Of a DNA stretch of 32,921 nucleotides, positions 1-32,921 are shown in pieces. Both the position numbers and the translations under genes were made by a program. The first letter of the stretch is position 1. The number at the start of each line of letters is the position of its first letter. The stretch lies in contig CAIYYW010000317.1 in the NCBI GenBank assembly GCA_903930515.1, forward strand, positions 1 through 32,921. Direction: 5' to 3'. The notes under the pieces were generated by a model, which ran no database searches, had not been told where the DNA came from, and saw nothing but the letters and a program-made list of their open reading frames with translations. The DNA is from an uncultured delta proteobacterium (GTDB taxonomy: Bacteria > RBG-13-61-14 > DRUE01).

Positions 1-1
1 A

Positions 2-115
2 AATTTCTTTGACTTGGAGGACGCCCCGACTGCCGATGCCGGAGCGGAAGAATTCCCGCGGACCGCGGGATTAAGTTATTCCGTCAATCTGGAATCACGG
101 ATCCCGGCCAATTGA
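2..115 (+). CDS. C-terminal fragment of an unrecognised protein (5' end outside window)
   Basis: The frame starting at base 2 is open for 37 codons and stops at TGA 113-115. The reading begins FDLEDAPTADAG and ends SYSVNLESRIPAN. Codon choice (gcc, gcg, ccg, gac, atc) resembles the neighbouring genes, so this is probably the tail of a real gene, but no start is in the window and I do not recognise the family. The acidic stretch followed by an alternating polar/hydrophobic end could be a terminal beta strand. It could also be a chance open frame. Confidence 0.4.
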   Translation, partial: NFFDLEDAPTADAGAEEFPRTAGLSYSVNLESRIPAN

Positions 116-212
116 GAAAAAAGATCTGGAGATTTTACTAAATAAAATGATCATTGAAGCCTCTGCTCCCATCCGCCCCCCCGGCTTCCGGATTTAGGAA
201 ACTAATCAAAAG

Positions 213-221
213 TGATATAAT
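213..221 (+). promoter_or_regulatory. Extended -10 promoter, near-leaderless start for the Mut7-C gene
   Basis: TGATATAAT matches the extended -10 consensus (TG-n-TATAAT) exactly. No good -35 lies 16-18 bases upstream; the best is TTTAGG at 193-198. Transcription would begin near 228 while the ATG is at 230, so the transcript would be leaderless or nearly so. The same nine bases occur upstream of the YfhO-like gene on the minus strand. Confidence 0.5.
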
Positions 222-229
222 TTCGCCGA

Positions 230-754
230 ATGGAAGGTTTGGGGGAGATTCGGTTTATCTGCGACGACGCTCTGGGGAAGCTGGCGCGATGGCTGAAGGT
301 GATCGGCCTGGACACCTATTACCGGAACCGGATTGAGGATGCGGAGCTGATTGAGGTCGCGAGGAAGGAATTGCGGATAATCCTGACCCGGGATCATCGT
401 CTGGCGCGGGTGCTGGACCAGCAGGGCTTGCCCTATTTATTCCTGGAGGAAAACTATCCGGCGCTTCAGCTCAAGGAGGTGGTGGGGCATTTCCAGGACC
501 GGATCCGGCTCCGGGTTTTCACGCGGTGCACGGAATGCAATGTCGGTTTGGAGGAGGTTTCCTCGGAGGAAGTCAAAGAGCTGGTGCCTCCCTTTGTATT
601 CCAGGGCCATAAGAAGTATCGGCGCTGTCCGAACTGCCAAAAGGTTTTCTGGCGCGGCACCCACCGACCCCAAGTGGACTTGCAGTTGCGTTCGGTTTTG
701 GGGGAATTATATGATAGACTTAAGGAAAATGTCTGGAGCGATGAAGAGTCATAA
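230..754 (+). CDS. Mut7-C RNase (PIN-like) domain protein with zinc ribbon
   Basis: The 174-residue protein matches the Mut7-C family, a PIN-like nuclease fold joined to a zinc ribbon. The N-terminal part has the family pattern DD-x-LGKLARWL (residues 12-22) followed by GLDTY, and LTRDHRLA (52-59) supplies another conserved Asp (D55). The C-terminal part has C100-x2-C103 and C133-x2-C136, a probable zinc site. Family members are thought to be RNases, but the substrate is not known to me. The start at 230 sits about nine bases after an extended -10 box and has no Shine-Dalgarno. The 3' end overlaps the start of the diguanylate cyclase gene, so the two are likely co-transcribed. Confidence 0.85.
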   Translation: MEGLGEIRFICDDALGKLARWLKVIGLDTYYRNRIEDAELIEVARKELRIILTRDHRLARVLDQQGLPYLFLEENYPALQLKEVVGHFQDRIRLRVFTRCTECNVGLEEVSSEEVKELVPPFVFQGHKKYRRCPNCQKVFWRGTHRPQVDLQLRSVLGELYDRLKENVWSDEES

Positions 755-1823
755 GCGAAAAGCCAGGCCTAAAGGCCGGACCGCGAAGAGCGCGGGGAAG
801 AAGAGAGACCAATTCCTGGTATTGCAGGAAGTGGCTAAGACCTTGACTTCCACCCTGGATTTGAAGGAAGTGCTGAACCAGATTATGGAGATGGTCGCGG
901 AGATTTTTCAGCCCCAGGACTGGTCGTTGCTGATGCTGGACCAGGAGCGGGAGGAGTTGTATTTCGCGGTGGCGGTTGGGAAGGCAAGCAAGAGGCTGAA
1001 GAAGGTTCGGCTCAAGCTGGGAGAGGGGATCGCGGGATGGGTGGCCAAGACCGGCCAGGCCCTGATCACGGAGAACGCTTATAAAGATCCGCGCTTCGCG
1101 CAATGGGTGGATCAATTCACCGGGTTCGAGACCCGCTCGATCGCCTGTCTGCCTTTGATCAGCAAGGGCAAGGTGCTGGGGGTGATGGAGCTGCTGGGCA
1201 AGGACTCTAAAAAGATGAACCCGCAGGACTTGCAACTGCTGGGCACGCTCACCGATTTCGCCGCAATCGCGATTGAGAACGCCAAGTTCGTGCAAAAGAT
1301 CAAGGAACTCACCGTGATTGACGATGTCACGGGCCTGTATAATTCCCGATACCTGCACACCCTGCTGGAAACCGAAATCTCCCGATCGTTAAGATACCGC
1401 GCCCCCTTTTCCCTGATCTTTCTGGACCTGGACCATTTCAAGCTGGTCAATGACAACCACGGGCACCTGATCGGCTCGCGCCTGCTCAAGGAAGTGGGAA
1501 CGCTCTATAAGTCCTGCCTCCGAACCATTGACTGGGCGCTCCGATACGGCGGCGATGAGTTCATCATCATCCTGCCCCGCACCGGCAAAAAGGAAGCCCT
1601 GATGGTCTGCCAGCGACTCCGGCGCGCGATCAACGACACGCTCTTTTTTGAAAAGGAAAACCTCTCCATCCAGATCACGGCCAGCTACGGCATCTCCACC
1701 TTCCCCGAGGACGCCCGGGACAAGGAAGCCATCATCAAGCTCGCGGACCAGGCGATGTACCTGGTAAAACGCTCCGGCCGGAACGGGGTCGCCATCGCTA
1801 ATGAGGGAATGGTCAAACCGTAA
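729..1823 (+). CDS. GAF-domain diguanylate cyclase (GGDEF)
   Basis: Predicted cytoplasmic enzyme making cyclic di-GMP from two GTP. From the ATG at 729 it has a very basic N-terminus (1-26), a GAF sensor domain (about 40-187) and a GGDEF domain (about 195-355). The active-site loop is intact (RYGGDEF, GGDEF at 274-278). The product-inhibition I-site RxxD is present as R265-T-I-D268, exactly five residues before GGDEF, so feedback inhibition is likely. There is no transmembrane segment, so the input is probably a soluble ligand or partner. Start choice is open: ATG 711 has GGGGGA five bases upstream, ATG 729 has AAGGA close by, and ATG 741 is also possible. All three lie inside the end of the Mut7-C gene, implying translational coupling. 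Confidence 0.9.
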   Translation: MSGAMKSHKRKARPKGRTAKSAGKKRDQFLVLQEVAKTLTSTLDLKEVLNQIMEMVAEIFQPQDWSLLMLDQEREELYFAVAVGKASKRLKKVRLKLGEGIAGWVAKTGQALITENAYKDPRFAQWVDQFTGFETRSIACLPLISKGKVLGVMELLGKDSKKMNPQDLQLLGTLTDFAAIAIENAKFVQKIKELTVIDDVTGLYNSRYLHTLLETEISRSLRYRAPFSLIFLDLDHFKLVNDNHGHLIGSRLLKEVGTLYKSCLRTIDWALRYGGDEFIIILPRTGKKEALMVCQRLRRAINDTLFFEKENLSIQITASYGISTFPEDARDKEAIIKLADQAMYLVKRSGRNGVAIANEGMVKP

Positions 1824-1900
1824 ACCGGTTTAGCGCTGAAGCGACCCGAGATTTTATCCAGTTGAAAACCCCTCCCGCTTTCATTAAGATAAGCTTCAGA

Positions 1901-2830
1901 GTGAAAGACTTTGAAAAATGGAGAGAGCGGTTCCTGTCTTACCTGGGTCAGGAAAAAAATTATTCGCCCGACACGGTTTCCGGATACGGGTCCGACCTGG
2001 CGGAGTTCGGGGAATTCTTAAGGGATTATTTCAGCCTGGCCGAGACCGGCTCGGTTCCGGTGGAAAAGATAGACCGCGAGGCGGTCCGGGCCTGGCTCAA
2101 CCAGTTGTATCAGGGCCTGACCCCGGCGTCCATTGAAAGGCATCTGGCGTCGGCGCGGAGTTTTTTTCAATACCTGGTCAAGCAGGAAGCGGTTGGGTTC
2201 AATCCCGCCCGGCTGGTTCGGAGTCCGAAGAAGGAGAAGAAACTTCCCAAGGTTTTGAGTGTGGAGGAAGTGTTTGCGCTGCTGGACAGCCCCAGGGGAG
2301 AGGATGTACTATCGGTGCGGGACCGGGCGATCCTGGAGTTGTTTTACGCGAGCGGGATCCGGGTGGGGGAATTGCGGAAGCTGAATTTCTCCGACCTGGA
2401 TTTGGATCAGAAGTTGATCCGGGTGATGGGCAAGGGCGGCAAGGAGCGGGTGGTCCTGATCAACGATTTGGCCGCGCAAAAAATCCGGGAATGGCTCAAG
2501 CTCAGGCCGAAGCTGGTCCGGAGAGCGATTGACCCGGACGCGGAACAGGCGGTTTTCCTGAGCCATCACCGCAAACGGATCACCAAGGTGGGGATTGAGC
2601 AGATGCTGAAAAAATACCTGAGACAGAGCGGGATCCTGCGGCCGGCAACCCCGCACTCGCTAAGGCACAGCTTTGCCACTCACCTTCTGGACAGCGGGAT
2701 GGACCTCCGCTCCATCCAGGATCTGCTCGGCCATTCCAGCCTGAGCACCACCCAGAAATATACCCAGGTCGGATTAAAAGAATTAATGGAGGTGTATGAT
2801 GACGCACACCCACGGGCAAAAAAATACTGA
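1901..2830 (+). CDS. xerC: Tyrosine recombinase XerC/XerD
   Basis: Site-specific recombinase that resolves chromosome dimers at dif. All catalytic residues of the family are visible, numbered from the upstream TTG at 1862: R167 (SGIRVGEL), K191 (GKGGKER), H265 and R268 (PHSLRH), H291 (LLGHSS) and nucleophile Y300 (QKYTQV). The N-terminal SAM-like domain has FLSYL and [10 protein letters not shown] place the start at GTG 1901 because FLSYL then falls at residue 11, as I recall for E. coli XerC, and because codons 1862-1900 include ones rare here (ata, aga). TTG 1862 would give 322 instead of 309 residues. Neither start has a strong ribosome site. The 3' end overlaps hslV. The order xerC-hslV-hslU is widely conserved. 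XerC and XerD cannot be told apart with certainty from one copy. Confidence 0.9.
2788..2792 (+). promoter_or_regulatory. Ribosome binding site deciding the hslV start
   Basis: GGAGG lies six bases before ATG 2799 and three before ATG 2796. The later ATG at 2835, which matches the usual HslV N-terminus, has no such site. Translation therefore probably starts at 2799, giving a longer propeptide. Confidence 0.6.
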
Positions 2831-3359
2831 CCATATGATCGGGACCACCGTGCTCCTGGTCCGGCGCGACGGAAAGGTGGTGCTGGCCGGAGACGGTCAG
2901 GTCACCGTCCAGAACCAGGTGATCAAGCGCCATGCGAAAAAAGTCCGGAGGCTTTACAACGACCAAATCATCACCGGCTTTGCCGGAGCCACCGCGGACG
3001 CGCTCACCCTGTATGAAAAATTCGAGCAGAAATTGGAAACCCACGGGGGCAACCTTCGCCGGGCCGCGGTGGAGCTGGCCAAGGATTGGAGGACGGACCG
3101 GATGCTGAGACGGCTGGAAGCGTTGATGATCATCGCGGACAAAGACGCCGCGTTCCTGCTTTCCGGGAGCGGGGATGTCCTGGAGCCGGACGAAGAAGTG
3201 CTCGCGATCGGGTCCGGGGGCGGCTTTGCCGAGGCCGCGGCCCGGGCATTGGTCCGGAACACCAAACTGTCGGCGCGCGAGATTGCGGAGCAGGCGATGA
3301 CGATCGCGTCCGAGATGTGCATTTACACCAACCAGGAATTTGTTTTCGAGGAGCTTTGA
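2799..3359 (+). CDS. hslV: ATP-dependent protease proteolytic subunit HslV
   Basis: Threonine protease forming the double-hexamer core of the HslUV (ClpYQ) protease. The conserved block starts at [20 protein letters not shown]; the first Thr of GTT should become the N-terminal nucleophile after removal of the leader. Other family marks are [37 protein letters not shown] and AIGSGG. From ATG 2799 the leader is 15 residues and His-rich ([15 protein letters not shown]), longer than the one or few residues usual in the family, but the good ribosome site at 2788 supports it. An internal ATG at 2835 would give a conventional short leader. The start overlaps the end of xerC by 32 bases, and the stop overlaps hslU as TGATG. 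Confidence 0.95.
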
Positions 3360-4684
3360 TGAAGAATTTGACCCCGCGGCAGATCGTTGAGGAGCTGGAC
3401 AAGTTCATCATCAGCCAGGGCGAGGCCAAGCGGGCCGTGGCGATCGCGCTCCGGAACCGCTGGCGGAGACAGATGGTGCCAATGGAGCTGCGCGACGAGA
3501 TCACCCCCAAGAATATTATTATGATCGGGCCGACCGGGGTGGGAAAAACCGAAATCGCAAAAAGGCTGGCCCGGCTGGCCCAGGCGCCTTTTTTGAAAGT
3601 GGAAGCCACCAAATACACCGAGGTCGGATATGTGGGCAGGGATGTGGACAGTATGATCCGGGACCTGGTGGAGCTTGCGGTCAAGATGGTCCAGGACGAG
3701 GAGAAACGGAGAGTGGAGGACCGGGCGAAGCGGGAGGCGGAGCGGAAACTTTTTGAAAGCATTCTGCCCCGGAGAGAGGAGATCCTCAACCGCTACGGGA
3801 TTCAAGGCGACCAAGAAATCCTGGCCTATCTGGGCGAGGGCAAGCTGGACGACGAGGAAGTGGAGGTGGAGGTTCCGGCCCGGTCGTCAATGCCCATGGC
3901 CCAGATCATCAGTCCGCAGGGGGTGGAAGAGATGGGACTCAACCTGGGAGATATGTTCGGGAAATTTTTCCAAGGCGGAGGGCCCAAGCAGAGGCGGATC
4001 AAAATCCGGGAGGCCCGGGAAATCCTGGTCCAGGAAGAGGCCCAAAAACTTATTGATATGGAAAAGGTCACCCAGGACGCGCTCCAGCGGGCCCAGGAGG
4101 CCGGGATCATTTTCATTGACGAGTTGGACAAGATCGCGGGCAAACACGCCGGGGTGGGACCGGAGGTGAGCCGGGAAGGCGTGCAGCGGGATTTGCTCCC
4201 GATCATTGAAGGGTCAACCGTGGTCACCAAATACGGGATGGTCCGCACCGATCACATCCTGTTCATCTCCGCCGGCGCCTTCACCACCAGCAAGCCCTCG
4301 GACCTGATCCCGGAGTTGCAAGGCCGGTTCCCGATCCGGGTCGAGCTCCGGCCCCTGACCAAGGACGACTTCATCAAGATCCTTAAATTCCCGGAAAACT
4401 CCCTGGTCAAGCAATACCAGGCCCTGCTTGCCACCGAAAGCATTGAGCTGACCTTCCGCGAAGACGCCCTGGAGGAGATCGCACGGATCGCCGACGAGAT
4501 CAACCAGCACACCGAGAACATCGGCGCCCGCAGACTCCACACGGTGATGGAAAAACTGCTGGAAGACTTTTCCTTTGACGCCCCGGAAATGGCCGGGGCC
4601 AAGCTGGTGGTGGACGCGGAATCGGTCCGGAAGAAACTCAGCCCGATCCTGAAAGACGAGGATCTGAGCAGATATATTCTTTAA
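3359..4684 (+). CDS. hslU: ATP-dependent protease ATPase subunit HslU
   Basis: AAA+ unfoldase that feeds substrates to HslV. The 441-residue length is usual for the family. Visible elements are the N-terminal [16 protein letters not shown], Walker A GPTGVGKT (57-64), the pore loop GYVG (90-93) that grips substrate, a charged I-domain (about 110-235), Walker [10 protein letters not shown] (250-258) and the C-terminal tail LSRYIL. In E. coli the corresponding tail inserts into HslV and activates it, so the pair here should be functional. The ATG overlaps the hslV stop (TGATG), giving tight coupling. No terminator with a T-run follows; an imperfect GCGAGC/GCTCGC pair lies at 4704-4731. Confidence 0.97.
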
Positions 4685-4741
4685 TCCCGCGAAAGATTTT
4701 TGGGCGAGCCAGCGGTCCGCGCCTTGCTCGCGGATAATTTC

Positions 4742-4770
4742 TTGCCTTCCCTTTCACAATCTGGCATAAT
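4742..4770 (+). promoter_or_regulatory. Sigma70-type promoter for the REC-GAF-GAF/arg unit
   Basis: TTGCCT (4742-4747) and CATAAT (4765-4770) are separated by 17 bases. Transcription would begin near 4777, leaving a leader of only about 11 bases before ATG 4788. This is the only convincing promoter seen before the arg genes, since the genes that follow are packed together. Confidence 0.55.
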
Positions 4771-4787
4771 TGACCCGGGGGAATGAG

Positions 4788-6320
4788 ATGTCAAGAATCC
4801 TGGTGGTGGATGACGAGCTTTTCTATCGCGAGCTGGTCCGGGATGTGCTGGAGAAGGACGGGCACCAGGTGCAATCCGCGGCCAACGCCCGGGAAACCCT
4901 GGACCTGATCAAGCAGGCCAAGCCGGACCTGGCCTTGGTGGACATCGTTCTTCCCGGTTCAATGGACGGCCTGACGCTTTTATTCAAGATCAAGAGCCAA
5001 TACCCGGGGCTGCCGGTGGTGATGCTCAGCGCCCACGAGGATAAACAAATGATCCTGACCTCGCTCCGGAGGGGGGCGTTTGATTACCTGCTCAAGCCGA
5101 TTTCTCCCCAGGAGTTGAAGCGCGCGGTGGACCGCGCCCTGGAGCATCACCAATTGATCCGGGACCGGGACGAGAAGCTGGTGAGGCTTTCGCGCCTGGA
5201 AGAAGGCGCCGGCCAGCTCGCGGATTTCATCAAGGGCAAGCTCCAGATTGAGGAGCTGGCGAACGCGTACCGGATCCTGGAGACCACGGTGGAACTGGTG
5301 GGCCAGGTTTTGGACTGCGAGCGGGTGAGCATTATGCTTTTGGACCCAACCCAAAATTCGCTCCGGGTGGCGGTGAGCAAGGGGATGAGCAAGGCCCTGA
5401 TCAAGAAGCAGAGCAAGGAGCCGGGCAAAAGCATTTCGGCCTGGGTGTTGGAAAACAAGAAACCGGTTTTGGTAAAAAATATGAAAGAAGACGACCGGTT
5501 CCAGGCTTCCGAAGATCCCGGCCAGTACAAGACCAACTCGTTCGTGATCGCGCCCCTGATCGTGGCCGGGGAAGTGGTGGGAACCATCAACGCCAACGAC
5601 AAATCCGACGGCGCAACCTTCGGCGAAGACGATTTGATGTTCCTCCAAACCTTCTCCCACCAGGTCGCGCTCACGCTCCAATACCTGCAATTGATCTCGG
5701 AACTGGAGCGGGAGAAGAAGCAGCTCAGCCTGATGGTTGACCTGGAGAAAATACTATTGGAAGGACGCGACCCGAATTTGATGCTGAGCCAGATCCTGAA
5801 ACAATGCCGGGAAATGCTGGACGCCCAGGTCGCGTCCATTTATATCCGGGACGAGTTCACCGGCGGATTGGTCCACCGGGTGGGATGGGACGGCGAGAAG
5901 GAATTGAAGGCCAAACATCAGATTCCGGCTGACCAGAGCGCCACCGGCAAGGTTGCAGGAGAGGGAAAGAGTATTATTATAAACCGTCCGGACCAGGTGA
6001 AATTTTTCAACGCGGAAACCGAATGGTCCAAAGAAGTGGGGATCAAGAATTATATTGCCAGCCCGATCTGGATCGGAGACCGGGTGATGGGCGTGATCCG
6101 GGTTTTAAACCGCCGGGAACTCGGGTTCCGCAAGGCGGACCTGGCGCTTTTGGAAAGTGTGGCGCGCTCGGTCGGGATCACGCTCCGGAACCTGGAGCTT
6201 TATTTGAAGCTGGAGCGGAGCGTGGAGGAGACCATCCAGGTGAACCAGATGCTGAGCCGGGTGAACCAGGAACTGAATCTGAAGACCCGCGAGTTGGAGG
6301 CTTTGAGGAGGAAAAACTGA
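4788..6320 (+). CDS. Response regulator with two GAF domains and no recognisable output domain
   Basis: The 510-residue protein has an N-terminal receiver domain (1-120) with every key residue: acidic pair D8/D9, phospho-acceptor D52 (ALVDIVLPG), S81 and K103 (LLKPIS). After a helical linker come two GAF domains (about 160-305 and 325-475) and a coiled-coil tail (about 478-510). No HTH, kinase, GGDEF, EAL or HD-GYP domain follows, so any output is probably through protein contacts. ATG 4788 is preferred; an in-frame TTG at 4770 overlaps the -10 box and cannot be used from that promoter. The gene ends three bases before argB. No histidine kinase is in the window. GAF domains bind small molecules, but the ligand cannot be read from sequence. 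Confidence 0.85.
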   Translation: MSRILVVDDELFYRELVRDVLEKDGHQVQSAANARETLDLIKQAKPDLALVDIVLPGSMDGLTLLFKIKSQYPGLPVVMLSAHEDKQMILTSLRRGAFDYLLKPISPQELKRAVDRALEHHQLIRDRDEKLVRLSRLEEGAGQLADFIKGKLQIEELANAYRILETTVELVGQVLDCERVSIMLLDPTQNSLRVAVSKGMSKALIKKQSKEPGKSISAWVLENKKPVLVKNMKEDDRFQASEDPGQYKTNSFVIAPLIVAGEVVGTINANDKSDGATFGEDDLMFLQTFSHQVALTLQYLQLISELEREKKQLSLMVDLEKILLEGRDPNLMLSQILKQCREMLDAQVASIYIRDEFTGGLVHRVGWDGEKELKAKHQIPADQSATGKVAGEGKSIIINRPDQVKFFNAETEWSKEVGIKNYIASPIWIGDRVMGVIRVLNRRELGFRKADLALLESVARSVGITLRNLELYLKLERSVEETIQVNQMLSRVNQELNLKTRELEALRRKN

Positions 6321-6323
6321 ATT

Positions 6324-7169
6324 ATGGAACGGGCGTTGGAATTAGCCGAAATCCTGATTGAGGCTTTGCCTTATATTCAGAGCTTCCATCATAAAATATT
6401 GGTGGTCAAGCTGGGCGGAAAACTGTTCCAAGACCCGTCCCTGCTCTCGGATTGCGCGCGCGACCTGGTTTTGCTCAAGGCCGTGGGGATGGACCCGGTG
6501 GTAGTGCACGGGGGCGGCCCGCAGGTGGACCGGATGCTGGACCGGCTGGGGATCCAGGCGAAAAAAGTCAATGGCTTGCGCGTGACCGACGAGGCCACGA
6601 TGGAAGTGGTGGAAATGGTTTTGGGAGGCCAACTCAACCGCGAGCTGGTGATGCAGATAAATTTGGCCGGCGGGAAGGCGGTCGGTCTTTCCGGCAAGGA
6701 TAGTATGATGATGCTGGCGGAGGCGGTGGAAGAGGGGAAGCTGGGGGCGGTGGGGGAGATCACCAAAGTGGATTGCGGACTGATCCTGGGGCTGCTCAAG
6801 AACGGACTGATCCCGGTGATCGCGCCGATCGGGGTGGACGAGCAGGGCCGGATTTATAATGTCAACGCCGACACCGCGGCCGGGTCCGTGGCTTCCGCGC
6901 TCCACGCCGAAAAGCTGGTTCTGCTCACCGATGTGGACGGGGTGAAGGACAAGGAGGGAAAATTTTTAAGCTCGCTCCAGGCCGGGGAAGCCAACAAGAT
7001 GATCAAGCAGGGAGCCATCTCCGGAGGGATGATCCCCAAGATCAAATGCTGCCTGGAATCGCTCCGGGCCGGCGTGAACAAGGCCCATATCCTGGACGGC
7101 AGGGTTCACCATTCCCTCCTGCTGGAAATCTTCACCGACAAAGGTTTGGGAACCGAAATTTATTTGTAA
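6324..7169 (+). CDS. argB: N-acetylglutamate kinase (arginine-sensitive type)
   Basis: Second step of arginine synthesis: phosphorylates N-acetyl-L-glutamate with ATP. It is an amino-acid kinase fold of 281 residues with VVKLGG (27-32), VHGGGPQVDRM (61-71), VNADTAAG and SGGMIPKI. Before the first strand there is an extra helix, ALELAEILIEALPYIQSF, and the C-terminus has the GLGTEI-type end. In the family these two features mark hexameric enzymes inhibited by arginine, so this is probably the feedback-controlled step. GAGGAGGA at 6305-6312 is 11 bases before the ATG, a slightly long spacing. The stop overlaps argD. argC and argJ or argA are not in the window. Confidence 0.95.
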   Translation: MERALELAEILIEALPYIQSFHHKILVVKLGGKLFQDPSLLSDCARDLVLLKAVGMDPVVVHGGGPQVDRMLDRLGIQAKKVNGLRVTDEATMEVVEMVLGGQLNRELVMQINLAGGKAVGLSGKDSMMMLAEAVEEGKLGAVGEITKVDCGLILGLLKNGLIPVIAPIGVDEQGRIYNVNADTAAGSVASALHAEKLVLLTDVDGVKDKEGKFLSSLQAGEANKMIKQGAISGGMIPKIKCCLESLRAGVNKAHILDGRVHHSLLLEIFTDKGLGTEIYL

Positions 7170-8374
7170 TGAATATGGATGATTTTATAAAAAAAGCCGA
7201 AACTGTTCTGACCCCCAATTACCGGCGCCAGCCGGTGATGTTCGTCCGGGGAAAAGGCGCCAAACTCTGGGATTCCGCGGGCAAGGAATACCTGGATTTC
7301 GTGGCCGGGATCGCCGCGGTCAACCTCGGCCATTGCCATCCCAAGGTGACGGAGGCGATCCGGGCGCAGTCGGAAAAATTGATCCACATCAGCAACCATT
7401 ATTATATTGAGCCGCAAATTGAGTTGGCGGAAGCCCTGGCAAAAAATTCCATCCTGGACCAGGTCTTTTTCTGCAACTCCGGCGCCGAGGCCAACGAGGC
7501 CGGCCTCAAACTGGCGCGCCGCTGGAGCCGGGAGAAGGGCAAGGGCGGGTTTGAGATCATCTCCACCTGGAACTCCTTTCACGGACGCACCTTCGGCAGC
7601 CTGAGCGCGACCGGCCAGGAGAAATTCTGGAAAAGTTTCGAGCCCTTGGTCCCCGGCTTCAAGTTCGTGGAGTTCGGAAACCCGGCTCAATTCCAAAACG
7701 CGGTCTCCCAGTCCACCTGCGCCGTGATCCTGGAATGCGTCCAGGGCGAAGGCGGGGTCTGGCCGGCGCCCAAAGGATATTTGGAACAGGTGAGAAAAAT
7801 CTGCGACCAGAACCAAATGCTCTTGATCCTGGACGAAGTCCAGACCGCGATGGGAAGACTGGGAAAACTTTTCGGGTACGAGTGGGCCGGAGTCAAACCG
7901 GATGTCATCACAATGGCCAAGGCGCTCGGGAACGGGATCCCGATCGGAGCGATGCTGGCGAAAAAGGAAATTGCTGAAGTCCTGGTTCCCGGCACTCACG
8001 CGTCCACTTTCGGCGGAAACCCGCTCTCCACCGCGGCCGCGCTCGCCACCCTCCAGGTGACCCTGCAGGAAAAACTCCCGGAGCGCGCAAAAGAAGTGGG
8101 GGAATATTTTCATTCCCGGCTGGACCAATTGAGCGAGGGCCATCAATGCGTCAAACAAATCCGGGCGGTCGGCCTGATGCTGGCCGCGGAAATGAAAATA
8201 GAAAAATGCGAACGGGTGATTGACCGGATGCGCGACCGGGGATTCATCCTCAACCTCACCCAGGGCAAGGTGCTCCGGTTTTTGCCCCCGCTGATTGTGG
8301 AGAAGGAAGAAATTGATCGGATGCTTGAAGCCCTGGATTCTGAACTGGGGAAGCTGGATTCCGAGGCCCAATGA
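7169..8374 (+). CDS. argD: Acetylornithine aminotransferase
   Basis: PLP enzyme converting N-acetylglutamate semialdehyde to N-acetylornithine, in places also acting in lysine synthesis. It is a class III aminotransferase of 401 residues. Visible marks are FCNSGAEANE (101-110), NSFHGRT (135-141), LDEVQTAMGR with D222, and the PLP lysine K251 in MAKALGNGIPIGA. The ATG at 7169 shares bases with the argB stop (TAATG); a second ATG lies two codons later. The 3' end overlaps argF by four bases. The sequence does not distinguish ArgD from close relatives such as succinylornithine aminotransferase, but the position between argB and argF does. Confidence 0.95.
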   Translation: MNMDDFIKKAETVLTPNYRRQPVMFVRGKGAKLWDSAGKEYLDFVAGIAAVNLGHCHPKVTEAIRAQSEKLIHISNHYYIEPQIELAEALAKNSILDQVFFCNSGAEANEAGLKLARRWSREKGKGGFEIISTWNSFHGRTFGSLSATGQEKFWKSFEPLVPGFKFVEFGNPAQFQNAVSQSTCAVILECVQGEGGVWPAPKGYLEQVRKICDQNQMLLILDEVQTAMGRLGKLFGYEWAGVKPDVITMAKALGNGIPIGAMLAKKEIAEVLVPGTHASTFGGNPLSTAAALATLQVTLQEKLPERAKEVGEYFHSRLDQLSEGHQCVKQIRAVGLMLAAEMKIEKCERVIDRMRDRGFILNLTQGKVLRFLPPLIVEKEEIDRMLEALDSELGKLDSEAQ

Positions 8375-9306
8375 GGGATAAGATGACCAGACATTTGCTG
8401 TCGCTGTTGGACCTGGAGCGGGAAGAAATCTTCAGCCTGATCGCCAGGGCCGGCCGTCTCAAACAGGATTTGAAGCGGGGCAAGACTCATCATCCGCTTC
8501 AAGGAAAAAGCCTGGGGATGATCTTTGAAAAGAAATCCACCCGGACCCGGGTCAGCTTTGAAGTGGGCATCTATCAACTCGGGGCCCAGTCCGTCTATCT
8601 CAGCCCGGAGCAGATGCAACTGGGCCGGGGAGAATCGCTCAAGGACACCGCCCGGGTGCTGAGCCGGTACCTGGACGGGATCATCGCGCGCGGGAACCAT
8701 CATTCCGACCTGGAAGAACTCGCCCGCTGGTCCGACATCCCCGTGATCAACGCCCTCACTGAACTCTATCATCCCTGTCAGGTACTCTCCGACCTCTTTA
8801 CCATCCGCGAAGCCGGAAAGAATTTGGAAAAGATGACCCTCGCCTTTATCGGAGACCCCAATAATGTCTTCAATTCCTGGGTCAACGCCGCCTCCATCAT
8901 CGGCTTTGAACTCAGACTCGCCTCTCCCCCCGGCTTTGATCCAGACCCGAAAGTGATCGCGGCCGCGAAAAAAAACGGGAAGCTGACCCTGAAAACCTTT
9001 CGCGAGCCGAGCCGGGCGGCCAAAGGCGCGGACATCATTTATACCGATGTCTGGGTCAGTATGGGCCAGGAAAAAGAAGCGAAGAAGCGCCGGAAAATTT
9101 TCCAGCCTTACCAGGTCAACCGCGGGCTGGTGAACCAGGCCGGTAAAAAAGCCCTGGTGCTGCACTGCCTGCCCGCGCACCGCGAACAGGAGATCAGCGG
9201 GGAAGTCTTTGAAAGGTTCGCCCCGATCATCTTCACCCAGGCCGAAAACCGGCTCCATTCCCAGAAGGCGATCCTGGAATTACTGATCGCGGAAAAACGC
9301 CGATGA
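8371..9306 (+). CDS. argF: Ornithine carbamoyltransferase
   Basis: Makes citrulline from ornithine and carbamoyl phosphate. The carbamoyl-phosphate loop STRTR (56-60), HPCQ (134-137), the ornithine loop SMGQE (230-234) and HCLPAHR (265-271) are all intact, and 311 residues is normal. The usual GDGNNV segment reads GDPNNVFNS, a mild variant. The SMGQE loop argues for true OTCase rather than an acetylornithine or putrescine relative. The ATG overlaps the argD stop as ATGA. ATG 8383, four codons in, has GAGGGATAAG before it and may be the real start. argG and argH, which often follow, are replaced here by the J-domain/TPR gene. Confidence 0.95.
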   Translation: MRDKMTRHLLSLLDLEREEIFSLIARAGRLKQDLKRGKTHHPLQGKSLGMIFEKKSTRTRVSFEVGIYQLGAQSVYLSPEQMQLGRGESLKDTARVLSRYLDGIIARGNHHSDLEELARWSDIPVINALTELYHPCQVLSDLFTIREAGKNLEKMTLAFIGDPNNVFNSWVNAASIIGFELRLASPPGFDPDPKVIAAAKKNGKLTLKTFREPSRAAKGADIIYTDVWVSMGQEKEAKKRRKIFQPYQVNRGLVNQAGKKALVLHCLPAHREQEISGEVFERFAPIIFTQAENRLHSQKAILELLIAEKRR

Positions 9307-10565
9307 GCGAGCCTCAAAAAATATCGCCGGAAGCCATCCCCCTGCTTTGCGAGGGAGTGAACATCAAAAGCCTGGACATCACTCCGGAAGAGGGATCGAT
9401 TCTGGTCCAGCTCGACGGACAGCTCCGGGTCCGGCACCTGAAAATGATGACCGGACTGGAAGACGACAAGCTTTACGCGATCCTCCAAAACCTCTCCCAA
9501 AAAGGAATCATCATCCTTCACCAGTCCAAGCCCAAACCCGGGGCCGAATTGAAAAAGCCCAGGCTCCTGGCCCGGAATCTGATTGACTTGAAAAATATCC
9601 CCACGGGGCCCCAATTTGAAGAGCTGGTCAACAAGCTGATGGATGCCCTGAACCGGGTGGATTATTTCCAGCTCCTGGGCGTGAGCCAGGACGCGGGCCG
9701 GGACGAAATCAAAAGGGCCTATTACCGCCTTTCCAAGGTCTTCCATCCGGACCGCTATTTCCAGAAGGTGGAACCCGAATTCCGGCTCAAGCTCCAAACC
9801 GTGTTCCAGGGGTTCAGCACCGCTTATTTGGTTTTAAGCAAGGATGACCGGAAAAAGGCCTACCTGGCCCAGATCGCGGAAAAAGGAGTGGAGGCCGCGG
9901 TGGAGGAGTTGAGGATTGATGTGGCGAAAAAGGTCTATACCGGGCCGAAGATGAAGCTGGGGTTGAACGAGGATAAGGAGAAGCAGAAGGACGAGAAGCT
10001 GAAGGGGATAGTGGACAAGATCAAGCAAACCGCCATGGGCGGACAGTTTCAAAAAGCCGAGCGGATCTATCAAATGGCCCTGACGGAAGTATCCAAGAAA
10101 AATTTCAAGTCCGCCCGGACCAACCTCAAGCTGGTATTGCAGCTGAACCCGGCCGGAGGGGAAAAATACCGGGCCGAGCTGGAGCGGATTGACCGGATCG
10201 AGTTGGAGCTGAGGGGCGAGGTCAATTTTGAGGAAGGACGGACCGCGGAAGAATCAGGGGAATACCAGAAGGCCTCCCGCTCCTACGCGGAAGCGCTCCG
10301 GGTTTCCCCGAAAAACCAGAAATACCTTTGCAGCCAGGCAAGGGTTATGGTAAAATACTTGAATAATTTTGAAAAAGGGAGGGCGCTTTTGATTGATCTG
10401 ATTGAACAGGATCAGAAGAAGGCGGATTATTTCTATCTGCTCGGCTTGGCCTACCATGGCTTGGGGCAGAAAAGAGCCGCGGAGGTTCAGTTGGAAAAAG
10501 CTTTGCAATTGGACCCCAAGCATCGTGACGCCCAGAAAGAACTCAAAAATCTGAAAAGGATATAA
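9303..10565 (+). CDS. J-domain protein with C-terminal tetratricopeptide repeats
   Basis: A 420-residue Hsp40-type co-chaperone. Residues 1-100 form a small region resembling a winged-helix/DUF4388-like module ([16 protein letters not shown] am unsure of the family). The J domain follows at about 118-187 with [19 protein letters not shown] and the essential HPD motif (148-150), which stimulates DnaK ATPase. A charged linker (about 195-240) leads into TPR-like helical repeats (about 240-418), including [14 protein letters not shown]. It lacks the Gly/Phe region and zinc fingers of classic DnaJ. The gene overlaps argF by four bases and is 16 bases from dnaK, so it is likely the dedicated partner of that DnaK; the TPRs would select the client. 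Confidence 0.88.
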
Positions 10566-10570
10566 TATAA

Positions 10571-10576
10571 GGAGGG
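10571..10576 (+). promoter_or_regulatory. Strong ribosome binding site for dnaK
   Basis: GGAGGG lies five bases before ATG 10582. It is one of the better Shine-Dalgarno sequences in this plus-strand unit, where most starts rely on overlaps, so DnaK may be made in excess over the proteins before it. Confidence 0.55.
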
Positions 10577-10581
10577 AAGAA

Positions 10582-12399
10582 ATGGGCAAGACCATCGGGA
10601 TAGATTTAGGCACCACATATTCTTGCGTCGCCGTGCTTGAGAACGGACAGGCCAAGGTGATCCCGAACAAGGGCGGATACCTAACCACCCCTTCGGTGGT
10701 CGCCTTTGACGAGACCGGGAAGAGGCTGGTCGGGCACTTGGCTAAAAGGCAGATGGTGATCAATGCCCGCAACACCGTTTACGCCTCCAAACGCCTGATC
10801 GGACGACGTTACGATTCCCCCGAAGTCAAGAAGGCCAAGGCGATGTATCCCTACGAGATCATTGAAGGCCCCCATAACGATGTGCGGATCCAGGTGAGCG
10901 GACAGGAAATGAGTTTGCCCGAAGTGGAGGCGACCATCCTGCAGGAGATGAGACGGGTGGCCGAGGAATATTTAGGAGAGCCGGTCAAGGAAGCCGTGAT
11001 CACCGTGCCGGCTTATTTCAATGACAACCAGCGCCAGGCCACCAAGGACGCCGGAAAGATCGCCGGCCTGGAAGTGCTCCGGATCATCAACGAGCCAACC
11101 GCAGCCTCCCTCGCTTACGGATACGGCAAAAAACTGGACCAGACCATCGTCGTCTATGACCTGGGCGGGGGAACCTTTGACATCTCCGTCCTGGAAATCA
11201 GCGAGGGGGTCTTTGAAGTGATCAGCACCGCCGGAGACACCTATCTGGGCGGAGACGATTTTGACGACCGGATCATTGACTGGCTCGCGGAAACTTTCCA
11301 GCAACAGGAAAATGTCAACCTGCGCAAAGACCGGATGGCCCTGCAACGGCTCAAGGACGCCGCGGAAAAAGCCAAATGCGACCTGAGCTCCGTGCCCCAG
11401 ACCCAGATCAGCCTCCCCTTCATCGGCACTTCGGACAAAGGCCCGCTCCATCTGGAACTGATCCTGACCCGCGACAAGCTGGAAGAAATCACCGCGGACC
11501 TGGTGGACCGCACCATCGTCATCTGCGAGAAGACCCTGGATGCCGCGGGACTGGGCACCGAGGAAATTGACGAAATCCTCCTGGTCGGAGGACAGACCCG
11601 GATGCCCAAGGTCCAGGAAAAAGTGGCCAAGTTCTTCAAGAAAGCCCCCCGCAAGGGGATCAACCCCGACGAGGCCGTCGCCATCGGAGCCGCCATCCAG
11701 GGGCACGCCCTGACTTCCACCGAGGAAGAGAAGAAGAAGGACGGAGAAGACTTGCTCCTCCTGGATGTCACCCCCTTGAGTCTCGGCATCGCCACCTTCG
11801 GAGGGTTCTTCACCAAGATCATTGAAAAAAACACCCCGATCCCGACTCACGCCGGACATATCTTCACCACCGCCGCGGACAACCAGCGCGCGGTCAAGAT
11901 CATCGTGCTCCAGGGAGAGAGCGAGCGCGCCGCGGAGAACGAGCTGCTCGGAGAGTTTATGCTCACCGGGATCAGGGCGGCCAAACGCGGAGAGCCGGAA
12001 GTGGAAGTCACTTTTGACATTGACTCCGACGGCATCGTCGGGGTGTCCGCCAAAGACCTCAACACCGGACAGCAGCAATCCATCACCGTGACCGCGTCCT
12101 CCGGACTCACCGAGCAGGAAATCCAGTGGATGGTGGACCGGAGCAAGGATTACGAGGTGGAACTGAAGAGCCAGGGAGAGCTGGGAAAAGTCTGCTCCAA
12201 GCTGGAAAGCGAGTTGGGCAAGATTGAAAAAGCATTGAAGGAACAGAAAGCCCAACTCCCGGCCGGCCTGGAAAAGGAAACGAAAAAATTTATCGAGCGG
12301 GCTCGAAGGATCATTGAATTCGGAGACCTGGAAGAGATCAAGAAGCTGATCACCCAGGCCCCCGCCGTGGGCGAGCGCGTAAAAAAACCCTCCCCATAA
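10582..12399 (+). CDS. dnaK: Hsp70 chaperone DnaK (short C-terminus)
   Basis: ATP-dependent chaperone of 605 residues. The ATPase domain has GIDLGTTYS (6-14), [40 protein letters not shown] and [12 protein letters not shown]. The substrate-binding domain is complete ([27 protein letters not shown]). The helical lid ends early at VKKPSP, without the acidic EEVD/EEVK-like tail, and the protein is about 30 residues shorter than E. coli DnaK. No grpE or classic dnaJ is nearby; the partner appears to be the J-domain/TPR protein upstream. It may therefore be a specialised paralogue rather than the housekeeping copy. The last 50 bases overlap the 3' end of the convergent YfhO-like gene. Confidence 0.95.
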
Positions 12400-14644
12400 C
12401 CAGGATCAAAAACAACGCCGACCCGAGGCTGGCATAAAGACCCAGCCGGAACCCGTAAGGCCGGTAGCTGAGCCGGAGCCGGTGCCATCCCGGATCCAGC
12501 AACACCCCCCGCAAAAGATAGTCCGTAAGATAGATCCTCCGTTCCGATCCGTCCAACTCCGCGCGCCAGCCCGGAAAATATTGCTCGCTGAAAACCGCCA
12601 GCGCCGGCCCGGAGGAGCGATAATTTAAAATGATCCGGGAGCGTCCCAATTCCAATTTGAATTCCTCCGGCCGGGCCAGATCGGGCCCGCCCGCCAAAGC
12701 CTCACCGGTTTCTATCACCGCCTCTTCTTCAAAATCCTTGATCCGCAAAATCTTTTCAAAACTGTCTTGCCCGCCCAGGCTGAGCGAATATTTCTTCGGA
12801 AAGAAAACCCGGCCCAGCGACCCTGGAATCGGCTTCACATAAATCGGATCCCCATATAGCGCGGTGTGGGTATATAAACTCTTCAGCCCGGACTTGCCCT
12901 TCATCCAGTACCCGGCCGGACTTTCCTCGGTCGGTCCCGGCCCGGACTTTTTGATGAAAAACTTCCCGGAGAGAATTCGGGACACCGGCAAATCAAACGC
13001 GCCCTCTTTCAGCCGGAGCGAATGATACGCCAGAAAATCAGTCAGCAACTGAGCCTCACTCTTCTGTTGGTTGAGATACCGGGACAGCCGGACCAGCCGC
13101 TCCGGGATCAGCGCGTCATTGATCCCGGAATCGTAAAGCGGCACGGTCAGCATCTGGGGAGGCATCCACACCTCCGGCTCCGCCGAGAACCGGGCTTCCG
13201 GATGCTCTTTTGCCAGCTGCTGAAAATTATTGAGCTCAGCCTTCTCAGGATTGATCCAGAAGGAAGGCCGATCAACCAGATGATGCCACACCATCGGCTC
13301 CACCAGGATCAAGCCCGCCAGAGCCATCGCCTTTAACCATCTGGATTTGATGATCAGAACCGCGAGCAAAAGCAAAAAACCGGAAAACAAAAATGAGCAG
13401 GCTGACCAGAGGCGCAAATCCGGGAAGGAGATAAAGCTGTAAATAAACCCGCTCGCCAGAATCAAAAAGCAGAGCATCCCCGGCATAAAAATCTTCAGCT
13501 TGCCTTCGGCTTTGCCCAGGATTTCAATTCCAAATCCCGCCACTACGACGATGCTGAAGCTGATTGCCGGCTGAAGATATTTAAGCCAGCCCAGCCGGTT
13601 CAATCCCGGAAGATGCGCGATCAAGCTGAACCCCGGCAGACCATAGGCAATCCCCAATCCGAAAATCGCCGCCAAACTGAAAAAGCAAATATTGAAATGC
13701 GCGAGCGGCTTCAGCCGCGATCTATTACTGAGCGCGATCAAGCAGAGAAAAAATATCACGCTTCCAATCCACGGAAAAATCCGCTGGATCGGAATCGGCG
13801 CCTGGTTCGCCGGCCCGAAAAGCCCGGGCGCCAGAATGCTCGCCAGAGTCTTCATCTCCAGATGCTGAAACGCCGCTCCCGCGGAATGATAGGTCCAGCT
13901 CTGCGGAATCGCCTCCAGAAACGACAAAAGCTGGAGCGCGCAAAGCAGGATCGCGAAAGAAAAAATCGCCGATAAAACCGCTCCGGTTTTACGAAGTCTC
14001 CCCACCCTCCAGGCTTTTAACAATGCATACAGGAAAATAAATCCCAGGATAAAGATCGCCGCGTCCGGCTGGCCGCCTAACAGGATCAAAACCAGGGCCA
14101 ATCCCAAAAGAAGAAAGTTCCCCCGGCTCCGCTTCTCCACCAGCCGATCCATCGCCAGCAAGCCATAAGGGATTAACAGATCCAGCGGCAGATGCTGATT
14201 ATTCAGATACTGAACCAGATACCCGCACAGCATATAGCCAGCCCCGCAAATAAATGCCGCGGAATCAGAAAGCCCCAGCCTCCTCCCGAAAAACCAGCCG
14301 CCCATCCCCGCCAAAACCAGTTCCCCTAAAATCAGCGGGACCGCAGCCATCCGCACGGGCAAGAAATAAAAAATCCACCGGAACGGAGAAAAAACCGCCT
14401 GCTGATAGTTGCCCAGAAACGGCTCGCCCAAGCCGCTGTAAGGGTTCCAGAGCGGGAACTCCCCGGCAAAAATGCTCAGCCGGAAAAACGCCCGCCAGTT
14501 ATAGGACAGCAGCCACGGATTCGGGTCGCGCACCCCCTGGAAGAAAAGTTGGTCCGGATGGAATAGCTTGGGGACAAGCAGGATCAGACCGAAGCCGGTC
14601 AGGATCAGTAAAACATAAAAAGACTTTTTGCCGGAACTGTCCAC
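12350..14644 (-). CDS. YfhO-like polytopic membrane protein
   Basis: A 764-residue protein with many hydrophobic segments between about 8 and 470, a hydrophilic C-terminal region (about 475-730) and a last membrane segment (about 737-755). The first loop has [20 protein letters not shown] and [10 protein letters not shown], typical of the YfhO family (PF09586), which resembles GT-C glycosyltransferases. YfhO in Gram-positives helps glycosylate lipoteichoic acid; the role here is unknown but is probably transfer of a lipid-linked sugar outside the membrane. The start is GTG, about nine bases after the predicted transcription start. The gene lies 47 bases downstream of the FMN-binding gene. Its last 17 codons lie opposite dnaK. 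Confidence 0.8.
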
Positions 14645-14659
14645 CCTTATTTAGAAAAC

Positions 14660-14668
14660 ATTATATCA
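14660..14668 (-). promoter_or_regulatory. Extended -10 promoter before the YfhO-like gene
   Basis: Read on the minus strand this is TGATATAAT, the same nine bases as at 213-221. No clear -35 is present. Transcription would start near 14653, leaving about nine bases before GTG 14644, in the short gap after the FMN-binding gene. The YfhO-like gene therefore probably has its own promoter. Confidence 0.5.
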
Positions 14669-14691
14669 TTCCGGTCCGGTTCCGGCGAAAT

Positions 14692-15360
14692 TCAATTCGG
14701 CTTCTTGCTCGCGGTGGCTTTCTTTTTCAAATCCTCTTTCGCTTTCTGGTAAAATTCCAAAATCTCCTTCACCGCGCCGGTCACCGCGCCGGAACTATAA
14801 CTCGCGCCGCTGATCGCCCGGATATCTCCGCCGTCCTTCTCCAGCATCCATTTCGCGTTCGTCAGGCTCTTCTTTAAAAACTGCCGCTGGAATTCGTCCC
14901 CCCCGATCTTCCCGCCCAGTTGCGGCGTCTCGCTATTGCTCAGGATATCCATTCCCGCGATCTCGCCCTCCGGCGTGATCCCCAGCATCAATTTGATCGG
15001 CCCATGGAAACCCTTGCCCGTGGTCCACACGATCGCGAACCCGATCAGCGCTCCTTTTTTCTTCACCGGATACGCCTGGCAACCCTTCCCCGTTTCATAT
15101 TCGCACTTCTGCGCCAAAGTCTTGTCCGATAAATCATCCGCGAAGACTGCCTCCGCCTTCGGCTTATTGTCAAAATCCGGAAACGCCTTCTTGATGCTCT
15201 TCTCGAGGTCCGGCTCCGGAGCTTTCGGCTCGCCCGCGGCGCTCCCGCTGGTCGGCTTGGTATCCTTCTGCTCGGTCTGTCCGATCCCTGTTCCGGAAAC
15301 GAAAAGCGCCAGCGCCAAAACCATCGCCCCAAAAAATATCTTCCCGAATTCCCTTTTCAT
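14692..15360 (-). CDS. Exported FMN-binding domain protein, RnfG/NqrC-like
   Basis: The 222-residue protein has an N-terminal hydrophobic segment (about 8-28: a signal peptide or membrane anchor), a Pro/Ser-rich linker, then an FMN-binding domain (PF04205) as in RnfG and NqrC. Marks are SETPQLGGKI and the flavinylation-type sequence D-x-x-AISGASYSS. In RnfG/NqrC the FMN is covalently attached by ApbE to Thr of SGAT; here that position is Ser (SGAS), which some ApbE substrates use. No other rnf, nqr or apbE gene is in the window, so this is a stand-alone periplasmic electron carrier or subunit. GGCAGGGAAG precedes the ATG. A weak promoter (TTGAAA at 15409-15404, TTTAAG at 15388-15383, spacer 15) may serve it. 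Confidence 0.85.
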   Translation of the reverse strand: MKREFGKIFFGAMVLALALFVSGTGIGQTEQKDTKPTSGSAAGEPKAPEPDLEKSIKKAFPDFDNKPKAEAVFADDLSDKTLAQKCEYETGKGCQAYPVKKKGALIGFAIVWTTGKGFHGPIKLMLGITPEGEIAGMDILSNSETPQLGGKIGGDEFQRQFLKKSLTNAKWMLEKDGGDIRAISGASYSSGAVTGAVKEILEFYQKAKEDLKKKATASKKPN

Positions 15361-15465
15361 CTTCCCTGCCTCCCGCTCCCACCTTAAATCATTCCCCCCA
15401 ATTTTTCAACTTGCGGCGCGCGCAACTTCGGGCGCGATCAGGCAAGAGAACGCCGGCAAATCTAT

Positions 15466-15494
15466 TTGCCAGAACCAATGCTTCATTGTAGGAT
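15466..15494 (+). promoter_or_regulatory. Sigma70-type promoter for the kinase operon
   Basis: TTGCCA (15466-15471) and TAGGAT (15489-15494) are separated by 17 bases. Transcription would begin about 15501, only about five bases before ATG 15506, so the kinase message is close to leaderless. The FMN-binding gene is divergent, 145 bases away. Confidence 0.5.
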
Positions 15495-15505
15495 AAAAGA
15501 GCAAG

Positions 15506-16627
15506 ATGGAGCCGGAAAAAATACCGAAGAGTTTCGGCCGCTACCAGGTGCTGGGGGTGCTGGGCCGGGGATCAATGGGCGTGGTTTACAAGGCCAAGGA
15601 CCCGGTGATCGGGAGACTGGTCGCGGTCAAAGCCATCCCGGAGACGCTCGGGCTGGAGACCGGGAAGGAGCAGGAATATATCCGGCGACTGTTGCAGGAA
15701 GCGAAAGCCGCGGGGAGTCTTCAGCATCCCAACATCGTGACCCTCTACGACGCGGGCGAGGCCGAGTTGGGACCGTTCATCGCCATGGAATATCTGGACG
15801 GGGTCACCCTCAAGGAAATTCTTTCCAGCGGAAAAAAATTGTCCTTGCCCCAACTGACCGAGATCGTGCGGCAGGTGGGGGAAGGTTTGGATTACGCGGC
15901 CCAGCGCGGAATCGTCCATCGCGACATCAAGCCGGCGAACCTGATGGTCGTGGAAGGGAACCTGGTGAAGATCATGGACTTGGGCATCGCAAGACTCCCC
16001 TTCTCCGACCTGACCCGCGAGGGACGGCTGGTGGGCTCTCCCAGTTATATGTCGCCGGAACAGCTCAAGGGCGAGAAGCTGGACGGCCGGAGCGACTTGT
16101 TCAGCCTGGCGGTGGTGACCTATCAGGCCGCGACCGGCAAGAAGCCTTTTCCGGGGAATAATATCCAGGAGATTTGCTACCGGATCATCAACCACGATTT
16201 CATTCCGGCCGGCCGGCTGGAGCCGAGCCTGTCCGAGGGGTTTGACCGGTTTATGATCCAGGCGCTGGCCAAGAACCGCGACCAGCGGTTTAAGAGCGGG
16301 AAAGAAATGTTTGAGTCCCTGCGCAAGTTGCTGCTGGACAAGGAAGATACCCGGGTCAGCGAGGACGATCAGGAACCGGAGCCGGGCAAGGAGAAGGAGA
16401 TTCCGGCCACCGTGATCAAAAGCGAGCCGGTGGCTTATGAAGAAAGCTCTTCCTTTTCCTCCGGGTCGGACTCGGCGATTGACGATATTTTCCGGGACCT
16501 GACCCTGACCCACCGGAGCCTGAGGCTGACTCCGGAAAAGGAAAACAAAACCTGGCAGATCGTGATGGGCCTGATCGCGGGATTGGCCGTGATCGGGATC
16601 GTGGTCTGGTATTTAATTCGGGGGTAA
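15506..16627 (+). CDS. Hanks-type serine/threonine protein kinase with C-terminal membrane anchor
   Basis: The kinase domain spans about 13-275: Gly-rich loop LGRGSMGVVY (19-28), ATP lysine K42 (VAVKAI), helix-C Glu E65, catalytic loop VHRDIKPANL with D140, metal-binding DLG (158-160, in place of DFG), and activation-segment end GSPSYMSPEQL (177-187). All catalytic residues are present, so it should be active. A low-complexity acidic linker (about 280-345) leads to one membrane segment (about 351-370) and a two-residue tail. With the kinase N-terminal and almost nothing beyond the membrane, it lacks the external PASTA or other sensor common in such kinases. The next gene begins four bases downstream and encodes a double-FHA protein, the natural phosphothreonine reader. 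Confidence 0.93.
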   Translation: MEPEKIPKSFGRYQVLGVLGRGSMGVVYKAKDPVIGRLVAVKAIPETLGLETGKEQEYIRRLLQEAKAAGSLQHPNIVTLYDAGEAELGPFIAMEYLDGVTLKEILSSGKKLSLPQLTEIVRQVGEGLDYAAQRGIVHRDIKPANLMVVEGNLVKIMDLGIARLPFSDLTREGRLVGSPSYMSPEQLKGEKLDGRSDLFSLAVVTYQAATGKKPFPGNNIQEICYRIINHDFIPAGRLEPSLSEGFDRFMIQALAKNRDQRFKSGKEMFESLRKLLLDKEDTRVSEDDQEPEPGKEKEIPATVIKSEPVAYEESSSFSSGSDSAIDDIFRDLTLTHRSLRLTPEKENKTWQIVMGLIAGLAVIGIVVWYLIRG

Positions 16628-16630
16628 GAG

Positions 16631-17545
16631 ATGATTGTCAAATGTCCGGGGTGCGCCTCGCGCTTGAGTCTGGGGGAGGATTTGTTCGCGGAAAAGGTGG
16701 TGGTGCGCTGCCCGGAATGTCTCCAGGTTTTCATCGTCCGTCCGGACGAGGCGATCAAGGGAAGCGAGTCCGCGGGCGAGGCCACCCTTTTGATCAGCGA
16801 CAAACCGCCCGCGAAAAAAGCGGATGTGCTCTGGCATAACCACTCTCCCAGCGTGACCATCATTCGCGGGCCGGACCAGGGCATTCATCTCAAAATCAAG
16901 AAGGACGAGTTGGTTGCCGGCCGGGAGGAAGCGGATTTAATTTTGAGCGATCCCGCGATCAGCCGGTGGCATTTCCGGATTTTCCGGAAGAATAACCGGC
17001 AATGGCTTGAAGACCTGGGCAGTCGCAACGGGACTTTCCTCAATAAGAAAAGGACCCAGGCCGCGGAGCTGAATCATCTGGACGAAATTGAATTGGGCCA
17101 GACCCTGATCGTTTACAGCGAATACGGTCAGCGGGAGGAAGTGAAAGTCGCGGATTTGAGTTTGGAAGTGGACAAGCTGAGGGACGAGACCAAGTCCGGG
17201 TCCAAGGCTCCGGAAGCGGAATTGCCCAAGGGCCGGGATTTTTATCTGGAACTGATGAATCAACCGGGACGGGCGCGCAGCGTCAAAATCACGCGCTCTC
17301 CAATGGTGCTGGGCCGGGGCGACGAGGCGGACTTGAAATTGGAGGACGAGGAAGTTTCCCGCAAGCACGCGGTGATTGAAATTTACAGCCGGGACAATGC
17401 CTATCTTTCCGATCTGGCCAGCGCCAACGGCACCTTCCTGAACGGGGTTCGGATCCGCTCAATGAAACTCAGGCACGGAGACAAAATCCGGATCGGGGCG
17501 ACCATTCTGAGTTTCGTGATCAAGGACCTTTTGGATGAAGGCTGA
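16631..17545 (+). CDS. Zinc-ribbon protein with two FHA domains
   Basis: The 304-residue protein starts with an MJ0042-type zinc ribbon (C5-x2-C8, C27-x2-C30). Two FHA domains follow. The first (about 75-160) has G97-R98, S111-x2-H114 and N133 in LGSRNGTFLN. The second (about 218-298) has G228-R229, S243-x2-H246 and N266 in ASANGTFLNG. These are the residues that bind phosphothreonine, so both domains look competent. A hydrophilic linker (about 165-205) could be a phosphorylation target. No catalytic domain is seen, so it is probably an adaptor. It sits four bases after the Ser/Thr kinase gene and overlaps the MeaB gene by 11 bases, linking kinase signalling to that GTPase. Confidence 0.9.
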   Translation: MIVKCPGCASRLSLGEDLFAEKVVVRCPECLQVFIVRPDEAIKGSESAGEATLLISDKPPAKKADVLWHNHSPSVTIIRGPDQGIHLKIKKDELVAGREEADLILSDPAISRWHFRIFRKNNRQWLEDLGSRNGTFLNKKRTQAAELNHLDEIELGQTLIVYSEYGQREEVKVADLSLEVDKLRDETKSGSKAPEAELPKGRDFYLELMNQPGRARSVKITRSPMVLGRGDEADLKLEDEEVSRKHAVIEIYSRDNAYLSDLASANGTFLNGVRIRSMKLRHGDKIRIGATILSFVIKDLLDEG

Positions 17546-18491
17546 CCCGATCCGGAAATTGATCCGGGGATTCGACCGCAAGGACCGGACCAGCCTGTCC
17601 CGGCTTCTGACCGTTCTGGAAAAAAATCAACCGGAGGATCTGGAGCAGCTGTCCGGGATTCTCTCACGCGGCCGCGGGATCAAGAAGATCGGGATCACCG
17701 GCCCGCCCGGCGCCGGCAAAAGCAGCCTGATCAACCGGATGATCAGCCATTTCCGGAAGCAGGGAAAAACCGTGGCCTGCGTGCTGGTGGATCCGTCCAG
17801 CCCGATCTCGGGAGGGGCGGTGCTGGGCGACCGGATCCGGATGCAGGAGCATTTTTTGGACCCGGGCGTTTTTTTGCGGAGCGTGGCTTCGCGCGGAGAG
17901 CACGGCGGGCTCTGCCGGTCGGCGATGGAGATGGCGCTTTTGCTGGACGCCTTCGGGATGGACGAAATTATTATTGAGACCGTGGGGGTGGGGCAGAGCG
18001 AGATTGAGGTCGCGGGCATCGCCGAGACGGTTTTGGTGGTGCTCACGCCCGAGGCCGGAGACGCGGTGCAGGTGCTCAAGGCCGGGCTGTTGGAAGTCGG
18101 AGACATTTTCGTGGTGAACAAGATGGACCGGCCCGGGGCGCAAGCCCTTTATTACGAGTTGCGCGCGATGTTTGAGGATTCCCATCAAGGCTTGGATCGA
18201 GACCCCCAGGTTCTGATGGTTTCGGCAATGGAAGATCAGGGGATCGCCGAGCTGATCGGCGCCATCAAGGAACACCGCCGGAAGCTGGATCGGACCGGTC
18301 GTGATCCCAGGCGCGAGTTGCATAAGCGGCATTTCCTGGAGTTGGTGATTTCCCGGCTGAGGGAGGGCCTGGAGGACAAGATTGTCCACGAATATCCGGA
18401 ACTGCTGGAAGAGGTGTGTTCGGCGAAGATCAGCCCATACCAGGCGGTGGAGCGGTTGGGAAAATTTTTCAAAAAAATTAACCGCCCTTAA
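17535..18491 (+). CDS. meaB: MeaB/ArgK-family GTPase (B12-mutase chaperone type)
   Basis: The 318-residue G3E GTPase has P-loop GPPGAGKSS (56-64), LVDPSSPISGGAVLGDRIRM, the segment ETVGVGQSE and the base-recognition motif NKMD. This matches MeaB (formerly the LAO/AO transport ATPase), which loads or protects adenosylcobalamin in methylmalonyl-CoA mutase and related mutases. The usual neighbour, a mutase or epimerase gene, is absent. Instead it follows a kinase and a double-FHA protein, and its ATG lies 11 bases inside the latter. The stop TAA directly abuts the stop of the convergent DegT gene. The client mutase cannot be named from this window. Confidence 0.92.
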   Translation: MKADPIRKLIRGFDRKDRTSLSRLLTVLEKNQPEDLEQLSGILSRGRGIKKIGITGPPGAGKSSLINRMISHFRKQGKTVACVLVDPSSPISGGAVLGDRIRMQEHFLDPGVFLRSVASRGEHGGLCRSAMEMALLLDAFGMDEIIIETVGVGQSEIEVAGIAETVLVVLTPEAGDAVQVLKAGLLEVGDIFVVNKMDRPGAQALYYELRAMFEDSHQGLDRDPQVLMVSAMEDQGIAELIGAIKEHRRKLDRTGRDPRRELHKRHFLELVISRLREGLEDKIVHEYPELLEEVCSAKISPYQAVERLGKFFKKINRP

Positions 18492-19697
18492 TCACTTCCG
18501 ATAATAACCAATCACCTTTTTCACCGCGGCAATCACCTCATCCGCCTCCCGGTCGGTCATTGCCGGGAAGAGCGGGATGGAAAGCACGCGCTCGGTAACA
18601 TATTCGGCAATGGGGAGTGCCCCTTTTCGGTATCCGTATTTCTCGCGGTAATAGGGATGCTCGGGCACGGAGCGGAAATGGATGCCGATCCCGATCCCTT
18701 CGGCCTGGACCGCGTTCATAATTTGATCCCGGTCAGCCCGGAGCATCTCGGTCCGGATCACCAGCACATAAAGATGATAAGCAGGCTTATGCTCCGGCGA
18801 ACAACTGAGCAATTTCAGCGCCGGCTCGTCGGAAAAGGCCTGATTATATCTGTCCACAATTTGCTTCCGGCGTTTCCAGAAAGTGTCTATCTTTTTCATC
18901 TGGCAAAGTCCGAGCGCCGCCTGCAAGTCAAACATATTGTATTTGTATCCGGGCATCAAAATATCCCAGTGCCGATACCCTTCCAGTCCGTATCTTTTCC
19001 AGGCGTCCCGGCTGATTCCGTGCAGGCTTAAAATCCGAACCTGCTCTTCAATCTTGGGGTCATTGGTGGTGAGCATTCCGCCCTCGCCGGTGGTGATGTT
19101 CTTGGTGGCGTAAAAACTGAAGCAGGCGGCGGCGCTTTTCAGGACGCCGATTTTTTTCCCCTGAAAGCGGGTCTCAATCGCGTGCGCGGCGTCTTCAACC
19201 ACCGCGATGCCGCGCTTTTTCGCGAGGGAAAGGATCTCGTCCATTTGACAGGGGAACCCGGCGAAATGCACGGGGAGGATCGCTTTGGTTTTCCGGCTCA
19301 GCTTTTTCCGGATTTGTTCCGGGTCAATATTCAAATCATCCGGGAGCACATCCGCGAACACCGGTTTGGCCCCGCAATGCTCAATCACATTGACGGTGGA
19401 AGCGAAGGTGATCGGAGAAGTGATCACCTCGTCTCCGGGCTTGATCCCGAGGCTGAGCAGGGAGAGGTGGAGCGCCGCGGTGCAGGAATTCAGCCCGACC
19501 GCGTATTTGGCTCCGGTGTATTCGGCGAAGCGTTTTTCAAATTCTTCCGCGCGCTCTCCCCGGGTCACCCATCCCGAGCGCAAGGTCGCAACCAGTTCGC
19601 GCTCCTCTTCCGCTCCGAACCAGGGCCGGTGGAATGGGAGAAATTTACCGCGGGTCGGCTTCCCGCCCGCAATCGCGATTTTTCTTTTCCCGGGCAT
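18492..19697 (-). CDS. DegT/DnrJ/EryC1/StrS-family sugar aminotransferase
   Basis: PLP enzyme of 401 residues that normally aminates a keto-sugar nucleotide. Marks are SGWVTRG near the N-terminus, the region NSCTAALHLSLL, VEDAAHAIE with the PLP-pyridine Asp D169, and the Schiff-base lysine K199 in FYATKNITTGEGGM. The ATG at 19697 comes two bases after the stop of the SDR gene and matches the usual family length. The frame stays open further upstream to 19769, inside that gene, but those residues look unlike a DegT N-terminus. With the dehydratase upstream it probably makes a 4-amino- (or 3-amino-) 4,6-dideoxy sugar; the exact position cannot be read. Confidence 0.92.
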   Translation of the reverse strand: MPGKRKIAIAGGKPTRGKFLPFHRPWFGAEEERELVATLRSGWVTRGERAEEFEKRFAEYTGAKYAVGLNSCTAALHLSLLSLGIKPGDEVITSPITFASTVNVIEHCGAKPVFADVLPDDLNIDPEQIRKKLSRKTKAILPVHFAGFPCQMDEILSLAKKRGIAVVEDAAHAIETRFQGKKIGVLKSAAACFSFYATKNITTGEGGMLTTNDPKIEEQVRILSLHGISRDAWKRYGLEGYRHWDILMPGYKYNMFDLQAALGLCQMKKIDTFWKRRKQIVDRYNQAFSDEPALKLLSCSPEHKPAYHLYVLVIRTEMLRADRDQIMNAVQAEGIGIGIHFRSVPEHPYYREKYGYRKGALPIAEYVTERVLSIPLFPAMTDREADEVIAAVKKVIGYYRK

Positions 19698-19699
19698 TG

Positions 19700-20731
19700 C
19701 TAATACCGTTCCATCTTCCCGTCCTCGGTCAGGATCGGGACCGTGCGCATCCATCTTAACGGCTCCCACCAGTCGCGATGCTTCCGATACCAGTCAATGG
19801 TTTTGATCAATCCCTGCTCCAGCGAAGTCCTGGCCTGAAAGCCCAGGAGCTTTTTCGCCCGGTCAGTGGAGGAGATATGTTTGTCCACCTGGCCGGGTCG
19901 CTCGGGGATGAAGCTGAGGAGGGACTCCGGCTTGTTCATCAGCTTCAAAATCGTCCGGGCAACCTCAAGAACGCTGGTCGCGGTCCCGGTGCCGATGTTG
20001 ATCGCCTGTCCCCGGATTTTTTCCAGGTCCGCCTGGAGCGTCAAATCCACCGCTTCCGCCACATCCTCCACCTCAATCCAGTCGCGGGACGCGGAGCCGT
20101 TTCCGTGGATGCTGATCGGCTCGTCCAGGATCGCGCTGGTGATGAAGCGCGGAACCGCCTTTTCCAAATGTTGATACGGGCCGTAGTTGTTGAAGGGGCG
20201 GAGGATCACCGCCGGCAGGCCGTAAGTCCTGAGATAAGAATAAACCAGCCGGTCCGCGCCGGCCTTGGCCGCGGCATAGGGGGTGAGCGGGTTGAGCGGG
20301 TGATCCTCGTCCATCGGCTCCTTAAGCGCGGTGCCGTAAACTTCGGAAGTGGAGATGTGGATGAAGCGCTCAATCCGGTTTTTAAATTTGAGGATGGCGT
20401 TGGCAATGGTCTGGGTGCCGAGCACATCGGTTTCAAAGAAGATCCGGTTGTCAAAAATGGACCTGGCCACATGGGTCTCCGCGGCGAAATGGACCACGAT
20501 CTCCGATTTTGAGACCAGTTCGTTGACCAGGGTGATGTTGTTGACATTGCCGTACCAGAATTCAAATCGGTCGCTCGCTTTCATCTCCTTGGGCAGATTC
20601 GCGGGATTGCCCGCGTAAGTGAGCGCATCCAGCACGATCAGACGGGCCTGGGGCTGGCCCTGAAAAATCCTCCGGGCGAAGCAACTGCCGATGAACCCGG
20701 CCCCGCCCGTGATCAGAATGGTCTTTCCCAT
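19700..20731 (-). CDS. NAD-dependent nucleotide-sugar 4,6-dehydratase/epimerase (extended SDR)
   Basis: The 343-residue SDR has the NAD loop TGGAGFIGS (G9, G12, G15), HFAAETHV (81-88), STSEVYG (127-133) and the catalytic Y152-x3-K156. Much of it resembles RmlB (LDALTYAGN, and WYRKHRDWWEPL near the end). RmlB, however, has STDEVYG, and the catalytic Asp is Ser here, as I recall for LegB-type UDP-GlcNAc 4,6-dehydratases and some epimerases. It is thus probably a dehydratase whose substrate is not dTDP-glucose, or an epimerase. AGGAGG lies five bases before the ATG, inside the end of the methyltransferase gene. It pairs with the DegT aminotransferase, which starts two bases after its stop. Confidence 0.88.
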   Translation of the reverse strand: MGKTILITGGAGFIGSCFARRIFQGQPQARLIVLDALTYAGNPANLPKEMKASDRFEFWYGNVNNITLVNELVSKSEIVVHFAAETHVARSIFDNRIFFETDVLGTQTIANAILKFKNRIERFIHISTSEVYGTALKEPMDEDHPLNPLTPYAAAKAGADRLVYSYLRTYGLPAVILRPFNNYGPYQHLEKAVPRFITSAILDEPISIHGNGSASRDWIEVEDVAEAVDLTLQADLEKIRGQAINIGTGTATSVLEVARTILKLMNKPESLLSFIPERPGQVDKHISSTDRAKKLLGFQARTSLEQGLIKTIDWYRKHRDWWEPLRWMRTVPILTEDGKMERY

Positions 20732-20732
20732 T

Positions 20733-21716
20733 TCAGCCTCCTTTAAACGCCCTCACCCTCAGCGCCGGCGCCAGCGCGACTTTCCCGGCGCTGAGCAGAT
20801 AAATAATCTCCACCATATAATACACCAGGCCATCAAACAGCCAATTGATCCGCGTCCCCCGCCGGTGCATCCGGCCGTTGAAAACCCGGACCCGGACAAA
20901 ACCTATTTTTTCCAGGTATTCCTTCAGAACCCCCGGCGTGAACCCGTAAAGGTGAGCCGGAGGATCCAAAACATTGAAGACCGTTTCCGGGTCCGTCCCG
21001 GCCCGGATCCGACGGAGCAAAAATCCGACCGGGAGCAGTTCCGCCGCGGTCCCGAGCCAGCCGTAGATTTTCAGCAGGGAATGATTGGGAAGACGCAAAA
21101 TCAGAATCCCGCCGGGATTGAGCATTTCCCTCATCATCTTAAGCATCCCGGCCGGATCGCGGATATGCTCAAGCACAAAGGAGCCCGCGAGCGCGTCGTA
21201 TTTTCCCTCCGGAACGGCCGTCGCGGGAAAATCCCCCAACTGAATTTCAATCCCCAATCGCTCCCGGGCGTATTCCACCGCGGGCCGGGACAAATCCACC
21301 CCTTCCGCTTCCCATCCCCGCCTGGTCATTTCGGCCAGGAAAAAGCCATACCCGGCCCCGACTTCAAAAATCTTTTTCCCGCAACCCCGACAACCCCGCT
21401 CAATCAATTCCGCATCTTCTTGATACTGGTCCCGGTAAACCCTCAGCCATTCCTCCGCGGAATTTTCCGGAAAATATTGCGCGTAAAATCCGGAGAGTTC
21501 CTCCGATCGCGGACGGGGATTGACCTGGATCAACCCGCAATCCCGGCACCGCTCAATCCGGAAAGAGTTTTCTTCCCGGTAAAAGATCAGCCGATCCGAG
21601 CCGCAAAAATTGCACGGACCCGGTTCCAGCTCTCCTTTGATCTTCCAGCTCCGTTGCTCAATCAGGCGCAAAGAGGGACGCGAACCGGGATTGGCCGGAC
21701 CAGGCGGATTAGTCAT
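20733..21716 (-). CDS. SAM-dependent methyltransferase with N-terminal zinc ribbon
   Basis: The 327-residue protein begins with a four-cysteine module (C35-x2-C38, C57-x2-C60; CNFCGS and CRDCGLIQVNPRP). A class I SAM methyltransferase fold follows, with motif I FEVGAGYG (117-124), an acidic end of strand 2 (GVDLS) and FVLEHIRDP. A hydrophobic C-terminal region (LVYYMVEIIYLLSAG) may touch the membrane. The architecture resembles methyltransferases in O-antigen and sugar clusters that act on sugars or lipid-linked glycans. The ATG overlaps the stop of the ATP-grasp gene as ATGA. An in-frame ATG at 21746 would add ten residues inside that gene. The acceptor is unknown. Confidence 0.88.
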   Translation of the reverse strand: MTNPPGPANPGSRPSLRLIEQRSWKIKGELEPGPCNFCGSDRLIFYREENSFRIERCRDCGLIQVNPRPRSEELSGFYAQYFPENSAEEWLRVYRDQYQEDAELIERGCRGCGKKIFEVGAGYGFFLAEMTRRGWEAEGVDLSRPAVEYARERLGIEIQLGDFPATAVPEGKYDALAGSFVLEHIRDPAGMLKMMREMLNPGGILILRLPNHSLLKIYGWLGTAAELLPVGFLLRRIRAGTDPETVFNVLDPPAHLYGFTPGVLKEYLEKIGFVRVRVFNGRMHRRGTRINWLFDGLVYYMVEIIYLLSAGKVALAPALRVRAFKGG

Positions 21717-22717
21717 CGGTCGGAAGATTTCTTTTGCTTTGCCCACGGGAGATATATCGCCTGCTCATACACCATCATCACCAGATCGGGAAGGAACTTT
21801 CCCATCCGGGGCAATACCTTTTTCCCCTCCAGCATCATCACCGTCCATTCCGCGAAATCCGCTCCGGCCGATATCGTGAGCGAGATTCCGCCCGAGAATC
21901 TCGGATTGATCTCGGTCAGAAAAATTTCCTTGCCCCGGCGGATGCATTGGAGGTTGATCGGCCCGAGGAAGGGGAGGGTTTCCGTGACCCGTCTCGCGAA
22001 TCTGATCAAGGACTGGTCGTTCACGGTCCGGCCGATGTCGGAAACGCCGGCCCGGGTCGCGATCCGCTCGCGCGGGACAATGGAAACGGGCTTTCCCTCC
22101 CGGTCCAGGAACAGATCAATGGTGTATTCCACGCCTTTGATATATTGCTGAAGCAGCGGCCGCTCAATCACGCGCAGCCAGTAAGATAGTTCGCGGGAAT
22201 CGCGAACGATCATTGCCTGGTCGCTTCCCCGGCCGAAGCAAGGCTTGATGAAAATCGGAAAGGGGAAAGACTTTTGGTTTTTTTTGAAAACGGCCGGGAC
22301 CCTGATTCCGTGTTTTCGGAAAAAATCGTAAAACCGGGACTTGTCATTGCAGATCCTGATGGTCTCGGAGGGCGAGGCAAAGATTTCGGTTCCGCTCCTC
22401 AGGAACAATTCCCGGTTTTCAGACAGGACTTCCAGGTCCGCGTCGGTGGTCGGGATGATCGCGTTGATCCGCAATTTCCTGCATTGGCGCAACAGCCAGG
22501 ACCCAAATTTCGGGTCGGCCGCGGCCGGGGATAGCAGGGAAAGTTTTCCCCGGCACAGTCCCGGGCTGAGCGGGTTGGTGTCCATTCTGACCAGCCGCCC
22601 AGGGGGGCTTCTCCGGGCCAGAACTTTTTCAAAGGCCTGAACCAGCCTGACCCTACGGCCGCTCCCGGAGCTGGTGAGCAAAATCCGGAGCGCAGTCTCA
22701 GCCGCTTTTTTTCTCAT
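21713..22717 (-). CDS. CarB-like ATP-grasp ligase
   Basis: The 334-residue protein has an N-terminal pre-ATP-grasp Rossmann-like part (ALRILLTSSGSGRR, IIPTTDADLEVLSENR). The ATP-grasp core has nucleotide lysine K158 in FIKPCFGRGSDQ, EYTIDLFLDREGK and metal ligands in TEINPRFSGG (E269 to N271). It resembles the carbamoyl-phosphate synthase large-subunit/PylC group. In sugar clusters such enzymes join a carboxylate to an amine, for example adding an amino acid or acyl group to an amino sugar. The amine could be the product of the DegT enzyme in this operon; this is inference. The start overlaps the GT2 gene by 20 bases and the stop overlaps the methyltransferase start. Confidence 0.85.
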   Translation of the reverse strand: MRKKAAETALRILLTSSGSGRRVRLVQAFEKVLARRSPPGRLVRMDTNPLSPGLCRGKLSLLSPAAADPKFGSWLLRQCRKLRINAIIPTTDADLEVLSENRELFLRSGTEIFASPSETIRICNDKSRFYDFFRKHGIRVPAVFKKNQKSFPFPIFIKPCFGRGSDQAMIVRDSRELSYWLRVIERPLLQQYIKGVEYTIDLFLDREGKPVSIVPRERIATRAGVSDIGRTVNDQSLIRFARRVTETLPFLGPINLQCIRRGKEIFLTEINPRFSGGISLTISAGADFAEWTVMMLEGKKVLPRMGKFLPDLVMMVYEQAIYLPWAKQKKSSDR

Positions 22718-23657
22718 CTTCCGATTTTTTCAGAACCTGCCGGATCACGAAATCCGGGCGGCGCCGGCTTTCAATATAAACCCGGGACAGGTATTCTCCG
22801 ATCACTCCCAGGAAAAAAAGCTGGACCCCTCCGAAGAAGACAATCGCGGCGAAGATGCTGGTGTATCCGGGAACCGTGATCTGGAGGAACATTTTTTGGA
22901 TCACCACTTTTAAGGCCAGGATCAGGCCGATCAGGGAAACCAGGAACCCGGCCCAACTGGCCAGCCGGAGCGGCGCTTCGGTGAAACTGATGGTCATGGT
23001 GATCACCAGCCGGATCAATTTCCGGAAGGAATACTTGGTGCTCCCGGCCCGCCGCGGAGAATGTTCCACTTCCACCCCGGTGTTTTTCGCGCCCAGCCAG
23101 GTGAACAGGCCGGTGAAAAATTTGTCGCGCTCCGGGCAGGAATTGTAAGCGTCCACGAATACCCGGCGCACGGCCAGAAACGGGCTGATATTGCTTTTCT
23201 CTCCGAGCAATAATTTCATCAGCAAATCCGCGGTCCAGGACCCGAGCCTTTTCCCCAGACCGTCCTGCCGTCCCTTGCGGATCCCGTAGGCCAGGTCATA
23301 TCCCTGGTCCAGGCCCCGGAGCAATTTAGGGATTTCTTCCGGCGGGTTCTGGAGGTCCGCGTCCATAATCACCGCAACATCCCCCCGCGCCTGGCTCAGC
23401 CCCGCGGCCAGCGCCGGATGCTGTCCGAAATTGCGTGAAAGCTGGACCACCACGATCCGGTCATCGCGCGCTCTCAATTCCTTCATCGTTTCCAGGCTGC
23501 CGTCCCGGCTCCCGTCATCCACCAGGATGATTTCATAATCCTTTCCCAGGGAATTCAACACCTGGCGCAGCCGTTGATATAATTCCTCCAGGTTCTCCCG
23601 CTCATTGAAAACCGGGATCACGATGCTGATCTTGTTTATTTTATCTTCCGGATTCAT
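22698..23657 (-). CDS. Family 2 glycosyltransferase (polyprenyl-phosphate type, ArnC/GtrB-like)
   Basis: The 319-residue enzyme has a GT-A domain with VIPVFNERENL, VDDGS (46-50) and the metal-binding DADLQNP (99-105). Two C-terminal membrane segments follow (about 233-255 and 266-288). This architecture is that of DPM1/GtrB/ArnC enzymes, which transfer a sugar from a nucleotide to undecaprenyl phosphate at the inner face of the membrane. The lipid-linked sugar would then be used by a GT-C transferase, and such a protein is encoded immediately upstream. The start overlaps that gene by 17 bases. The sugar donor cannot be determined but could come from the SDR/DegT pair. Confidence 0.93.
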   Translation of the reverse strand: MNPEDKINKISIVIPVFNERENLEELYQRLRQVLNSLGKDYEIILVDDGSRDGSLETMKELRARDDRIVVVQLSRNFGQHPALAAGLSQARGDVAVIMDADLQNPPEEIPKLLRGLDQGYDLAYGIRKGRQDGLGKRLGSWTADLLMKLLLGEKSNISPFLAVRRVFVDAYNSCPERDKFFTGLFTWLGAKNTGVEVEHSPRRAGSTKYSFRKLIRLVITMTISFTEAPLRLASWAGFLVSLIGLILALKVVIQKMFLQITVPGYTSIFAAIVFFGGVQLFFLGVIGEYLSRVYIESRRRPDFVIRQVLKKSEDEKKSG

Positions 23658-25371
23658 TTTTGTCCGAGATTTTATTTATTCTAAAACAACAATGCCCAAG
23701 CGGTTGATAGCTGAAACCCGGGAGCGACAGGCTCCTGGATTCCAGCCGAAAGGCGAAGGAAGGGGATGTCACCAGGACCGCGCTTTGGACCGATTCCGGC
23801 AGGGGCTGCAAGCTCATTTCCCTCTTATCCACATAATTGAGGAACAGGTTAAAATACCAATAATTCCGGATGACGCGGCCGCCTTTGGTAAAATAAAAAT
23901 CCCTCCAATAAATATAGCTCGGCCGGTATCCATCCCTGACCAAATTATACATAGTAACCGCGCCGGCGGCAAACTGTCCCATTACCAGGTCGTTTTCTCC
24001 GCTCCGGACGATCACCTGATAGGGCTGGTTGAGGTCGTCCAGATATTTTTTCCAGTCAACGGTCCAGGCCCAGAGTTGGCCTTGGAGCGCCCTTCCCCCG
24101 TCCACGCTCGGGAGCATAAACCCGGACCCGAGGGCAAGCCGGACGCCTCTGCCCTTGACCATTATTTTCGGGCTTTGCCGGAGCCGGAAACCGCCCAATC
24201 CCTGTTGATCTTTTTCCTCCAAAGTCAGCGCCCGGCCCGGGTCCAGCTCGGAAAACCCCGGCCCGCGATATGGTTGTTCCGGAAGGTAAAGCCGAATGCC
24301 GATAATTAAGGGCAGGATTAAAAATATGACATATAAACATTTCAGATATTTATTCCTGATCAATTCATAAATATATATTACGGAAAAACATACTAATATA
24401 TACATCGCCAGGGAATGTTGGAAGGATTTGGCGGTCTTGAACGCAATCCCCATTACCAGGGGGAAGAGCAGGAAATCGGCGGACCCGATCCAAAGGGCGG
24501 GAAATCTCCGGCGATGGGCCATCGCGGAAAAGGCGATCAGGGTGATGGAAATGACGCTGGCGGTGAACGCCCCCAGGAAGGTGATGACGGTATAGTTGAT
24601 CAGGGCGCCCGAGTATTGGACATAAACATCCTGGAATTCCCGGAAGGGGGAGAGCAAGGACAGGCCCATCAGGGATTGCGCCGCCAGATATGCGATCAAG
24701 CCGGAAATAATTTCCAGGCTGAACTTAGCGATGGCTTGACTGAGCTTTTGATCTTTGCGGAAGAAGAAATGCTGCAAGGGAAAGGTCAGGCAGAGATAGG
24801 CGGCGCTGGCGGAGGCGGACAGGGAAAGTCCGTAGAGGGCTCCGGAGATAAAATAGAAATAATATTTCTTGCCGCCCTCCAGGAGCAGGAGGCTTAAGAA
24901 GATGGACAGGAATGCCAGACTGTATCCGATGATCGCGGCGTTGGGATAGAGACCGGCGTAAACCAACTCGATTGCCGAGCAAAAAACCAAAATCCCATGG
25001 ACGGCCCTGGGCTTTAACCCGAGAACCAGGCAGGAATAGAGCGGGAGGATGGCGAGCGAGAGACTGGCGGAAAGCGCGGAGAGGATGGCAAAGGAGAGCT
25101 GGGGCGAGCCGGTCACAAAGGAGAAGAGATAAATCAGGCCGAAGGCTCCGGCCCGGGTTTGATATCCGTGGAGCGGGAACTGGAAGGGGTTCAGATGATT
25201 TTGTCCGGCCAAGGCGTAGATCGCTTCCATTGCGTCATCGCCGTCCAGGAATTGGAACGGGGAGAAGGCCAGGAAGAAAATCAGATTCAAGCAAAAAAAG
25301 CCGATAAAAAACAGCCAGGTTTTTTTAGACAGAATCGCCGGAACCGATTCCGCTTCCAACCTTTTCCTCAT
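23641..25371 (-). CDS. Polytopic membrane protein, probable GT-C-type glycosyltransferase
   Basis: The 576-residue protein has about ten hydrophobic segments between 18 and 365 and a hydrophilic C-terminal domain (about 370-576). The first loop carries FQFLDGDDAMEAIYAL, an acidic motif at the position where GT-C transferases (PF13231-like) keep their catalytic Asp/Glu. I recognise no closer family. With the polyprenyl-phosphate GT2 just downstream, a role using lipid-linked sugar on the outer face is likely. The ATG overlaps the tpiA stop by four bases. It has no promoter of its own that I can see. Confidence 0.75.
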   Translation of the reverse strand: MRKRLEAESVPAILSKKTWLFFIGFFCLNLIFFLAFSPFQFLDGDDAMEAIYALAGQNHLNPFQFPLHGYQTRAGAFGLIYLFSFVTGSPQLSFAILSALSASLSLAILPLYSCLVLGLKPRAVHGILVFCSAIELVYAGLYPNAAIIGYSLAFLSIFLSLLLLEGGKKYYFYFISGALYGLSLSASASAAYLCLTFPLQHFFFRKDQKLSQAIAKFSLEIISGLIAYLAAQSLMGLSLLSPFREFQDVYVQYSGALINYTVITFLGAFTASVISITLIAFSAMAHRRRFPALWIGSADFLLFPLVMGIAFKTAKSFQHSLAMYILVCFSVIYIYELIRNKYLKCLYVIFLILPLIIGIRLYLPEQPYRGPGFSELDPGRALTLEEKDQQGLGGFRLRQSPKIMVKGRGVRLALGSGFMLPSVDGGRALQGQLWAWTVDWKKYLDDLNQPYQVIVRSGENDLVMGQFAAGAVTMYNLVRDGYRPSYIYWRDFYFTKGGRVIRNYWYFNLFLNYVDKREMSLQPLPESVQSAVLVTSPSFAFRLESRSLSLPGFSYQPLGHCCFRINKISDKNESGR

Positions 25372-26123
25372 CCAATTGCTTTAATTATGCCGACAAAGGT
25401 CTCCGCCTTCAAACTGGCTCCCCCGACCAGGGCGCCGTCCAGGTCCGGCATCTTCATCAGGTCCTTGATATTGTCCGGCTTCACCGAGCCGCCGTATTGA
25501 ATCCGGATGGAATCCGCAAGGGTGGGATCGTAAATCAGGGCCAATTGCTTCCTGATGAATTGATGAACCTCCTGGGCCTGCTCCGGGGTGGCCACCTTGC
25601 CGGTGCCGATCGCCCAGACCGGCTCGTAGGCGATTACCAGCGGCGGAACTTCGGCTTTCGAGATGCCCGCCAGCGCTCCCTTCACCTGCCGCTCGATCAC
25701 CGACAAAGTCTTCCCAGCCTCGCGCTCGGGCAACAGCTCGCCCACGCAGCAGATCGGGATCAGCCCGGATTTGAGCGAGGCCTTGACCTTTTTGTTCACG
25801 CTCTCGTCGGTCTCGTGAAAAAATTGCCTCCGCTCGCTGTGTCCGATGATCACATATTTACAGCCGACATCCTTGAGCATTGCCGGGCCGACTTCTCCGG
25901 TGAAGGCGCCGGCGTCTTCCCAGTAAAGGTCCTGGGCCGAGAGCCCGAGATTGGACCCGGCAAGCACCTTGCTGACGGCCGAGAGCGCGGTAAAAACCGG
26001 GGCCACCGCGATCTCCACTTGGTCAACCCCCCGGAGCCGGTTCTTGAGTTCCCCGGCCAGGTTCATTGCCGGCTCGGTCAAAAGGTTCAGCTTCCAGTTC
26101 CCGGCGATAAAGGGCTTGCGCAT
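25368..26123 (-). CDS. tpiA: Triosephosphate isomerase
   Basis: Interconverts dihydroxyacetone phosphate and glyceraldehyde 3-phosphate. The 251-residue barrel has N9 and K11 (AGNWKLN), H95 (IIGHSERR), catalytic E167 (AYEPVWAIGTG) and the phosphate loops YGGSVKP and LVGGASL. AGGAGG lies about six bases before the ATG. It is the third of a gap-pgk-tpiA set but is separated from pgk by 88 bases that carry heptanucleotide arrays. Its stop overlaps the membrane-protein gene as ATGA, joining glycolysis to the glycan operon. Confidence 0.97.
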   Translation of the reverse strand: MRKPFIAGNWKLNLLTEPAMNLAGELKNRLRGVDQVEIAVAPVFTALSAVSKVLAGSNLGLSAQDLYWEDAGAFTGEVGPAMLKDVGCKYVIIGHSERRQFFHETDESVNKKVKASLKSGLIPICCVGELLPEREAGKTLSVIERQVKGALAGISKAEVPPLVIAYEPVWAIGTGKVATPEQAQEVHQFIRKQLALIYDPTLADSIRIQYGGSVKPDNIKDLMKMPDLDGALVGGASLKAETFVGIIKAIG

Positions 26124-26137
26124 CTTGAACCTCCTTG

Positions 26138-26218
26138 TCGGAATTGGGAATTAGGAATCGGAATCAGGGATTCATGCAATTCGCCAACCACTTGCCGTTA
26201 ACCACTGACCACTAACTT
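26138..26218. repeat. Two degenerate heptanucleotide tandem arrays between pgk and tpiA
   Basis: On the plus strand the first array reads TCGGAAT, TGGGAAT, TAGGAAT, CGGAAT (six bases), CAGGGAT from 26138 to 26171. The second reads CCAACCA, CTTGCCG, TTAACCA, CTGACCA, CTAACTT from 26184 to 26218. The units keep a seven-base phase with substitutions. The second array runs into the end of pgk: the pgk stop (26212-26214) is inside its last unit. The spacer 26172-26183 is unrelated. They would be transcribed as part of the gap-pgk-tpiA message. Short tandemly repeated heptamers are known from cyanobacteria; I do not know their role here. Confidence 0.6.
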
Positions 26219-27399
26219 TCCAGCGCCGCGATCCCCGGCAGCTTGATCCCTTCCAGGAATTCCAGAGAAGCGCCTCCGCCGGTGGAAATGTGGGTGATCT
26301 TGTCCGCGACCCCGGCCTGGTTCACGGCCGAGACCGAATCGCCTCCGCCTACGATGGTCATCGCTTTGGCTTCGGCAACCGCCTTGGCCAACTCCAAAGT
26401 GCCTTTGTCAAAAGGCGGGGTTTCAAACACGCCCGCGGGTCCGTTCCAGAAAATGGTTTTAGCCAGGCCGATCTCCTTCTTGTAAAGCTCAATGGTCTTG
26501 GGCCCGATGTCCAGTCCCATCAAATCAAAAGGTATCTTCTCGGAGCTGACCACCTTGGTCTCCGCGTTCGGCTCCACCGCTTTTGCCACAATATGGTCCA
26601 CCGGCAAAAATATTTTCACCCCCCGGCTTTCGGCGCGGGAAAGAATCTCCGCCGCGGCCTTGGCCTTGTCCGGCTCGACCAGGCTTTTCCCGACCGAGAG
26701 GCCTCTTCCGAGCAGGAAGGTATAAGCCATCGCCCCGCAGACCAGGATTTCGTCAACCTTGGGGAGCAGGTTCTGGATCACGCCGATCTTGTCCGAGACC
26801 TTGGCCCCGCCCAGGATCGCCAGATAGGGCCGGTCCGGATTCTCCAACAGCTTGCCCAGATACTGAATCTCCTTCTCCATCAACAATCCCACGCCCTTAT
26901 CCTTGACATAAGCCGCCATTCCCGCGGTGCTCGCGTGCGCCCGGTGCGCGGTGCCGAACGCGTCATTGATATAAACCTCGCACAGGCCGGCCAGTTTTTG
27001 CGCAAAACCCGGATCGTTCGCCTCTTCCTGGGGATGGAAGCGGAGGTTTTCCAGGAGCATCACCTGTCCCGGCTCCATCTCCTTTGCCAGCTTCTTCACG
27101 CCGTCTCCGATGCAGTCGTCCGGGAAGATCACATCGCGTTTGATCAGATCCCGGAGCCGCTCCGCCACCGGGAAGAGCGAAAATTCCCGGGCCACCATTC
27201 CCTTGGGCCGTCCCAAATGGCTGGCCAGGATCAGCCTCGCGTTTCTCTCCAGCGCGTAATTGATGGTGGGAAGGCTGGCCCGGATCCGGGTATCATCCGT
27301 GATCGCCTGGGTTTTCTTGTCCTGCGGAACATTGAAGTCCACCCGGACAAAAACCCGCTTCCCCTCCAGAGTAAAATCCCGAATCGTCTTTACGCCCAA
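26212..27399 (-). CDS. pgk: Phosphoglycerate kinase (TTG start)
   Basis: Transfers phosphate between 1,3-bisphosphoglycerate and ADP. Visible marks are RVDFNVPQD, SHLGRPKG, ENLRFHPQEEAND, ILGGAKVSDKIG, NGPAGVFE and the C-terminal GGGDSVSA plus STGGGASLEFLEG. I place the start at TTG 27399 because AGGAGG lies six bases upstream and the residues then read GVKTIRDF, as usual for the family, giving 395 residues. An ATG at 27432 would overlap gap by 19 bases and put that ribosome site inside the coding region. The stop lies in the last unit of a heptamer array. Confidence 0.96.
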   Translation of the reverse strand: MGVKTIRDFTLEGKRVFVRVDFNVPQDKKTQAITDDTRIRASLPTINYALERNARLILASHLGRPKGMVAREFSLFPVAERLRDLIKRDVIFPDDCIGDGVKKLAKEMEPGQVMLLENLRFHPQEEANDPGFAQKLAGLCEVYINDAFGTAHRAHASTAGMAAYVKDKGVGLLMEKEIQYLGKLLENPDRPYLAILGGAKVSDKIGVIQNLLPKVDEILVCGAMAYTFLLGRGLSVGKSLVEPDKAKAAAEILSRAESRGVKIFLPVDHIVAKAVEPNAETKVVSSEKIPFDLMGLDIGPKTIELYKKEIGLAKTIFWNGPAGVFETPPFDKGTLELAKAVAEAKAMTIVGGGDSVSAVNQAGVADKITHISTGGGASLEFLEGIKLPGIAALES

Positions 27400-27405
27400 G
27401 TTCAG

Positions 27406-27411
27406 CCTCCT
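27406..27411 (-). promoter_or_regulatory. Ribosome binding site deciding the pgk TTG start
   Basis: On the minus strand AGGAGG follows the gap stop by two bases and is six bases before TTG 27399. The sequence AGGAGGCTGAA also occurs before the SDR gene, where the ATG follows immediately. Confidence 0.65.
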
Positions 27412-27413
27412 TA

Positions 27414-28406
27414 TTAAAGCAGGATCTTGCACAGGTCAAGCAGCCGGTTGGAATATCCCCACTCGTTGTCATACCAGGCAAGGACTTTCACCAAAGTCTT
27501 TTCCACCACATAAGTACTCTTGGCGTCCACCGTGCTCGAGCAGTCGGTATGGTTGAAATCAATGGACACCAACTCCTCTTCGGTATAATCCAGATACCCT
27601 TTCAGCTCGCCCTCCGCGGCCTTCTTGAGCGCGGCGTTCACGGATTCCACCGTAACCTCCTTGCCCAGCTCAACCACCAGGTCAACGCAGGACACATTGG
27701 GAGTGGGCACCCGGATGGAGAGTCCGTTGAGCTTGCCCTTTAAATGCGGGAGCACTTCGCCCACGGCCTTGGCCGCGCCGGTGGTGGTGGGGATCATTGA
27801 GAGCGCCGCGGCGCGTGCCCGGCGCAAATCGCTGTGGGGCAGGTCCAGGATCCGCTGGTCGTTGGTATAGGAATGGATGGTGGTCATCAGGCCGCGCTTG
27901 ACCTGGAAATTCTGGTCCAGAACCTTGACCAACGGCGCCAGGCAGTTGGTGGTGCAGGAGGCGTTGGAGATCAGGTTATGCTTGGACTTGTCATACATCT
28001 TATCGTTCACGCCCATACAGATCGTAACATCAACTTCCTTGCCCGGAGCGCTGATCACAACCTTTTTCGCCCCGGCCTTGAAATGCTTGTCCGCGTCCGC
28101 CCGCTTGGTGAACTTGCCGGTGGATTCCAGCGCGATTTCCACCCCCAACTCCTTCCAGGGAAGTTGCTCCGGATCCTTTTCCGCGCTCACCCGAATCTTC
28201 TTGCCGTCCACGATCAGCGCCCCCGCTTCCGCCTTGACCGGAACCTTCCACTTGCCGTGAACCGAATCGTATTTCAAAAGATGAGCCAAAGTCGCCGCGT
28301 CCACCAAATCGTTGATCCCGACCACCTCAATGTTGGAATCGTGCGCGATCCGGAAAAAGCATCTCCCGATCCGACCGAAACCGTTGATCCCCACCTTGAT
28401 CGTCAT
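27414..28406 (-). CDS. gap: Glyceraldehyde-3-phosphate dehydrogenase, NAD-type
   Basis: Oxidises glyceraldehyde 3-phosphate to 1,3-bisphosphoglycerate. The 330-residue protein has GINGFGRIGR (6-15), D33 after strand 2 (indicating NAD preference), the catalytic Cys C151 in SNASCTTNC, H178 in TTIHSYTNDQ and WYDNEWGYSNR near the end. AGGAGG lies seven bases before the ATG. It is the first gene of a tight minus-strand series that continues through pgk and tpiA into six glycan genes. The leader of about 85 bases has a possible pairing of TTTTCCGGC with GCCGGCGAAAA just before the ribosome site; I would not claim regulation from it. Confidence 0.97.
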   Translation of the reverse strand: MTIKVGINGFGRIGRCFFRIAHDSNIEVVGINDLVDAATLAHLLKYDSVHGKWKVPVKAEAGALIVDGKKIRVSAEKDPEQLPWKELGVEIALESTGKFTKRADADKHFKAGAKKVVISAPGKEVDVTICMGVNDKMYDKSKHNLISNASCTTNCLAPLVKVLDQNFQVKRGLMTTIHSYTNDQRILDLPHSDLRRARAAALSMIPTTTGAAKAVGEVLPHLKGKLNGLSIRVPTPNVSCVDLVVELGKEVTVESVNAALKKAAEGELKGYLDYTEEELVSIDFNHTDCSSTVDAKSTYVVEKTLVKVLAWYDNEWGYSNRLLDLCKILL

Positions 28407-28498
28407 TTTGAACCCTCCTTTTCGCCGGCTTTTTTATTTCGATCCGGAATGCCGGAAAACTTTCTCGATCCCGCCCTCCGACACCCAAACCGAAATTC

Positions 28499-28526
28499 AT
28501 AATAATAGAATCCATTCGCTTGTCAA
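28499..28526 (-). promoter_or_regulatory. Consensus promoter for the gap-pgk-tpiA-glycan unit
   Basis: On the minus strand TTGACA (28526-28521) and TATTAT (28504-28499) are separated by 16 bases. The -35 is a perfect consensus. Transcription would begin about 28492, giving a leader of about 85 bases. The 13 bases around the -35 are repeated, inverted, around the hemE -35. Confidence 0.7.
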
Positions 28527-28718
28527 GAATAGCCCAATCTGACCGTTTGCCTGCCGCAGTCCCGCCTTCAAGCGGGAGCAATGGGGGGATCCCCTAAACC
28601 CTTAAACTACAAATGAATGCCTTGCCCGGAAAGGGCGGGGCAAGCCCGCCCGAGACGGGACCCCGCCATGGGTGTAATTTATGTCGCACCCCCCCGGGAA
28701 AGGACATTCTTGACAAGC
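28518..28718. repeat. Intergenic GC-rich block with hairpins, bounded by a 13-base inverted repeat
   Basis: This region has no gene. GCTTGTCAAGAAT (28518-28530) and its exact reverse complement ATTCTTGACAAGC (28706-28718) bound it, and each contains the -35 of one divergent promoter. Inside are TCCCGC/GCGGGA (28560-28565, 28572-28577; loop 6), the palindrome GGGGATCCCC (28585-28594), and GGGCGGG/CCCGCCC (28633-28639, 28645-28651; loop GCAAG), with an overlapping pair CTTGCCC/GGGCAAG (28621-28627, 28638-28644). There are no T-runs, so these do not look like terminators. They could be a palindromic repeat element or protein-binding sites. Confidence 0.6.
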
Positions 28719-28737
28719 CTGGACCATCAAATATAGT
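28710..28737 (+). promoter_or_regulatory. Consensus promoter for the hemE operon
   Basis: TTGACA (28710-28715) and TATAGT (28732-28737) are separated by 16 bases. Transcription would begin about 28744, downstream of the first in-frame ATG (28741), so that ATG cannot be used from this promoter. This points to ATG 28765 as the hemE start. Confidence 0.7.
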
Positions 28738-28764
28738 AAAATGAATCCGGGGATTAAAAATAAA

Positions 28765-29796
28765 ATGAACAACTCAAGGCATAGATTCCTGGCCGCCTGC
28801 GCCGGGAAAAAACCGGACCGGCCCCCGGTCTGGATGATGAGACAGGCCGGACGCGCCCTTCCCGAATACCGCGCGCTCCGGGAAAAACATTCCTTTGCCA
28901 GGCTCATCACCGATCCCGAGTTGGCCGCGAAGGTATCGCTTCAGCCGGTCAATCGGTTCGGTCTGGACGCCGGCATTATTTTCAGCGACATCCTGGTGGT
29001 TCCCTCGGCAATGGGGGTCAGGATCAAATATTCTCCCTCCATCTCCCTCTCGCCTCTGGTCCGGACCAAATCCGATCTCAACCGGCTCAAGGTCCCGGAG
29101 GTCGGCCGCGAACTCGGATTCGTGGCGCAAACGATCAAGAATGTTCGGCAAGAAAAAGGAAATGAAATCGCGGTGCTCGGATTTTCCGGCGCGCCCTATA
29201 CCCTGGCCTGCTATATGATTGATGGCGGCGGGAGCAAGAATTTCACCAGGACCAGGGCGATGTTATCTCAGGACCCGAAATTATTCCGGGGCTTGCTGGG
29301 AAAAATAGCGGAAACCGTCGGCGATTATTTGGAGATGCAACTCGAGGCCGGAGCCGACGCGGTCCAGTTGTTTGATACCTGGGCCTCTGAGCTGGGACCG
29401 GAAGACTTTGAAAAATTCGTCCTGCCCCATCTCCAGAAAATCGTCGGCCGGCTTAAGAAGAAAGACGCGCCCATCATCTACTACATCAACGGGATCGGGA
29501 ACCTGCTTTCGCTCGCGAAGGAAACCGGCGCGGACGCGCTCGGGATTGACTGGCGGATCAGCCTATCCGAGGTCCGCAAGAGACTGGGCCATAACCAGGT
29601 GGTGCAGGGGAACCTGGACCCGGCGGTCCTGTTCGCGCCGACCAAAGTCATCCGGGGAAAAGTTTTTAAAATGCTGGACCAGACTAATGGCAAAGGACAT
29701 ATCGTGAACCTCGGACACGGCCTGCTCCCGGATACGCCTATATCCGGCATAGAAACTTTTATCAATTCCGTAAAGGAATGGGCGAATAAAAAATGA
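28765..29796 (+). CDS. hemE: Uroporphyrinogen decarboxylase
   Basis: Removes four acetate carboxylates from uroporphyrinogen III to give coproporphyrinogen III. From ATG 28765 the 343-residue protein begins NNSRHRFLAAC, as expected for the family. It has the signature MRQAGRALPEYR (25-36), the catalytic Asp D75 in IIFSDILV, GFSGAPYTLACYMI and VNLGHGLLPDTP. An upstream in-frame ATG (28741) is rejected because it precedes the predicted transcription start. The stop overlaps hemN as ATGA. This is the first gene of hemE-hemN-hemH-hemG, the protoporphyrin-dependent route to haem. Confidence 0.95.
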   Translation: MNNSRHRFLAACAGKKPDRPPVWMMRQAGRALPEYRALREKHSFARLITDPELAAKVSLQPVNRFGLDAGIIFSDILVVPSAMGVRIKYSPSISLSPLVRTKSDLNRLKVPEVGRELGFVAQTIKNVRQEKGNEIAVLGFSGAPYTLACYMIDGGGSKNFTRTRAMLSQDPKLFRGLLGKIAETVGDYLEMQLEAGADAVQLFDTWASELGPEDFEKFVLPHLQKIVGRLKKKDAPIIYYINGIGNLLSLAKETGADALGIDWRISLSEVRKRLGHNQVVQGNLDPAVLFAPTKVIRGKVFKMLDQTNGKGHIVNLGHGLLPDTPISGIETFINSVKEWANKK

Positions 29797-31190
29797 ATGC
29801 GCCCATTAAAAATCGGCTCAGCCCGAGAACCATCCCCGGGCATCTGCTCCAGAAATATTATAAAAGCGGCCCGCGCTACACCAGCTACCCGACCGCGCCC
29901 CAGTTCCAGTCCGAGTTCAACCTGGAAAAAGTCCAAGCCGAATGGCTCAAGACCAATACCCCCAAGGGCAAGGGCCTGTCCCTATATATCCACATCCCCT
30001 TCTGCGCGAAGCGATGCCTTTATTGCGGGTGCTACACCGAGGCCGGGCATAACCGGGAAACCGCGGAAAAATATGTCTCAGCCTTGTTCCGGGAAACCGA
30101 CCGGATCTTAAAACTGATTGACCCGAAACGGCCCCTGGAGCAACTGGCTATGGGCGGAGGAACCCCGACTTTTTTGAAACCGGAGTTGATGGAATCCCTG
30201 ATCGCCGGGCTGAACCAATCCTTCAAATTCTCCAAGGCCGGGGAAAGGTCCATTGAAATTGACCCGCGCTCGGTGGACGATCATTACCTGGACTTGCTCT
30301 CGGAACTCGGCTTCAACCGATTCAGCTTCGGCGTCCAGGACCTGGACCCGGCGGTTCAGAAAAATGTCGGCAGGATTCAGCCGGAAGAAAAAATCGCGGC
30401 CTTGATCGCGCATCTCCGCGGGCTCCATCAAAACGCGATCAACCTGGACCTGATCTACGGACTCCCGGGCCAGACCCCGGAATCGTATTCCCGGACCATC
30501 GCCAAAGTGGTCCGGCTCCAGCCCTCAAGGATCGCCTTGTTCGGATACGCCCATGTCCCCTGGGTCAGCCCGCACCAGAAAGAGTTGGAACAGTATCACA
30601 TCCCCACTCCCGAGGAGCGGATGGCCCTGTTCGGACTGGCCTACGACCTGCTCCTGGACGCCGGCTACCAGCATATCGGGATGGACCATTTCGCCCTTCC
30701 CCAGGACGAGCTGATCCGGGCGCTCAACAGCAGGACCCTGACCCGGAACTTTATGGGATATGCCACCCGCCGAGGCCTGGACCTGATCGGGATCGGAGCC
30801 TCATCCATCTCCTCGGTCGGAGCCGCCTATGCCCAGAACGAGAAGGAAGTCCGGAAATTTATGGACCAATCCGAAAATTCCACCTGGATCAAAGCCCTGG
30901 TCCTTAATCAGGAAGACTTGCTCCGGCGCGAATTGATCATTGACCTGTTCTGCAATTTCTATCTGGACATTTCAATAATGGGAAAAAAGTTCGGGATCAA
31001 TTTCCAGCAACATTTCAGGCAAGAGCTTGCCGGGCTGAAGGGGATGGAGCAGGACGGGCTGATCATCATCGCCCAGGATCATCTCCAGGTCACCGACTTG
31101 GGCCGGTTCTTCATCCGCAATATCTGTATGACCTTTGACCAATACCTGGCCAAAGACGATTCCACCATCCGCTACTCCAAAACCAATTAG
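29793..31190 (+). CDS. hemN: Oxygen-independent coproporphyrinogen III oxidase (radical SAM)
   Basis: Converts coproporphyrinogen III to protoporphyrinogen IX without oxygen. The 465-residue protein is true HemN rather than HemW: it has the N-terminal KYYKSGPRYTSYPT (21-34) and the cluster motif C71-x3-C75-x2-C78 plus C80 (CAKRCLYCGC). Other marks are MGGGTPTFL, EIDPRS, RFSFGVQD and GLPGQTPESY, plus MDHFALP in the HemN C-terminal domain. The ATG overlaps the hemE stop by four bases. Its presence implies haem synthesis under low oxygen, although the terminal oxidase in this operon is the FAD type. Confidence 0.96.
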   Translation: MNAPIKNRLSPRTIPGHLLQKYYKSGPRYTSYPTAPQFQSEFNLEKVQAEWLKTNTPKGKGLSLYIHIPFCAKRCLYCGCYTEAGHNRETAEKYVSALFRETDRILKLIDPKRPLEQLAMGGGTPTFLKPELMESLIAGLNQSFKFSKAGERSIEIDPRSVDDHYLDLLSELGFNRFSFGVQDLDPAVQKNVGRIQPEEKIAALIAHLRGLHQNAINLDLIYGLPGQTPESYSRTIAKVVRLQPSRIALFGYAHVPWVSPHQKELEQYHIPTPEERMALFGLAYDLLLDAGYQHIGMDHFALPQDELIRALNSRTLTRNFMGYATRRGLDLIGIGASSISSVGAAYAQNEKEVRKFMDQSENSTWIKALVLNQEDLLRRELIIDLFCNFYLDISIMGKKFGINFQQHFRQELAGLKGMEQDGLIIIAQDHLQVTDLGRFFIRNICMTFDQYLAKDDSTIRYSKTN

Positions 31191-31197
31191 ATTCCCA

Positions 31198-32262
31198 ATG
31201 AACAAACCAGCCAGTCAAATTGATCCCGCGGTCGGGATCTTGTTGCTCAATCTGGGCGGGCCGGAAACCCTGGAGCAAATCCAGCCTTACCTATTTGAGC
31301 TGTTCTCCGACCCTGAAATTATCCGGCTCCCGTTTGGAACCTGGGTCCAAAAAAAATTCGCGGGCTGGATCAGCAAAAACCGGGCGTTGAAAGCGAGGGA
31401 AAAATACCAGGCCATCGGGGGCGGCTCCCCGCTGGCGCGCGAAACCGGGGAACAAGCCATCGGCCTGTCTAAAATCCTGGGGATGCCGGTGGAATTTGCA
31501 ATGAGATATTCAAACCCGCGGATTTCAGACGCGATCAAAAACCTGGCCGGCCTGGGAGCGAAGCGGCTGATCGTGATCCCGCTTTTCCCTCAATATTCCC
31601 GGTCAACCAGCGGGTCCGCGATCGCCGAGTTCAAAAAGCAAAACCCCGCCCTGCCCTTCCATATTATTGTTGAGCATCACGACGCGGCCGGATACCTCAA
31701 TGCCCTGGCTTCCGGCCTGAGCAACGCGCTCAAAGACCTTGACCCCTCTCTCCGTTCCCATCTCCTGTTCACCGCGCACAGTCTGCCGGAAAAATATCTT
31801 GAGCAAGGAGACCCATACCTGTCTCAAACCGAAGAAACCGTTAAAATGCTTGTTGGCGGCGCGGACACTCCTGCTTGCCCTGGGAAGCTCCCAAGGAGCG
31901 AAGCAGGGTCTCCTTATTGTGCGAGGAACTTTAGTCCCGATTCCGTTCCTCAGTTCTCCCTCGCCTTCCAGAGCAAGCTCGGCCCGGTCAAATGGCACGG
32001 GCCCTCCCTGGAGCAGGAGCTGGACTCGCTCCTGAAAAAAGGGGTGGAGCAACTGATCGTGTTTCCGGTCAGCTTTGTCTCGGAAAACCTGGAAACGATG
32101 TTTGACCTGGATCTGGAATTCCAGCAAAAATGTCTCAAGGCCGGGATTAAAAAATTTATCCGGGTCCCCTGCCCCGGTTCGTCGGAAATTTATTTGAACG
32201 CGCTCGCCGAGCTGGTGAAGATCGCGCTCCGGGAAAATAAATGGGAGAGCCAAAATGCCTGA
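31198..32262 (+). CDS. hemH: Ferrochelatase with an internal in-frame insertion
   Basis: Inserts Fe2+ into protoporphyrin IX. The 354-residue protein (start ATG 31198, eight bases after the hemN stop) has LLNLGGPETL, AIGGGSPL, IPLFPQYSRSTSGS, the metal-site His H194 (TAHSLPEKY) and the acidic SENLETMFDLD (E297, E299). Between KMLV and FSLAFQSKLGPVKW, where the family normally has only a few residues, lie about 33 extra residues (about 220-252). They are rich in Pro, Ser, Gly and Cys and encoded by two inverted repeats (31864-31910 and 31923-31951). The flanking segments read normally, so the frame is kept and the enzyme is probably still active. The stop overlaps hemG. Confidence 0.93.
   Translation: MNKPASQIDPAVGILLLNLGGPETLEQIQPYLFELFSDPEIIRLPFGTWVQKKFAGWISKNRALKAREKYQAIGGGSPLARETGEQAIGLSKILGMPVEFAMRYSNPRISDAIKNLAGLGAKRLIVIPLFPQYSRSTSGSAIAEFKKQNPALPFHIIVEHHDAAGYLNALASGLSNALKDLDPSLRSHLLFTAHSLPEKYLEQGDPYLSQTEETVKMLVGGADTPACPGKLPRSEAGSPYCARNFSPDSVPQFSLAFQSKLGPVKWHGPSLEQELDSLLKKGVEQLIVFPVSFVSENLETMFDLDLEFQQKCLKAGIKKFIRVPCPGSSEIYLNALAELVKIALRENKWESQNA
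31855..31953 (+). repeat. Palindromic element inserted in frame within hemH
   Basis: The first inverted repeat pairs CCTGCTT (31870-31876) with AAGCAGG (31901-31907) and inside it TGGGA (31881-31885) with TCCCA (31889-31893), loop AGC; GAC (31864-31866) and GTC (31908-31910) extend the outer stem with mismatches between. The second pairs GAGGAAC (31923-31929) with GTTCCTC (31945-31951) around a 15-base loop. Together they match the segment that interrupts ferrochelatase. I saw no second copy in the window. The exact ends are estimated from protein alignment by memory. Confidence 0.6.
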
Positions 32263-32921
32263 GGTGATCGTGATCGGAGCCGGCCCAGCCGGGCTGACCG
32301 CGGCTTTCAAGCTCCGGCAAAAAAATATTGAAACGCTGGTCCTGGAAGCGCAAGACCAACCGGGCGGAAATGTCCGGACCCTGGAACATCAAGGTTGCCG
32401 GCTGGAAACCGGCCCGCATACCTTTATGGGAGCGAACGAGTTTGTGCTTAAGCTGGTCGCGGAACTGAACCTGGAATCGAGCCTGATCCCGGCTTCTCCC
32501 GCGGCGGAAAACCGATACATCTTTAGAGACGGCCAACTCCACCCGCTTCCCACCGGCCTGATCCATTTCCTGAAAACCCCGCTCCTGAGCGCGAAATCCA
32601 AGTTCCGGCTTAGCCTGGAACCCCTGATCCCGGGCAAAGCCAAGCCCCTGGAGACCGCCTGGGAATTTTTTGTCCGCAGGTTCGGAGTTGAAGCCGCCAC
32701 CTATATAATGTCCCCGTTTATCTCCGGGATCTACGCCGGAAACGCCAAGATGCTCGGCGCCCGAGCGTCCTTCCCGAAATTCTGGAACTTTGAAAAAGAA
32801 TCCGGATCAATGATCGTCGGCGCGGCCAAATATATGCTGGCGAAAAGGAAACGGCTCAAGCGGGAGGGGATCGCTCCGAGGAAAGGACTGTTCAGCTTCA
32901 AAGAAGGACTGGGGACGCTGA
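32255..32921 (+). CDS. hemG: Protoporphyrinogen oxidase, FAD-dependent HemG/HemY type (3' end outside window)
   Basis: Oxidises protoporphyrinogen IX to protoporphyrin IX, the substrate of ferrochelatase encoded just upstream. The first 222 residues are present, with no stop. They have the FAD-binding VIVIGAGPAGLTAA (4-17), an acidic residue ending strand 2 (LVLEA) with the GG pair (QPGGNVRT), LETGPHTF, SPFISGIYAGN and FSFKEGLGTL at the edge. These match the soluble or membrane-associated PPO family (HemY in Bacillus nomenclature). The family usually needs oxygen, though some anaerobes keep it with other acceptors. The ATG overlaps the hemH stop by eight bases. A full-length protein would need about 230 more residues. 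Confidence 0.93.
   Translation, partial: MPEVIVIGAGPAGLTAAFKLRQKNIETLVLEAQDQPGGNVRTLEHQGCRLETGPHTFMGANEFVLKLVAELNLESSLIPASPAAENRYIFRDGQLHPLPTGLIHFLKTPLLSAKSKFRLSLEPLIPGKAKPLETAWEFFVRRFGVEAATYIMSPFISGIYAGNAKMLGARASFPKFWNFEKESGSMIVGAAKYMLAKRKRLKREGIAPRKGLFSFKEGLGTL

Follow-up and report, generated by a model that had tools for sequence, protein, structure and literature searches.

Introduction

Among the close described counterparts of the element reported here are the RPEs of Rickettsia, small palindromic DNAs inserted in frame in conserved enzymes as non-structured segments, and a guanylate kinase that bears one is still active (PMC2229807, PMC2996958). Outside Rickettsia, small palindromic or MITE sequences are reported to have inserted in frame in Wolbachia, Methanocaldococcus, Neisseria, enterobacteria and Coxiella (PMC2229807, PMC2996958, PMC5896051); an earlier, sequence-only reading of the present locus, which regarded such events as rarely described beyond Rickettsia, is corrected by these reports. 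The QMITE1/2 elements of Coxiella are non-autonomous repeats which overlap the C-termini of functional genes and give them stop codons (PMC5896051), and ERIC and Correia/NEMIS are small repeats with open frames that are found fused to genes (PMC2229807).

Our study concerns a ferrochelatase gene (hemH) with an additional segment in its interior. We consider it highly probable that this segment represents one copy of a composite repeat specific to the genus, with B first and A' second, which is normally found in intergenic DNA or at the 3' ends of genes, and that this copy entered hemH once the two species sequenced from the genus had diverged.

Results

The window (the whole stretch of 32,921 nucleotides analysed) carries the gene order hemE-hemN-hemH-hemG, which is common to the sister genome of the same genus (G001; assembly AlinenSedimentsD2 bin-1424, labelled uncultured delta proteobacterium). 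The 33-codon segment of hemH is made up of two tandem repeat elements, A' and B, both antisense to the gene (Table 1), and its peptide contains two Cys. The models of A' (R1) and B (R2) were built from other copies only, the hemH copy being left out to avoid circularity.

Table 1. Positions in the window of hemH, its neighbours and the parts of the insert.
Feature	Position	Strand	Remarks
hemE, uroporphyrinogen decarboxylase	28741..29796	+	syntenic in sister genome
hemN-like radical SAM gene	29793..31190	+	same cluster as hemH; syntenic in sister genome
hemH, ferrochelatase	31198..32262	+	354 aa, in-frame interruption; Pfam Ferrochelatase E 1.7e-89; best PDB relative human ferrochelatase
Extra hemH loop codons, residues 220-252, peptide GGADTPACPGKLPRSEAGSPYCARNFSPDSVPQ	31855..31953	+	net +25 residues relative to sister genome
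Element A', 59-bp imperfect hairpin	31858..31916	-	held-out covariance model R1, 68.7 bits, E 7e-17
Element B, 32 bp, core GGGACTAAAGTCCC / CGGGACTAAAGTCCC, abuts A'	31912..31943	-	held-out model R2, 46.7 bits, E 9e-9
GTTCCTCAGT	31944..31953	+	outside B consensus; may be a remnant of the original hemH linker
hemG-like FAD gene, downstream of hemH	32255..32921	+	named from sequence alone; runs off window; syntenic in sister genome

A blastn search of the gene's own genome (3.65 Mb in 401 contigs), using 121 bp around the segment as the query, returned 33 matches besides the segment itself, the weakest of which are due to chance. The best of them (C35:7693-7747) is 93% identical over 55 bp with an E value of 6.9e-17, and the matches group into two main families, A' and B. 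Together with the held-out models, this bears out the expectation of the sequence-only reading that the palindromic element would recur in the genome. The A' family has the hairpin form GACCCTGCTTCGCTCC...GAGCTTCGCAGGGCAAGCAGGAGTGTCCGCGCC, and the B family the sequence GAATCGGGACTAAAGTCCC(T/C)CGCACAGTAAGG, with the palindrome GGGACTTTAGTCCC, which the hemH copy carries at 31925-31938 with one mismatch. That reading had also described the insert as two inverted repeats; inverted-repeat and folding tools find the first hairpin clearly and the second more weakly, and the pairing proposed for the second (GAGGAAC/GTTCCTC, 31923-31951) is not the conserved palindrome. A hairpin of -41.6 kcal/mol over 111 nt is predicted in the mRNA, and the folding energy of the insert lies only modestly below that of shuffled sequences (z -1.7 as RNA, -2.3 as DNA); because this excess is modest, our case rests on recurrence and not on structure. 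A search of Rfam with the element gave no match.

Repeat copies were located by model search together with genome stretches. The model of B has 58 matches in its own genome and 49 in the sister genome, the sole same-genus relative (E up to 0.05), and that of A' has 27 and 32 matches respectively (E up to 0.5). The covariance model of B has zero matches in the same-order genome G002 and 109 other genomes (110 in all), and a search of IMG/VR with B found none. B is enriched near contig ends: 14 of the 43 copies considered in the own genome lie within 250 bp of one, where 2.4 are expected, and the true copy number is therefore probably underestimated. Contig C39 repeats the order and orientation of the composite (B at 57-86, A' at 88-145), so that B and A' may have moved together as a single unit. 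Several other short hairpins were seen in the course of these searches. The 21-bp hairpin GCGGACAGGAGTGTCCGCGCC (short hairpin A) occurs exactly in two IMG/VR contigs (L245:8480-8500 and L246:277-297), and the unrelated genomes G044 and G050 have somewhat A'-like hairpins, CCTGCTTCG...CGCAGG (L130, L155, L131, L157). Several genes (L022, L023, L025, L095) have yet another short hairpin, GCGGACAGGAGTGTCCGC, immediately before their ribosome-binding sites; its right half is common to A'.

The syntenic hemH of the sister genome is without the insert. It aligns to residues 4-224 and 253-354 of our protein, with 9 nt between the two blocks and identities of 55% and 69% in the flanks. The loop from L218 to Q258 has 39 residues here and 14 in the sister, against a median of 14 and a range of 13-31 among 27 homologues, and the supposition that a close homologue would lack the segment thus proved correct. 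The sequence-only reading had counted 33 codons interrupting hemH; these are indeed the codons of residues 220-252, and the net excess over the same-genus orthologue is 25 codons (75 nt). Since the models of A' and B together span 86 bp, more than the 75 bp gained, part of the old linker appears to have been lost or replaced. The exact junctions are ambiguous at 55-69% identity to the sister gene, with no target-site duplication discernible. Two homologues, L041 and L038, also have long loops in this region. Some homologues (L044, L053, L054, L055 and L056) carry a Cys-rich insert that follows the DP motif and precedes the next Tyr, in a different place from the insertion described here. The scan for relatives by hemH also returned a distant member of Thermoanaerobaculia.

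An AlphaFold model based on 28 sequences predicts an intact ferrochelatase with a mean pLDDT of 90.9, and Foldseek aligns it to human ferrochelatase (1hrk) with a TM score of 0.83. H194 and E299, the established catalytic His/Glu pair of ferrochelatases, do not vary across the 28 aligned sequences. Both the fold and the catalytic residues of the family are kept. The insertion, earlier suggested as a possible surface loop, is modelled as a disordered one: residues 224-239, between the helix 207-223 and the strand 253-258, have a pLDDT below 50. Judged from this prediction, the protein most likely tolerates the insert as a floppy loop. Taken together, the repeat matches, the shorter loop of the sister and the disordered model indicate an in-frame insertion that is specific to this lineage and falls in a loop whose length varies. 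Two of the three frames of the insert are open in the hemH orientation and one of three in the orientation of the element, which may explain why this copy survived.

Elsewhere the elements keep to the borders of genes. We examined 99 model matches in the two genomes (34 of A' and 65 of B, with hemH counted once in each), using gene calls from a simple codon-usage heuristic and not a trained gene finder. By this codon model, convincing coding sequence flanks the element on each side at hemH and at no other site, and apart from the two hemH matches the examined sites are intergenic or at gene ends. The sequence-only reading had suggested an element that tolerates coding regions or spreads in them, which is not upheld by this count. 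Other intragenic candidates (C35:18027, C156:991 and C609 of the sister genome) were rejected because they had low coding scores, were antisense to better-scoring genes or lay at the edge of an open reading frame. Where a gene lies upstream of B within 60 bp, the two share an orientation in 32 of 33 cases (P 8e-9), and where one lies downstream within 60 bp, in 29 of 37. About nine genes take their stop codon from B, through the TAA inside GGGACTAAAG, leaving tails such as RNRD*. The hemH copy is unusual twice over, being both inside a gene and antisense. Individual B copies that provide the stop for the gene before them include L099:3105-3136, L168:509-540 and L095:4015-4046, with the C-termini RNRD* and RNSD*; those of L099 and L168 appear to occupy the same site in both species. 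In the sister genome, a B copy at L111:1501-1529 (contig C309) lengthens the C-terminus of an apparent nuoB, giving the tail GTKVPRTVRKK.

No transposase could be linked to A' or B in a search of the Y1 genes. The own genome has four Y1 (IS200-like) transposase genes above the family cut-off (L031-L034), with no copy of A' or B within 1.5 kb of any of them and one weak match only (11.4 bits) in the 16.5 kb around them; a Y1/RAYT enzyme was rejected as the mobiliser on the grounds that no copies are nearby. The ends of the Y1 elements in L032 and L033 are of the tgacccc type and bear no relation to A' or B.

Discussion

We propose that the composite would have been moved into hemH by a transposase or a replicative process acting in trans. 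Its survival there may have depended on an antisense landing, on a loop already variable in length and on the use of one of the two open frames, and the outcome would be an enzyme that is still active, with a loop that is predicted to be floppy and near-neutral. As the single intragenic case, the hemH insert may be a chance survivor and not an instance of general behaviour.

It is possible that the insert was lost from the sister hemH rather than gained here, a reading disfavoured by the shorter loops of all 27 homologues. It is unlikely that a repeat copy was wrongly joined into hemH during short-read assembly. The assembly is fragmented and presumably metagenomic, and the excess of B at contig ends indicates that repeats trouble it; however, the two flanks form one coherent hemH in the right order, with the frame kept and with the identity to the sister gene given above, whereas a misjoin at a repeat would normally connect unrelated loci. 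The location in a haem enzyme, the two Cys residues and the predicted mRNA hairpin raise the question of a domesticated insert, with the peptide or the hairpin acting in regulation or metal binding during haem synthesis. We regard this as very unlikely: the peptide is what an antisense reading of the repeat gives in any case, the intergenic C35 copy yielding the near-identical ACPGKLRRSEAGS, the insert is predicted to be disordered, and the folding energy is no more than 1.7 standard deviations below shuffles. A Rickettsia-type palindrome, from a family adapted to proliferate in coding regions, would fit the in-frame position in a conserved enzyme and the predicted disordered loop, and is nevertheless highly improbable given that all the other sites among the 99 are intergenic or at gene ends. 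Ordinary variation in ferrochelatase loop length, which reaches 31 residues in other members, is refuted by the match of the DNA to intergenic repeats at E 7e-17 and by the 14-residue loop of the sister orthologue, and can hardly account for the segment.

Insertion of the composite repeat after the two species separated provides a clean case, with and without, of a palindromic repeat joining an essential enzyme, outside the groups where palindromic in-gene insertion is known. It is a testable example of neutral repeat DNA adding disordered loops to proteins, and the preferred orientation of B at gene ends offers a clue to its function or choice of target. A broader and distinctly tentative idea is that A' and B are gene-end modules, with B fixed in orientation at 3' ends, often giving the stop codon and occasionally invading gene interiors, so that selfish repeats would be continually recruited into C-termini and loops; they would then be two previously unrecorded families of a little-known genus.

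In-gene insertion of a hairpin repeat is rare but not unprecedented, and the hemH copy shares with the RPEs an in-frame position inside a conserved protein gene. Recurrent insertion in many coding genes was looked for and found at hemH alone among the 99 sites of the two genomes, and for this reason we do not file A' and B as RPEs. They also belong to a different lineage and are overwhelmingly intergenic, and their lengths of 59 and 32 bp differ from the 105-146 bp of RPEs, a separation made by description. ERIC and Correia/NEMIS, likewise compared by description, are unlike A' and B in size and lineage. The QMITE1/2 repeats of Coxiella resemble B in supplying stop codons at gene 3' ends, and differ, in a comparison again by description, in that neither terminal inverted repeats nor a target duplication is demonstrated for A' or B. 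In overall habit the two families are like the REP/BIME repeats: A' and B are short palindromes in tens of copies, mainly intergenic, in mosaic clusters and with a defined orientation. Membership in the RAYT-mobilised REPs is not supported, as the Y1 loci here are without flanking copies and one copy is intragenic; A' and B look like separate families of the genus that resemble REP/BIME-type repeats.
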